Below are positions 1-64,000 of a stretch of 64,000 bases of DNA, piece by piece. This DNA comes from Candidatus Hydrogenedentota bacterium. Lineage in GTDB: Bacteria > Hydrogenedentota > Hydrogenedentia > Hydrogenedentales > SLHB01. The translations under genes and the position numbers were made by a program. The stretch's first letter is position 1. Every line of letters starts with the position of its first letter. The stretch lies in assembly GCA_016215105.1 (NCBI GenBank), contig JACRLJ010000024.1, positions 1 to 64,000 of the forward strand. Direction: 5' to 3'. The notes under the pieces are model-generated. The model ran no database searches, was not told the origin of the DNA, and saw nothing but the letters and a program-made list of their open reading frames with translations.

Positions 1-834
1 ATATACGGCCGGATGCGAGTAGAACCAGAACATGTGCTGAAACAACACCGGGTCACCGCCCAGCGAGGGCTCGAAGATGCCGACGCTGAAGATGCGTTCG
101 AGCGCCATCAGCAGCAGCGTAACCGCGATGACTGGCGTACCCAGAATCTGGATTACGCTGGTGGCGTAGTGCGCCCACACAAAAAGCGGCAGGCGGAACC
201 AGGTAAGTCCCGGCGCACGCATCTTATGGACAGTCACGATGAAGTTGAGACCCGTTAGAATCGAGGAAAACCCTGCGATGAACGCGCCTAGCACCGTTAC
301 GAACACATGGGTGTTCGAGTACATGCTGCTGTAGGGCGTGTAGAACGTCCAGCCCGTGTCCACTCCGCCGGACGCCGTCGCGGCGAGGGCGCAGATGAAT
401 CCGATGACATACAGGTACCAACTGAGAAGGTTGATGCGAGGGAACGCCAAGTCGCGGGCGCCGACCATCATGGGCAGCATGAAATTACCAAGCACAGCGG
501 GCACGGACGGGATCAGGAAGAAGAAGATCATCACCACGCCGTGCAAGGTAAAGAGCTTGTTGTAGGTCTCGGCCTGGACGAGGTCACCCTGCGGCGTCAC
601 CAGCTCGAGACGCATCATGAGCGCGAAAATGCCCCCAATGACAAAGGCGGTGGTAATCGAGATCAAATAGAGTATCGCGATACGCTTGTGATCTCTTGTC
701 AGCAGCCACGAGGAAATGGTGTGGCCATTCGTAAGATAGTTCAGCGGCCTCTCCGCGGGCGTGGCGCTCTCGACTTCGGTGAAGTCGAGCGCCGCCGCGG
801 CATTGCCTGTCTTGCTGGATCTCGGATTCGTCAT
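1..834 (-). CDS. ctaD: Cytochrome c oxidase subunit I, N-terminal part (runs off left edge)
   Basis: Reverse-strand frame from ATG at 834 translates [18 protein letters not shown]...[22 protein letters not shown]...[49 protein letters not shown]...; not in the ORF track because it is open at the window edge. Confidence 0.93.
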
Positions 835-848
835 GTAGCTTTGCCCTG

Positions 849-1799
849 TTACTTGCTGGGTTGCGTTGGTGCTGCTAGCGATTTGATGTAGGCGATAAGT
901 TCTCGAATTTCTTCTTCGCTGACCTGTCCCTCAAAGGTTGGCATCAGGAGCGGATATCCAAAGACCTGCTTGGCGTTCGGATAAAGGATGGACTCGCGGA
1001 GATAGTCATCGTCGGCCGTGACGGTCTGGCCATTCTGAAGCTTCACGGCGGCTCCGGCCATACCAGCCAGTTTCGGGCCACGCGGGGTGTCCCCCGACAA
1101 GTGGCACGACACGCAGCCGAGCTTTTGGAAGAGCTGCTCGCCGGCCATCGATGGCGTCAATCCGGTTGCCCCGCCGCGCAGCCAATTCTCATAGTCTTCG
1201 GGTTTCATGGCGACCACGCGTCCCACCATGCCGGAGTGTTCCGTGCCGCAGTATTGCGCGCAGAAAATGTGATACTCACCGGGCACAGTCGCTCGGAACC
1301 ATTGCTGCGTGTACTTACCCGGCACCACGTCGGCCTTGGTGCGGAACTCGGGGATGAAGAAGTCGTGGATTACGTCCTGGGAAGTCATGGTCAGTTTGAC
1401 GTTGCGGCCGACCGGCACGTGCAATTCGTTTATCTCACGTTGACCTTCCGGATGCTGAATCTTCCACATCCATTGCTTTCCGACGACGAATATCTCCATC
1501 GAATCCGCCGGCGGCTGCGTCACGTGGAAGTAGAACAAGGTAGCCCACACGAACATCGCCAGCGCCATGATCGTCGGGACGATGGTCCAGGTAAGCTCGA
1601 GGGCATTGTTGTCTGGCGAGGCGAGCGTGCGGTCGGCCTTGGAGCCTTTGCGATACTTGATTCCAAAGTACGCCAGCACCAGCAACACGGCGATGAAGAA
1701 GAACACACTCAGCCCCGTGAGCACGAAGTACATGAGGTCCATGTGCCACGCGTATGAGGAGGCCTGCTTCGGAAATAGTGGAAAGTTCCAGATGCTCAT
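849..1799 (-). CDS. ctaC: Cytochrome c oxidase subunit II with C-terminal cytochrome c domain
   Basis: CuA motif region ([15 protein letters not shown]) followed by CVSCH heme motif; adjacent to ctaD. Confidence 0.95.
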
Positions 1800-1853
1800 G
1801 CGTCTTTAGGCTGCCTGTTGAATGCGGTTGACTGCGTATGTCAGTTTCACGAC

Positions 1854-2717
1854 TTATTGCCGTCCCAGTGGTACAACGCCCGCAAAGTCCATAGGCGGCC
1901 TCTGCCGGCGTGAACGTATAATCGTCATCAGGACTAGTGTGGCCAGAACCATGACCATGCCCGCGCCGATCAAGCGCAGAACACCCATAATGTAAACACC
2001 GTACTTGCCCGTCACGGGGTCGTAGTGGTAGCAAAGCAAGGACAACTTCTCTGCAACCGTTCCGATCTTGCCCTCGCCGGCTTCCAACAAGGCAAGCTTC
2101 AGGGTACCCGCGTAGTAGTCAATCCCCATGAGATAACGGGAGACCTTTCCCGACGGAGTGATCACCATTATTCCGCTGGCGTGGGCATACTGCTTGGTCG
2201 CCTCGTCGTATACGTAGTGGAACCCGACGCTGTCCGCCAGTGCGCTGATGGCGTCCTGTTTTCCGGTGAGGAAATGCCAGCCGTCGGCCCCACCGCCACG
2301 CTTGTAGTTGTCGAGATGTGTCTTCTTTTTCGCAGCGGCCAGTTCTGCGGTGTCATTGGGATTTATGCTGACGGTCAACACCGTGTACTCGTTGCCCATG
2401 CCGAACGACAGGGCATTAAACGCGTCCAGTGAACTGCGGAGGACCTCGGTGCAAAGCATCGGGCACTCGTAGTAAACAAGAGTTAGTACTACCGGCTTGG
2501 CGCCAAAGTAATCTCGCAAACGAACGGCCTTCCCATCCTCATCAGTGAATTCGAGGTCGAGCGGAATTTGATCGCCGAGTTTTTGATCGATCCGGATATC
2601 GCTATACGGGTTCGGCGCCTTCATTTGCGCTTGCGCGGCGCCGTGGCCTAAGCCTAAGGCAAGCGCCGCGAGGAGGGCCATCACGCCACGGCGGAAAACT
2701 GTGATGCGAGATATCAT
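1854..2717 (-). CDS. SCO1/SenC family copper chaperone
   Basis: YYECPMLCTEV CxxxC motif, signal peptide, position in oxidase operon. Confidence 0.88.
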   Translation of the reverse strand: MISRITVFRRGVMALLAALALGLGHGAAQAQMKAPNPYSDIRIDQKLGDQIPLDLEFTDEDGKAVRLRDYFGAKPVVLTLVYYECPMLCTEVLRSSLDAFNALSFGMGNEYTVLTVSINPNDTAELAAAKKKTHLDNYKRGGGADGWHFLTGKQDAISALADSVGFHYVYDEATKQYAHASGIMVITPSGKVSRYLMGIDYYAGTLKLALLEAGEGKIGTVAEKLSLLCYHYDPVTGKYGVYIMGVLRLIGAGMVMVLATLVLMTIIRSRRQRPPMDFAGVVPLGRQ

Positions 2718-3226
2718 TCGGCGGCCTTTGCCGGCTGGACCGGCGTCAGCGATTGGACGGCCGTTGGGTTCGATTGAGACGCGGGAAGCGGCCAGTACGG
2801 CAGCATCTTGGTATTGGCCGCCTTTTCAGCGACGATATCCATAGCACGGCCAATGGGTAACCGGACGACCCCCTGGTTATTCTCCTTGCGTTCTACCCAG
2901 CCTGCGCTGTTCAAGATTCTGTCTTCGTTATCCTTCATGGATTGAAGGTCACTCTGTTCGTTCTGCTGCAGCAGCGGGGCGGCCGGAATGTGGCGCCCTT
3001 CCTGAACCATAAGCGGGTTGGCTTCGCCAAGCGCCGCATCAGTCTTGGCTTTCTGCGCCTTGAGGTAGCCCAGCATCCATACCATGAGCACCATCGTAAC
3101 GACGATGAGCGCCCAAATGACGCTGATGTTCCAGACCAGCGCGGGGATATGCACGTCACGCGGGTCGTAGCCCAGTTCGACGATTTCAGGAGTGGCGTTG
3201 TCTGAGCCGTGTGTTCCGTTATGCAT
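2714..3226 (-). CDS. Small membrane protein of the ACIII/oxidase operon, unknown function
   Basis: One TM segment, overlaps neighbours by a few bp, same strand within operon. Confidence 0.7.
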   Translation of the reverse strand: MHNGTHGSDNATPEIVELGYDPRDVHIPALVWNISVIWALIVVTMVLMVWMLGYLKAQKAKTDAALGEANPLMVQEGRHIPAAPLLQQNEQSDLQSMKDNEDRILNSAGWVERKENNQGVVRLPIGRAMDIVAEKAANTKMLPYWPLPASQSNPTAVQSLTPVQPAKAAE

Positions 3227-4460
3227 GGTCTAGCGCCTCGGTTTCGTGGTGATGGTCGTGCGCGAACGCCTCGTCCCGCCGCGGGTCGAAGGCCGTTACC
3301 AGCGGGCGCTGCGTGAGTTGCTTCACAAAGTAGGTCAACCAAATTCCGCCGATTCCAGCCAACACCGCCAAGGTGATCGGGACCTCGACCGCGCTGCCAA
3401 AGATGTGATCGTGGTTGTCGCGAAAGGCGGGTCCGAGCACCCACAAAAGATCGATAATCCGTACCGCAAGGATATAGAACGCAATGGTCCGCAATGTCGC
3501 CGGCACACGCTTCACGCCGCGCATCAACAGGATGAAGAACGGCACGAAGAAATGGAAAACGATTAAGATCGTAAAGACGCCCTTGAGTTCCGGACCCGTG
3601 CGGTGCATGTAGTACTTTATTTCTTCGGGCAGGTTTCCGGACCACGTGATTAGGAATTGCGCAAAGGACATATAGGCCCACAAAATGGTGAAGGCCAGCA
3701 TCAGCTTGCCGAGATCATGGTAGCGGTCCGGTTTCGCGTAGCTTGACAGCGGAGGCTTCTCGGCGAGCAGCGAGAGAATAATCACCGTGAAACACATCGA
3801 CGACAGGCCCTGCCCAACGCAGAACAAGAACCCATAGATTGTGGAAAACCACTCCGGTTCCAGAGACATGCCCCAGTCGGTCATGGCGAACGTCATCGTA
3901 AACACATAAAGCACGATGCCGGGCGCAGCCACCCAGCGGTACTTCAGGCTGATCCGGGGATCTCGCGTCGTGTCCATATCCTTGGACCACCTATTCAGGA
4001 AATACGTCAGAGTCAGCCAAATCCCGAAGTAGATAAACGCGCGAATAGTGAAGAACGCCGGATTCAAGTACATCAGCTTGTGCGATACGTGGTAATTGAT
4101 ACCATGCCACGCCAAGCTTTCCACACCGCCCCACCATGGGTATAGCTGCGGACTGCCAATGAGGAGGTACGGCAGGAACAATAGGGCCAATAGCGGGAGG
4201 GTCCGGCTGCTCGCTTCAAGAATTCGCTGTGTGACGAATCCCCAGCGGCCTTCCACCATGTGGTGTACCATCAGCCACGCCAATGAGCCGAGCGCCAGCC
4301 CAAACCAGAAGAGGAACGCAACCAGGTACGATTGAAAGAACAGTCTGGCGCCGCCCGACGCGAGGGCCATCACCAGGCCGAGCAGCAGCGATGCGACGCC
4401 CACCTTCCAACCATTTCGGCCGAGTTGCTTCAATCTCGGGTGAATATCGATTTCACTCAT
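3219..4460 (-). CDS. actF: Alternative complex III membrane subunit ActF
   Basis: Multi-TM protein in act order; start chosen at MSEIDIHPRLK, overlapping the actE stop. Confidence 0.85.
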   Translation of the reverse strand: MSEIDIHPRLKQLGRNGWKVGVASLLLGLVMALASGGARLFFQSYLVAFLFWFGLALGSLAWLMVHHMVEGRWGFVTQRILEASSRTLPLLALLFLPYLLIGSPQLYPWWGGVESLAWHGINYHVSHKLMYLNPAFFTIRAFIYFGIWLTLTYFLNRWSKDMDTTRDPRISLKYRWVAAPGIVLYVFTMTFAMTDWGMSLEPEWFSTIYGFLFCVGQGLSSMCFTVIILSLLAEKPPLSSYAKPDRYHDLGKLMLAFTILWAYMSFAQFLITWSGNLPEEIKYYMHRTGPELKGVFTILIVFHFFVPFFILLMRGVKRVPATLRTIAFYILAVRIIDLLWVLGPAFRDNHDHIFGSAVEVPITLAVLAGIGGIWLTYFVKQLTQRPLVTAFDPRRDEAFAHDHHHETEALDHA

Positions 4461-5130
4461 GGTGTGCGCTGCCTTCGGTGGTCTTGGCTTCTGATTTGTC
4501 GAGGAGCGCCAAACCCTGCACCGGCTGATCAAGGAGCGCAAGGTCTTGCGGAGCCATATCGGTCTCTGGCGCGAACTGACTGTACTGCAGGGTGCGAATA
4601 TACGCGGCAATCGCCCAGCGGTCCTTCACCGGAACGCGCGAGGCGTAGCTGTACATGGTTCCGAATCCATTGGTCATTACATCAAAGAAATAGCCCACCG
4701 GTACCGCGCGCAGGCGGTCGGTGTGATACGAAGGCGGGCGCTTGAATCCGCGCTGCACGATCATGCCGTTCCCATCGCCGAGACGGCCGTGGCAGGGTGT
4801 GCAGTAGATCTCGAAGCGCTGTTGTCCGCGCAGGATTAGTTCGCGCGTCACGGGTAGCTCCTCAGGAAACGAATTCGCCAGTTGGCCGTCCACTTTGCCA
4901 GTGTAAAGCAGCGTATCGCGCGCCCCGTATCCGGCAGGTACGACACCTGGCACTTGGGGCCTGGAAGCCAATCCGTCAGCAAAAAACGTGCTCTTCGCGA
5001 GCGGCTTGTACTTTGCCTGATTCCACATGTCCTGATGACAGCCGGACGTCAAGACGAGGACTAACGCCAGGGTGAAAAACGCCGCTACGCGATTCACGGC
5101 TCGGGCAATGCTGTGCTGCTGCGTTGTCAT
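4453..5130 (-). CDS. actE: Alternative complex III monoheme cytochrome c subunit ActE
   Basis: Lipoprotein-like signal (LTSGC), CTPCH heme motif, operon position. Confidence 0.87.
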   Translation of the reverse strand: MTTQQHSIARAVNRVAAFFTLALVLVLTSGCHQDMWNQAKYKPLAKSTFFADGLASRPQVPGVVPAGYGARDTLLYTGKVDGQLANSFPEELPVTRELILRGQQRFEIYCTPCHGRLGDGNGMIVQRGFKRPPSYHTDRLRAVPVGYFFDVMTNGFGTMYSYASRVPVKDRWAIAAYIRTLQYSQFAPETDMAPQDLALLDQPVQGLALLDKSEAKTTEGSAHHE

Positions 5131-5655
5131 TGCGCCACCGCCTCGACGTGCGTCGCGCCCAGTCCGCTCAATAGGGCGCATGTCGTTTCCATGTCAAACT
5201 TGGGATCGCTTGTTTCAACGGAGAGGAAGAACCCGTCGCTGGTGGCATGTTTTGCGAACCGCTCCGAGTTGAACACGGGATGATACGGTTTCGGAAGGCC
5301 GTTCAGAAGTATCATTCCGAACACCGCCGCGAAGCTGGCAAAAAGCACTGTGAGCTCGAACGTGATCGGGATGAACGCCGGCCAGCTAAAGAAGGGGCGG
5401 CCGCCAATATTGTACGGATAGTAGACGGCCGAAGCCCAGTACTGAAATCCAAATGCGGTGCAGGCCCCCGTGAGGCCGCCGCAAAGAATGATTAGAGGAA
5501 GTCGGGTCTTCTTGAACCCAATCGCTTCCGCGAGACCGTCCACGGGAAAAGGCGCAAACGCATCGATCTGCTTGTAGCCCTCGTCATAGACTTTTTGCGC
5601 GGCCACGAGGAGGTCTTCCGGGGACGTAAATTCCGCCACGATACCGAGCTGCCCC
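5127..5655 (-). pseudogene. actD: ActD (DUF3341) lacking its own N-terminus; fused out of frame to actC
   Basis: Conserved [44 protein letters not shown]..., but upstream in-frame sequence is an antiframe of actC. Confidence 0.8.
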
Positions 5656-6877
5656 ACGACGAGGGAAGGAAATCCGCGTGCAAACTGGTGACCACGATCA
5701 CGTAGCGTTCGAGCCACATCCCAATGTTCACAATGATTGAGATGATGAAGAGCACGATCGGGTTGTTGCGTACCCAGTGAATCCACAGGAATTGCGGAGT
5801 AACGATATTGCACAGGACAAGAGCCCAGTACGCTGGCCAGTAGGGACCGGTCATGCGGTTGTAGATCATGAACTTCTCATAGGGATTGGCGCTGTACCAC
5901 GCGTAAAAGGCCTCCATGATGTACCCGTATCCGACTATCAGGCCCGTGGCAAGCATGACTTTGGCCATCACATCAAGGTGGCGCTGGGTGATAAAATCCT
6001 CCAACGCATAAATCTTGCGAACCGGAATCGTAAGCGTGAGCACCATCGCGAAACCGGAATAGATCGCGCCCGCGACGAAATAGGGGGGAAATATCGTCGT
6101 GTGCCAGCCCGGAATGATGCCGACCGAGAAGTCCAAGCTTACGATACTGTGTACGGATACGACGAGCGGCGTCGCGAGGCCGGCGAGAATGAGCGAGGCC
6201 GTCTCGTAGCGGAACCAGTGCCGGGCGGAGCCGCGCCACCCGAGCGCGAAGAAACCGTAGGCCCATTGGCCGACTTTGTTGCGGGCCTTGTCGCGCAGCG
6301 TGGCAAAGTCCGGAATCAAGCCCACATACCAGAACAACAGCGACACCGTCGCATAGGTGCTCACCGCGAACACGTCCCACAACAGCGGGCTTCGGAAATT
6401 CGGCCACATGGTCAAGGTACCGGGGTACGGCAAGATGAAGTAGAACACCCAGGGCCGCCCAAGGTGCAGGATCGGGAACATGCCCGCGCACATGACCGCA
6501 AAAATGGTCATCGCTTCGGCGAAACGGTTAATCGACGTGCGCCACTGTTGATTGAGCAAGAGCAGGATCGCGGAAATCAACGTTCCGGCGTGGCCGATAC
6601 CGATCCACCAGACAAAGTTGATGATGGCCCAGCCCCAACCGACCGGAATGTTGACGCCCCAGATACCGATGCCTTTGTAGAACAGATAGATGACCGCCGT
6701 GTTCAGAATCATCACGCCGATAGCGCCGATGAGGATGCCGAACTTCCACGATTTCGGCTGGGGCTCCGTAACGACGATACCCGCGACCTTGTCGCTGATC
6801 GTCGTATAAGTGTGGCCCGGCGCAATTAACGGGATGCTCGGTTCGAGTGCTGCTACGTTGGTGTCATGCGGCGACAT
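5492..6877 (-). CDS. actC: NrfD-like ActC, C-terminus replaced by out-of-frame read of actD
   Basis: Typical ActC up to [22 protein letters not shown], then [15 protein letters not shown]... which is actD in the wrong frame. Confidence 0.85.
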
Positions 6878-9800
6878 CAGGCTTTTCCGCTTTCAAGTTC
6901 CGGGTTGGGATTCGTCACTTTCGCCAAATACGTGGTGCGCGGACGGGTGTTCAATTCGCCCAACAGCGCGTAGTTTCTCGGATTCGTCTTCAGTTTGGAC
7001 ACCCGGCTTTCCGGATCGGCGAGATTGCCAAACACAATGGCCGACGCTGGGCATACCGCCTGACACGCCGTAACAATCTCCCCATCCCGGATGGGCCGGT
7101 CTTCTTTCTTGGCGTCAATCCGGGCCTTGTTGATGCGCTGCACGCAGTATGTGCATTTTTCCATCACGCCGCGCGTGCGCACAGTTACATTGGGGTTTTT
7201 TTGAAGCTTGGTGCTCTCCCCTTCGAACTCGTCCCATTCGAGGAAGTTGTAGCGGCGCACTTTGTAGGGGCAGTTGTTCGAGCAATACCGCGTGCCGATG
7301 CAGCGGTTGTAGACCATGTCGTTGAGGCCTTCTTTGCTGTGGTTTGTCGCCGCAACGGGACAGACCACTTCGCACGGCGCGTTTTCGCAATGCATGCAGG
7401 GCACCGGTTGATGTACCGTGCCTTCGGGATTCTCCGGATCGCCTTTATAGTAGCGGTCCACCCGTATCCAGTGCATGACCCGGCGGCGAATCACCTGCTC
7501 TTTACCGACCACCGCGATGTTGTTCTCCGCCTGACATGCGATTGTGCATGCGCTGCAACCGGTACAGACATTCAGGTCAATGGCCATGCCCCACGCGTTG
7601 CCATCGTAGTTGTTGTCCTTAAGCCCCTGCGGAAAGAGGGTTACGTCCTTTTCGGGAGTCTCCGCCATTTCCTGGGCGAAGTCGGGATGCTCCTTGAATT
7701 CCTCGAGCGTCGCTTCCCGGATGATGGGGCGAGTGGTCAGCCCGTCGTTCATGTTGGCAATCGTTTGTGTCGTCGCCAGCTTGTAAGTCGCGCCAGTCTT
7801 GGTAATTGCCAAGTCCGATCCGAACCACGGCGCATCGGACGTTTGCAGCGCATACGCGTTGAACCCCGTCCCTTTTCCAACCTTGCCCGTCCGGCTGCGG
7901 CCATATCCCAAATACAGCGTCACGACTCCTTCGGGCTGAACCGGCATCACCCACACCGCCGCCTTAACGATTCGGCCTTTATAGGCAAGCTCGACAACGT
8001 CGTTCGTCGCCGCGCCTAGTTTCTGCGCCGTCCTCGGACTAATCAGGGCCGCATTGTCCCACACCAGTTTCGTCAGTGGCTTCGGAAGCTCCTGAAGCCA
8101 GGCATTGTTCGCGTAGAATCCGTCGCCGATGGTTGGATCGAGACGGAATACCACGTCCAACCCCGTTCCCGCGGGAGAGGGCGGGTTTGCGACAGCGGGT
8201 TGTTTCGAGAAATCAGCGGTGAGCTTGACCAGTTTGTCCGGGAACTTCGATTCAGCCAGGAAACCGTCGCTCAGCGTGGTTTTCCAATAGTGCTCAAAGT
8301 CGGGCGCGGTGGACTGAGACTTCCAGTAGTCGCGCACCAAGTCGTACATGGCCGCATTCGGCTGCCCATTGATCGCGGCAACCATTTCCAGACTCGACTT
8401 TCCGAAGTACAGAGGCGCGATCAAGGGCTGCACCACACTGATGGTACCGTCAAAAGCGCGGAGGTCACCCCATTGCTCGAGGTAATGCGTTTCCGGAATG
8501 TGCCAGTGGCACAGCCGCGACGTCTCGTCGTCATACAGGCTGAGATGCGTCCGAAACGCGACTTTATCCATCGCGCTCTCGAGCTTGAGATCGGCGGGCG
8601 CCGTGTACACCGGGTTGCCGCCCAGGATGATCAGGGTATCCACGCGGCCGGCTTCCATGTCACCCGCAAGCTCTTTGATCGAAGCAAGTTGATCGACCGG
8701 ATTCGCTTCGACGGGCGCAGTGTACGTCACCGTCGTTCCCGTGTTGCCCAGCGCCTGATTGATTGCGTGCGCCAACGCGTGCACGACCGCAGGCTGGTTG
8801 TCTCCGGGAATCACAACACTCGACTTGGGGTCTTTCTTAAGGTCGCGAACGACCGCATCGACCCACTTCTCGTGCGCCGGTTCGAGCGTCCCTGCGGCCA
8901 AGGCAATTCCCATCTTGCCGGCGATGGCCCGCGCGAAATGCTCAATCTGTCCCGGACGGACGCCCAAGCGGTGGTCGGCCATCGCTCCGGTATTGTTCGG
9001 AGTGCTTTCGACCGCATAGAGCCGGCTCATTTCGGGATGATCCGCGTTCGCGAGGCGTTTGGACGAAAAATCGTGTGTATACCGTACGGCGCCCGGCCCC
9101 GAACTAAGGAAGTCCGCGTCGAGCGACACGATCACGTTCGCCCGATCCAGGTGATACTGTGTGTCCGTGGCCTCGCCATACGCCATGACCGCGCCGGTTT
9201 TCGCGGAGTCCCGCGAGGCCGGCTGGTACTGATGCCACTTCGCCTTCGGCAGCGCCGTGAGCAAGGCTTTGATTTGGTTCGCTAACGCCGGTGAGGTGAC
9301 CGTTTCGGTCAGTATGCTGAGTCCCGCGCCCTGCTTGAGACGAGCCGCATCTACCCGCCCGCTCAGGGCGCCGTAGAACGAATCCCAAATGCTCTCCCGT
9401 CCAGAGTTCAGGATCGTGCTGGAACGATCCGGATCGTACATTGTCAGGATGGACGCTTGCGCAAAAAGATCGGTCGCACCCAAGCTCGCAGGGTGTGTCG
9501 GGTGCCCCTCGACTTTGGTTGGACGTCCCATGAAACTGGTCACCAACGCCCCCATAGCGTATCCGGATGAACTGTACGCTGTCGCATACGGCAGCGCCGT
9601 CCCGGGAATCACGTCTTCGGGAGCCTTCACGTACGGGACGATCTTCTCGTCCGGCTGGCGCGAACACGCGGCCAGCCCGCCCAGGCTGAGCGAGGCGCCC
9701 ATCAGCTTGAGGAAATTGCGGCGGCTAACGTCTTCGGGCCATACCGACGCCTGCGCCGGAAACTCGCGGTGCAGAAACTCGGTGAACTCTTCGGTTTCGG

Positions 9801-9909
9801 CCAACTCATCCAGGCTGCGCCAATAGCGCGGGCTCTGTCCCGCGGCCAGTTTGGCCCGAATGGCCTCAAAATCGATTGGTTTCTGTTCGTCGAGGAACTC
9901 GATGCTCAT
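6877..9909 (-). CDS. actB: Alternative complex III subunit ActB (molybdopterin-like and Fe-S domains, Tat motif)
   Basis: [12 protein letters not shown] Tat motif; ferredoxin-type Cys clusters ([54 protein letters not shown]). Confidence 0.93.
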
Positions 9910-10562
9910 CGGTGGCACACGGAACAGTTCGTGAGCTGTTCCACCTTCACATGGTTGTTCTTCACCAGTTCAAGACCCTTGGCCGACTGGTCCGCGGGCG
10001 GTTGCCATTGCATGTTGAACACTTCGCTGGGCGGACGCAGGAACTGCTCGGGCGCGCGGTGGCACTGCAAACACCACCCCATGCGCAAAGTCTGCCCCTT
10101 GTGCGTGAGCGCCATCTCGTCCACTTGACCATGGCACGTCACGCAGCCCACGCCCTTATTCACGTGAATACTGTGGTTGAAATAGACGAAATCAGGAACG
10201 TCATTGACGCGCAACCATTCGAGCGGCTTCTGCGTCTTGAAGCTGGCGCGCACCGGTTCGAGCATCTTGGCGTTGGTCCAGATTTGGGAGTGGCAGGACA
10301 TGCAGGTCTCCGTGGGGGGGATTCCCGCGAAGGAGCTGGTTTCAACCGTGGTGTGGCAATAGCGGCAATCGATGCCTAGTCCTTTGACGTGATGCAAATG
10401 ACTGAACGGCACCACCTGTTGCTTGGCGACATCTTGTTGGGTAATGAACGGCGACAGCCACAGGCCCGTCGCCATCGTGCCTAGACCGCAAGCCCCCAGG
10501 ACGACAGCCGCAGCCAATACTTTGACCAGATCGTTGGCTTTCTTAGGGAAGATTTGGGCCAT
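9906..10562 (-). CDS. actA: Alternative complex III pentaheme cytochrome c ActA
   Basis: Five CxxCH motifs (CRYCH, CMSCH, CVTCH, CLQCH, CSVCH), N-terminal TM; start at MAQIFPKK. Confidence 0.93.
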   Translation of the reverse strand: MAQIFPKKANDLVKVLAAAVVLGACGLGTMATGLWLSPFITQQDVAKQQVVPFSHLHHVKGLGIDCRYCHTTVETSSFAGIPPTETCMSCHSQIWTNAKMLEPVRASFKTQKPLEWLRVNDVPDFVYFNHSIHVNKGVGCVTCHGQVDEMALTHKGQTLRMGWCLQCHRAPEQFLRPPSEVFNMQWQPPADQSAKGLELVKNNHVKVEQLTNCSVCHR

Positions 10563-11047
10563 CAGCGAACACCGTCCCCATGGCTCAGAGCCCGTTTTCC
10601 CCGCAATACCTCGGAGAAGCGCGGAACTGCTCCACAACGCGCGTCGTGGCGCTTTGGATACATGACACAACTGATCATGGCTCAACCTCTGGAATAATAG
10701 CTGCCGCGTCAACTGACCCCGCGAACGACTTGCCGCACGCGCCGCCGGATCAGGCTCACCATGCCAAGGACACGCTCACTCGCCGCGCTCCAAGTGCAAA
10801 GTAACGAACTTGACTTCGCTAATCGGCTTCGGGAACATCGCTCTATCCCGTGTCTATTTCCGTATTTACGGCGCAAATAGGCCTCCGAGAGAATTTGCGT
10901 GTTTATCCGCAAGACGCGCCCCATAGGGTCCCGTATAAAACCACAACACCACCCAGAGGTAAGTAACGATAATGACATGCGCAGGTGCCATTATCGCGCC
11001 GTAACCATTGCCTCGCGACCACGCAAAGCCGTATAGTTCCTCCCCGA

Positions 11048-12238
11048 ATGTCATCCACGCTAACAGGGCCGGAGCCGGAACTCCGGCGCGCCTCCTCTTC
11101 ACCGCCGCCCAACCCATCGCGCGCGGCCGACGCCGGTCATATCGGGGTCTTGGACGGTATACGCGGCCTGGCCATCTTGATGGTCATGTTCAACCACTAC
11201 GCGCTGAACACGCGGCTCAGCACCCCCATCGACAAGGCGTTTTACTATACCGCCAAATTGGGCTGGATGGGCGTGGACTTATTCTTCGTGCTTTCAGGAT
11301 TCCTGATCACAGGTATCCTGCTGAACGCGAAGCGGAAACCGCACTACTTCCGGAACTTCTATATGCGGCGGACGGTGCGTATCTTCCCGCTGTACTACGC
11401 GTTTCTGGCCGTGGTTTTCCTGATCATTCCGCGAATAACGGGCTATCGCTCCCCGGAACTCCAACACGTCGATCCATACCAGACCTTCTACTGGACGTAC
11501 CTGACGAATTGGTTCTTCGCGTACAAGAACGAGATACCGGCCTTCTCCCACCTGTGGTCGCTCGCGATCGAAGAGCAGTTCTATCTTCTGTGGCCCGCCG
11601 TGGTGCTGGTGTTGAGTGAGCGTTCACTAAAGCGCTGCGCATTGACCTGCATCGCGGCCGCGCTCGCCTTCCGCCTGGTCTGCGCGTGGCAGCACTCCGG
11701 CAGTATCATTCCGTATGTGCTGACACCCATGCGCATGGATACGTTGGCCGCGGGCGCCTACCTCGTATTGCGCGTCCGCGAACCGGACGGACTGGCCCGC
11801 ATCCAGCCCTTGGCGCGGTATGCGGCGCTGTCAAGCATCGGAGTCATGGCCGGAATTATGATCTACCAAAAAGGCTACGGTCATACGCCGCTCGTGACGA
11901 CCGCGGGCTTTTCATGCAACGCTATATTGGCGTGCTCTGTTATCGCCATGTCGCTTGCCCCGGCAGACCACCCTTTCCTGAATCGAGCGTTCTCCACCAG
12001 GACTCTCCAATTCTTCGGAAAATACAGCTACTGCCTGTACATGGTTCACATGCTGGTCGACGAAACCCTGGCAAAGCGCGTCAACGCAAACACGCTGGCG
12101 CCGGAAGTATGGGGGTCGGCGCTGCCCGGCCGTCTCGTGTTTGCCGGCATGTGCATCGGCGCCAGCGTCGCGATCGCGCTAGTAAGCTGGCACGCCTACG
12201 AGAAGCAGTGGCTCAAACTGAAGCGCTTCTTCCCCTAG
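11048..12238 (+). CDS. Acyltransferase 3 family membrane protein (OafA/YrhL-like)
   Basis: LDGIRGLAILMVMFNHY, FFVLSGFLITGILL, RRTVRIFPLYY motifs. Confidence 0.9.
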   Translation: MSSTLTGPEPELRRASSSPPPNPSRAADAGHIGVLDGIRGLAILMVMFNHYALNTRLSTPIDKAFYYTAKLGWMGVDLFFVLSGFLITGILLNAKRKPHYFRNFYMRRTVRIFPLYYAFLAVVFLIIPRITGYRSPELQHVDPYQTFYWTYLTNWFFAYKNEIPAFSHLWSLAIEEQFYLLWPAVVLVLSERSLKRCALTCIAAALAFRLVCAWQHSGSIIPYVLTPMRMDTLAAGAYLVLRVREPDGLARIQPLARYAALSSIGVMAGIMIYQKGYGHTPLVTTAGFSCNAILACSVIAMSLAPADHPFLNRAFSTRTLQFFGKYSYCLYMVHMLVDETLAKRVNANTLAPEVWGSALPGRLVFAGMCIGASVAIALVSWHAYEKQWLKLKRFFP

Positions 12239-12400
12239 AAACGCCAAATGCCGGACCCCCTTACGGCCTTTCCGCAAGACCTTGGCGCTCCTGTACGTGG
12301 AAGCCCGCAATTTGATATGATCCTGGAGGTTGCCCATTCCCGGTTCCGCGAAGTCCGCGCTCTCGGGAGTGGGCAGGGGTTCCATACGAAAGAGGCGACC

Positions 12401-13069
12401 ATGCAGACAAGTTCCAAGCAATCCCCAATTAAACTGGCCGTAATTACCGGCCGTCACCCATACGACGTCCAAGGGTTTCATGACTTGTTCCGCGCCGTTC
12501 CCGGCGTGGACTTCTACATGCAGCATCTGGAGGCCTATGCGACAAGCCCGTCGACCGTTCGCGCCCAGTATGACGTGGTTCTGTTCTACAACATGCACAT
12601 CGAGTCTCCGGCGCGAAAAGACCCGTGGTATGAACTCGGTACGCGCGAGGCCATGGAACAACTGGGACAGTCGAACCAAGGCGTGTTCGTGTTGCACCAC
12701 GCGATCGTGGCATTCCCGGATTGGCCATTGTTCGACGAGCTCGTCGGTATCGAGAACCGCCGAACGGACGCCTTTACCGAACAATCGGTTCGGGTACACG
12801 TGTCCAACCCCGACCACCCCATAACGCGCGGCCTCACCGATTGGGATATGGTGGATGAAGTTTACTTGATGCCGGACGCAGGAGCGGCCAACAACGTGCT
12901 ACTCACCACCGACTATCCGAAAAGCATGAAGACTCTTGCTTGGACCCGGCAGTACAAGGAATCGCGCGTGTTCTGTTTACAGTCCGGGCATGACACGCAC
13001 ACATTCACCAACGCAAATTTCCGCGAAGTGGTTTCGCGAGGAATCGCATGGTGCGGTGGCCGTATCTAG
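12401..13069 (+). CDS. ThuA-like domain protein
   Basis: KLAVITGRHPYDVQGFHDLF...YDVVLFYNMH...VFVLHHAIVAFPDWPLFDELVG...HPITRGLTDW pattern. Confidence 0.8.
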   Translation: MQTSSKQSPIKLAVITGRHPYDVQGFHDLFRAVPGVDFYMQHLEAYATSPSTVRAQYDVVLFYNMHIESPARKDPWYELGTREAMEQLGQSNQGVFVLHHAIVAFPDWPLFDELVGIENRRTDAFTEQSVRVHVSNPDHPITRGLTDWDMVDEVYLMPDAGAANNVLLTTDYPKSMKTLAWTRQYKESRVFCLQSGHDTHTFTNANFREVVSRGIAWCGGRI

Positions 13070-13132
13070 CGATAAGCGAGCCCTGGCCCCGCATATCGAC
13101 GGCGCCGTATCGGCGCGTGTAACCTTCGTAAC

Positions 13133-13174
13133 GGCTGCGCCTCCCCTGGGCGGTCTCCCAGGGGAGGCGCGGCC
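13133..13174. repeat. GC-rich perfect inverted repeat (hairpin) downstream of ThuA gene
   Basis: cgcctcccctggg-cggtct-cccaggggaggcg core (13138-13169), stem extends outward with one wobble; no T-tract. Confidence 0.7.
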
Positions 13175-13265
13175 GCGTTGTCAGCGGATTTCGTAACACG
13201 ACGCGACGACGCCGCGTGTGCAACAACCAGCCCGTTGACCCTAAATCCGGCGGTTGTCTGAGACG

Positions 13266-13308
13266 GACCCCGTATTTCGCACAGCAGGCTTGTGCGAAAT
13301 ACGGGGTC
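13266..13308. repeat. 18-bp perfect inverted repeat with 7-nt loop (REP-like)
   Basis: gaccccgtatttcgcaca-gcaggct-tgtgcgaaatacggggtc. Confidence 0.85.
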
Positions 13309-13545
13309 TGTACCTCTCACGCGCGTGTGCCGCAATACCCTGGTTTCACAGGAGTTCGATGGATACGCAACGCGTAAACGGCCTAACTCAGGTTGAACAT
13401 GACACGCGCCGACGGCGTCGGATTGACCCAGCGCCGAGAACCTATTTCGTCCCAGGCGGCGGACCGGGGAACCGCGACGCGAAAGCGGGGTTTCATTCTC
13501 CGCTTCCTGTACTCGCGCTCGGGCTCGCCTTGCGGGATAAAGCGG

Positions 13546-13574
13546 TTGACAGGTAGCGGACCATGTGCTATGCT
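13546..13574 (+). promoter_or_regulatory. Near-consensus sigma70-type promoter
   Basis: TTGACA, 17-nt spacer, TATGCT. Confidence 0.7.
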
Positions 13575-13794
13575 CGTCACAGGTCGGTAAACCATGTTAT
13601 CTTGTCTGGGTGATATGGTTAAGTTCGGGAATCCCAGGGAAGGAGTCCTCCAAGTTCAACGAAGCGTTCTCGTGCTCGTACTTTCGGGGAGCCAGGGAAT
13701 GTTGAACGCTTTCTTGCTTCTGGACACGGCTAACGCTTTCTTTGCTGGGATATCCTAGTAGCAATCCCATCTGGGGAAGGAGGTGACATACGAT

Positions 13795-14316
13795 ATGAAG
13801 AAAATGATTATTGCATCCATGTTCGTGGCGATCGCTGTGAGTGGCGCGTACGCGGTTTCTCTTTCGGTTCCATGGTTCGTGGACCTGCAGTTGGCTCAGG
13901 GTGGTAATGGTATGACCTTGAACACGGGTAATGCGCAAAATGTGGATCCCGGGTGTTACATCGCGATCTCCAATTGCACAAACGACACGTTGACCATCAA
14001 GGTGCGTTATTTCGCGCTTAATGGTACCGAAGCTTCCCCAGCCAATAACACGTTCTTGTTGACGGCTGGACAGGGTACGGGCTGGCGTCCGGTTTACACG
14101 GATACGGCTCAGGAGCCGACTTCCGTCGGAGCCACCAACTTTAACCTGTCGACGATGAACAAGACCGACGGTATCAGCAACGGTTCCGCGCGCATCACGT
14201 GGTCGCGCGATGGGTCGTTCACTGACGCTGCCGTGCAAGGTGAAGTGACTGGTCGCTTGCTTGAGATGGACGTGAATGGAAATCGTGCTGCTTACACGCT
14301 TCCGAATGCTCCATAA
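13795..14316 (+). CDS. Secreted protein of unknown function
   Basis: Signal peptide MKKMIIASMFVAIAVSGAYA; AAGGAGGTGA Shine-Dalgarno just upstream; no recognisable domain. Confidence 0.8.
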   Translation: MKKMIIASMFVAIAVSGAYAVSLSVPWFVDLQLAQGGNGMTLNTGNAQNVDPGCYIAISNCTNDTLTIKVRYFALNGTEASPANNTFLLTAGQGTGWRPVYTDTAQEPTSVGATNFNLSTMNKTDGISNGSARITWSRDGSFTDAAVQGEVTGRLLEMDVNGNRAAYTLPNAP

Positions 14317-14358
14317 TTTAGGCTACGAACTGGCATAAGTACTGAATTTGGGAACTGC

Positions 14359-14396
14359 GGGCGAGAATGTCGGAAGACATACTTGCCCTTTTTTTT
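14359..14396 (+). terminator. Rho-independent terminator
   Basis: gggcgagaatgtc-GGAA-gacatacttgccc (one mismatch, one wobble) followed by eight T. Confidence 0.88.
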
Positions 14397-14450
14397 GTTT
14401 CTCTGTCCCTCCCCCGTTCACTCCCTCTTCGTATAACGTAATCGGACGCT

Positions 14451-15740
14451 ATGGGATTGGCCCCGGAGTCTAAGCCTCGAATGGGCAAGGTTCTCACCTC
14501 AAACATGAACGGCCCGGATACATTTGCGGCCTTCTGCGAGGCGGCGCAGGGCTCACACCCGGATTTGCGGTTTGCACGCTGCGCGGTGTCAGACGCCGAG
14601 ACGCCGCTGCACGCCGAACATGGGGGTATGAGAGCCTACTGGGTTTACGAAGGGGAAGGAGAAGCGCTTCTCCCCGCCGGATTCCGAACCAAAGAGGGCG
14701 ACGGGAGGCCTCTGCCGTCCGAATACACTCCTGAACCCATGGACGCCCCGTTCGCGGAAACCCTGGCCTGTATTGAAGCCCATATTGGCGAAATTGACGC
14801 GGCGGCGCGCGGAACTGTTCAGTCGATCCTGGGACGCCAATCTCGCGGCGCCTACATCGGTGACGTCGCGAATGATTTGTGGAAGCTCAAACACGCCGCC
14901 AAGCCCTGGTCGAAAGACGGCGCGGTTACGCGCGCACTGCTGTCCCTCTTCGCAACATACCGTGACCACGGATACTCAATCAAAGGGCAGACGTCCTGGG
15001 AACGAATCATGCCGGGGGACCAGCTCATCACCTCCGGTACGGAAGAGCTTCATGTCCGAGGTCACTTCTCCTGTTTGAGCATCGAGAAGGTCGACCGGTC
15101 AACAAGCCACATCCCCAAGGCGATGCGGCTCCGGTTTCTCAAGGATAGTTCAGGAGGGTGCAATTTCGACTTCGATCCGTTTCGCCGCCTTCCGCTGACC
15201 TGGTATTGGAACCTTCCCGGCGAAACCGGAGACGGCCTGAACTTCGTGAACAGCCACGTGGTCAACATCGCCAAAGAAACGTCGCCAACGCACTTTCACC
15301 CGTCCATCGCCCGCAAGGCGCCACCGGAAATCCGCGGACAAGAGGATGACCCGCTCGTTGGCGGACGCTCGGCGGAGCTCACAAGCGAGGATGCTGGCGC
15401 CCCGCAAAATGAAATCTACTTGGTCTTGGATCCCCAGGTGTACGGCCTCCACACCTACGGGCGGACCGCGCAACTGCTCACCATTCCCGACCTGCGCGAC
15501 CTGCGGCGCCACGAAACACATGACTTGCGTCCCGGTGACCTGGTGTATATTCCAGCCGGCACGGGACACCGCGGCATTGACGCCTTCGTAAACGTGATCA
15601 CGCTCCCCGGTTTCAAACCCTACAACGAGTTCTACATCGATCGCGACGTCTGGGACGCCGCTCAGGGAAGCGTTCCGTGCAATGAGTCTCTCTTCGATAT
15701 CAAGAATTACACAACGCTGGAAGAAGCGCTCGCCGGGTAG
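14451..15740 (+). CDS. Cupin-like protein of unknown function
   Basis: THFHPS and LRPGDLVYIPAGTGHRGIDAFVNVITLPGFKPYNEFYID cupin-style stretch. Confidence 0.65.
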   Translation: MGLAPESKPRMGKVLTSNMNGPDTFAAFCEAAQGSHPDLRFARCAVSDAETPLHAEHGGMRAYWVYEGEGEALLPAGFRTKEGDGRPLPSEYTPEPMDAPFAETLACIEAHIGEIDAAARGTVQSILGRQSRGAYIGDVANDLWKLKHAAKPWSKDGAVTRALLSLFATYRDHGYSIKGQTSWERIMPGDQLITSGTEELHVRGHFSCLSIEKVDRSTSHIPKAMRLRFLKDSSGGCNFDFDPFRRLPLTWYWNLPGETGDGLNFVNSHVVNIAKETSPTHFHPSIARKAPPEIRGQEDDPLVGGRSAELTSEDAGAPQNEIYLVLDPQVYGLHTYGRTAQLLTIPDLRDLRRHETHDLRPGDLVYIPAGTGHRGIDAFVNVITLPGFKPYNEFYIDRDVWDAAQGSVPCNESLFDIKNYTTLEEALAG

Positions 15741-15786
15741 CTCGGGTGTTTGTAAGCAACATCGCAATCTCCCGCGCAGAAAGTAG

Positions 15787-18291
15787 CTAGCGCGCATCCG
15801 CTGAATACAGAGAGATAAGGCGCGACTCGCGGCTGTCCGTGCTGATGAACACCAGATCGGTTCTCAGTTGTCGTCCGTTCGCGCTCGGCAGTTGAATCCT
15901 ATACTTGCTGTAAGGTTCCGCGGAGTTCACTGGAAGAGCCAACCGCGCTACGGGACGATACCCGGAAGCGCCGTCCGTTGCGTTCGCGGAGAGGAATACA
16001 ACGCGTCCCAGGTCGCCATACGCGTCCGCAAGGCGATGAACATTGTGCGCCGTGACATAAAGCGCGCAGGGACCCGCGCATTGCACCGCGCCAACCTTGA
16101 TCCACGACCACTGGCTTGTTCCGGACGAAGCCCACGGCAAGATCTCGCCGATTACCCGTTCCCTTCCTCCATCCGCTTCCGATTTCCACATGAATCTCAA
16201 CTGAGCGCGCGAGGAATTGCGCTCCGCCGATTCTTTCCAGACGTGCGCCACGACGGAGTACGTCCCGGGCGGCAGATTCGCCTGCGCGCGCAGCCGCGGG
16301 CTCTGAATCGTGTCGCGATCGAGATGCGCCGCCATCGCAACAGGATCAACACTGTCCCGAAACGACGGGTTCCCATGGACGACCGGCGACCATAGGTCAG
16401 CGTCCGGAGTCTCACGCTCGAACGCCAGCGGCATCACGACATCGGCGGATAAGTAGACCTCGCACGTCACCGGGGAACCCGAATCGGCCGACGGCGCGCG
16501 TCGAACGGCCACTTCGGCCAGGCCCGACGCGGGAACCATCCCATCCGCGGGCGCGATTACGGAAAACCCTGGAACCGCAAATTCCGTCAAGTCAATCGCC
16601 GGATTGGAGCGTACGGGAGAGGAATTCGCCGTTGCGTCCGTGGCTTGCGGCACGGATTGCGTTATGTACGATGGCGCGCTGTAGCCGCCAAAGTCCGCGA
16701 CCCGCGCGACCTTGGTCGAAACGTTACGGGCAGACGCAAGATCATAGAGGTAAAGCGTCAGGCCGGAATAGGACTTTCGTTCAAGCCGCACCCCGTGAAG
16801 ATCGAGCCATTCGGTGTACAAGCGCACGTCGGGAGGCATGTCGAACGGCTCCCACCACGAGGCGGCGAACCAGACGCGTTGAGCTCGAGCCGCTACGTTC
16901 TCCAAGCGGTCCCACGTAACCCCCATGTGCTCCCAGATCGGTCTGTTGGCAAAACTCTGGAAGATCCCTTCGCGATCGGCGGACGTGAAGCCCGTGACAC
17001 ATTGGTCGGCCTGCGGAAAAAAGAAGTGCCGGCTGGGAAGCAGCGTCACGTGGCTGTAGTGCGCAATCACATCTCCGGGAGCGAGATTCTCACGGATATG
17101 CCGTGCGGCCGCGGCAAAGTCGGCCTTGTACCGGACTCCAAGCCGGTGTTCAGGGGACGGGTGCAACCGCCCAGCGTAGTGGTCCGCCAAACATGCAAGC
17201 GTCAGTCCGGTCATCGCCGCAAGGACAAGGCCCTTGCCCCACCAGCCGGGAAGATGCGAAATCGCGGCCGCGGCCAATATCGTGAAGGTGACTCCGGAGA
17301 AAATGAAGAGCCGATGTTCGTAGAACGAGAATGCGCGGCTGTGCCAGATGACGAGATTCAGCGCAATGGGTACGGTGGAAATCGCCGCAAGCAGAAGAAC
17401 GCTATTGATACGCCTCCGCATGGCCACCGCGCCCGCCAAGGTCAAAAGCGCCGCGAGAACAGCAAGACCATAGTACGCGACCGGATTGGGCGTGTATCCG
17501 GCGAATAGGTCTTTGAACGTGATAAGACCCGCGCTGAACGTCAACGGGGGATACCAGCTTCGCGCGGTCTGCAGACACATTTCATTTACGATAAGCCCGT
17601 TCCGGATCGCCGGGATCGCCAGTATGACCACGCAAAGCTGTGAGACCGTCCATCGGGGAAGTTGGCGCCAGTGGGTGCGCAGTGTAAGGACGTAACCCGC
17701 GTTAAACGCCGTGACCACCCAGACGGAATAGAAGTGGTTGTAGATCGAGGCCGTAAGCAACAGAGTCAGGCCGGCCCAGTACGCAAGCCGGTTCGTGTCG
17801 AGCGCGCGCGCCATGCACCACAGCGCGCCCAGCGCCAGCAACACGTGCAAGGCGTAAGCTCGCAGCTCCTGCGCGTAGTAGATTTGAAAGGGCGAAATGG
17901 CGACCAGAAACGCCGCGATCAGTCCGGCGTCCGTCGTCCGCGTTAGCTCCCGCGCGGTAACGTACGCCATCGGAACGCAGGCCGTGCTCAGGATGCAGGG
18001 CAGAAGCCGCGCCAGAATCGTAGCCGCGTCGCTTCCGTGCTCAATCCCCGTAAGCCAAAGTCCGGCGTGATACCAGAACCACGCTAGCGCCGGGAACAGC
18101 GGCGCATCCATTCCCACCCACTTCACATCGAACAGGCGCCACGGAGTGGGAACCAGCCCCATGAAATAGAACGTGCCCCCTTCGTCAAACCAAATGCTGG
18201 CCTTGCCCAAATGCCAGAGCCGCAACGCCGCCGCAAGCAGCGTAATCAACAACAAGCACGCTGGAACGAGCTTGTTTTCAAAACGCCGCAT
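15787..18291 (-). CDS. Glycosyltransferase family 39-like integral membrane protein
   Basis: N-terminal ALRLWHLGKASIWFDEGGTFYF and repeated TM segments typical of PMT/ArnT-like proteins; long C-terminal extramembrane part. Confidence 0.75.
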   Translation of the reverse strand: MRRFENKLVPACLLLITLLAAALRLWHLGKASIWFDEGGTFYFMGLVPTPWRLFDVKWVGMDAPLFPALAWFWYHAGLWLTGIEHGSDAATILARLLPCILSTACVPMAYVTARELTRTTDAGLIAAFLVAISPFQIYYAQELRAYALHVLLALGALWCMARALDTNRLAYWAGLTLLLTASIYNHFYSVWVVTAFNAGYVLTLRTHWRQLPRWTVSQLCVVILAIPAIRNGLIVNEMCLQTARSWYPPLTFSAGLITFKDLFAGYTPNPVAYYGLAVLAALLTLAGAVAMRRRINSVLLLAAISTVPIALNLVIWHSRAFSFYEHRLFIFSGVTFTILAAAAISHLPGWWGKGLVLAAMTGLTLACLADHYAGRLHPSPEHRLGVRYKADFAAAARHIRENLAPGDVIAHYSHVTLLPSRHFFFPQADQCVTGFTSADREGIFQSFANRPIWEHMGVTWDRLENVAARAQRVWFAASWWEPFDMPPDVRLYTEWLDLHGVRLERKSYSGLTLYLYDLASARNVSTKVARVADFGGYSAPSYITQSVPQATDATANSSPVRSNPAIDLTEFAVPGFSVIAPADGMVPASGLAEVAVRRAPSADSGSPVTCEVYLSADVVMPLAFERETPDADLWSPVVHGNPSFRDSVDPVAMAAHLDRDTIQSPRLRAQANLPPGTYSVVAHVWKESAERNSSRAQLRFMWKSEADGGRERVIGEILPWASSGTSQWSWIKVGAVQCAGPCALYVTAHNVHRLADAYGDLGRVVFLSANATDGASGYRPVARLALPVNSAEPYSKYRIQLPSANGRQLRTDLVFISTDSRESRLISLYSADAR

Positions 18292-18594
18292 GCCTGTTGC
18301 GCCTTTCGTGAAGCGGCCTGGCCGCAACCCTGAATTCGTTGATGCGCCATAGTTACCGGCGTCTTCCGGGCGTACCGCCCCAGTGACGCTGGGCCAAGAA
18401 GCTAGTCCTGTGCATAATAGTTCATGGTGTTCGCGAATAGTATGTGACTGCGTCCGGCAGGATCAATCCCGCGCACTACGCTACAGGACCGGAAATCTGC
18501 CAAACAAGAGTCAGGGTGCCTCGTCAGGATTAATCAAGACGCGCCCCGTGTTATCCGAATACACGAATTCCGCCAGGAGCAACGAGCACAAATC

Positions 18595-19293
18595 ATGATA
18601 AATGTACGCAGAGGTCACGAGCGCGGCCACTTCAATCACGGATGGCTGGACACCTTCCACACCTTCTCGTTTGCAGATTACTATGATCCGGATTTCATGG
18701 GCTTTCGCGCGCTGCGCGTCATCAACGAGGATCGCGTGGCGCCGGGCCGGGGTTTCGGTACGCACGGTCACGCGAACATGGAAATCATCACCTACATCGT
18801 CGAAGGCGCGCTCGAACACAAAGACAGCACCGGGTCAGGCTCGGTAATCCGCCCCGGTGACGTTCAACACATGAGCGCCGGCTCGGGTATTCGCCACAGC
18901 GAGTTCAACGCGTCGAAGACGGATCCCGTCCACCTCTATCAAATCTGGATACTTCCCAACGTTGAGGGTATCGATCCCGGCTACGAAGACCACACGTTCG
19001 ATCGGGCGGCGACGCGGAACCGCCTCGAGCCACTCGTCACCCCAAACGGGCGTGACGGTTCGCTCTCGATGAGCCAAGACGCCAGCCTCTACGCTGCGTT
19101 GCTGTCCCCCGGAAAATCTCTTCAGTACGACATTGCCGCCGGCCGCCACGCCTGGCTGCAAATCGTGCGAGGCGCCGTATCCATCGGCCCCCACGCCCTT
19201 GAAGCGGGGGACGGCGCCGCGATTTCCGGCGAGAGATCGATCTCCCTGACGGGCTCAACGGAGTCGGAAATACTGCTGTTCGATTTGGCGTAA
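18595..19293 (+). CDS. Pirin family protein
   Basis: WLDTFHTFSFADYYDPDFMGF...GFGTHGHANMEIITYIVEGALEHKDS...VIRPGDVQHMSAGSGIRHSEFN. Confidence 0.93.
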   Translation: MINVRRGHERGHFNHGWLDTFHTFSFADYYDPDFMGFRALRVINEDRVAPGRGFGTHGHANMEIITYIVEGALEHKDSTGSGSVIRPGDVQHMSAGSGIRHSEFNASKTDPVHLYQIWILPNVEGIDPGYEDHTFDRAATRNRLEPLVTPNGRDGSLSMSQDASLYAALLSPGKSLQYDIAAGRHAWLQIVRGAVSIGPHALEAGDGAAISGERSISLTGSTESEILLFDLA

Positions 19294-19442
19294 CTTCGTT
19301 GAGCCACCTCGGGTTCGATCGACCCTACATTTCCTACCGTTCAGTTGCGCCGTCATAGCCACTTCTTTTGACCATTCCTCTGGTGTACTCTGTAGTCCGA
19401 TCTCAGAAAGAAACGTTCTCTAACCTTGGCGGAGGCGCCGAA

Positions 19443-22400
19443 ATGATTATCCTGCTGCAGGTGCTACTTTGCGCTCCAGAGCCCAGCATGCCGATGGACG
19501 CAGCCCCCTTCGGAGCGCCCATTACAGGCGGCGTTTGCTGGGACGATCCGCGCGAACTCCATCGCGTTGTCGCCCATTTCGCGGGCGCTGCCCCTCCGGC
19601 CGATTCGGTGCGCCTCGAGTACTGGGGAAGCCGCTGGCCCGAACAACACGCGCCCAAGGACCAGCAGCCCGGCGGAGGCGGCGTGGGCTGGTGGGAATTG
19701 GGAAACTGGTATAACGGTGGCTGGCGAGCAGCCGACGCGGCCGCCACCACCGATGGGCAGGCAATATCATTTACGTTCCGGCCAATCAATGCGAAGGAAT
19801 TCCCCGCACTTCGTGATTACCCGGCGGAATTCCGATACACGTTGAAAGTCAGAGTCGTCTCGGATTCATCCACCGCGTCCGTCGAGCGGGTCGAAGCGTT
19901 CACCGACTCCGTCTGGACCGAACGCGTCGTTCGGTTGGTGTGGCGTGACGCTCCCGCCAGCGCCCCCACAGTCAACGCGTTCAACGGCGCCGTGAAGTCC
20001 GTCGGGCGCGTTGGCCCCAGCGCGTTCCGCGCAACGCTATTGGTCACAACGAACTCCGACCCCAACACCTATGACCGCACGTTGCTCACTATCCACAATG
20101 GCGCAACTGTGTTCACGATTTCTCCAGACGACCTGAATCAAGGTCCGCTGTTCATTCCCGCCATGGGCGCCGCAGTACTAACCGAAAATGACGAACGCAG
20201 CTACGCTGACCTGGCCTCGTCGCAAGAGAAGAATGCCGCCAAATCGCTCTATGACCGTGTCGCCGAATTGCCCGAACAAACATGGAGCGCCGCCTGGGCG
20301 GGTATGCCGGCAAAACGCGGCTCAATCTATCTGCCGTTGGGTCTCGATGGCGGCCGGCAACGATTTCAATTGGATCGGGACGGCAGTGTGACGTTCCGCA
20401 CGAACGATGCCTTTCTCCGGAGCCGGCCAGGCCGCGAGACACCGCTCCTGGATCTTGAGGCGGCGCCGGTTCGGCTACACGTTGAACTTCCGCCCGAGCC
20501 AACGGCGCGGACCATCGAAGACAATTGCCTTCCGATGGGGAAGACGACCTGGGAGAAGGACGGTGTACGCATTGAGCAAAGCGCGTTTGTGACGCCGCTC
20601 TCCGGCGCCCGCGCTGATGGACCTGCGCCGGATGGTGATGCGGCCGCCGTGCTCATGATGCGGTTCACCTACACCAACCTTACGGACACGCCGCAAACGG
20701 CCACGCTCCACGTGCGCTACCAGGCCGGCGAAAAACCTGCCGAGCAGAAATTGCGTCTCGACCCGGACGGCTTCCTTTATCTCGGCGACGCGGTTCGGGG
20801 CGAAGTGCAGACCGGCGGCAATCCCTTCCTCGAGGCAAACGCGCTCACCCATACCCGGAGCCTGGCACCGCACGAATCGCACAGCGCGATTCTAAAAACG
20901 CCATACGTACCGCTAACCGATGCGAAGGACCACGAGTCACTCCGCCGTCTCGACTTCACGCGCGAATTCAACGAAACGAAGAGCTACTGGACACGCCGTA
21001 TCGGCCAAAGTGCGCGGCTCATCACGCCGGAACCCATGCTCAATGAGTTCTACTCCGCGCACGCCGCGCACCTGCTGATCAATTGCGAGCGCGAACCCCA
21101 AAGCGATCTCCGATTCGCCAGAGTCGGCTCCTTCGGTTACGGGGCGTTCGGCAACGAATCCTGCATGATGGTGGTGGACCTCGACCGCCGCGGATACCAC
21201 GAAGAAGCGCGGCAGTGCCTCGAAGCGTGGCTGCATTATCAGGGGACCGTCGCGTTGCCCGGAGACTTCTCATCCCAAGTAGGCGTGCTCTACGGCGCAG
21301 GCGGATACGAGGCCGGCGGCTACAATCAGCACCACGGTTGGATCTTGTGGTGCCTGACAGAGCATTACCGATTCACGCAGGATCGGACATGGCTCGACCA
21401 TGCGGCGCCGGGCATTCTCGCTGGCGCCGAGTGGGTTATCCGCGAACGCGCGCGAACGGCGAGCCGCGATGACCTCGGACGCGGCCTCCTGCCCGCCGGC
21501 AGCCTCGAAGACATCGGCGACTGGTGGTTCTGGCTATCCACGAACTGCTACACGTGGCGCGGTCTCGATTCCGCCGCATGGGCGCTCGAACAGGCCGGCC
21601 ATCCTGAAGCGAAGCGGGTCCGCGGCGAGGCGGACGCCTATCGCGCCGCCATCCTGACCAACTTCCGCGCCGCGGCGCAACACGCGCCCGTCGTACGCCT
21701 TCGCGATGGAACGGCCGTCCCGAAATTCCCGTCTCACCCGCATCGGCGCGGACGCATGTTCGGCTGGATATGTGAAACGCTCGAAGGCGCCATTCACCTG
21801 CTCATCACGGGTGTACTCGATCCGAAATCGCCAGAGGCGGAGTGGATTCTGAAGGACTACGAGGACAACCTCTACTTGTCGAACCAGTGGGGCTACGTTC
21901 TCGATGATTTCGACGCCCAATGGTTTGGCCGGGGCGGCATGTCGATGCAGGCCTGCCTCTTGCTCGATGTCGAGCCGTACCTGTTCCGCAACGATATCAA
22001 GCAGGCGCTCCGGGCGCAGTTCAATGCCATCGCCGTGGGCTACTTTCCCGACGTGCGCATGCTCACCGAACACGCACTGCCCAATATGGGCGACTGGAGA
22101 GGCGATCACTACAAGAGCTCGGACGAAGCGAACGCCGCCGGCTGGCTGCGTTACCAATTCCTGCGGGAAGAAAACGGCGTGTTGCTCGTCGGCCAAGCCA
22201 TCCCGCGCGATTGGCTGAAGCCGGGTCAACGCTGCGGCATCGAACGCGCGGAAACCTACTTCGGTCCAATGAACGTGCATTACACCGCGGAAGAAAACGC
22301 CATCACGGCGCGAATCGACGGCGCCACCCGCCCCGCGCCCCGCGCCATTCGCGTGCGCTTCCGCGAGCCACACGAGCGGCCTCTCGAATCGGTCACCGTC

Positions 22401-22496
22401 AACGGCAAACCCTGGTCCGATTTCAAAGGCGAGTGGGTGGAGTTGCCGGGAACAATGGGAACGGCCACGGTGGTAGCAACGTGGACGGCGCGCTAA
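19443..22496 (+). CDS. Large protein with six-hairpin glycosidase-like region
   Basis: GRGLLPAGSLEDIGDWWFWLSTNCYTWRGLDSAAWALEQAG and similar; start uncertain. Confidence 0.6.
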   Translation: MIILLQVLLCAPEPSMPMDAAPFGAPITGGVCWDDPRELHRVVAHFAGAAPPADSVRLEYWGSRWPEQHAPKDQQPGGGGVGWWELGNWYNGGWRAADAAATTDGQAISFTFRPINAKEFPALRDYPAEFRYTLKVRVVSDSSTASVERVEAFTDSVWTERVVRLVWRDAPASAPTVNAFNGAVKSVGRVGPSAFRATLLVTTNSDPNTYDRTLLTIHNGATVFTISPDDLNQGPLFIPAMGAAVLTENDERSYADLASSQEKNAAKSLYDRVAELPEQTWSAAWAGMPAKRGSIYLPLGLDGGRQRFQLDRDGSVTFRTNDAFLRSRPGRETPLLDLEAAPVRLHVELPPEPTARTIEDNCLPMGKTTWEKDGVRIEQSAFVTPLSGARADGPAPDGDAAAVLMMRFTYTNLTDTPQTATLHVRYQAGEKPAEQKLRLDPDGFLYLGDAVRGEVQTGGNPFLEANALTHTRSLAPHESHSAILKTPYVPLTDAKDHESLRRLDFTREFNETKSYWTRRIGQSARLITPEPMLNEFYSAHAAHLLINCEREPQSDLRFARVGSFGYGAFGNESCMMVVDLDRRGYHEEARQCLEAWLHYQGTVALPGDFSSQVGVLYGAGGYEAGGYNQHHGWILWCLTEHYRFTQDRTWLDHAAPGILAGAEWVIRERARTASRDDLGRGLLPAGSLEDIGDWWFWLSTNCYTWRGLDSAAWALEQAGHPEAKRVRGEADAYRAAILTNFRAAAQHAPVVRLRDGTAVPKFPSHPHRRGRMFGWICETLEGAIHLLITGVLDPKSPEAEWILKDYEDNLYLSNQWGYVLDDFDAQWFGRGGMSMQACLLLDVEPYLFRNDIKQALRAQFNAIAVGYFPDVRMLTEHALPNMGDWRGDHYKSSDEANAAGWLRYQFLREENGVLLVGQAIPRDWLKPGQRCGIERAETYFGPMNVHYTAEENAITARIDGATRPAPRAIRVRFREPHERPLESVTVNGKPWSDFKGEWVELPGTMGTATVVATWTAR

Positions 22497-22511
22497 TCAG
22501 ACCCAATGACT

Positions 22512-22536
22512 CGTTCCCGAGTTGTACTCGGGAACG
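22512..22536. repeat. Perfect 10-bp hairpin between convergent genes
   Basis: cgttcccgag-ttgta-ctcgggaacg. Confidence 0.75.
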
Positions 22537-22599
22537 CACGTGCCTGAAAAGCTACGATTTGTACTTGACTCGGGAGAGGACTCGACAGACCATCCCCAC

Positions 22600-23595
22600 C
22601 TACGGTTTGCGAACCACCCACAGCCGCGTCTGAGGCGTCAAGTCCACCACGCGCCCGTCCGCGAACCCCGCCGCCTGCGTCCAGGACTCGATGTCGGCGA
22701 AGGAGTAGGTGTCGCCTTCACCGTTGGCCAGCAGCATGCGCAACGCGAACATCAGACTGAACGCGGGGCCAGAGCGATCATTCTCGGTCAGAAAGTCTTT
22801 GATGATGAGCGTCCCGCCGGAATCCAGCGCATCGAAACATTTCCTGACCAATGCGCCATTCGTATCGGACGAATAGCTGTGAATGATATTGGAGACCAGA
22901 ATGAGATCGTACCCGGAGCCGAGCGGGTCGGTTGTCAGGTCGCCGGCGGCGTACGACACGCGGCCGTCGAGCCCTGCCTCATGGACCTGTTCGCGCGCGA
23001 TGGCCAACACATCAGGCCGGTCGAATACCGTTCCTCTCATCGCCGGATGCGCCGCAAGAAACGCGATGGTATACGTCGCCGGGCCTCCGCCAACATCCAG
23101 CAGATTGCGGAAGGACGACAGATCAATCACGTCGAGCATCTCGCGGGCGCTCGTGCGCCCAATGTCGTTCATCCCCAGAATGAACGCGCGCAATTCCTCC
23201 GGCGTGCGCTGATGGCGTTCACCGTGCAGCGCCTTCCCGGTGCGCAGCGTTTCGTCCACATGAACCCATTGATTAACGGTATTCGATATGTGGTTGACGA
23301 TATTGCCTTGGTAGCCCGTCTTGCCGGGCACGAGGCACGCCGAAGCGATGGGCGCGTTGCGATAGAGGCCGCCGGTCTGCGCGATCAATTCAAGGGACAC
23401 CAGCGCGTCCAATAGGATTCTCGCGGCGCGCGCGTCCCATCCAACGCGCTGGGCAATCTCCGAGGCGCCGCGCGGCTCCTCCAGAAGCGCGAAAACACCC
23501 GCGGCGTTGGCCGCAAACAGAACGTGCGATTTCATGAACGCCGTGGACAGCGCGTTGATATGAGTTCCCCACTCGCGCTCGTTGGTACTAGCCAT
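22600..23595 (-). CDS. SAM-dependent O-methyltransferase (family 2, acetylserotonin OMT-like)
   Basis: FRNLLDVGGGPATYTIAFLAAHP, winged-helix-like N-terminus, IIKDFLTENDRSGP. Confidence 0.85.
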   Translation of the reverse strand: MASTNEREWGTHINALSTAFMKSHVLFAANAAGVFALLEEPRGASEIAQRVGWDARAARILLDALVSLELIAQTGGLYRNAPIASACLVPGKTGYQGNIVNHISNTVNQWVHVDETLRTGKALHGERHQRTPEELRAFILGMNDIGRTSAREMLDVIDLSSFRNLLDVGGGPATYTIAFLAAHPAMRGTVFDRPDVLAIAREQVHEAGLDGRVSYAAGDLTTDPLGSGYDLILVSNIIHSYSSDTNGALVRKCFDALDSGGTLIIKDFLTENDRSGPAFSLMFALRMLLANGEGDTYSFADIESWTQAAGFADGRVVDLTPQTRLWVVRKP

Positions 23596-23679
23596 GGTCT
23601 CCTCTGCAGCTGTATGAGCCGATCCGACTTGTCAGACTTGTCCGACCTTTCGGACAAACGTTCCCGCCGCGCCTGCGCC

Positions 23680-24492
23680 CTACATTCCCAGCGGCAGGTG
23701 CAACGGCGCGCCGTGCCCCTGGTAACGCTCGTGATTCTCCAGCAAATGCCCGACTATCGGCGCCACACGCTCTACAATGGCCTGGGCAGCCTTCTCGCCA
23801 AACTCCGCGGAGGCGTTCTCCACACCGTTGTTGCTGGCCCCGATCGGTGGCGCTGAAGAGCCGCGCAGGGCGCCAAGATCCACCATGCCCGGGTCGAGCG
23901 CCATCATCAAAGAGGTCTCCCACTTGCCCGCGTGGTCGCCGCACACGTCGAACCCGGCGTCTTTGACGAGTTCAAATCCGGTAAAGGCCCACACGACCGG
24001 ATGAGGACGCCCGGCCATCTGCTGGAAAAGCGATGCCGCCGCGCGCGCATGGTCAATCAACGGATAATGCCCCGCGACGATGACAACGACTTTGAAACCC
24101 AGGCTCTTGGCCTGCAACAAGATGTGGAGCAGTAACCGCTGGTACGCAAGGGTCTGCTCCATGTGGGTCGAACGCATGTACCCCGCGGCGAAGTTGTCCG
24201 GCGGGAGATTCATCTTCTGGGCGATCTGTTCGTGGTCGACAGCGTTGGCTTCCATCAGCGCCTGTTCACGGCTCTCGCCGTAGTACAGCGGCGGAAACAC
24301 CACGCCCCCGGAACGTTGTGCGCAACGAACCGCCAACGCGTGCGCCTTGAGCGTATCAAGTCCGACCGGATTGTGCTCGCCATGCCACTCAAGCGTGCCG
24401 ATAGGAAGATACACTACCGGAGCGGTTTCGCGGGCGGCCACGATTTGGGCGGGCCGCAGGCGTTCGTATCGTACTTCACAGGTTTCGGTCAT
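23680..24492 (-). CDS. Creatininase family amidohydrolase
   Basis: VVYLPIGTLEWHGEHNPVGLDTLKAHALAVRCA; VIVAGHYPLIDHARAAA. Confidence 0.87.
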   Translation of the reverse strand: MTETCEVRYERLRPAQIVAARETAPVVYLPIGTLEWHGEHNPVGLDTLKAHALAVRCAQRSGGVVFPPLYYGESREQALMEANAVDHEQIAQKMNLPPDNFAAGYMRSTHMEQTLAYQRLLLHILLQAKSLGFKVVVIVAGHYPLIDHARAAASLFQQMAGRPHPVVWAFTGFELVKDAGFDVCGDHAGKWETSLMMALDPGMVDLGALRGSSAPPIGASNNGVENASAEFGEKAAQAIVERVAPIVGHLLENHERYQGHGAPLHLPLGM

Positions 24493-24540
24493 GCGTGCTC
24501 TCCAGTGATCCGCGTCTGCCAATGCAGCGCGGCGGCAGTC

Positions 24541-26475
24541 TCAATCGAGAATGATGTCGCCGCCGTCTGTCTTGAGAATCAAGGTAAACTGCCCCTTGCC
24601 CAATACGCCGTCAAATTGATCGTTCTCCGCCGCCACCTTGCCGGTCAGAGATACGCCGGTCTTGTTGATGCGCACCTTGCCTCGTTTCGACTCGATGCGC
24701 AGTTGCGCGTCAGCCGCCTCGGGAAGCGCCAGGCTCAGGTTGCCGCCTTCCACCTGAACATCGTAGGGACCGCCGATCCCCCCGAGCGCGATGATGCGCA
24801 CGTCTCCCCCCTTGCCCCGAACGTAAAGCTCGCCCTGCGGTGTGTCCACAACCGTCTTTCCCTGCTCGCACGCCAGCGTTTGCTTGGCGAAAACTGCACG
24901 CGTCGCCAAAGTCCCGCCGGTAGCGCTCGCTTCGAGCGGCCCCGCGCAATCGGCGGCTTCGATGCCGCCTTTCAGATTCTTGAGCGAAAGCGGACCCTTC
25001 GCGTGTTGCACCGTGATGCTCCCCTCGCTCTGCTGTACCGTTGTAGCCCCTCCCGTTCCCGAAATGGCGATATGGCCGCTCTTCGACGTGACCTTGACCG
25101 GCGCCGTGCGGGGACATCGAATTTCTAGGTCGATACGATACGACGAGCATCCAAGCGAGGCCATGTCCCCCACGACCGACGTATGGACCTCGACACGGTG
25201 GTCCGCTTCCACGAACCGCACGTCCAGCGCCTCGAGCGCGGCGCGGGCGTTCGCGGCGGTTTGCAGGCGCACCAGTTTGGTGGCCTTGATGTGAACTACG
25301 TCTTCGTCGACGCCTTCGATGCGAATATCTCCAACCGCCGCGTCCAGCACGAGTTCGGTTCCACCGGGCGCCGCCGCGTCACGCGTAACCGGATCTTCAA
25401 AGGGTTGAGTCCCATCCACATTGGGAGGGCCCGCGATCGCCGCGGCGCTGCCCTCGCGTCGAACGAGGATGTCGTTGAATGACGTAAACAACTGCACCCG
25501 CTGGCGCGACGCAGGGTTCGCGTTGCGGGCAAACGCTAGATTCCCCCGCGTGGTCTGTTCCAAAGCGATATCGGACCGAATGGAGCCAAAGGCTGTGCTC
25601 GCGCTGATATCGGGCGTCCCGGTCTCGGACACATACAGCGCGATCCCGCCACTGTTGTTGCTAACGTCGACCGAGGACGTTTCTCCAAGCTCGTGCAGTT
25701 CGATCGCCGCCATGGAACTGGTCACGGAAAGTGCGCCGCTGATGTTCCGGAATTCCGCGAGCGTGCCCGAAAGATCGAAGTGTCCCCCCTGTCGCAGCCC
25801 CGTCGCCTTGAGCGGAAGCTCACCGTGCGCGCGCACCGTGGCCACACCGGCCAAATCGGCAATATCAACACGCCCGTACATGCAGTCTGCGCGCAGCGTC
25901 CCCCCTACCCCGCTTACCGAAATGTCGCCCCAAGTGTTCTTGCAGTCCACGCTTGCGTCCCGGGGAATTGTCAACTCGTAATCCACTACGATCTGAACCC
26001 GGCCCAATTCGCGCGTGTCCGGCTCGATCGTGGACAGTTCAAGCCGCCCGTCAGTGGACGCGGACCGAACATCGACCCCTCGAGCCACTTGGCTGGCAAT
26101 ATCCGACGACGACGCGCCGACCGTCACCTTGGCCACAACACTTACAACTTGATTGTCCCAAACGGAGACCCGGATGCCGCCGAACCGATTTGAAATGGAG
26201 ACGAGCGAATTCGGGGGAGCCTGGAAGGGCTTCTCGATCTTGTGCGAGTACACCGACAAGTCCGAGAAGTCGTTCGCCTCGAGGCCGGAGAGGATATTGT
26301 AGTTCGGAGCGAGATAGTCTTCGCTCTTTTCGCCCACTCGATTGAGCCACCGGGCGGTCTCGTCCAGGATGGACCCAATCGAATCCAGCCAACTCGCGTC
26401 CGCATGCGCTGGCGCGGAAACAAAAAAATACGCCAAGACCATGAGCCCGGCGCCAAAAAACGTTCTTCGATTCAT
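24541..26475 (-). CDS. Exported protein with DUF4097-like (beta-helix/adhesin) repeats
   Basis: Signal peptide, repetitive GDI/G.I beta-strand pattern, downstream of sigma/anti-sigma pair. Confidence 0.65.
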   Translation of the reverse strand: MNRRTFFGAGLMVLAYFFVSAPAHADASWLDSIGSILDETARWLNRVGEKSEDYLAPNYNILSGLEANDFSDLSVYSHKIEKPFQAPPNSLVSISNRFGGIRVSVWDNQVVSVVAKVTVGASSSDIASQVARGVDVRSASTDGRLELSTIEPDTRELGRVQIVVDYELTIPRDASVDCKNTWGDISVSGVGGTLRADCMYGRVDIADLAGVATVRAHGELPLKATGLRQGGHFDLSGTLAEFRNISGALSVTSSMAAIELHELGETSSVDVSNNSGGIALYVSETGTPDISASTAFGSIRSDIALEQTTRGNLAFARNANPASRQRVQLFTSFNDILVRREGSAAAIAGPPNVDGTQPFEDPVTRDAAAPGGTELVLDAAVGDIRIEGVDEDVVHIKATKLVRLQTAANARAALEALDVRFVEADHRVEVHTSVVGDMASLGCSSYRIDLEIRCPRTAPVKVTSKSGHIAISGTGGATTVQQSEGSITVQHAKGPLSLKNLKGGIEAADCAGPLEASATGGTLATRAVFAKQTLACEQGKTVVDTPQGELYVRGKGGDVRIIALGGIGGPYDVQVEGGNLSLALPEAADAQLRIESKRGKVRINKTGVSLTGKVAAENDQFDGVLGKGQFTLILKTDGGDIILD

Positions 26476-26563
26476 CTGTGTCACGCGGCTTGACCGCTTC
26501 ATCATTGGTATGCGCAGACGATTGCTCCTGCCGTCCGCCAAACGCGAATCCGGCGGAGGACGG

Positions 26564-27253
26564 CTACAGGTTTCGTTCCGCGTACAGCTTCCGGAGTATC
26601 TCCGCTTGCCGCTGGAGATTCGAATTCAGAAGATATCCCGCACGAACACAACGCGGGTTTTGCTGCAGCGCTTCCACGGCGCGGAAAATGTCGGCGCCAC
26701 GGGCCTGAACCTGACGGCGGTACTCCCGTTCGAGCAGACCCTGGGGTTTGCCGGACGGTGTGCTGACCGCTTGCTCCAACGCCTTCACTTCCGTGTACGT
26801 CTTCAGGATCGCGTCGGGCGACGGCGACGCCATGACTAGCGCCGGTTTCGCCGCGGCGTTCGACGGCTTAATGTTGTGCGGCGTCTCACGCAATGCCGAA
26901 CCAAAATACACCGTGCTGACAAAAACCAGCCCCGCCGCAAAACCAACGCCCTTGACCAGTACCCGCGCGCGCGTCCGCAAATTCACCGGCCTCGTACGCG
27001 CCGCGACCCGTTCACTTTGGGCCGCGAGAAGAATCTGATTGGTGAGCTCTTTCGAGGGCTCCAGCGCGGGCGCCTGCTGCGCAAACTCAAGCGAAGCGCG
27101 AATCGCCCGCACCGCCACCTGGCACGAACTGCACGCTGAAATATGCCCTGCCGTCCTCGCCGAGATCGGCGAGCGCGAATCCACCAGACTCTCCACATAC
27201 GCCAGTAACTCTGGCCTCGAGGGATGCCGGGCTATTTTCAAATCGCGTGACAA
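26564..27253 (-). CDS. Anti-sigma factor with zinc-finger motif and one TM helix
   Basis: HISACSSCQ motif, single TM segment, adjacent to ECF sigma factor. Confidence 0.85.
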   Translation of the reverse strand: MSRDLKIARHPSRPELLAYVESLVDSRSPISARTAGHISACSSCQVAVRAIRASLEFAQQAPALEPSKELTNQILLAAQSERVAARTRPVNLRTRARVLVKGVGFAAGLVFVSTVYFGSALRETPHNIKPSNAAAKPALVMASPSPDAILKTYTEVKALEQAVSTPSGKPQGLLEREYRRQVQARGADIFRAVEALQQNPRCVRAGYLLNSNLQRQAEILRKLYAERNL

Positions 27254-27255
27254 GG

Positions 27256-27966
27256 CTATACGTATTCCCGGAATCGGTCCAAGAGTGGGCGAAGCGCCCG
27301 TTCCGCGCGGACCACGCGCGACTTGACCGTTCCTATTGGTGTGTTGGTCACATCGGCAATTTCTTCGTACGACAAATCCTGGAACCGCCTCAGCACGAAC
27401 GCCTCGCGTTGGTGTTCCGGAAGCTCGCGAAGCGCCGTATTCACCGCCTCGGAGACTTCCCCGCGCTGAAACGCCACCATGACGTCCGCGCGCTCGTCGC
27501 CAACATGTTCCAGCGGATCAAAGTCATCTTCGCTGTCCTTGCCCTTGCCCCAGCCGCCGGACAAGCTGAACAGCAAGGGGCGGCGCTTCCTGCGCAACCA
27601 TTCCTTCGATACGATATTCGACGCAATCGTGTACAGATACGTCGTAAACTTCGCCGTCGGCTGGTAGCGCTGAGCGTTCCGAACCAGCGCTATAAACACT
27701 TCCTGGGTCAACTCTTCGGCGATCTGGCGGTTCTGCACCATGCGGAAGGTGTAGTTCAGTACACCCTTCTGGTGACGACGAACCAACTCCTCGAACGCCT
27801 CTACCACCCCTTGGGCGTGATCCAGCATCAAGTCTTCGTCGGCGCGCTCCCGAATCGGCAAGCCCGCAGGGTCAACTACGCGTAGCGCCTGCTGGCGCCC
27901 TCGCATCTCAACTACGTTCCCTAGACCTTCCGCCATCGGATTCCCACTTCTCGTTGTATCGCCCAC
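27256..27966 (-). CDS. ECF-type RNA polymerase sigma factor
   Basis: FEELVRRHQKGVLNYTFRMVQNRQIAEELTQEVFIAL, LPEHQREAFVLRRFQDLSYEEIADVTNTPIGTVKSRVVRAERALR. Confidence 0.95.
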   Translation of the reverse strand: MGDTTRSGNPMAEGLGNVVEMRGRQQALRVVDPAGLPIRERADEDLMLDHAQGVVEAFEELVRRHQKGVLNYTFRMVQNRQIAEELTQEVFIALVRNAQRYQPTAKFTTYLYTIASNIVSKEWLRRKRRPLLFSLSGGWGKGKDSEDDFDPLEHVGDERADVMVAFQRGEVSEAVNTALRELPEHQREAFVLRRFQDLSYEEIADVTNTPIGTVKSRVVRAERALRPLLDRFREYV

Positions 27967-28004
27967 GTTGGTGTGCCTTTACTTAATATCCGGGAACAAC
28001 AAAA

Positions 28005-28011
28005 AAGTTCC
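28005..28011 (-). promoter_or_regulatory. Candidate ECF -35 element (GGAACTT) upstream of the sigma gene
   Basis: Minus strand reads GGGAACTTTTTTGTTGTTCCCGGATATTAAG about 40 nt upstream of the sigma factor start. Confidence 0.4.
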
Positions 28012-28109
28012 CGCCATAATCAAGAATTAAGTATAGCACCCATGAGGCCTCGACGCAATACTATAAACTACTAATAGTGATAAAATTATGTGAATGTGTT
28101 TGCCGTTTT

Positions 28110-29162
28110 TCAACGGTTCACATTCGCGATATCCTTCACATTCCGGACATACGCCACCGCATCGTCGTACGATATGACCCCCTGGTTGAGCAAGTGCTTG
28201 AGCGCCCGGTCGAGCGTGACCATGCCCTCCTTCGTACTCGTCTCCATAACGCTATAGATTTGGTGCGTCTTGCCCTCACGAATCAGGTTGGCGGCGGCCG
28301 TGTTGTTCTTCATGACTTCGCACGCCAGGATCCGCCCGTCGCCGTCGGCCCGCGGCAGCAGGCGCTGGGAAACGACCGCCAGCAGGGTCATCGAGAGCAT
28401 AAACCGGATTTGGTGCTGCTGCTCCGCCGGAAACACGTCAATAATGCGGTCTACCGTCTGAACGGCGTCGTTGGTGTGCAGGGTCGCCAAGACAAGGTGA
28501 CCGGTCTCCGCCGCGCGAATCGCGGACTGTATCGTCTCGAGGTCGCGCATTTCGCCAACCAGTATCACATCGGGGTCCTGGCGAAGCACATACTTCAGGG
28601 CGTCGTAGAAACTGTGAGTATCTTCCCCGATTTCCCGCTGGTCCACGATGCTCTTCTTGTGCTGGTGGACGTATTCGATGGGGTCTTCGACAGTGATGAT
28701 GTGGCACTCGCGGGTCTCGTTGATAAGGTCGATCAGCGACGCCTGAGTCGTGGTCTTTCCGTGACCGGTCGGCCCGGTGACCAGGATCAGCCCCTGGCTG
28801 GCCTTGGCGAACTCACCCACCAATTCGGGTACACCCAATTCTTTGAGCGACGGAATCTTATCCGGAATGGGCCGGAACGCCGCCGTCACGGCCTGCTTCT
28901 GGTAGTAGCAGTTCACGCGGAACCGGTGTTTCCGATCCACCGCGAGCGAGAAGTCCAACTCCTTACGTTCCTCGAATGTGGCCTTCTGCTCTTTGCTGAG
29001 CAGGCTGTACACCAAAGACTTGCTCTCTTCCGGGGTAAGCGCCTCGCCGCGCGTCCGCAGCAAGCGGCCGTTCACGCGCACCATCGGCGGCGCGCCGGCG
29101 CTTATCAACAGGTCCGAGGCTTCCTTCTTCTTGACAAGGTCGAACAGTTCCTTCATTTCCAT
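28110..29162 (-). CDS. pilT: Twitching motility ATPase PilT
   Basis: GLILVTGPTGHGKTTTQASLID, EDPIEYVHQHKKSIVDQREIG, RQDPDVILVGEMRDLETI, ATLHTNDAVQTVDRIIDVFP. Confidence 0.96.
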   Translation of the reverse strand: MEMKELFDLVKKKEASDLLISAGAPPMVRVNGRLLRTRGEALTPEESKSLVYSLLSKEQKATFEERKELDFSLAVDRKHRFRVNCYYQKQAVTAAFRPIPDKIPSLKELGVPELVGEFAKASQGLILVTGPTGHGKTTTQASLIDLINETRECHIITVEDPIEYVHQHKKSIVDQREIGEDTHSFYDALKYVLRQDPDVILVGEMRDLETIQSAIRAAETGHLVLATLHTNDAVQTVDRIIDVFPAEQQHQIRFMLSMTLLAVVSQRLLPRADGDGRILACEVMKNNTAAANLIREGKTHQIYSVMETSTKEGMVTLDRALKHLLNQGVISYDDAVAYVRNVKDIANVNR

Positions 29163-29589
29163 GGCGTTCTCTCTCCAAGTGAGACCTATGAATGCAGTCT
29201 TATCTACACCTAAACCCTGGTCAGCCGCCCCAACGGCGCCCATCATACCCCAGGAATACAGGCGATGCAATGAGGTGCGGGACGTAGTTCGAACTCACCA
29301 AGTCTCCCGTCCTACGGCTTCGCCCATATCGGTTTCTTCGTGGCGATTTTCCTCCGTCACCATGGCGAGAAGCCGTTCCAGTTCGAGTTCTGGCGTGTTT
29401 TCGGGGATCACTTAACGTCACTCTTCCTTTTGAAGCCAGTATACGACGGCAACCGGGGGTTCTCAACGACGCGCGCGAATGTCGTTGCGTCCCGTCAGCG
29501 TACTACTCGATTCGTAATTCTCAATTCGTAATTCGTAATTGGCGCGTGATTGCTGCGTTCGGTTCCCGAAATACGCTACAATCCCGGCC

Positions 29590-30942
29590 ATGCCGCCCGA
29601 ACAGCCCGAGATTTGGTCCGTCAGCCAACTGACGCGCCGCGTCAAAAGTCTCCTGGAAACCCAGATTAGTTACGTGTGGGTTTCCGGCGAGATCTCGAAC
29701 TGGCGCGTCTCACCCGCCGGCCACGCCTACTTCACGCTCAAGGACGAGAACAGCCAGGTGGACGCCGTCATATTCCGCGGCAAGCTGATGCAACTCAAAT
29801 TCGGTCCGGAAACCGGACTCGAAGTCATCGTGCGCGGCATGGTCACCGTGTACGAAAAACGGGGCAACTACCAAATCATCTGCGAAGAGATGCAGCCCAA
29901 AGGCATGGGCGCGCTGCAACTCGCATTCGAGAAGCTGAAACGCAAGCTGGACGCGGAAGGCCTCTTCGAGCCCGCGCACAAGAAGCCGCTGCCGCTCCTG
30001 CCGCGCCGTATCGGTATCGTGACGTCGCCCACCGGCGCCGCCATTCAGGACATGTTGAACGTCATCAACCGCCGCTTCGCGAATGTACACATCCTGCTCT
30101 ACCCGGCGCGCGTGCAAGGCGACGAGGCCGCGGAGGAGATCGTCGAAGGCATCCGCGTGCTCGAACAGATGGGCGTGGACGTGATGATCGTCGGACGCGG
30201 CGGCGGTTCGCTCGAGGACCTATGGCCGTTCAACGAAGAAATCGTCGTGCGCGCCGTATACGAAGTAAGCACGCCCATCATCTCCGCCGTCGGCCACGAG
30301 ATCGATTTCGCACTGACCGACTTTGCCGCCGACATGCGGGCGCCGACACCGTCGGCCGCCGCGGAACTCGTGGTGCGCGAGCAGGAGTCCCTGCAACGCA
30401 ACATCGCCCAACTGCGCATGCGGCTCGGCAAGGCCATGAGCCGACGCCTCGACCAGGTTCGCAGCCGACTCACGTTGGCGCGATCGAGCTATGTGTTCCG
30501 GCGCCCCGAGGAACTCCTTCGCCAACGGCGCCAGCAAACGGACGAACTGCGCATGCGCATCGAATCCGTTCTGCGGGAGCAGATCCGTGGCACGCGCACG
30601 CGCGTTGAACATGCGGCGCGCGGACTGGCATTGTTATCTCCCGCGAATCAGATTAAGCGGGCGCAAGAGAAGCTCGCCGAGTTGCGCCGGAGAATCGCGC
30701 AAGCCGGCGCATCGGCGCTCGAACGCATGCGCGGACGGCTCCGTCCCGTGCTTGCGCAGCTCGATGCGCTGAGTCCTCTGGCGATATTGGCGCGCGGCTA
30801 CGCGTTGGCGTGGAGACTGCCGGATCGCGAACTGGTCCGTTCAGCGGATCAATTGGCGCCGGACGACACGGTGCTCTTGCGGTTTGGAAGCGGCGGCGCG
30901 GCCGCGCGCATAATCGAAATCAAGGATAACGAACATGGCTGA
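29590..30942 (+). CDS. xseA: Exodeoxyribonuclease VII large subunit
   Basis: SVSQLTRRVKSLLE...VWVSGEISNWRVSPAGHAYFTLKD...GIVTSPTGAAIQDMLNVINRR...VGRGGGSLEDLWPFNEE. Confidence 0.97.
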   Translation: MPPEQPEIWSVSQLTRRVKSLLETQISYVWVSGEISNWRVSPAGHAYFTLKDENSQVDAVIFRGKLMQLKFGPETGLEVIVRGMVTVYEKRGNYQIICEEMQPKGMGALQLAFEKLKRKLDAEGLFEPAHKKPLPLLPRRIGIVTSPTGAAIQDMLNVINRRFANVHILLYPARVQGDEAAEEIVEGIRVLEQMGVDVMIVGRGGGSLEDLWPFNEEIVVRAVYEVSTPIISAVGHEIDFALTDFAADMRAPTPSAAAELVVREQESLQRNIAQLRMRLGKAMSRRLDQVRSRLTLARSSYVFRRPEELLRQRRQQTDELRMRIESVLREQIRGTRTRVEHAARGLALLSPANQIKRAQEKLAELRRRIAQAGASALERMRGRLRPVLAQLDALSPLAILARGYALAWRLPDRELVRSADQLAPDDTVLLRFGSGGAAARIIEIKDNEHG

Positions 30943-31252
30943 ACCGAAATTTGAGAAGGACCTCGAACGCCTCGAAAGCATTGTCGGCGCGCTCGAGGAA
31001 GGCGGCCTGTCACTCGATGACGCCCTCAAGCGCTTCGAGGAAGGCATCAAGCTGGCCCAGCGCTGCGAAAAGGCGCTCACCGAAGCCGAGAAGAAGATCG
31101 AAATCCTCGTCAAAAACGCCGAGGGACAAGTCGAGGCGCAGCCGTTTGGCGCGGAAAACGGCGAGACCGGCGAGGCCGCGCCCGCCAACAAGCCGCCGCG
31201 CAAGAACATCGGCGCCGACGGCGAAGAGGAAGAAGGGGAACTGTTGTTCTAA
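30935..31252 (+). CDS. xseB: Exodeoxyribonuclease VII small subunit
   Basis: FEKDLERLESIVGALEEGGLSLDDALKRFEEGIKLAQRCEKAL; overlaps xseA. Confidence 0.96.
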   Translation: MAEPKFEKDLERLESIVGALEEGGLSLDDALKRFEEGIKLAQRCEKALTEAEKKIEILVKNAEGQVEAQPFGAENGETGEAAPANKPPRKNIGADGEEEEGELLF

Positions 31253-32115
31253 TGTCCGTACGCGCCTTTCTGGCCGCGAAAGCCGCCAAGACCGAGCAGG
31301 CGCTCGACGCCTACTTCGCCACGCTCCACGACGTTCCCGATACGTTGCGCGAAGCCATGCGCTACAGCCTGTTCGCCGGCGGAAAGCGGCTGCGGCCGGC
31401 CTTGGCGCTGGGCGCGGCGGAAATCGTGTGCGGCAAGGATACCGCGGCAATGCCCGCCGCCTGCGCCATCGAAATGATTCACACCTACTCCCTCATCCAC
31501 GACGATCTGCCCTCCATGGACGATGACGCCCTCCGGCGCGGAAAGCCCACCTCGCACGTGGTCTACGGCGAGGCCATCGCCATACTCGCTGGAGACGCGC
31601 TTCTCACCATGGCCTTTGACGTCGCAGCGCGCGCCAACGATCCGCGCGTGCTCGGAGAGATTGCGCGCGCCGCGGGCGCGGAGGGAATGGTCGGCGGACA
31701 AGTGATCGACCTCCAAAGTGAAGACAAACGATTGTCGCTCGAACAACTGCGCCATCTGCACGCTTGCAAGACCGGCGCCCTCATCCGCGTATCCGTCCGC
31801 GCCGGCGCGATACTCGGCGGCGCGACCGAGTCCCAGTTGGACGCGCTCACCCATTACGGCCAACACATCGGCCTAGCTTTCCAAATCGCCGACGACATCC
31901 TCGACATCACCAGCACCGAAGAAGTCCTAGGCAAACCCATCGGCAGCGACATCGCCAGCCAAAAATCCACCTACCCCGCCCTAGTCGGCATGGACGAGTC
32001 CCGCCGCCTCGCGAATGAAGCCGTGAGCTCGGCGCTCGACGCGCTGAAATCGTTTGGCGCCGAAGCCGACACGTTTCGCGCGCTCGCCCGCTACATCGTC
32101 GAGCGGGATAGCTGA
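31252..32115 (+). CDS. ispA: Polyprenyl (farnesyl-type) diphosphate synthase
   Basis: LRYSLFAGGKRLRPAL-type start, IHTYSLIHDDLPSMDDD, FQIADDILD motifs. Confidence 0.94.
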   Translation: MSVRAFLAAKAAKTEQALDAYFATLHDVPDTLREAMRYSLFAGGKRLRPALALGAAEIVCGKDTAAMPAACAIEMIHTYSLIHDDLPSMDDDALRRGKPTSHVVYGEAIAILAGDALLTMAFDVAARANDPRVLGEIARAAGAEGMVGGQVIDLQSEDKRLSLEQLRHLHACKTGALIRVSVRAGAILGGATESQLDALTHYGQHIGLAFQIADDILDITSTEEVLGKPIGSDIASQKSTYPALVGMDESRRLANEAVSSALDALKSFGAEADTFRALARYIVERDS

Positions 32116-32193
32116 CCGCGTCCGCCGCAAGCCGTCTTGGCGATAGCGCCAGTACCATGCGCTATACTTCCTGTATACATCGGAGGCGGAGCC

Positions 32194-32442
32194 ATGATCA
32201 CCAAGATTCGAAAATGGGGCAACAGTCAGGGTGTTAGAATCCCTCGGCAGGCGCTTAACGAGGCCCATCTCACAATCGGGGACGACGTCGAGGTATCGAC
32301 GCGAGGCGGAGTCATCTTGATGACGCCTTTCCGCCGCATACGTGGAGCGCGTTCGTTGAAGGAACTGGTGTCGCAGATTCCCAAGAATCATCGGGCCGAG
32401 GAAACCGAGTGGAGGATACCCGCCGGTAAAGAGGCATCGTAG
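32194..32442 (+). CDS. MazE/AbrB-type antitoxin-like protein
   Basis: MITKIRKWGNSQGVRIPRQALNEAHLTIGDDVEVSTRGG. Confidence 0.9.
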   Translation: MITKIRKWGNSQGVRIPRQALNEAHLTIGDDVEVSTRGGVILMTPFRRIRGARSLKELVSQIPKNHRAEETEWRIPAGKEAS

Positions 32443-32517
32443 AGCAACTACACAAGCTCCGAAAGATCACGACATCCGCCCTCCCGCGCGTCGTAAACCC
32501 GGCGGGGTCGAACAGAC

Positions 32518-32967
32518 CTACGTCAGCATCGTCTTGAGTTCGCTCATGAACTCGTTGAGATCCTTGAACTGGCGGTACACCGACGCGAACCGGACATACG
32601 CCACCTCGTCGAGTTTCTTGAGGCGGTCCATCACGGCCTCGCCGACGTGTACCGTCGAGATCTCGTGTTCGGTGGAGTTGAACAGGGTCCGTTCGACGTC
32701 GTCGATGAGCGCGTCGACCTGGTCGAGCGAGACGGGACGTTTCTCGACGGCTTTGAGGATGCCGCTCTTGAGTTTCCAGCGGTCGAAGGGTTCGCGCCGC
32801 CCGTCTTTCTTGATGACCATCTGCGCGACTTCTTCGATGCGTTCGTAGGTGGTAAAACGGCGCTCGCAATTCAAGCATTCGCGTCGGCGCCGGATCGCGT
32901 CACCTTCCTTCGAGGAACGTGAATCGACTACTCGGCCATCGGTACTGTTACAGAACGGACAGCGCAT
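32518..32967 (-). CDS. nrdR: Transcriptional repressor NrdR
   Basis: [43 protein letters not shown]. Confidence 0.97.
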
Positions 32968-33068
32968 AGTTGCTCTTTCCCGGCCACGGCCACAATGAAC
33001 CCGGCGTCAGACCCCAGACACATCTACATGTTGTGTCGCTGGTACTGTAGCAGATACCATATGTGCCG

Positions 33069-33614
33069 TCAAGAGAAAAAAGATAGCGCGGTTTCGCCGT
33101 AGCGTTCGTGGCGGGTGTGCTGAAACCCGCCAAGGTCGTCCGGGACAGGCGTCCGCTCCGCATGCTCCACGACGATAATCCCCTCCGGCGCAAGGAGTTC
33201 CGCTTCGTGGATGTGGCGCAGCAAGCTGCCGTATTCGAGGAAGGAAAAAGGCGGGTCGGCGAAGATCACATCGTATCCCGTCCGCTTTTCGCCGAGTTTC
33301 TTGAGACCGCGCGGTAGTATCAGCTTCCACAATTCCGCGCTGTCGCCGAGGTGCGTCGCTTCAAGATTGAGGCGAACGGTTTGCAGCGAACGCGGGTCGG
33401 CGTCGACAAAGGTGCAGGACGCGGCGCCGCGGCTGAGGGCCTCGATACCGTTGGCGCCCGTGCCCGCAAACAGATCGAGAAACTGGGCGTCTTCAAGATA
33501 GGGGCCAAGAATGCTAAACAGCGACTCCCGGACCCGATCCAAGGTGGGTCTGACATGCGAGCCTTTGGGGGCCAAAAGACGATGTCCTTTTGCTTCACCG
33601 GCGATGACGCGCAT
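33069..33614 (-). CDS. rsmD: 16S rRNA (guanine966-N2)-methyltransferase RsmD
   Basis: MRVIAGEAKGHRLLAPKG...RPTLDRVRESLFSILG...FLDLFAGTGANGIEALSRGA...DVIFADPPF. Confidence 0.94.
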   Translation of the reverse strand: MRVIAGEAKGHRLLAPKGSHVRPTLDRVRESLFSILGPYLEDAQFLDLFAGTGANGIEALSRGAASCTFVDADPRSLQTVRLNLEATHLGDSAELWKLILPRGLKKLGEKRTGYDVIFADPPFSFLEYGSLLRHIHEAELLAPEGIIVVEHAERTPVPDDLGGFQHTRHERYGETALSFFS

Positions 33615-33783
33615 TGTAAATCCCTCCTCTGGCGGCGAATCAGCCCGAAACTACCACGGGCTGAGCGTCCTACAGCATAGCGTACTCCCGATAGGGGCCA
33701 CGATCAAGAAGCTATGCCTCGTTTTCCGATTTGTCAACCGAAAAACGAATCGCGGCAGAATTTCTTCAGCCGCTCGCCGCGCA

Positions 33784-33911
33784 TGTGGATAACCGGTGTA
33801 TAACCTCTCCAAACCGTGTGGATAAACGCCTTGAGTTGTGGATGAACGCAAGATTTAAGTGAATTGCTTGGGGAAACGGGGTGAATAACAGCGTGGACAG
33901 TTTGTGGATAA
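33784..33911 (-). promoter_or_regulatory. Cluster of DnaA boxes (candidate oriC or DnaA-titration site)
   Basis: Perfect TTATCCACA (minus strand) at 33784-33792, 33817-33825 and 33903-33911; one-mismatch boxes to TTATNCACA at 33795-33803, 33837-33845, 33880-33888; all same orientation. Confidence 0.75.
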
Positions 33912-33919
33912 GTCCGTAG

Positions 33920-34327
33920 CTACGCCCGCCGGACCAGCGCGCGGGCGCCAATCACGAGGACTGCAACACCGGCCACCGCGACGGTTCCGGCTCCTGCCAG
34001 CGCCCGCCGGACCTGCTTGCTCGAAGGCAGACCCGTCCGGCACCAATGCGCAAAGTGTTCGCAGTTGTTGCGCACCACCCCATAGCGAGTTTCCCCGATG
34101 CGGCTGCTGGCGCGGCGTAGGATTTCTTCGGGGTCGTGCGCGCACGCGGACTTGACCGTCCTCACGACGCCGCCTTTCGCGAACTGGGCCATGGGCGTTC
34201 GCGCTACTGCCGCGTTGGTAAGGTTCTTGGGTTCGCCGGTGTAATGGATCACGGTTCCGTCACCACAATCAATGCCGTGGTGCCAGAAGCCGCGCCGTTT
34301 CACTCGAATATGATCGCCTCGCGCCAT
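33920..34327 (-). CDS. LRAT/NC-domain family protein
   Basis: HHGIDCGDGTVIHYTG and NNCEHFAHWC motifs, hydrophobic C-terminus. Confidence 0.8.
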   Translation of the reverse strand: MARGDHIRVKRRGFWHHGIDCGDGTVIHYTGEPKNLTNAAVARTPMAQFAKGGVVRTVKSACAHDPEEILRRASSRIGETRYGVVRNNCEHFAHWCRTGLPSSKQVRRALAGAGTVAVAGVAVLVIGARALVRRA

Positions 34328-34411
34328 GCTGTGTATCGCCTCCTGACTTCTTCCTATAGTATACCCCACCCGGCGCGAAGCGTCACGTCTGCGACGGGCG
34401 TCGGTGGTCCG

Positions 34412-34795
34412 TCAGTCCACGATACGGAAGAACCAGGTACACAGAACCATCGCGAGCAGACCCGAAAATGCAAGGAATCCAGCTCGCAACGCTTTGGCGC
34501 CGAAACGGTCTTTCCCCAGTATCATGGCGCCCAACCCGGCCGGCACCGTGCAGCCCATCACGAAGCTCTCGATTACCGCGTGAATTACCCGCCGCTCGAC
34601 ATCCGGAGTCGACATGAACACGAACGCCCAAATCGCCCAGGGACCGGCGACAATAAGAACGTCGCCCAGCGACCACGGCGATCGCTCCACTCGCCAAAAC
34701 AGCGCCGGCAACGTCACCAAGCTTGGCAGAATATAGACGGGCCAGGTTACTAGAATAAGTAGCCAGAGGGACGGATCGGTATCGGCCAGAATCAC
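34412..34795 (-). CDS. Small integral membrane protein, unknown function
   Basis: Several TM segments; no recognisable domain. Confidence 0.6.
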   Translation of the reverse strand: MILADTDPSLWLLILVTWPVYILPSLVTLPALFWRVERSPWSLGDVLIVAGPWAIWAFVFMSTPDVERRVIHAVIESFVMGCTVPAGLGAMILGKDRFGAKALRAGFLAFSGLLAMVLCTWFFRIVD

Positions 34796-35023
34796 GACGT
34801 TCTCCTCGAATCCCTTTCTCTACTTTCTGACTTCGCCACATTCGCCTACGGACGGTGAGCGAATCGCGATGTATGCTCGCCGGCCAAGGCGCCAAGCGCG
34901 TGTCCGCAATTAAACTGTACCATTCGGGCCGGGGCCGAATCACAATCCTTGCGCGCCCTGCCGGCCTGCGCGCCACCCGGACCGTCGCGCCGATTTTGAC
35001 TACCCACTGAAGCGTAGACAAAA

Positions 35024-35590
35024 ATGGTCTCTCGAAACGGAGGCAGCGCTCAAATGGAGACCGGTCAAATCCTGTACGCCCGTTACCGGGACCTTATCGT
35101 GCTCAAGTTCGCAGGCGAGATTGGCTATACGTCACACTGGACCTTTCCGCTGAGCGCGGGACTCAGTTCTTTCATTGAACGCCTTTGCGCGAAGAAAGAT
35201 TTCGACAACGTCGTCGTTGATATGACCGAGACTACCGGCATCGACAGCACCAATCTCGGGCTGCTCGCCCAGATCGCCCAGTTCATGATACGCGAGTTCG
35301 GCCGCAAGGCGACCATCATAACGTCGCAGAAGAACGTGACCAGATTACTCCGAACCGTCGGGTTCCATACGCTCTTTACCCTCATCGATGAACACGCGCC
35401 AATCCGCGGCGGTCTCGAGGCGATCCCGCCGGTGGACAGCGCCGAAGTGGACGTCGCGCGGATGATTCTCGACGCGCACAAATCGCTCGCCGGAATCAGC
35501 GCCGATAACCGCCTCCTCTTTACAAGCATCATTGACGCCATTGAGGACGATATTGCCCATCGTGACCCAGGGACAGACACGCCGAAATAA
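35024..35590 (+). CDS. STAS-domain protein (anti-sigma factor antagonist-like)
   Basis: DFDNVVVDMTETTGIDSTNLGLLAQIAQFM, N-terminal Y/L-rich strand pattern; start could be 35054. Confidence 0.75.
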   Translation: MVSRNGGSAQMETGQILYARYRDLIVLKFAGEIGYTSHWTFPLSAGLSSFIERLCAKKDFDNVVVDMTETTGIDSTNLGLLAQIAQFMIREFGRKATIITSQKNVTRLLRTVGFHTLFTLIDEHAPIRGGLEAIPPVDSAEVDVARMILDAHKSLAGISADNRLLFTSIIDAIEDDIAHRDPGTDTPK

Positions 35591-35755
35591 GCGATGAGCG
35601 GATGCGAGGTAATGCAAGCATCCGGGCTGAGTACGACGGCGCTCGTGGCGCTTCTGCTGTTGGCGATTCCAGCGGCAACGAAGGAATGTGCCTGTTTCAC
35701 AGTGCTGCATACGTCTTGCGTGCGCTCGTCCCGCGCCGGCGCACCGATACCCCGA

Positions 35756-38602
35756 CTACTGCGTATTCGAAATCGCGCGCTGAATAGTTTCGATATGCTC
35801 GGCGATTTCCTGGCGCCGCTTGAGCAGCAGCGATGGGTCGCGCGTCGTGTTTGCGAGGTCGCTGGCCAGGGGCGGTCCAATTGTCAGCAACTGATCGGCG
35901 GTGGCCAGGAGAGTCTGTTTTCCGGGGGTGTTTGTCTTCTCAAGGGCGTTGCGAGCTCCTTTCAGCAACGCCAGATAGTCGTAATCGTCGATAGCGTCGC
36001 GCAAGATTTCCAGGCGCACGCTGCTCCAGAAATCTCCGTTCGGTCCGGGATACACGAGTAACGCCTCTCCATTGAAATTGAGATAGCTCCACGTGTTCCA
36101 CGGAATCTCTGGCCACCGCTTGCCCGAGCGGATGGCGTCGTCAATCTCGGGCTTGCCCGACCACGGCTTGTCATTGGACGTCCATTCGTTGATGCCCCAA
36201 TAGAGAAAACCGGTCGCGCCGTACTTCCAACACAGCCACGGGGCCAGGCGATTCTCGAGGCCCGTGTAGTCCATGAAGAAGTTCACATACGGGCGCTTCA
36301 GCGTCGCGCTCGCGTACAACCAAAGTTCGTCGCCTGCAGCCTGGCGTTCGGCGACACCGGCTGCATCGAAAAGGTTTGGCGAAACCACCCACGTGTCCAC
36401 CGCGCCTTCGAGTCCGTTCGCGGGCGGAAATGCCGTGCATAGCCGGCGTACGCCCGGATACGCCTTCGCGGCCTGTTCCAACGCGTCGCGCACGCGCGGG
36501 TAGTCGCTGGGCGTGGGCTCGTCCTGACCGTAGATGTACACCAGGTCGAGCAGGCCGCGCTGCTTGAAGAAGGCATACCTCCCGCCAATCTGCTTCTCCA
36601 TTTCCGCCGTCAACGGCCATTTGTCCGCGATGCCCAGAGGAACCATATTCAGTCCACGTCCAATCTGAAATTCGAGGTCGTCTTCGTCGCCGATGGGACC
36701 AGACGGCGTCATCGGGTTGACGCGATGCTCCAACAGGAACGCCATCTCTTTCCGGTGAACGTCTTTCGGGATTTCCGTCCAGTGATACCACTTCTTGATA
36801 TGGTCCTCGTTTAACCACATGGCGGTGCGCAACGCCGGGCGCAGTGGCAGATCGAAGTCGTACACCCGCACCCGAAGCAACGCCGCGACCGGTCTTGTGT
36901 TCGCCGCGCGGATATTGACCGAACCTGTGTACACGCCCGCCGGGATCTTGTGCGGAACAGTTACGGTAAGCCAGATGGGCTGTTGCGGACGGGCCGCCGG
37001 TACGACGCGGGACGCGGAGGACATCGGCACGAGCGGGTCTTCGATCCAGCCAACCGTATCCACGGGATAGCGCGACGCACGCAATTGCACAAACTCCGCC
37101 CATTCCGCCGTGATGGCGCCGGCGGGAATCTGGGCGCCATCGGGGCCTGCCAATGGGTCTGCGGAAACGCTAACGCCGCTCAGGTCGGCGCCCAATGGAA
37201 CGACAAGAAGCTGGACGCATTCACGCTCGCCTCGCGCCGCGCTGATGTTGATCACCGTTGCCGGCGGGCCGAGGTAGGCCGAGTCGCGCCGTACCTTATC
37301 CATCGTAGAGGCGAGTCCCAACGCAAACGGGGCGTCCGAAATCGCGTTCGCGTGGTCCTGGCGCCAGACGAGCTTCTGCGCCAGGGCAAGCAGGGTTTCG
37401 AGCGGTTGCGCGAGCGCGTTCCAGTCCTCAGCGGACAGATTTGACGCGCTCAATTTGTCCGCAAATCCATCCAACTCCGATTGGATTCTCGTCTTGCCCT
37501 GGGCGCTTCCGGCGCCGCTGGCGTCGGCGCGCGAAGGGGATATTTCCGCGAGAACGCCCCTGATACGGCGCGCCAAATCACGATTCGCCGCGAGATCGAT
37601 TGGTATGGATTGACGCAGGAATGGCTCCGCTGCGCCGTCCCGCCGGACCGTGATTGTCGCGGCGCCCCGAAGGCCGTCCTCCACAACGTACGCCGCGGGG
37701 ACCGTCTGACGGCCGTGGGGAGCAACGGTGGCGACGGAATGATACGCGGTCCAGGGCCCGCTCGCCGTTTCAATGCTCACCACGACTTCGCACCGCTCCG
37801 CCTGCTCGCCATTGTTGGTTATCGTGACAGGGATGGCGTTGGCGCCGGGTTGCGGGGCCCCTACACTTTCGAGGGCGGCGGTCATCGCATCCGGCCCGCC
37901 AAAGTAAAGATCGCCAAAGAACTGCGGCTCGTAGAACCACGCATAGGTCACGGCCCAAGCCGTGTAGCTAAGCCGCGTATTCGTCCGCCACCCCATGTTG
38001 ACGCGCCAGCGGTCATTCGTTCCGGGTTTGGGCAAGTCGACTCCGGCGAATGGAATTGCGAATTCCGTTGTCCAAGTGTTTCCGCTCCGGACGATAGCCG
38101 CCACCGGCGGAACCTTCCATTTCAGGGCTTTCTCCAGGAATTGTGTAACGGATATCTCGCCCTTCTCATTGATGGCGATCTTGTAGTCCGATTCGGGGAT
38201 CCCCGCGTCAATCAGGAACTCCGCGGCGAACGGATCACCGCTCGGCGGATAGGGCAACGCCGGATGGCGCGCCGGGTCGGGGTCGAAACACCGCAAGGCA
38301 ACGTACAGCTTGTCAGCGTCATAGGTCAGCATGGCCTCGGCCTGGTAGGGCGCGAACCGGCCTTCGTACGACAGCGTGAGCGGACGCACTGCAACCGCCG
38401 ACTGCCAACACGCGTCGTCCAGTCGACCGTCGATAGCAGGCGCGGCCGCCGTAGACGCGATTCGTATGGCGGGACGATGGAGTACGTTTCCCGGCGGCGG
38501 AAGCTGCTCGACCGCGTTGGCCCGCCCCGCGTCAATCGCAAGATAGAACAGAAACAAGCGAAAACAAGCGCCGCGCAAACGTGAACCATTGTGAATGGTC
38601 AT
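35756..38602 (-). CDS. Exported glycoside hydrolase-like protein (DUF4091-type C-terminal region, N-terminal carbohydrate-binding-like region)
   Basis: FMDYTGLENRLAPWLCWKYGATGFLYWGINEW; signal peptide; AAPAIDGRLDDACWQSA N-terminal CBM9-like start. Confidence 0.7.
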   Translation of the reverse strand: MTIHNGSRLRGACFRLFLFYLAIDAGRANAVEQLPPPGNVLHRPAIRIASTAAAPAIDGRLDDACWQSAVAVRPLTLSYEGRFAPYQAEAMLTYDADKLYVALRCFDPDPARHPALPYPPSGDPFAAEFLIDAGIPESDYKIAINEKGEISVTQFLEKALKWKVPPVAAIVRSGNTWTTEFAIPFAGVDLPKPGTNDRWRVNMGWRTNTRLSYTAWAVTYAWFYEPQFFGDLYFGGPDAMTAALESVGAPQPGANAIPVTITNNGEQAERCEVVVSIETASGPWTAYHSVATVAPHGRQTVPAAYVVEDGLRGAATITVRRDGAAEPFLRQSIPIDLAANRDLARRIRGVLAEISPSRADASGAGSAQGKTRIQSELDGFADKLSASNLSAEDWNALAQPLETLLALAQKLVWRQDHANAISDAPFALGLASTMDKVRRDSAYLGPPATVINISAARGERECVQLLVVPLGADLSGVSVSADPLAGPDGAQIPAGAITAEWAEFVQLRASRYPVDTVGWIEDPLVPMSSASRVVPAARPQQPIWLTVTVPHKIPAGVYTGSVNIRAANTRPVAALLRVRVYDFDLPLRPALRTAMWLNEDHIKKWYHWTEIPKDVHRKEMAFLLEHRVNPMTPSGPIGDEDDLEFQIGRGLNMVPLGIADKWPLTAEMEKQIGGRYAFFKQRGLLDLVYIYGQDEPTPSDYPRVRDALEQAAKAYPGVRRLCTAFPPANGLEGAVDTWVVSPNLFDAAGVAERQAAGDELWLYASATLKRPYVNFFMDYTGLENRLAPWLCWKYGATGFLYWGINEWTSNDKPWSGKPEIDDAIRSGKRWPEIPWNTWSYLNFNGEALLVYPGPNGDFWSSVRLEILRDAIDDYDYLALLKGARNALEKTNTPGKQTLLATADQLLTIGPPLASDLANTTRDPSLLLKRRQEIAEHIETIQRAISNTQ

Positions 38603-38726
38603 GATTCCCCTCCCCGGGATTGCATCCGGCTACAGTGACGATGCGCCTTTGATCATCTGAGTACGCCCGCGCTCGGCGAGCGCGGGCATCTGGAGCCCTG
38701 GCGCACGCAAGCCGCCACGCCCAACG

Positions 38727-39920
38727 TCAATCAACGAACGTAGAGTTGATGACCGCCTGGATGTCCACCGCATCGACGTGGCCATCGCCGTTCACATCCG
38801 CGTTCATACCTCCGATATCGATTGCGAGCGCGGCGTTAATCACCAACTGAATGTCCACCGCGTTTATGGCGCCGTCCCCGTCAATGTCGGCCGCGGGCAC
38901 GGGAATGAAGGCCTGGAATGCAGAGGCCTTCGTGGATTCCTCGCCTGCGGAACTGTCCGGCAACTGGTTGGAAACGAAACAGGACCCCTGGGGCACATAG
39001 TCGGCGTTGCCGCGCACCAAAATGCCTTCGACGACGCCGGTCGCCTGATTGAACACGGGCGAGCCCGAATTCCCGCCGTAGGTATCGAGGTTGGAAAGGA
39101 AGAAAGTGGGGTCACTCGAGTCCGCGACGGTCGTTGTGCTTCCGAATGCAATCTTCGTGGGCAGGCCCGCGGGATGGCCGATCACGCCGACCGGCGTGCC
39201 TACCGTAATCGTTCCGGCGCGGCGTACACCGAGAGGATGCGCGCCTGGCGCCGTAACCGTGCGATCCACACGAACGATCGCGTAGTCCTGGGCGGCGCTT
39301 GTGAGTTCACGCGCAACGACCTGCGTACCGGTGTACACCTGCGACGCATTGACGGTGGTGACCGGTGTCGTGGCGTCCGTCATATCGAAGCCGAACACGA
39401 ACACCACGGCGCCAATATCAGACTCGTCAAAGCAGTGGCCGGCCGTGGCGATCAAATCCTTCCCCGCGAGCCAGCCGGTGCAGAACGCCGCGACCGGCTG
39501 GGCTCCATACGGCTCGGTTTCGCACGCGGGCAGTCCAAATTCGAGATAAGCCGACGTAGAGAACGTAAACGTGCCGTTGCCGTTGTCGGTCAGCCGCGAC
39601 GCGCGCATCACGGCGCACGTGGCGGCCGCCAATTCGAGGCGCAGGGGATCAGTTTCCTGATAGACGTCAAGCCGGTCATCGGTTCCGTAAACAAGTTTCG
39701 GCTGAAGCGCGAGACTGGCCGGGTCCCACGGAACATCGCTCAACTCCGTGCGCGCTTTCGCCATCTTCGCGGAAGACGCCGCCGGCGCCGCGTCGTCACG
39801 CAACGCGGTAGGCATGGCCACAAGTAGTGACGCGAGCGCGCAGCGGACGAAAATGTCCCGCAATCGAGTAAACGGGCGCTTCGCGCTACGCGGAAAGTCA
39901 TTCAGCGCTTTGAACTGCAT
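38727..39920 (-). CDS. Exported trypsin-like serine protease with C-terminal dockerin-type repeats
   Basis: Triad motifs TAGHCFDESD, DYAIVRVDR, GNSGSPVF; ADIDGDGAINAVDIQLVINAAL and ADVNGDGHVDAVDIQAVINSTF. Confidence 0.85.
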   Translation of the reverse strand: MQFKALNDFPRSAKRPFTRLRDIFVRCALASLLVAMPTALRDDAAPAASSAKMAKARTELSDVPWDPASLALQPKLVYGTDDRLDVYQETDPLRLELAAATCAVMRASRLTDNGNGTFTFSTSAYLEFGLPACETEPYGAQPVAAFCTGWLAGKDLIATAGHCFDESDIGAVVFVFGFDMTDATTPVTTVNASQVYTGTQVVARELTSAAQDYAIVRVDRTVTAPGAHPLGVRRAGTITVGTPVGVIGHPAGLPTKIAFGSTTTVADSSDPTFFLSNLDTYGGNSGSPVFNQATGVVEGILVRGNADYVPQGSCFVSNQLPDSSAGEESTKASAFQAFIPVPAADIDGDGAINAVDIQLVINAALAIDIGGMNADVNGDGHVDAVDIQAVINSTFVD

Positions 39921-40093
39921 ATAAAGGAACTCCCTGATTCCATGGCGCTTCACCGCGCCGCAGCCGCATGAATAGTATACCATGCGTTCAGCCGGACTGC
40001 TCTGTTTATGCTACAATTCGAAACCCACGGCGTTTCGTTGCGCCAACAGCGCGAGACGCCATTTGCGGAACGAGAACGCTAGGAGAGAGCGCT

Positions 40094-40464
40094 ATGGCCA
40101 AGACGCCGAAACCATTGGTGGGAATTATCATGGGGAGCAAGTCGGACTGGCAGGTCATGAGCCATGCCTCCGAGACGCTCTCACAGTTTGGTGTGCCGCA
40201 CGAATGCCGCGTGATCTCCGCGCACCGGAGATCGGCGTTCCCATGGAAAGCGCGTCGCTCAAAGGGCTGGATTCGCTGCTGTCCACGGTGCAAATGCCGG
40301 GCGGAATTCCCGTCGGAACGATGGGCATAGGAAAACCCGGCGCCATCAACGCGGCGCTGTTCGCGGTCGCCATTCTCAGCGCCGATCGTCCCGCGTTGCG
40401 CTCGAAACTGCGCGCCTTCCGCCTCGAACAAGCCGAAAAGATCGCCAAGGAAAAACTGCCCTAG
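40094..40464 (+). pseudogene. purE: N5-carboxyaminoimidazole ribonucleotide mutase PurE, internal deletion with frameshift
   Basis: N-part [37 protein letters not shown] and C-part [42 protein letters not shown] are in different frames with the middle missing. Confidence 0.88.
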
Positions 40465-40546
40465 AGCGCCGAGAGGGCTCGATTCGGCAGTCCGCCGCGA
40501 GGGTACGTTCAGCGCTGTCATTTCCAATACGCGCCCCGCACTGCGT

Positions 40547-40570
40547 CATTCTGAGCGCAAGCGAAGAATC
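40547..40570 (+). repeat. Dispersed repeat arm (cattctgagcg...agcgaagaatc)
   Basis: 21/24 identical to 46471-46494. Confidence 0.7.
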
Positions 40571-40747
40571 TGCCGCCAACGTGCGACGGTTTGCCACAAT
40601 GAACGAGGCGCCCGCAATACGCGTGTCGTTTCCTCGCCAACCGCTCCGGAGGCCGCCTTACGCACGTCATTCCGCAGGTGACGGGCGCCACACGTCCTGA
40701 TACGCTCTCACCAGCGAAGCTGGTGGATTAGCCGTAAGCAGGTACAA

Positions 40748-41716
40748 TCATTTGCCCGCCGCCACTTTGTCGCGCCGTTCCTTCAACTCGCGCCAAGTCG
40801 TGAGCAGAATATGCTCGTCTTTCACCAGCTTCTTAAGAACCGGATCGCACATCGCGTTGAGATCACCCAGCCGCGTATCCGTCGAAGGGCTGATCAGAGG
40901 AAACTCCTCCGTGGGCCGGGTGCAGTGTACGATGATCTCCGTAATCCCCGGCTTAAGGTTCTTGAGCAGATCGGCGAAAAGCGCCGTCTTGTCTTGCGTC
41001 TTCCAATCGTACGTTTCCGCGAATATGTCGTCGATCACGGGCAGGCCCGCGTTCCAAATCTTCTCGCTGTACCCCTTGAGCGTCTGCACCGCGTCGGGAT
41101 TGCCCTTCGTCACCAGGGTCATGTGCCCGCCCACCGCCAGCACGGGCGTCTTCGTCTCCATCGCGACTTTGAGCATGCGCTCGAAGAATTCCTTGCTCGC
41201 GAACAATGTGCCCATGTGCGAATCCAGGTGCGTGATCGGCATGCCCATCGTTCGCGCGCGGTCAACTTGCGCGCGGATCTCTTTTTCCACCTCGTCGGGC
41301 GTGGCATGTTTCGTCACGAGATCGACATTGTCCCAAAGGCACCCTTCCTTATCGACAAGCCCCGGCACGGCAGGTTTGCCCGCCACGGGTCCCCAGCGAT
41401 ACAGGTCCCACTCCGACGTGAGCGTCAGGTGCAGCCCCGCGTCCACCTGCGGATGCTTTTCGAGATACCTCGCGAATTCTGGAACCCACGAGCACGGCGT
41501 CATCACGCTTACCGACGTGACCATGCCCTTTTCCAATCCCTCGATCGCGCCCGCGTTCGAGGAATGAGACATGCCCGCGTCATCGCAATGGAAGATGACC
41601 ACGCGGTCTCCGGGCTTCCAGCCCAATTTCTCGGCGTAGGTCTCGGCGCGCGCGCTGAATGGGAATAGCATCAGAACAAGGGCAAGAGCGGAGGATACTG
41701 AACGAGAGAATCGCAT
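40748..41716 (-). CDS. Exported ChbG/HpnK (YdjC)-like deacetylase
   Basis: VVIFHCDDAGMSHSSNAGAIEGLEKGMVTSVSVM...VDAGLHLTLTSEWD...THLDSHMGT; signal peptide. Confidence 0.87.
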   Translation of the reverse strand: MRFSRSVSSALALVLMLFPFSARAETYAEKLGWKPGDRVVIFHCDDAGMSHSSNAGAIEGLEKGMVTSVSVMTPCSWVPEFARYLEKHPQVDAGLHLTLTSEWDLYRWGPVAGKPAVPGLVDKEGCLWDNVDLVTKHATPDEVEKEIRAQVDRARTMGMPITHLDSHMGTLFASKEFFERMLKVAMETKTPVLAVGGHMTLVTKGNPDAVQTLKGYSEKIWNAGLPVIDDIFAETYDWKTQDKTALFADLLKNLKPGITEIIVHCTRPTEEFPLISPSTDTRLGDLNAMCDPVLKKLVKDEHILLTTWRELKERRDKVAAGK

Positions 41717-41953
41717 GGCAGGAGTTCCTTTACGACCGTGGTTGGACTGCAAAGCACACGGCTCAAAATCAGCCGCCGCCAGATAGTAAAGGAATTCAAA
41801 ACAATCCGCAACGGCAAGTCACGATACCGAATCCCACAGTCCACCCTTCCCCCTGGCTATAAGACTCGCCAATCCCGAAGCGAATGAGTGCGGTTAGGGT
41901 GGGGAATTGAGTGTCTGGAGCTGTCATTTCTTCACTTCGCTCATACTCCGAAA

Positions 41954-42574
41954 TCACGACGGATTCTTACCGCGCCGCTCGACTATCAACCTTCTTAGAG
42001 CAGCTTCCGTTGTCTCGCCCTTGCCCTGATGCGGTAAGGCGGCGGCCCCTTCAGGTATGATGTTTACGTAATGGCCGTCGTCCCATACCCAGAACTCTGG
42101 AGCGCCACCCCATATCGGTCCATAGAACTCGGTCCGTGAATCCCCAGCAAGATTGTATAACTTAACATCATCGCCCCTTTCCGCAGTGACGGTCACCAGC
42201 TTGATGAATTGAGGGCCGACGGGCTTAATCACTTCCAGCTTCTTGTAAATGCGCCCGTTCGAGTATTTGACGAGCAACTCGACGAGTATTTCATTCTCAC
42301 CATCCCCATCAATATCTCTAAATGAAATACTTTGCGACGGCTCGTCTTCCGTATCGACTGAATGGCTCACATGCCGATAGCCACGATAGCTTTCCGGTAC
42401 CGCATCCTTGGAAGGCGCAAAACAGATGTTCCCATGATCGTCCACATACTTGTAGGACTTGGTGGTGACCGCGCCTGCCTTTGGCCCTGCGCCTAAGCTT
42501 ATCAACGCCGACCAAACAAGCCCTATTGAAATGAGAGTTGCAGTGACGGTGACCGGTCTAGACTTCGAAAACAT
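41954..42574 (-). CDS. Hypothetical exported protein with DUF4124-like start
   Basis: KSYKYVDDHGNICFAPSKDAVPESYR; signal-like N-terminus. Confidence 0.5.
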   Translation of the reverse strand: MFSKSRPVTVTATLISIGLVWSALISLGAGPKAGAVTTKSYKYVDDHGNICFAPSKDAVPESYRGYRHVSHSVDTEDEPSQSISFRDIDGDGENEILVELLVKYSNGRIYKKLEVIKPVGPQFIKLVTVTAERGDDVKLYNLAGDSRTEFYGPIWGGAPEFWVWDDGHYVNIIPEGAAALPHQGKGETTEAALRRLIVERRGKNPS

Positions 42575-42614
42575 AGCCGCTAATCTCCCATTTGGTTTCG
42601 GAAATCTTTGTTTT

Positions 42615-42711
42615 CTAAGAGCGCCTAACAAGACGTTGTGTGAGCACTCCGGCGGCTGGGGACAGCCGCCCTCCCGTTCGCCCCGACCTGGGTTTTGTTA
42701 GAAGCTCTAAG
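42615..42711. repeat. TIR-bounded intergenic repeat, copy 1
   Basis: Ends agagcgcctaacaa / ttgttagaagctct; core 42650-42687 is 37/38 identical to 50655-50692. Confidence 0.75.
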
Positions 42712-43013
42712 AGTATACCTTCCCCAAGGCAAAAAGGATCGGCCAAACCTCGATGCGGTGGCGCGCGAATAGTTGGAACCTGCACGCCCTAGATCTTAGG
42801 GCACATGGCTTTTCCGAACTGACTGTCCTGCTACGGCTCAATACTACGCGGCGGCCACACATATTGACGAGGGGTCACGCGATCCTTGAGCGGTTCCGGT
42901 ATACGCCTAGTGGTACATGAAAGGGCTATTAGCTGACAATAGAGAAACTAGCGAGCTTGGGTCGCAGCACTTTCCCGATAGCCCGGCCTAATAACGGTCA
43001 ACGTACTCCGCCG

Positions 43014-43520
43014 CTACTCGCGGTCGTTGTTTGCGGCCTCCTCTTCCAAAGCCTGCTGGGCTTTCCGCCAGTACTCAGTATCTGGACTCGCACTTGATTG
43101 AAAGATCCCTGCCGCAAACTTGGAGAAATCCTCTAAGATGGAGAGTGGATCGTCCGGTTCGGGGCCAAATCGCTTTTGGCCTTCAGTACGTAGCGCTTTG
43201 TAGAAATAGACGGAAAGAAACACATCACGATCGGCAATCGATACTTTCTCATGAAGATTGTGGGCTAGGCGATTGCGAACCGTGTTCAATCGTAATAGAC
43301 CAGGCCTTAATTGGATTCCGATATAATCGTTCTCGCCAATGAGACCGACTTTTTGGACAAAAGTTAGGCGCGCAGCATCGACATCACCCAGCGCTGGATT
43401 CTTAGCCCTAATATGTTCCGTGAGGAAGTGTTCAACCACAAGGAGAGACCGCAAGACGCGGCCGATAGTATCTTGATCTTGTTCCCACGCAATTCTGAAG
43501 TCTTCACGGCGCTGTTCCAT
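43014..43520 (-). CDS. Hypothetical HEPN-like protein
   Basis: Helical protein with VRNRLAHN (Rx4H) motif; coding frame may extend upstream (EDEFFSAMEQ). Confidence 0.5.
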   Translation of the reverse strand: MEQRREDFRIAWEQDQDTIGRVLRSLLVVEHFLTEHIRAKNPALGDVDAARLTFVQKVGLIGENDYIGIQLRPGLLRLNTVRNRLAHNLHEKVSIADRDVFLSVYFYKALRTEGQKRFGPEPDDPLSILEDFSKFAAGIFQSSASPDTEYWRKAQQALEEEAANNDRE

Positions 43521-43945
43521 AGCCGAAAAAAATTCGTCTTCCCCCCATATTGCTCGAAAATTCTTGCAACTAGCCGTTCAGGTTGAAGTACCATACCTTA
43601 CCTCCAAAATAGGCCGCAGCATCCATTGAGGTTTTGCTCTGCCCTCCATGGCACAGAATCGTAGCACAACCCTGAGACCTCTTCACGGCGAACGAGAGCG
43701 TTTTTTGGGGGGCCTGTTGTTTACGCGCTAGTTCTCCAGCGTGTGCGGGAAACTACGCCCACGAGCTAGGGCGCGCCCTTCTGGCGCTGGCGGACTATTT
43801 AGCAGAGTTGGACAAAACCCTCCTCTCGTTAAGCAAGAATCGCGCTATGGCGATATGTGTCGTAGTTGGCAACTACTTCCCGACACCACGCGGCAACCCT
43901 TCGTACCCTGTGTTTTTGACGTTTAAGTTGTACATAGCGGGCGTT

Positions 43946-45688
43946 TCATTCTTTGTCTTTGAGCAGGGTGGCGAGGATGGATTGTTCGCGGGCGAGCAGC
44001 AGATTTCCTGTCGACTCGATGGTGGACCGGTAGGCCCAGATTGTTAGGAAGAGGACGATGAGGGAGGCGATGAGTCCGACGGGAGCGTAACGGAAGGCGG
44101 CGAACTCGGATGAGAGGGTGTTTGCGAGGGTGCATAGGCCGGATGGGATCATCAGGACCGGCAGGGCGAACATGGTAATGAGGCCTCCGATGAAGGCGCC
44201 GGGCTTGGCGCGCGCCGCTTGACCGGAAGCGCGTTGGAATCGGTATGGGCAGTAGACGGAAAGATAATTTCCGAGCAGGCAAAAGCTGAAATACAGTTGA
44301 ACGAATTGCGCGAGCGTGGTGGCGACGGCGGTCACGCCGGGCCTCAGGAAGTACATTACTACCGCCACGAGGATTAGGTAGGGAACGCCGACTAGCGGGA
44401 ACAACGCCAGGTTCTTGGCGAGAAAATACTTGTGCCGGGGCGTGGGTAAGAGCACCAGCGCCTGAAAGCCTTCCTGATCGGCGCCAAAATGGTTGCACAT
44501 GAACATCGAGAAACTGAGGAACGTGTACAACATGGCGCCGGCAAAAGCAAAGTCGCCGACCCAACTCAGGTTTTCGGTCGAGGGGTTCCGCAGAGCGAGC
44601 GGGAGTGCGAATAGTATCGGCATGAGCAGGGGCATCAGCATCTGCATTCGGATACGCGGGTGGCGGACCAGGGTAAGCCAACTGGCCAGGACGAGCGCGC
44701 CAGTGTCATTTTCGAGGAAAGGAATACTCTTTCCGGTGAAGGGGACACTGCCCGGCGCCGGGGCGTGATTCTTCTTTTTCTCTTTGGGCCGCCGCCGCAG
44801 CTTTCCGCCGGCGTAATGCCGAATCGTGGCGCGGTACCCGCTAGCGAGACCGAGTCCCGCGATGCCCGCCATACCCACGAAGCATCCCGCGACTACACCG
44901 TAGTTCCCGGCGCGCGCCGAGGCCAGACCCAACGGGAGCCAAGCCAGCGGAATAACGCCGTGCGCGAGCCGCGCCCAGTCGGTGGCGCCAGGGTTAGCGG
45001 GCGCGTCGGACGTGATGAGGGTGAACCAGCGGGGCGGGCCATGGCGGCCGCGCGCGGAGCCGTTTATTGCGGTCTGGGCAAGCAAGTTGGGCGCTTGCGA
45101 GATGATGATAAATACGATAGGAATTATGGTGAGGATAAGACGCCGGCGCCGCTTGTTTTCCATCAATGCGGCGAGCATGCCTTGCAGGTGATAGCTCCAG
45201 GCGGCGAGCATGAGGTAAAACGCCGCGGCCAGGAACAGGGCAGAGGCCATGCCCGCGCCGGCGCCAACGATGAGGCCCGCAGTCAGTCCGATGGCGCCGA
45301 GCGTATAGATAACCAGTGTGGGTGAGGACAGCGAGACCGCGAAATTGAGCGCGAAGACCATGCGCAACGATACGGGGAGATACAGCATCTTCTGAAAGTC
45401 GATGAGGTCCGCGCGTTGGAGCTCCATCAGCATGCCCATCAGCCATGCGCCCAGCACGACGAGCACGATGACGTCGCCGGAGAACATGAGCGCGCGCGGC
45501 GGCAAGTCCGGCAGCGCTTTCCAGCCGAGAAAGAAGCAGGCCACACCGGCGCCGACCGCCATTACGCCCAGAATGATCATGGTAAACACCGCGAGCGCGC
45601 CCGCGACTACACCCGCCGCGGAGCGCAGCCAGACGCGCTTGAGCAGCAGAATGCGCAGACCGATTAGCGTCTTGAGCTGCATCCACAT
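43946..45688 (-). CDS. ABC transporter permease
   Basis: Multi-TM protein, start overlaps stop of the adjacent ATPase gene. Confidence 0.8.
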   Translation of the reverse strand: MWMQLKTLIGLRILLLKRVWLRSAAGVVAGALAVFTMIILGVMAVGAGVACFFLGWKALPDLPPRALMFSGDVIVLVVLGAWLMGMLMELQRADLIDFQKMLYLPVSLRMVFALNFAVSLSSPTLVIYTLGAIGLTAGLIVGAGAGMASALFLAAAFYLMLAAWSYHLQGMLAALMENKRRRRLILTIIPIVFIIISQAPNLLAQTAINGSARGRHGPPRWFTLITSDAPANPGATDWARLAHGVIPLAWLPLGLASARAGNYGVVAGCFVGMAGIAGLGLASGYRATIRHYAGGKLRRRPKEKKKNHAPAPGSVPFTGKSIPFLENDTGALVLASWLTLVRHPRIRMQMLMPLLMPILFALPLALRNPSTENLSWVGDFAFAGAMLYTFLSFSMFMCNHFGADQEGFQALVLLPTPRHKYFLAKNLALFPLVGVPYLILVAVVMYFLRPGVTAVATTLAQFVQLYFSFCLLGNYLSVYCPYRFQRASGQAARAKPGAFIGGLITMFALPVLMIPSGLCTLANTLSSEFAAFRYAPVGLIASLIVLFLTIWAYRSTIESTGNLLLAREQSILATLLKDKE

Positions 45689-46449
45689 CAGTGGTTGGCC
45701 TCGAGCCACGAGAGGCTCACGGGGGCGTGTTCGCCTTCTCCCACGGTGCGAATGAAGGTTTCCTCGAGAGAGGAGCCTTGGGAGAGACTCTCCAAAGAAC
45801 CCTGAGCAGCCAATTTGCCTTGGCGGATTATTCCGACGTGCGTACACAGCCGCTCGACGATTTCGAGGATGTGGGAGGTAAGAAAGATGGTCGAGCCGCG
45901 GTGGATGATTTGCTCCAACACGTTGCGGATGGTGCGCGACGCGATGGCGTCAATGCCCTCGAACGGCTCATCGAGAAACAACAGGTCGGGATCGTGGATC
46001 AGCGCGGCGGCCAGCGCGAGCTTCTTGCGCATGCCGGTCGAGAATTCGAGCACGAGGGTCTTGCCGGTGTCCGACAGTCCCATCAGCGCGAGCAATTCTT
46101 CACAGCGGTCGTTAACCAGCTTTGGCGCGACGAGATACATGCGACCGATGAAGACGAGATACTCGCGCGCGGTGAGATTCTCGAACAGACACAAGTCTTC
46201 GGGAACCACGCCGATGTGCTTCTTGATCTCGAGCGGGGCCTTGGCCATGTCGTGGCCGAGGATACGGGCTGATCCCCCGCTGGAGCCCATCAATCCAGTC
46301 AGCATCTTGATGGTGGTGGATTTGCCGGCGCCGTTCGGGCCTAGAAATCCGTAAAAACTGCCGCGTTCGACTTGCAGTCCGAGGCCGTCCACGGCGCGGA
46401 ACGCGCCAAAGTCTTTCGTGAGACCAAACGTTTCAATGCAGTAATCCAT
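45688..46449 (-). CDS. ABC transporter ATP-binding protein
   Basis: FLGPNGAGKSTTIKMLTG, Walker B LLFLDEPFEGID, H-loop LTSHILEIVE. Confidence 0.96.
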   Translation of the reverse strand: MDYCIETFGLTKDFGAFRAVDGLGLQVERGSFYGFLGPNGAGKSTTIKMLTGLMGSSGGSARILGHDMAKAPLEIKKHIGVVPEDLCLFENLTAREYLVFIGRMYLVAPKLVNDRCEELLALMGLSDTGKTLVLEFSTGMRKKLALAAALIHDPDLLFLDEPFEGIDAIASRTIRNVLEQIIHRGSTIFLTSHILEIVERLCTHVGIIRQGKLAAQGSLESLSQGSSLEETFIRTVGEGEHAPVSLSWLEANH

Positions 46450-46470
46450 GCCACCCTCATGTTATCGCGG

Positions 46471-46576
46471 CATTCTGAGCGGTAGTGAAGAATCCATCCC
46501 GCACGTACAGAGCGCTCTGCATGTTGCGCGCGGGTTTCGCACGTTGGCAGCAGATTCTTCGCATGCGCTCCGAATG
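46471..46576. repeat. Intergenic element with 24-bp imperfect terminal inverted repeats
   Basis: cattctgagcggtagtgaagaatc (46471-46494) versus gattcttcgcatgcgctccgaatg (46553-46576), 19/24 complementary. Confidence 0.75.
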
Positions 46577-46866
46577 ACACGTTAGCAGTCGTGTCTCCGG
46601 TTGGAAAGCGTGACCCCTTTTTGGGGGTCTTTGACATACCATCGGCTGCGCCGATGGTTGCGGACTATGCCTGAACGTCCCAGTGCGTAACGATGATAGC
46701 AGTGTCCCGTGCGGATTTCCTCTTTGCCGACGCTGTACCGGGAACTTTCGAGCGGCATGGGCGCCGGAAATTCTTATTCTCGCGCCGCGCTGGTTGTGGT
46801 ATGCTGCTTTCCGAGTGTGCATTTCGATAGCGGGGCGTCCAACGCCAAAATTCGAGGGGATCGCTC

Positions 46867-49800
46867 ATGAATGCAAATGTGAAGTTGGGGCTCATCATTG
46901 CGGCTTTCGTGGCGGCGGGTTTTCTGCTCTGGAAATTCCTAGGCTCCGCCGAGACGGACACTGTTCCGCAAGTCACTTCCACCGCCAGTAAAGCCGCGCC
47001 CAAGACATCCACGTCCACAGGATCCGGGTCATCACCCGACGCCGCGGGGACGGGTCAGAGTTCGACTGAAGCGAATCCTGTCCTGCGCCCGGAACTGATG
47101 GGACGTCAAGGCGCGGGCGAAAAGAAGTCCGCCGCGACTCCCGTAGGCACGGGAAAGATCCAGGGCACGGTACGCGTCAAGGAAGGCAAACGCCCCATCT
47201 CCGGCGCGAGGATTATCTTGACGCTTCAGACGGAGCGGTCGACCGAACAAGTTCAAGCCGTCCGGTCCTACGCCGCGCCCGATCCAAATGCTCCGCAATG
47301 GGAATCACGGACGGACAGCCGCGGCGATTTCAAGATCACGCGTTTGCCCTTTGGCTCATACGCCGTTGTCGCCACCAGCGAAGACGCTTCCGGTACAGGC
47401 GGCGCGGCGCTAACGGAATTTGATCCCGTAGGGGAAGTCAATATCGAGATCCAGCCCACGGACATGATTTCGGGCCGTGTGCATGACGAGGCCGGGAACG
47501 CCGTCGAAGGCGCCGTGGTAATGCCCAGAGAATCGGACGAGCCCCGGAAGATTGGTGTTTCCTCGGACGCCCTGCGCGTTTTCACCAACGCCGAGGGCGC
47601 GTTTGAGCTCCATTACCTTCCCAAGGCCAAGTGGAAGCTGGGCGTACGCGCGAAGGACTACGCATTTCTGCTCAGCGACCTCATTCCGACCGGGACCAAG
47701 AACGTGGACCTGACGCTGAAACGCGGCGGGGACGCTTCGGGGCATGTTATCGAGAGCCAGTCCCGTAAGCCGGTCGAAGGCATCCAGGTGGTCGCGGCGG
47801 GTCCTGACCGAAAGGCCGCCAGCACCGACGCCGAAGGCAAGTTCGTGTTCGCCGCGTTGGCCGATGGAACGTACTCGATGTCCGTGGAGGACCAGACTCG
47901 GATACTGGCCAGCGAGGCGCCCAAATGCGAAATCGCGGCCGGGGGCACGGTCGACGGTCTCGAGATCGCAGTCACAATGGGCGGCGTTGTGACCGGGCGG
48001 ACGTTCAATGTGGACAATGGTGAGCCGATCGAAGGGGTGAGCATTCGCGCGAACACACAGGGACGCGGCGGGGCGGCGCGCGAAGGCAAATCGGGAGCGG
48101 ACGGGGTGTACCGCATCGAAGGTCTGTCCGGCGGACAGACTATGCTGCAACGCCGCTGGAAACCCGGCCTGCTCCATGGCGAACAACGCGAGCAAAAAAC
48201 CGTGTCCGTCAATCTCGGGGAAGAACTTGCGGGCATAGATTTCCCGATCAAGTATGGCCTCTACCTTCGCGGCCGCGTCACGGATACCAGTGGAAAGCCT
48301 CTCGACCGGGTTAGCGTCACCAGCGAAGATATCGCCGGAAACCAGGAAGGCGAGGAGACGTACACCATCGAGGACGGCACGTTTGAACACCGCGGTTTCT
48401 CGCCGCACGTCAAGATTACGATTCGCGCGCAGAAAGGCGATCAGGCCGCTGAACCCGTTGGACCGCTCACCTTTGGCGAAGAAGACATGAACGGCGTCGA
48501 GATCGTCATGGAGAAGGCGGCGAGCATCTCCGGCGAAGTTACAAACAAGGCGGGCAAACCGCTGGAAAACATCTACATCTCGGCTTGGGCGTCCGACCCG
48601 GTTTCCGGACGCGGGAATGGCGGGGGCGCGAGCAGCGACGCGAAGGGCAACTTCAAAATCGATGGCCTCGTCGCCGGGACTTACAACATTTCGATGCAGC
48701 GCAACGATAGTTACCGGTCCTCGCAGCGGCAGAGCGATCCGATACCGGTGGCAAAGGGCCAGGAGGTCACCGGAGTCCATCTCGTTTTCGAGGACGAGTC
48801 CGGTCTCACCATTTCGGGACGCGTGACCAATAGGGAAGGGAAGCCTATCAAGGACGCCTCGGCAAACGCCTGGTCGAGCCGTGGCGACTCACAAGGCTGG
48901 ACTCAGACCGACGCCGACGGCCGGTATAGCATCTCCGGCTTAAAGGAAGGCGCCCATCAAGTCCATGTCAATCATCAGGAATACAGCCAGGCCAATCTGC
49001 CCGAAGTCATGGCCGGCAGCGCCAACGTGGACTTTGTGCTCGAGGGGCATGGGGCCATCGAAGGGCAGGTGCTGGACGCGGGAACCGGCAAACCGCTCAC
49101 CACGTTTCAAGTGATGCAGGCGCTTGGAGCCGACGTGAAGTTGGGGCCGTGGATGCAGAGCCAGTATGTGACATTCTCGAGCCCTGAAGGCAAGTTCCGG
49201 CTCGAGCGAGTCCAGGTGGGAGACAACACGGTATTTGCCCAGGCCAAGGGCTATGCCCCGGCGTCCGCGCCGGTGTTGGGAGTACAAGCAGGTCAGACCA
49301 TTTCCGGGTTGACACTTCGCTTGACGACCGGCGCGTCCGTGTCTGGCGTTGTTCACAACGCGGCAGGCAAACCCATCGTGGGCGCACAAATCTACGAGGG
49401 CCCGGCGCCGCAACAGTTCCAAGGCTACGGCGGCCCGGCGGCCCGCGCAACGACGAATGAAAATGGCGAATTCACAATTGATTCCCTGGCCGCGCAGGAA
49501 ATGACCCTTTCCGTTGTTCATGGCGAGTACAGTAACGCGAGTGTGACCGTAACGCCGGTGGCCGGCCGGGATACTCCCGTGGACGTGATTATGAACGCGG
49601 GCGGAACGATTACCGGCACGGTGCGTGTCGCGGGCAAGCCTACCGCAGGGGTGCAGGTTGGCGCGTACAGCCAGACTAACCCCGGCTCCTATGTGAATAC
49701 GCAAACCGACGCTTCCGGTGTGTATACGTTGGCGAAACTCCCCGAAGGAACCGTAGGTGTCCACGCTAATGTGGGCGGTGGCGGCGGAAGCGGGAACCGC

Positions 49801-50454
49801 GGGTTGTCGCAACAGGCCGAAGTCGCCGCGGGCCAGACGACCGTGGTGGACTTTGATTTCGGCGGCGGGTCGGCTGTCATTGAAGGCGTGATCACCGCCG
49901 ACGGTCAGCCGGTCACCAATGCGCACGTGAACGTCATCATGACCGGCTCTCCTGGCGCTCAAGAAGCCTTCAACGCGCGAGCCGGATCGGACGGACGCTA
50001 CCGCATCGAGGGCTTACCCGCCGGAAGCGCCGCGGTCATGGTGTATGCGATGGAGCAACAAGGCGGGTTGGGCCAACAGCGCTCGGCGACGGTGCAACTC
50101 GTCAGCGGACAGATCACGCGCTATGACTTGGACCTGAATTCGGGCGCTACTCTCAGCGGGGCGGTGACGGGCGGACGCACCGGTGAAATGGTCGTGGTTC
50201 TGGCGTTGCGCGGAGAAGTGGTTATCACCGAGTTCAGCGAGAGCTTCTTCAGGTCCAATATGGATAAGTTCGCCGGCCAGGTACAGGCCAAAGACGGCGC
50301 CTATCAGATATCGGGTCTGGAGCCTGGCCGCTACACCATTGTAGCAATCGCGATGAACCCAGCTGCCGGCCAAGACGTCTCAAAAATGAGATTCACGACC
50401 GGAGGTGTCGAACTAGCCGGTACGGCCGGCGCGCTCGATCTGGCGATACCCTGA
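46867..50454 (+). CDS. Membrane-anchored protein with many carboxypeptidase-regulatory-like (Ig-like) repeats
   Basis: N-terminal TM helix then repeated G.V.D..GKP..GA.V...T...G.Y...L..G.Y units. Confidence 0.85.
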   Translation: MNANVKLGLIIAAFVAAGFLLWKFLGSAETDTVPQVTSTASKAAPKTSTSTGSGSSPDAAGTGQSSTEANPVLRPELMGRQGAGEKKSAATPVGTGKIQGTVRVKEGKRPISGARIILTLQTERSTEQVQAVRSYAAPDPNAPQWESRTDSRGDFKITRLPFGSYAVVATSEDASGTGGAALTEFDPVGEVNIEIQPTDMISGRVHDEAGNAVEGAVVMPRESDEPRKIGVSSDALRVFTNAEGAFELHYLPKAKWKLGVRAKDYAFLLSDLIPTGTKNVDLTLKRGGDASGHVIESQSRKPVEGIQVVAAGPDRKAASTDAEGKFVFAALADGTYSMSVEDQTRILASEAPKCEIAAGGTVDGLEIAVTMGGVVTGRTFNVDNGEPIEGVSIRANTQGRGGAAREGKSGADGVYRIEGLSGGQTMLQRRWKPGLLHGEQREQKTVSVNLGEELAGIDFPIKYGLYLRGRVTDTSGKPLDRVSVTSEDIAGNQEGEETYTIEDGTFEHRGFSPHVKITIRAQKGDQAAEPVGPLTFGEEDMNGVEIVMEKAASISGEVTNKAGKPLENIYISAWASDPVSGRGNGGGASSDAKGNFKIDGLVAGTYNISMQRNDSYRSSQRQSDPIPVAKGQEVTGVHLVFEDESGLTISGRVTNREGKPIKDASANAWSSRGDSQGWTQTDADGRYSISGLKEGAHQVHVNHQEYSQANLPEVMAGSANVDFVLEGHGAIEGQVLDAGTGKPLTTFQVMQALGADVKLGPWMQSQYVTFSSPEGKFRLERVQVGDNTVFAQAKGYAPASAPVLGVQAGQTISGLTLRLTTGASVSGVVHNAAGKPIVGAQIYEGPAPQQFQGYGGPAARATTNENGEFTIDSLAAQEMTLSVVHGEYSNASVTVTPVAGRDTPVDVIMNAGGTITGTVRVAGKPTAGVQVGAYSQTNPGSYVNTQTDASGVYTLAKLPEGTVGVHANVGGGGGSGNRGLSQQAEVAAGQTTVVDFDFGGGSAVIEGVITADGQPVTNAHVNVIMTGSPGAQEAFNARAGSDGRYRIEGLPAGSAAVMVYAMEQQGGLGQQRSATVQLVSGQITRYDLDLNSGATLSGAVTGGRTGEMVVVLALRGEVVITEFSESFFRSNMDKFAGQVQAKDGAYQISGLEPGRYTIVAIAMNPAAGQDVSKMRFTTGGVELAGTAGALDLAIP

Positions 50455-50466
50455 GGAGGCCCCTTC

Positions 50467-50620
50467 GAGCTTCTAACAGAACCCTTAGTGTCCCTAACAA
50501 TGCCTTGGGCGATGGCGCGGTTCCCGTAGCGCCGGCGTCCTCGCCGGCTAGGTGAATACGTCCCAGAGCCGCCGGGACAGCGGCGCTACAACATGCGTCA
50601 GGCTGTTATGTTAGAGACTC
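50467..50620. repeat. TIR-bounded element with internal three-way-junction fold
   Basis: Ends gagcttctaaca / tgttagagactc; internal gtagc/gctac outer stem (50526-50530/50585-50589), arms gccggcg-tcct-cgccggc and gtccc...gggac. Confidence 0.65.
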
Positions 50621-50622
50621 GT

Positions 50623-50713
50623 AGAGCGCGTAACAAAGCGCATTGCACAAGGCCCGGCGGCTGAGGACAGCCGCCCTCCCGTTCGCCCCGACTCGGGCAT
50701 TGTTGGAAGCTGT
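50623..50713. repeat. TIR-bounded intergenic repeat, copy 2
   Basis: Core 50655-50692 nearly identical to 42650-42687. Confidence 0.75.
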
Positions 50714-53196
50714 TAGAACGGCAGGGGGCTGACGCCCCCGCGCGGTTGAATCTCGATGACCTGATTTCCGATCCAGGTCGTGGTGTATTCGATGTTGTCG
50801 ACGGTTTCTTTCTCTATTTTGAAGGGGAGGTCGAACGAGAGTGTAACCTTGGCGCCGGCCGGAAGATTCGCGAGCTTGACGCAGCCGTCTTCGATCTCGG
50901 CGGGCGCCGCGGCAGCGTTTTCCTTTCGTGTTAACGTCTTGGCGTCCACGCATCCTGGAAGACGGACCAGCACGGTCTTTCCGGCGGCCTTTGTCTCGAT
51001 TTCCACGCGCCCTGTCCACGGCAAGCCGGATACGATTTTGAGATCGCTGTTCTCGAAGTCAAAGAGTAGATTCATTCGATAGGTCACGCCATCGCTTGAT
51101 GTCACGCGGCTTCGGTAGCACTCGCTAAGGGCGTGTACGGCGCCGGAGGTAATGTCCAGCGTGGTCAGCGGCCAATCGCCCGCCTGCATGCGGTCGTTGG
51201 GTAGCTGCATGGCATAGCCGCCGACGGAACGTTCGAGCACGTTCTTCTCGGAGTCGTCCGCGGGATTGGGCTTGTTCTTTAGGTACTTCGCCATCTCGTC
51301 CGGCCGGTGCTGGGTGGGCAGGAGCATTCCGCGGAGGAAGCGATCGGCGACATCGTAGTACTGCGGATATCCCGCGTCGCCCAGCAAGAGGGCCGTGCGC
51401 ACGACGTCACCGGTCTGATTGATTTCTCCGCGCGATTGCACATCCGCCGGGTGTTCCGGGAAGACCTCATCACCCCAACCCCACGAAGTGTGGTAGCCGG
51501 GCACGCCCACGTCCATGATCTTCCGGCACGCGTCAAGCATGGCGGCGTCGTGAGTGAAGATCGCGTACGCGGTGATGCCGCTCAACGACGAGGTAATGGA
51601 ATGCACATGGCCGGAGGAGCGATCCATCGGCGCGAAATGACCGTCCTCGGTAAACAGGGTTTTCAGACCGTCTTTGGCGTACAGGCCGGCGAGTTTGATG
51701 GCCAGGGGATCTTGTGTGAGGCGGTAATAGGCGAGAAGCGGATCGACCAGACGCGTGGAGTTCGACGACGCAAATCCTTCACATCGGCCGGCCATTCCCA
51801 GGGCTTTCGCTTTTTCGGTGGACCACCGGCCTTGCTCGTCAGTAAGGCGATTAAGTGTCTCCAGCATCGCGTGGGCCGTGTCCTTCGCCCACGCGGAATT
51901 GCGGCCCGCTGCAAGCGCCCACAGGCCATACAGCCCTTCGCGCATGTTGTGAAATTCGATGAAGCGCTTTCCATCCCGAGCGGGATCGTAGTACGAGTTC
52001 AGATGGTCCGGGTTGTCGAAGGAACTCCGGAGATAGCGTTCAAGTATGGCGAGTCCTTCGGGTGGGAATGGAACACCGGCGGCGAGTTCGCCTTCCATCC
52101 CGCCGAGCAGACACCGACCAACCACGTGGGGGATTCCGATATTGACCGAGTGATGCATCTTACCCGTGCCGTCCGCCTCGCGGTTGGCGTAGAAGAACGG
52201 CTCGCCGTCCTTGTCGCGATCGAACAGGGAGTTGAGGTGGGTCACGCCTAGGGAGATTGCCTCCTTGATATCGACGTGGAGCGCGGCGTTGCGCACGTCC
52301 TGCTTGCCTTGCGCGGCGAGGAATGCCGCGACCGAAGGCCATACGGCCGTTACCCGCGGAGCTATCATTCTGTTCTTCAGGCGCTCTTGCGCTTCCAGCA
52401 TGGCGTGTTCCTCTCTTGCCTTTTGCTCTTCCGGCGAGATCTTTCGCGACGACTCGATGCTTGCGCGTTCCGCATCCGTCAGCACGCGCTTGTACAGCAG
52501 TACTTCCGCAATGTCGCCGTGGAAGTAATTTCGTTCCTGGCCGGCGTAATAGCGCGCGCCGACCCTGACTTCGTCCAGTAGGGTTCGCGCGGGATTGACG
52601 GGGCGCGGCGCCTGTTCCTCGCCGTCCACGAACACCCGGATGGTCTTCTCTTCCCGCGCCACGGTGACAACATGCATGCCTCCGAAGGCGTGGCCGACGC
52701 GCAACTGGTTCTTCTGACCGCCGATGCGTCCCGCTCCTTCGACACTCAGCGAGTCGAACTGCTTTGCGGATTCATACTGGTCCACGGTAAATCCGGGGTC
52801 GTAGTCATGACCATCGGTGGAACGCGCCGAACAGAGGGCTCCGCCTCGGCACGGCGCCACGGGCGCCGCCACGACGATGAGTGTCCAGGTATCCGCCGAT
52901 GCGCGAAAGGCGGTGTCGCGCACAACGTCATCCACGCCATCAAATCGGACCGCCGGGCGCATGTTGTCCTTGACGGCCGCGATGTACTTGGGGCGCTGCT
53001 CACCAGAACTTGAGAGCGCATTGCGCGCGGCTGGCGCCTTGTTGTCCCATTTGTTCACGCGTCCGTTCTCGACATGAACCGCGGCGGAGTCCGAGGCGTC
53101 GAGCCAAAGCGCGAGGCCTTCGATTGGCGTCGCGACGCCGGCGGCGTGTGTTGTTTGTGCTAGCGCCAAACCCGCGAGAATCAGGATTCGAGTCAT
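50713..53196 (-). CDS. Exported LamG/concanavalin-like plus glycosidase-like protein
   Basis: GLALWLDASDSAAVHVENGRVNKWDNKA LamG-type start; later helical toroid-type region; signal peptide MTRILILAGLALAQTTHAAG. Confidence 0.7.
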   Translation of the reverse strand: MTRILILAGLALAQTTHAAGVATPIEGLALWLDASDSAAVHVENGRVNKWDNKAPAARNALSSSGEQRPKYIAAVKDNMRPAVRFDGVDDVVRDTAFRASADTWTLIVVAAPVAPCRGGALCSARSTDGHDYDPGFTVDQYESAKQFDSLSVEGAGRIGGQKNQLRVGHAFGGMHVVTVAREEKTIRVFVDGEEQAPRPVNPARTLLDEVRVGARYYAGQERNYFHGDIAEVLLYKRVLTDAERASIESSRKISPEEQKAREEHAMLEAQERLKNRMIAPRVTAVWPSVAAFLAAQGKQDVRNAALHVDIKEAISLGVTHLNSLFDRDKDGEPFFYANREADGTGKMHHSVNIGIPHVVGRCLLGGMEGELAAGVPFPPEGLAILERYLRSSFDNPDHLNSYYDPARDGKRFIEFHNMREGLYGLWALAAGRNSAWAKDTAHAMLETLNRLTDEQGRWSTEKAKALGMAGRCEGFASSNSTRLVDPLLAYYRLTQDPLAIKLAGLYAKDGLKTLFTEDGHFAPMDRSSGHVHSITSSLSGITAYAIFTHDAAMLDACRKIMDVGVPGYHTSWGWGDEVFPEHPADVQSRGEINQTGDVVRTALLLGDAGYPQYYDVADRFLRGMLLPTQHRPDEMAKYLKNKPNPADDSEKNVLERSVGGYAMQLPNDRMQAGDWPLTTLDITSGAVHALSECYRSRVTSSDGVTYRMNLLFDFENSDLKIVSGLPWTGRVEIETKAAGKTVLVRLPGCVDAKTLTRKENAAAAPAEIEDGCVKLANLPAGAKVTLSFDLPFKIEKETVDNIEYTTTWIGNQVIEIQPRGGVSPLPF

Positions 53197-53498
53197 GAGT
53201 ACCCACCTCAGCCACTGTAGCGTTTCGGGGCGACGCGCCATCGCCTCATTGGCTGGGTGCGACGATGCGCGTGAACCGCACAATACGAAACCCTGCCGCA
53301 TTGAAACAACCTTGCGCGGTGTTCGAGCAGCGGCCGCAGTTTGCAACGATTCGCCTTCATGTGCTACGCTCCGTTGTTTTTCGCGCATGTCCGTGGGCGC
53401 GCATTGGCGGTGGTGATGGTGTTTTCCAGCCGCCGGTGGCGCCATCATTCCGGCGGTTTATTGGCGGGGTAATATCCTCGGACCGTTCAGTGTGAATT

Positions 53499-53649
53499 CC
53501 TTGGTCAGGCGCGGGACCCTCGAGTGTTGGGTCCTACTCAACGGGACGCCGCTGAACCCGGTCAGGTCCGGAAGGAAGCAGCCGTAGGTGGAAGTCTCTG
53601 TGTGCTGTAGGGTCGCCTGGCATTTCGAGGGCCCCGTGGCTGACCAAGG
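53499..53649 (+). ncRNA. ffs: Signal recognition particle RNA (4.5S-type)
   Basis: GGTCAGGTCCGGAAGGAAGCAGCC apical core; closing stem ccttggtcag / ctgaccaagg; located immediately upstream of dnaX. Confidence 0.9.
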
Positions 53650-53726
53650 ACGCGCGGGCGCGGGAACGCCCATACCAGTCAGCGCACGTGGCGCCTGCGC
53701 GGCGCAGTTTTCATTGGGAGATGCGG

Positions 53727-55458
53727 ATGGCCGATGAACGCTATCTAGTCTTGGCGCGGAAGTGGCGTCCTCAGACCTTCGAGGATGTGATTGGCCAGGA
53801 ACACATCACCCGGACGCTGCAGAACGCGATCACGTCGGGGCGGGTCGGTCACGCGTTCCTATTCATTGGATCGCGCGGTATCGGCAAGACGACGACCGCG
53901 CGAATCCTATCCAAAGCGCTGAATTGCTCGTCCGCGAGCGGCCCCACCCCCACTCCCTGCGGCGCGTGCAGCAATTGCGCATCCATTGCGGCCGGAAACA
54001 ATATCGACGTGATCGAGATCGACGGCGCGTCAAATAACAGCGTGGACAACGTGCGCGAAATCCGCGAGCATGTGCGCATGGTCCCGTCGGGGTCGCGCTA
54101 CAAGATTTACATCATCGACGAGGTACACCAGCTATCCACGGGGGCGTTTAACGCCCTGCTCAAGACTCTGGAAGAGCCTCCGCCCCACGCCATTTTCATA
54201 TTGGCGACGACCGAAGCGTCGAAAATTCCGGCGACGATTGTATCGCGTTGCCAGCGCTACGATTTCCGGCGGGTGCCGCTGGGCCGGATTCAAGATTTGC
54301 TTCGGCGGATCCTGGTTGCCGAGGGTGTGACGTGCAGTGACGAGGCGTTGCACGCCATCGCGCGTTCCGCGGACGGCGGTATGCGCGACGCGGAGAGCAT
54401 TCTGGATCAGTTGCTCTCGTATTGTGGCGAGACGATCACATTTCAGGACGTGTTTGACGTGCTGGGGCTGGTGGACTGGCGCGTGTTGCATGAGCTATGC
54501 GACGCGGTGCTTTCTCAAGACATCGCCAAGCAACTGACCATCGTCGAGGATGTCGTCGCGAGCGGAAAAGACCTGTCGCAGTTCGTCGAGGACATACTGC
54601 GCTACTTCCGAAACCTGCTGGTCTGCAAGACAGCCGATGCGAAGAAACTCCTGGCGCTTCCCGATGACGAAATTCAGTCGATGCAGGCGCACGACCAATC
54701 TGATCCGGCTGGTGGAGCAATTCGCGGAGTTGTCGAAGGATTTTGATTCGCAACTGGCGCAACGCATCGCCTTGGAATCAATGCTCATCCGCCTGTCGAA
54801 GGTGTCGGTGGAATTCTCGCTGGACAGCGTACTGGAGAAACTGGTGGCGCTGGGACAGGGCGGGCTCGGTGCATCGTCCGGCGTGGTTGCAGCGCCGGCG
54901 CGCGATTTGTCCAGTTCGGTGCGTCAGCGTTCCGAAGCGCCCAAGGCCGCCGTGGTATCGGCGGCTCCCGGCGCGTCCGGCGCCGATACGCCCGCAGCGG
55001 CACCACGCAAGAGAAAGCCGGCTACTGAAAAGAACATGGCCGGCCTCTGGCAGCAGGTCAAGGGTATCATTTCGCAGGGTGGCGTCAATCTGAATTTGGG
55101 CCTCAACGCAGACCGCGCGAAGCCGGCGGCAATCGAAGGCGACACGCTGGTCTTGCGGATTCCGTCCGACCAGTCGAAGGCGCGGAGCTTCCTGGAAAAG
55201 CCGGAGCAGCGCGCGGCCATCGAGGCGGCGTTGGCCGAGCTTACGGACAACGTACGCACATTCCGCTGTGAGGCAGGCGCCGGCGCGGAACCCGAAGAAG
55301 CAGGCCCCGCGCAGTCCACGCTTCCGATATCGGGGCGCGTCGATCCGAACGCGGCCCGCGCCGCGCTTGATGACCCTCATGTGGCGCAGGTCGTGGACGT
55401 GTTCAAGGGGCGCATTGTGGACATCAAGAGCGAGTCGAAAGTCTCGCGCTCCGAGTAA
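53727..55458 (+). pseudogene. dnaX: DNA polymerase III subunit gamma/tau, frame disrupted near 54690-54705
   Basis: YLVLARKWRPQTFEDVIGQEHITRTLQNAI...HAFLFIGSRGIGKTTTARILSKALNC...; continuation NLIRLVEQFAELSKDFDSQLAQRIALESMLIRLS is in another frame. Confidence 0.9.
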
Positions 55459-55654
55459 GCCCGCCGTCCGGACACCGGCGCCGCCCGCTGTTTCTGTGAT
55501 CAACACCCGGTAGATTGCATCAACAATTAGTTGTAAGTCGTTCAAGGGCGGCGCTAGTATCTAGTCAGTTTCGTGACACGCCGTTTTCTAACCGTGAATC
55601 TGGCTAATCCCGGTTCACGTCTGCGTATAGTGCGCGCAACCGTTCGAGGACGCC

Positions 55655-56680
55655 ATGACGCCCGTGAACATTTCGGATATCGAGAAGTATCTTTCTGTAG
55701 GCCTGAGCGCGACTATTCAGGCGCAAAATGAGTCCGTGGAGCGGCCTCGATACCGCACGTATCTCCGGGGTTGGCAGCGGGGCCAGTACATCATGCTGGA
55801 TCGTCCGCTGATCAACCAGCGTTATGTGGATATGCTGCGCGCCGAACACTGCGCCGTTCGTTTTCTGTCCGAGGGTCTCGCATGCGGATTTGAGGGGGAG
55901 CTTCTCGATTTGGGACCGCGCTCGATGGTGTCACACGTCTATATCGCGTGGCCCCCGGATCTTTCCGTGATCCGGGTGCGGAAACACGAACGTGTCCGGA
56001 CGAGCATTAACTGTCAAATTGTGGTTGGCGACGCGGAAGATCGTGTGCCGGCGGAAGTGCGGGACGTCAGCGAGGGGGGATGCTTACTGCTGTTGCCGGG
56101 AAGGCTTCCCGCCGATTCGCGCGTCCGCATTTGGTGTACATTCCCGGATGGCACTGTAATGGACGGCGTCGTTGGTCTGATACGGCGCATTCGTCCGAGT
56201 GACGAGGGAGTGTTTCACGGGTGCCGCTTCGATAGCCCGGAAACAGACTTGCACAACGATCTTCAGTTGTTTGTCGCGGACACTTTGGAGCGGTCCAGGA
56301 CGGTGAATACCCCGGCTCCACGCATCCTCGTCATTGACCCCAATCCGGCAGTGGCGGACGCGATCCGGACACAGGTGGAAACGAAAGGGTATCAGGTTGT
56401 TTCGTCGCGCAACTTGGTCGAGGCATTCTACCGCCTGAAGGTGGCGTATCCGAGCGCGCTGCTCATCAATCAAGAGCAAGAGATGATGCCTGGTGTCGAT
56501 ATTTGCCGTGCGGTGCGGGGCACGCACGGGTACCAGACGTTGCCAGTGATCATCTACGGGAAGGATGAAGGACTGAGGGAGGCGTCGAAGGCGGCCGGCG
56601 CCACGTGTTATGTATCGACTGCCAACCTCATCCGGCAGGTGGCCCAGTTGCTGCACGAGACGGCTCGGCCTGCGTCCTGA
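55655..56680 (+). CDS. PilZ-domain protein with C-terminal receiver-like domain
   Basis: RKHERVR...DVSEGG PilZ motifs; RILVIDPNPAVADAIRTQVETKGYQVV receiver start. Confidence 0.85.
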   Translation: MTPVNISDIEKYLSVGLSATIQAQNESVERPRYRTYLRGWQRGQYIMLDRPLINQRYVDMLRAEHCAVRFLSEGLACGFEGELLDLGPRSMVSHVYIAWPPDLSVIRVRKHERVRTSINCQIVVGDAEDRVPAEVRDVSEGGCLLLLPGRLPADSRVRIWCTFPDGTVMDGVVGLIRRIRPSDEGVFHGCRFDSPETDLHNDLQLFVADTLERSRTVNTPAPRILVIDPNPAVADAIRTQVETKGYQVVSSRNLVEAFYRLKVAYPSALLINQEQEMMPGVDICRAVRGTHGYQTLPVIIYGKDEGLREASKAAGATCYVSTANLIRQVAQLLHETARPAS

Positions 56681-56696
56681 TCCGCAATCTGGCGCT

Positions 56697-57488
56697 TTAC
56701 ACCGGCTGCGTTACGCCGAAGAGGCGGCTCGCGTTTTCGGTTGTGCGGGACGCGAATTCCTCGGGGGAGCTTCCTTTCACCAGCGCTAGCGCCGCCGCCG
56801 TGTGCTGAACGTAAGCGGGTTCGCATCGTCTTCCGCGCATGGGTTGGGGCGCCAGGTATGGACTGTCTGTCTCGACCAGAAGCCGATCCATGGGCACGGC
56901 GCGCGCGGCTTCGCGAAGGTTTTCCGCCTTGGGGTAGGTCACGTTGCCGGCGAAGGACACGTGGAAGCCCCAATCCATGCATTTCGTGACGAACGCCGTG
57001 TCGCCGTCAAAACAGTGCATAATCCCGCCGGCAAGTTTCGAGTGATACTCGTCGAGTATGGTGGACACGTCCGCGTGGGAATCGCGGTTATGGATGACCA
57101 CCGGGAGGCGCAGTTCGCACGCCAAATCGAGTTGCGCGCGGAAAGCCGATTGCTGGACCTCCGGCGGCGCATGGACGTTGTGGTAGTCGAGCCCAATCTC
57201 GCCAATCGCGCGCACACACGGATTCGACGCCAGATCGCGCAGGGATGCGATCACCGAACTGTCTACTTGCGCCGCGTGATAGGGATGAAACCCGATCACG
57301 GCAAACACGCGTGGCCCGCCGAGTTTCACCGCCTGCTTGCTGGCGTCCAGGTCGTCACCGACGACGACAATCCATTCGAGCGCATCCAGGGCGCGCGACA
57401 GCGTTTCGCCGCGGTCTGAATCGAAGGCGGCGTCTTGCAGATGGCAGTGGGTATCCACTAAGCGGAGGTGTTTGGATTCTTCATTCAT
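56697..57488 (-). CDS. tatD: TatD family DNase
   Basis: LVDTHCHLQDAAFD, AIGEIGLDYH, PVVIHNRDSHAD, GGIMHCFDGD, LLVETDSPYLAPQP. Confidence 0.95.
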   Translation of the reverse strand: MNEESKHLRLVDTHCHLQDAAFDSDRGETLSRALDALEWIVVVGDDLDASKQAVKLGGPRVFAVIGFHPYHAAQVDSSVIASLRDLASNPCVRAIGEIGLDYHNVHAPPEVQQSAFRAQLDLACELRLPVVIHNRDSHADVSTILDEYHSKLAGGIMHCFDGDTAFVTKCMDWGFHVSFAGNVTYPKAENLREAARAVPMDRLLVETDSPYLAPQPMRGRRCEPAYVQHTAAALALVKGSSPEEFASRTTENASRLFGVTQPV

Positions 57489-57726
57489 AGGGGCGCCAGT
57501 TATACCACACGTGAATCATTCCGCGCATCTGGAGGTGGTTGCGCGTCCGGGTAGAGGGACCTGTTGCCTCACGTAAAGAAGTACTCGAACGGTGAGGGAT
57601 TGCCTTTCTCGCGATACCCTGTGTACTCTCTAGAAGGTTCCTCAACCCCGGCAACTTCTCCGAAGTGGCGGGGATGGTAAGCACGAGGTGGACTGCGCCT
57701 TTCTGCGCCGGGAGTCAGGAAGACCT

Positions 57727-59826
57727 ATGAACACTGCAATGCGTTATGCCGCCGTAGCACTTCTTAGCGCCGCTGCCGCTTGGGCGGTCCCGCCTGCCGC
57801 GCCCACGTTTCAGGAGCTGATGGACCCGGAAATGTTTCCGCATCCTCAGCGCGGGCTAAAAGTCGAGTCCGCCGCCGAGGACGGTGAGAAGGTCCGCATA
57901 CGAACCACCGGCGCCGAAATCCTGATAGACTCGCCGCGGGGCGCAATCTTGTTCATGCAGCGGATCAGCCACGCGCGGCCGCTGGCGATGATGCGCTTTG
58001 GCGTGGCGCTGCAGGGGGTAAAGGTCACGCATTCCGGGTCCGGGTTCGCGATGGTCACGTGCGAACAACCGAAACTAACGATTCGCGTGAACGGCGACTC
58101 GCTGTTCATGCTCCAGATGCACGAGGCGTTTGAGGTGGCGTTGGATCGCAAATTCGTCCCGCGGTGGAACGCGTCGTTCAAGACCAATCACCTGATCGCG
58201 GACGAGTGGGGCGCGTTTGGGTTGTACTGTTCCGACACCACGCTGAACGACAAGTACGACGCCTACGCCAAGACGGTGGCGCAGTATCCGTTGCCGGCGG
58301 ATGCGGTGCTCTGGGTGGCGGTATGCCCGCCGAAGCCGTATGAATGGCTGCGGTCCCTGCACGATAACGTTATTTGGCACTGGTCAAAAGAAAGCGCCTA
58401 TCCTTCCGACGATACCCTGCGCGAGTGGAAGGGGAAGGGTAACATCGTCTTGTTGCAGTCGGAGATGATGTTGTGGAAAGACTGGAACTTGGATTTTGTG
58501 CCACGGGATGAAGCGGAATTCGCGCGCGTCCGAAAGACATTGCGCAAGCAGAACATGCGGATGATGGTTTACACCAGCCCCGCCTATTTCTTGAAAGGGA
58601 CGGCGCTGGAGTCCAAGGCCATCAATACGTTTGAAGGGTTCAAGGACTGGCCACCGGCGACGGTCACCGGCGAGAATATGGAGATCTTCCTTGACGCGAT
58701 CAAGCGCATGGTGAAACAGTACAAACCGGACGGGCTGTATTTCGACGGCCAGTACACGCAGAATCCAGCGGCGCTGTACGCTCTGGCGCGGCGGGCGCGC
58801 GAGATTGTCGGCGAGATGGGGCTTCTCGAGTGGCACTCGACCCTGGCGCTGGGGGACGGCCTATGCTATCTTCCGCAAGCGGACGCGTACGTGGACATTA
58901 TCCTGCGCGGCGAAGGTCAGACCAACCTCTACAGCAATGCGGACTACTTGCGGTATTTCGTTTCCGGCTACAACATTAACAACTGCGTCGGTGTGGTGTG
59001 CGACAATGCGCCCCCTGGCCTCACTCCTCAACTCGCGCGCGACGGGTTGGCGGTCAACGCGCGATTCCATTTGCTCGCGGGCGCGGCCGCGGATGAAAGC
59101 GCGATGCAAGTATGGCGCGACGACTACCTGGCCAAGCTGGAGATGTCGATGCGCCAGGATGTGGATCGGCAGATGGACGCTCGGCAAGAGAGCGCTCCAG
59201 CCAAGGCAGCGGCGGCGAGCCTGGATGAGCAGACGCTCAAGGCGCCACCACAGTGGGGCGCGCCAAGCCTGGTCTTGGATTTCGACACGATGCCTATTGC
59301 CCAACCGGTCTTTTCTCCGACGAATCCGGACGCGTTCGAAACCACCGATGGGCTGCTGCGCATCCACGCTCACGCGCACACGTATGCGTTCTTGCGTGTT
59401 CCGATGCAGTCGGAGTCGTCGGGGTTTGTGATTCTGCTTCGGCAGACGACCGATGTGGGTATGTCGTGGGGACCGGGAGCGATGATGCGATGGACCGACG
59501 GTGGCGCCGTGCGTGTAGGGATTCGGAGTGATGGAATGGTCCAGGCCGATGTCCTGGGAAAGCAATATGTCGGGGGGGTATACGCGGCAAACCAGTGGGC
59601 GTACTTACGCGCGCGTTGGACCGGCACGCAGGGCGTGATAGAGCGGAGTTCAGACGGCACGAATTACGATCGTCTCTGGACGTTTGAACATGGTGGGGCG
59701 CTGAACAGACCGCCGATGGAACTCTTGGTCGGAAAAGTGCCATTCAGCGGACAGGCCCAGGATTACGGCGAACCGGGTCCCGTGGGTATGTGCGATATTG
59801 ACTTTGTCCAGGTCTACGGCAAGTGA
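57727..59826 (+). CDS. Exported glycosidase-like protein of unknown specificity
   Basis: Signal peptide; TIM-barrel-like central part (MMVYTSPAYFLKG...YKPDGLYFDGQY...EWHSTLALG); LamG-like C-terminal part. Confidence 0.6.
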   Translation: MNTAMRYAAVALLSAAAAWAVPPAAPTFQELMDPEMFPHPQRGLKVESAAEDGEKVRIRTTGAEILIDSPRGAILFMQRISHARPLAMMRFGVALQGVKVTHSGSGFAMVTCEQPKLTIRVNGDSLFMLQMHEAFEVALDRKFVPRWNASFKTNHLIADEWGAFGLYCSDTTLNDKYDAYAKTVAQYPLPADAVLWVAVCPPKPYEWLRSLHDNVIWHWSKESAYPSDDTLREWKGKGNIVLLQSEMMLWKDWNLDFVPRDEAEFARVRKTLRKQNMRMMVYTSPAYFLKGTALESKAINTFEGFKDWPPATVTGENMEIFLDAIKRMVKQYKPDGLYFDGQYTQNPAALYALARRAREIVGEMGLLEWHSTLALGDGLCYLPQADAYVDIILRGEGQTNLYSNADYLRYFVSGYNINNCVGVVCDNAPPGLTPQLARDGLAVNARFHLLAGAAADESAMQVWRDDYLAKLEMSMRQDVDRQMDARQESAPAKAAAASLDEQTLKAPPQWGAPSLVLDFDTMPIAQPVFSPTNPDAFETTDGLLRIHAHAHTYAFLRVPMQSESSGFVILLRQTTDVGMSWGPGAMMRWTDGGAVRVGIRSDGMVQADVLGKQYVGGVYAANQWAYLRARWTGTQGVIERSSDGTNYDRLWTFEHGGALNRPPMELLVGKVPFSGQAQDYGEPGPVGMCDIDFVQVYGK

Positions 59827-59838
59827 TTTGCATTGGGA

Positions 59839-61443
59839 CTATTTCTTAGGCGCAGCGCCTGGCGCCGGAACAGGATTGACCAGCGCCTCGAGCGCAGGAG
59901 GGAGTTTGGCGCCTAGGGCGCGGGCCTTCTCCGCGCTGACTTTGGCGTCGTTCATGGCTCCCGCGTCACGTTGAGTCTCCGCGAGGGCGAGGTAGGCCTC
60001 GGAATCAGTGGGGTCGCACTCGATGGCGCGGCGGTACATGCCGATGGCGCGCGCGCTCTCGCCAGTCTTTCGGGTTACATTGCCGTAGTCAATCCAGACA
60101 CCCGCATCGGCGGGCGCCAATTCGGAGGCCCGTTGCAGATGCTTCAACGCCTCCTCGATTCGTCCTTGCAGGGCGAGCGCGCGTCCCAGACCGGAAAGCG
60201 CGAGCGGGTGGTTGGACTGCAATGCCAGGGCGGAACGATAGGCGTTCTCCGCGCCCTTCGCGTCATTGCGCTTTTCAATCAGATGGCCCATGTTAACGTA
60301 GGCGTCGATGTAGTTGGGGTTGAGTGACAGGGCCTTCTTGTACGCCGCGAGCGCTCCGTCGAGGTCCCCCTTGTCTTCGAGGGGAAACGCGAGCCGCGCA
60401 TAGCCGTCGGGGTCGTTCGGGAGTAGGGCAATGTACTTCTGGTATGCGGCGATGGCTCCGTCGAGATCGTTTTTTTCATAGAGCAGTTGGCCGAGGTTGA
60501 ATTGGGCCTTCGGCTCGGCGGCGCAGAGCCCCAAGAGTTTCCTGTACACATCGAGGGCCCCGTCGGTGTCCCCGTTGGCGTGGAGCGCTTCGCCCAGGCC
60601 GCCGTAGGCTTCGCGAAAGGCGGAGCTGATGGCGAGCGCCTTGCGGAACGCGGTGATGGCGTCACCGGGCTTGTGTTGCGCGAGAGCGATGATCCCGATG
60701 CCGGTTTGCGCCTCGGCTTGCTTTGGATCAAAACGCAATGCGCAATCGTAATATGCCGCGGCTTGGGGATATTGGCCTTTGTCTTGCAGGGTGAGCGCTA
60801 TCTGTACCGTGATGACCGCGATGGCTTGCCGCGCGTCCAGCGCCGCGTAATCATTCGGATCGACGCAGGGGAACGGGAGATAGGACTTGAGATAGTCCTT
60901 GTTGCCGTACGCGCGGCCTTGCTGCGTGGTTTCGATGTAGAGCGGCGCCGGGGCATTCCACTCGACAAAGGCGTGGCCACGGCCGGACACCATGCGCAGG
61001 GGCAGTCCGAGACGTTCTCCGAGGCCGAGATAGAGCAGGGTCATGCCAAAGCAGTTCCAGTGCCTCTTGTCCAGCACGTCGTCGAGACCGGTGAAGACGG
61101 TTGGAGGCAGAACGGCTTGTGCGGCGAAGCCCCATTTACCGTAGATGGCTTCGGCCATGACGCGAAGCTTGGCTTGCGGATCGGGCGCAGACAAGAGACG
61201 CGGTTTCAACTCGCTCGCAAGCGCGTCCATTTGCGCGGTGTATTTCCGGACATCGAGGTCCGGCCGCAGGCCCTGGCAGGCAATCAGCGACGCATCGGCC
61301 ACGGCGGGCGCTTCGGACGCGCGCGTTGCCATCTGTTGGAGCGTCTCGATTGCCGGCGCCGCTGACGCAGCGCCGTGCAAGACCAAGGCAAGCGCGCACA
61401 GCGCTATCCAATGATTCTTACGTTCACTTGCGGCCATGGCCAC
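59839..61443 (-). CDS. Exported transglutaminase-like/SirB1-like plus TPR protein
   Basis: KRHWNCFGMTLLYLGLGERLGLPLRMVSGRGHAFVEWN, then about nine TPR-like units. Confidence 0.8.
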   Translation of the reverse strand: MAMAASERKNHWIALCALALVLHGAASAAPAIETLQQMATRASEAPAVADASLIACQGLRPDLDVRKYTAQMDALASELKPRLLSAPDPQAKLRVMAEAIYGKWGFAAQAVLPPTVFTGLDDVLDKRHWNCFGMTLLYLGLGERLGLPLRMVSGRGHAFVEWNAPAPLYIETTQQGRAYGNKDYLKSYLPFPCVDPNDYAALDARQAIAVITVQIALTLQDKGQYPQAAAYYDCALRFDPKQAEAQTGIGIIALAQHKPGDAITAFRKALAISSAFREAYGGLGEALHANGDTDGALDVYRKLLGLCAAEPKAQFNLGQLLYEKNDLDGAIAAYQKYIALLPNDPDGYARLAFPLEDKGDLDGALAAYKKALSLNPNYIDAYVNMGHLIEKRNDAKGAENAYRSALALQSNHPLALSGLGRALALQGRIEEALKHLQRASELAPADAGVWIDYGNVTRKTGESARAIGMYRRAIECDPTDSEAYLALAETQRDAGAMNDAKVSAEKARALGAKLPPALEALVNPVPAPGAAPKK

Positions 61444-61463
61444 CTATTGGCGATGTTGCGCGG

Positions 61464-62780
61464 CTACGTCGCGACCGCGAACTTTGGCTTCTGCGTCTTC
61501 CACGCGCCCTTCGTGAAATCCGGGCACTTGACCGGTGCGCTATTCTTGGCGATGGACGCCTCGGACAGCGCAACGACGCTGCTCATCGTGGCGGAGTCGT
61601 AGACGTCGATGGGTGTTTGGGTCTTCTCGCGCACGGCCTTCAGGAATAACGAAAGCTCGAGGTAATCTGTTCCGCCATGGCCGGCGGCCTCGGCGCTGGC
61701 CTGCATCTCCTTCCACCACGGGTGGTCGAATTCCTTCTGGTACGGATCGAAGGACTCCCACTCGTGATACTTGGGAGTACGACCGGTCACGTAAACGGTG
61801 TTGCGCTGTTCGTTGTAGATCCCGAGCGTGCCTTGCACCGACCAGCGGTTGTCGTAAGGCCGGGGCAACTGCATGTCGTAGTTGATGACGATGGTCTTGC
61901 CTTGGTGGGTGCGAATGACGCTGGTGACAATGTCGCCTTGCTTGTACGTTTGTTTGGCGTTGGGATGGTCCGGGCCGAACTTGCGGGCGAAATAGGCGTT
62001 GATTCCGCGGGAGGCGCTGGCCGTCGAGGTCAAGGTAGCATAGGCGTCGCCGCAATTGATGTCGAGCCAACTCAACACAGGCCCCTGGCTGTGGGTGGGA
62101 TATTGGTCGCAGTTCCGCTTGATGAGAAAGTCGGCGCCCCAGCGCCGTGAGCCGTCCGTGTCGAAAAACCAATGGTCAATACAGTCGTGCGAGTGCGCGC
62201 AGTGACAATGGACCATTTCGCCGAGCAGTCCCTTGCGGATCATGGTCAAGACGGCGAGGTTGTCGCGGCGGAAACTCCAGTTTTCGAGCATCATGCAGGG
62301 GACTTTGGTCTTCTCGTACGTGTGAACGAGGTCCCAGCATCCGTCGAGGGTGAGCGCGGCGGGGACTTCGACGCCGACGTATTTGCCGGCCTTCATACCG
62401 TCCACAGCCATGGGCGTGTGCCAATTCCACGGGGTCGCGATAATGATCGCGTCGATGTCGCTGCGGGCGAGCAGTTCCTTGTAGACCGCTTCATCGCGCG
62501 TGTAGGCCTGCGGTTCCTTTTGGCCCGATTTTGCGACCAGCGCTTGCGCGGCTTTGGCGGCGTCGGGGTTGATGTCGCAGATGGCGGGGATCTGTACGCC
62601 TTTGAGCAGCAGTAGCGTGCTGAGAAGGCTCGTGCCGCGCCGGCCCGTGCCGATCACGCCCACGCGGACCGGCTTATCGTCGGCCTTGGCCGAACCCGCG
62701 AGCGCGCCCGCAGCCGCTAGACCCAAGGCCGCGCCTGCGGTAACTCCCAGGAATTCCCTACGCTCCAGTTTCTTGTCCAT
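61464..62780 (-). CDS. Gfo/Idh/MocA family oxidoreductase with Tat signal
   Basis: ERREFLGVTAGAALGLAAAGALAGSAKA; VRVGVIGTGRRGTSLLSTL; DAIIIATPWNWHTPMAVDGMKAGKYVGVEVP. Confidence 0.93.
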   Translation of the reverse strand: MDKKLERREFLGVTAGAALGLAAAGALAGSAKADDKPVRVGVIGTGRRGTSLLSTLLLLKGVQIPAICDINPDAAKAAQALVAKSGQKEPQAYTRDEAVYKELLARSDIDAIIIATPWNWHTPMAVDGMKAGKYVGVEVPAALTLDGCWDLVHTYEKTKVPCMMLENWSFRRDNLAVLTMIRKGLLGEMVHCHCAHSHDCIDHWFFDTDGSRRWGADFLIKRNCDQYPTHSQGPVLSWLDINCGDAYATLTSTASASRGINAYFARKFGPDHPNAKQTYKQGDIVTSVIRTHQGKTIVINYDMQLPRPYDNRWSVQGTLGIYNEQRNTVYVTGRTPKYHEWESFDPYQKEFDHPWWKEMQASAEAAGHGGTDYLELSLFLKAVREKTQTPIDVYDSATMSSVVALSEASIAKNSAPVKCPDFTKGAWKTQKPKFAVAT

Positions 62781-62949
62781 ATCCCACCTCTCGTATCGTT
62801 ACGCGATCCCCGGTTCACATCTGTATTCTCAAAGCGGGTGCCGTTATTTGTTCGATTGTAGAATCATAGGAGATGTCCGGCCCCACTGCAAATGGCGCGA
62901 CACGGCGCTAAGCCGGGATACGCGCCTAAGACGTCCCGGCCGCAATGTC

Positions 62950-63073
62950 AAGTCATTGGTATGACTTCATTGTCAGCAACATCCACGCAAAATCAGAAGG
63001 GAGTTGCTGACAAAGAGGCTAAGGGCGGTTGGCTTGCGGGACTGGCAAGCCCCGGGAACGGAAGTATTGCGTG
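62950..63073. other. Structured intergenic region with nested and competing stems
   Basis: aagtcat/atgactt, ttgtcagcaac/gttgctgacaa, cacgcaa/ttgcgtg, ggcttgc/gcaagcc. Confidence 0.45.
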
Positions 63074-63247
63074 TGAGGGTTATCTAGTTGACTCAAACTG
63101 TGATTCCCAATATACGCGATAAGATGACATGGGTAGAATTCCCTTTACGGAAGTCAATTGTGACCTTTCCGCAACAGAAACTAGATATTGTGCATTTGGC
63201 AGGGAGGTGATAGGATGACGGCAAGCCAACCATGAAAGGGGATTATC

Positions 63248-64000
63248 ATGAGAAACGCACGGAATACTGGCTTGGCGGGGTTGCTTACAGTGCTTGCGTT
63301 GACGGCAGGGTGTCCGCCAGCGGCGAGCATGTCGTCTATCGTTGGAACTTGGCAGATTGTAGGCGTCGTTACCGCCCCTCCCCAATACGTAGGCTTGATT
63401 GACAGCTTCCAGCTTACGCTTCTTCCAGATGGTAAAGGAGAAGTTGTTCCCGGGAGCGGATTCGATATCGGACTTGACCCGAACCTTTTTGAATGGGTCT
63501 CACTCCCGGACGTTTCCTGGACGTTTGACCGGCGCAATGCCCAAGTCCTTATTACGTATAGCTATTTGTATCAGGGTATGCACTTCTCTTCATCTCACGT
63601 CTTTCGGTTGCACGTGACGAGCGGAGGACACCTCAAAGGAACGCGCGCGGTAAGCGTCCTACAAGGTGGGGCCCTCGCTTTGAGCATTCAGTACGACGAG
63701 GATTGGACGCTCCTCAACACGGAGACGGTAGTTAGTGTGGTTGGGCTCACACAATCCGCAGCCGAGGCTGCAATTACCAACGCGGGATTCCGTATCGGGA
63801 CGGTAACCAATGTTCGCAGTAACACAGTTCCGGTAGGTAATGTCGTCAGCCAAGTCCCGGCTGGCGGTTCGCAGGCACCCAGTGGGACCGAGATCAGCCT
63901 GATTATTTCACTTGGCCCTCATGATATGGAGACGGTGGTTAATGTGGTTGGGCTCGTGCAGTCCGCGGCGGAAGCCGCAATAACTAACGCGGGATTCCGT
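63248..64000 (+). CDS. Lipoprotein with PASTA repeats (runs off right edge)
   Basis: MRNARNTGLAGLLTVLALTAGC lipobox; VVSVVGLTQSAAEAAITNAGFRIGTVTNVRSNTVPVGNVVSQVPAGGSQAPSGTEISLIIS repeat; open at the window edge. Confidence 0.85.
   Translation, partial: MRNARNTGLAGLLTVLALTAGCPPAASMSSIVGTWQIVGVVTAPPQYVGLIDSFQLTLLPDGKGEVVPGSGFDIGLDPNLFEWVSLPDVSWTFDRRNAQVLITYSYLYQGMHFSSSHVFRLHVTSGGHLKGTRAVSVLQGGALALSIQYDEDWTLLNTETVVSVVGLTQSAAEAAITNAGFRIGTVTNVRSNTVPVGNVVSQVPAGGSQAPSGTEISLIISLGPHDMETVVNVVGLVQSAAEAAITNAGFR

Follow-up and report, generated by a model that had tools for sequence, protein, structure and literature searches.

In Bacillus subtilis, clusters of DnaA boxes (DBCs) are located in intergenic regions outside oriC. 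As far as the account of this work in PMC5295017 goes (Okumura et al. 2012), deletion of all six leads to early initiation, and the DBCs therefore hold DnaA back. The E. coli sites datA, DARS1 and DARS2 are non-coding DnaA-box clusters situated away from oriC, and they modulate DnaA (PMC12371093). In the basal unwinding system (BUS), tandem DnaA boxes are combined with DnaA-trios (PMC8287927).

The locus described here is a cluster of DnaA boxes upstream of rsmD in a Candidatus Hydrogenedentota bacterium (GCA_016215105.1). It lies in the stretch of 64,000 nucleotides that was analysed, to be referred to as the window (positions 1 to 64,000 of contig JACRLJ010000024.1). Like the B. subtilis DBCs, the cluster consists of intergenic DnaA boxes outside the probable oriC. 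However, the DBCs are at other loci in another phylum, and the rsmD cluster has a conserved 11-bp doublet as its core and is known here from its sequence. The cluster also resembles datA, DARS1 and DARS2 as a non-coding group of DnaA boxes away from the probable oriC. The E. coli sites change the nucleotide state of DnaA with IHF or Fis, and the likeness carries no claim of sequence homology. As in the BUS, the rsmD doublet is made of tandem DnaA boxes a few bp apart, but runs of DnaA-trios do not adjoin it. Finally, the intergenic boxes, including a doublet of the same 11-bp type, are shared with the dnaN-adjacent oriC of related genomes. The boxes in both orientations, the AT-rich stretch, the skew minimum and the nearby parS of that oriC-like locus, between dnaN and pilB, are in contrast missing at rsmD.

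DnaA boxes in the rsmD leader

The contig that holds the window (C89) has 83,780 bp, in an assembly of 6.68 Mb in 171 contigs that is 95% complete. The best named match of RsmD is from a Candidatus Hydrogenedentota MAG. The cluster is located between rsmD and an LRAT-domain gene (Table 1), as described in an earlier note on this DNA. The three perfect 9-mers of that description are present, with plus-strand letters TGTGGATAA corresponding to TTATCCACA on the minus strand, and all the boxes are indeed in a single orientation. Three other 9-mers had been counted as one-mismatch variants; one of them (33837) has a single mismatch, and the other two (33795 and 33880) have two mismatches each. The core of the cluster is a tandem doublet, TTATACACC-GG-TTATCCACA, with 11 bp from start to start (33784/33795), and the boxes at 33892 and 33903 form a second, weaker doublet. 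These boxes are matches to a pattern and would be bound by DnaA. The window is without dnaA, as had been stated, and this gene was found on contig C5.

Table 1. Positions of the DnaA boxes, flanking genes and origin-related features (window coordinates unless a contig or genome is named).
Feature	Position	Strand	Remarks
nrdR	32518..32967	-	ribonucleotide reductase repressor
rsmD	33069..33614	-	16S rRNA methyltransferase, PF03602
Leader	33615..33783	.	from cluster to rsmD; GC 0.556
Perfect DnaA box	33784..33792	-	TTATCCACA; rsmD-proximal half of conserved 11-bp doublet
DnaA-box-like	33795..33803	-	TTATACACC; 2 mismatches; other half of doublet
Perfect DnaA box	33817..33825	-	three steps of 11 bp (33 bp) away from 33784
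One-mismatch DnaA box	33837..33845	-	TCATCCACA
DnaA-box-like	33880..33888	-	TTATTCACC; 2 mismatches
Weak box-like	33892..33900	-	CTGTCCACG; 11 bp from 33903
Perfect DnaA box	33903..33911	-	TTATCCACA
LRAT-domain gene	33920..34369	-	PF04970; end just past cluster
dnaN, this genome	C85 8594-9697
dnaN-pilB gap, this genome	C85:9698-10458		L236
pilB, this genome	C85 ~10459 onward
Skew minimum, G006	-984 bp		relative to dnaN start
Skew minimum, G010	-956 bp		relative to dnaN start
Skew minimum, G034	-204 bp		relative to dnaN start
Skew minimum, G033	-1708 bp		relative to dnaN start
Skew minimum, G030	+588 bp		relative to dnaN start

Matches with at most one mismatch number 17 in the window, compared to 6.3 expected, and none of 100 shuffles reaches 17. 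There are 29 perfect boxes in the 6.68 Mb of the genome, and three are found together at this site alone, a uniqueness that refers to perfect boxes. Windows of 300 bp were scored with a box matrix and mismatch penalties made by hand, and background windows were drawn from the contigs retrieved for the analysis. The rsmD cluster has the top score (23.9) in ~857 kb of this genome's own DNA, followed by the two sides of dnaN (13.6 and 12.0) and dnaA (9.5); the contigs covered were picked partly for having boxes, and this ranking is therefore not a random-sample statistic. The score is also the highest among the rsmD loci of 50 genomes of the order, which are a part of all rsmD loci there.

A search of the segment 33615-33784 for an AT-rich unwinding element or DnaA-trios had been proposed, and neither was found. 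The GC content of the rsmD gap is 0.515, and no strong AT-rich element is present in 33615-33783, where the lowest 40-mer has a GC content of 0.375, compared to 0.25 in the dnaN-pilB gap of the same genome. In the set of rsmD loci scanned, DnaA-trio runs are not enriched beside the doublets. The core of a BUS origin, with three or more DnaA-trios no farther than 16 bp from the boxes, was found neither at rsmD nor at dnaN, with a trio definition stricter than the published NAN rule. As the trios are missing at both loci alike, they discriminate weakly between them. A scan of the region for promoters and terminators gave none near the cluster, and no Rfam family was matched in nine rsmD/dnaN loci.

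Three other parts of the window were noted by eye. A dnaX-like gene (DNA polymerase III gamma/tau; 53688-54746, plus strand) is 20 kb from the cluster. A purE-like sequence (39968-40464, plus strand) lacks its middle part and is split between two reading frames that overlap, which suggests a disrupted gene or a misassembly. The gene run at 849-10712 (minus strand) includes SCO1-like and cytochrome oxidase subunit II-like genes and is reminiscent of an operon for alternative complex III.

Conservation of the doublet upstream of rsmD

The relatives compared are at closest from other genera of the same family, and all the genomes used are drafts. The 11-bp doublet is observed upstream of rsmD, on the rsmD strand, in 25 of the 50 Hydrogenedentota genomes, and on the opposite strand in 2 of them. 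Each of the other spacings from 9 to 24 bp occurs upstream of rsmD in at most one of the 50, and simulated sequence gave no doublet. An alignment of 14 genomes, drawn from several families, has a mean identity of 30%, whereas the two boxes are invariant at most of their positions. The aligned relatives also have an AT-rich patch ~60 bp past the doublet and a degenerate AATTCACC box ~140 bp past it, and in many of them a TTGACA-like rsmD promoter is found near the start codon. The exact 11-bp spacing and the fixed orientation, kept in half of the 50 genomes, give good support to the prediction of a genuine DnaA-box cluster upstream of rsmD.

Conservation of the boxes next to rsmD, named as a check in the earlier note, is seen for the doublet, but the cluster is missing or weak in ~40-50% of the relatives. 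An essential oriC would be expected to be present throughout; the rsmD doublet is found in 25-27 of 50 genomes, compared to 29 of 30 for the cluster at dnaN. Its absence from about half of the relatives indicates a function that is dispensable or replaceable.

A pattern search of the relatives gave, among the matches listed, 31 doublets at rsmD, 28 at dnaN, 27 at dnaA and 52 elsewhere. DnaA-box doublets were also seen within ~100 bp of parS in three relatives (G033:C108:87032, G028:C199:3570 and G042:C35:29659).

The probable origin of the relatives

The densest box clusters of the relatives are located upstream of dnaN, in an AT-rich gap beside a pilB-like gene. The median cluster scores are 18.0 for dnaN, 10.1 for rsmD, 4.8 for dnaA and 2.9 for the background, and scores of at least 6 are reached by 97%, 62%, 47% and 10% of these loci, respectively. 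In ten relatives, the minimum of the cumulative GC skew was compared with the dnaN start, and in five of them the two are less than 2 kb apart (Table 1). The minimum is 3.9 kb away in G004, and farther away or uninformative in G003, G042, G037 and G021. No change in the sign of the skew was seen at rsmD in G003, G055, G061 and G037. The most telling of these is G003, where the skew is negative on either side of a strong rsmD cluster.

The distribution of parS follows dnaN. The two are on one contig in 12 genomes (G002, G003, G004, G006, G030, G033, G037, G042, G048, G054, G060 and G062), and parS shares a contig with dnaA in none. It is found together with rsmD in G004 and G042 only, both of which have dnaN on the same contig as well.

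Since skew, parS, boxes and AT-rich element agree there, the dnaN-pilB gap is the probable oriC of Hydrogenedentota. A literature search of limited reach found no paper on the replication origin of this phylum. A stronger cluster together with a skew switch elsewhere, which the earlier note had named as evidence against an origin at rsmD, is found at dnaN in the relatives, and an origin adjoining rsmD finds no support as a rule for the phylum.

The boxes in the dnaN-pilB gap of relatives (for example L228, L243 and L251) point both ways, and a doublet is found near -610; the gap also has an AT-rich stretch and the skew minimum. A CATGCTANCAAAG...GAAAAGCAAGC element is situated past this doublet, and CATGCTA and GAAAAGCAA are enriched there. 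A motif common to the dnaN and rsmD doublets was considered and rejected, as CATGCTA and GAAAAGCAA are not enriched past the rsmD doublet.

dnaN, dnaA and GC skew in this genome

The dnaN-pilB gap of this genome has a GC content of 0.417, compared to ~0.60 for the window. The conserved doublet is present at -604, with weak boxes, and the gap has the ATGCTAAC motif, as in the relatives. Two perfect boxes are located across dnaN from the gap. No change in the sign of the skew was detected at dnaN within the 9 kb left on C85 past this gene. There is no exact parS site in this genome; two-mismatch matches are no commoner than the control and are therefore uninformative.

On C89, the switch of the skew, at 43.7 kb, is 10 kb away from the rsmD cluster. 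The skew climbs from -0.047 to +0.072 near 44 kb, and none of the contigs of this genome that were tested has a larger rise. The rises on C15 and C149 are almost equal (+0.102 and +0.108) without such a cluster, and the C89 switch is therefore not counted as evidence for an origin. A skew minimum at the cluster had been proposed earlier as support for oriC; the minimum of this contig is 10 kb away. The skew within the window (43.7 kb) at first seemed to favor an origin, and was dropped as an origin sign given the similar switches on other contigs. The segment at the C89 skew minimum, 41700-43950 of the window, has a lower GC content (~0.47-0.55) and an ORF without a Pfam match, and is possibly an acquired island.

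The dnaA gene was rejected as the origin site because the skew keeps a single sign around it, in this genome as well as in G003 and G055. Ahead of dnaA, at a distance of ~300 bp and on the other strand, this genome (C5:64080-64099) and its relatives have a conserved doublet or triplet of DnaA boxes, followed by a TGTCAAG-containing stretch. These boxes are likely to serve autoregulation.

Function of the rsmD cluster

The cluster is probably a control locus outside the origin, situated in the rsmD-nrdR leader and bound by DnaA. Chromosome replication would most likely begin between dnaN and pilB, which are on another contig. A secondary DnaA control site is favored because the relatives place the origin beside dnaN, and the DnaA-titration locus, given as an alternative in the earlier note, is the best fit of the readings. 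Provided that the origin is at dnaN, its probable place in the relatives, the cluster lies outside the main origin in the way of the DBCs and datA. DnaA would bind the phased, same-strand boxes cooperatively and head to tail, beginning at the 11-bp doublet, and the helical phasing and the single strand of the boxes are consistent with such binding. By binding part of the DnaA pool, the boxes would titrate this initiator or reset it. DnaA at the cluster may also tune rsmD-nrdR transcription; the position ahead of these genes, with nrdR downstream of rsmD in 28 of 30 loci, leaves room for this control. The evidence at this cluster fits titration and transcription control alike. Against an extra-origin site are the score of the cluster, which exceeds that of dnaN, the skew minimum 10 kb away, and the lack of a sign change at dnaN in this genome.

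The nrd genes of E. coli are under DnaA control, and the cluster could similarly be a pure DnaA operator of rsmD-nrdR, which would couple dNTP supply or rRNA methylation with initiation but would not titrate DnaA. The cluster is upstream of these genes and oriented with them, and the doublet ahead of dnaA is as expected of DnaA-regulated genes. We nevertheless regard this reading as rather unlikely. The aligned relatives have a separate TTGACA-like promoter for rsmD, and the doublet is farther upstream by ~250-450 bp; half of the relatives keep rsmD-nrdR yet have no doublet. Moreover, the doublet is kept in G035, where a sulfatase gene takes the place of nrdR downstream, and G043 has no nrdR within 1.5 kb. 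These two genomes weaken nrdR as the cause of doublet conservation.

It is unlikely that the rsmD leader is the working oriC of this genome, with the origin moved or duplicated from dnaN and extra boxes accrued. An intergenic DnaA-box cluster, as an oriC should have, is present, and it is the strongest found in the genome and the top-scoring of all 50 rsmD loci. The large skew rise on C89 and the weak boxes at dnaN, without a skew switch, also point in this direction. However, the skew minimum is at some distance, with nearly equal rises on contigs that have no cluster, and the AT-rich element missing at rsmD is present in the dnaN-pilB gap (one 40-mer at 0.25), which has been kept with its doublet and motif. 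In G003, a strong rsmD cluster is not accompanied by a sign change. The reading of the cluster as the origin of this genome, put forward in the earlier note, is thus weakened; the higher score of rsmD over dnaN (23.9 versus 13.6), the C89 skew minimum at a distance of 10 kb and the constant sign of the skew in the 9 kb past dnaN stand in its favor. That the cluster became a working or second origin while the ancestral dnaN origin weakened is quite improbable; if true, a DnaA site that already existed outside the origin would have given rise to a relocated origin within a single phylum.

A chance grouping is hardly credible: such 9-mers do arise by chance, and single boxes are scattered over the genome, but three perfect boxes within 128 bp are expected anywhere in the genome with a probability of ~4e-6 (by arithmetic from the perfect-box density), and the conservation of the doublet across families, at one spacing and in one orientation, refutes it.

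Implications

For an uncultured phylum, these results provide a testable map of replication control, in which oriC is probably at dnaN-pilB, and the DnaA doublets of rsmD and dnaA are secondary. They also indicate that the densest DnaA-box cluster in a draft genome need not be the origin. The rsmD doublet keeps one exact spacing and orientation in half of the genomes examined, and bacteria distant from the model species would therefore seem to have off-origin control of the initiator as well.
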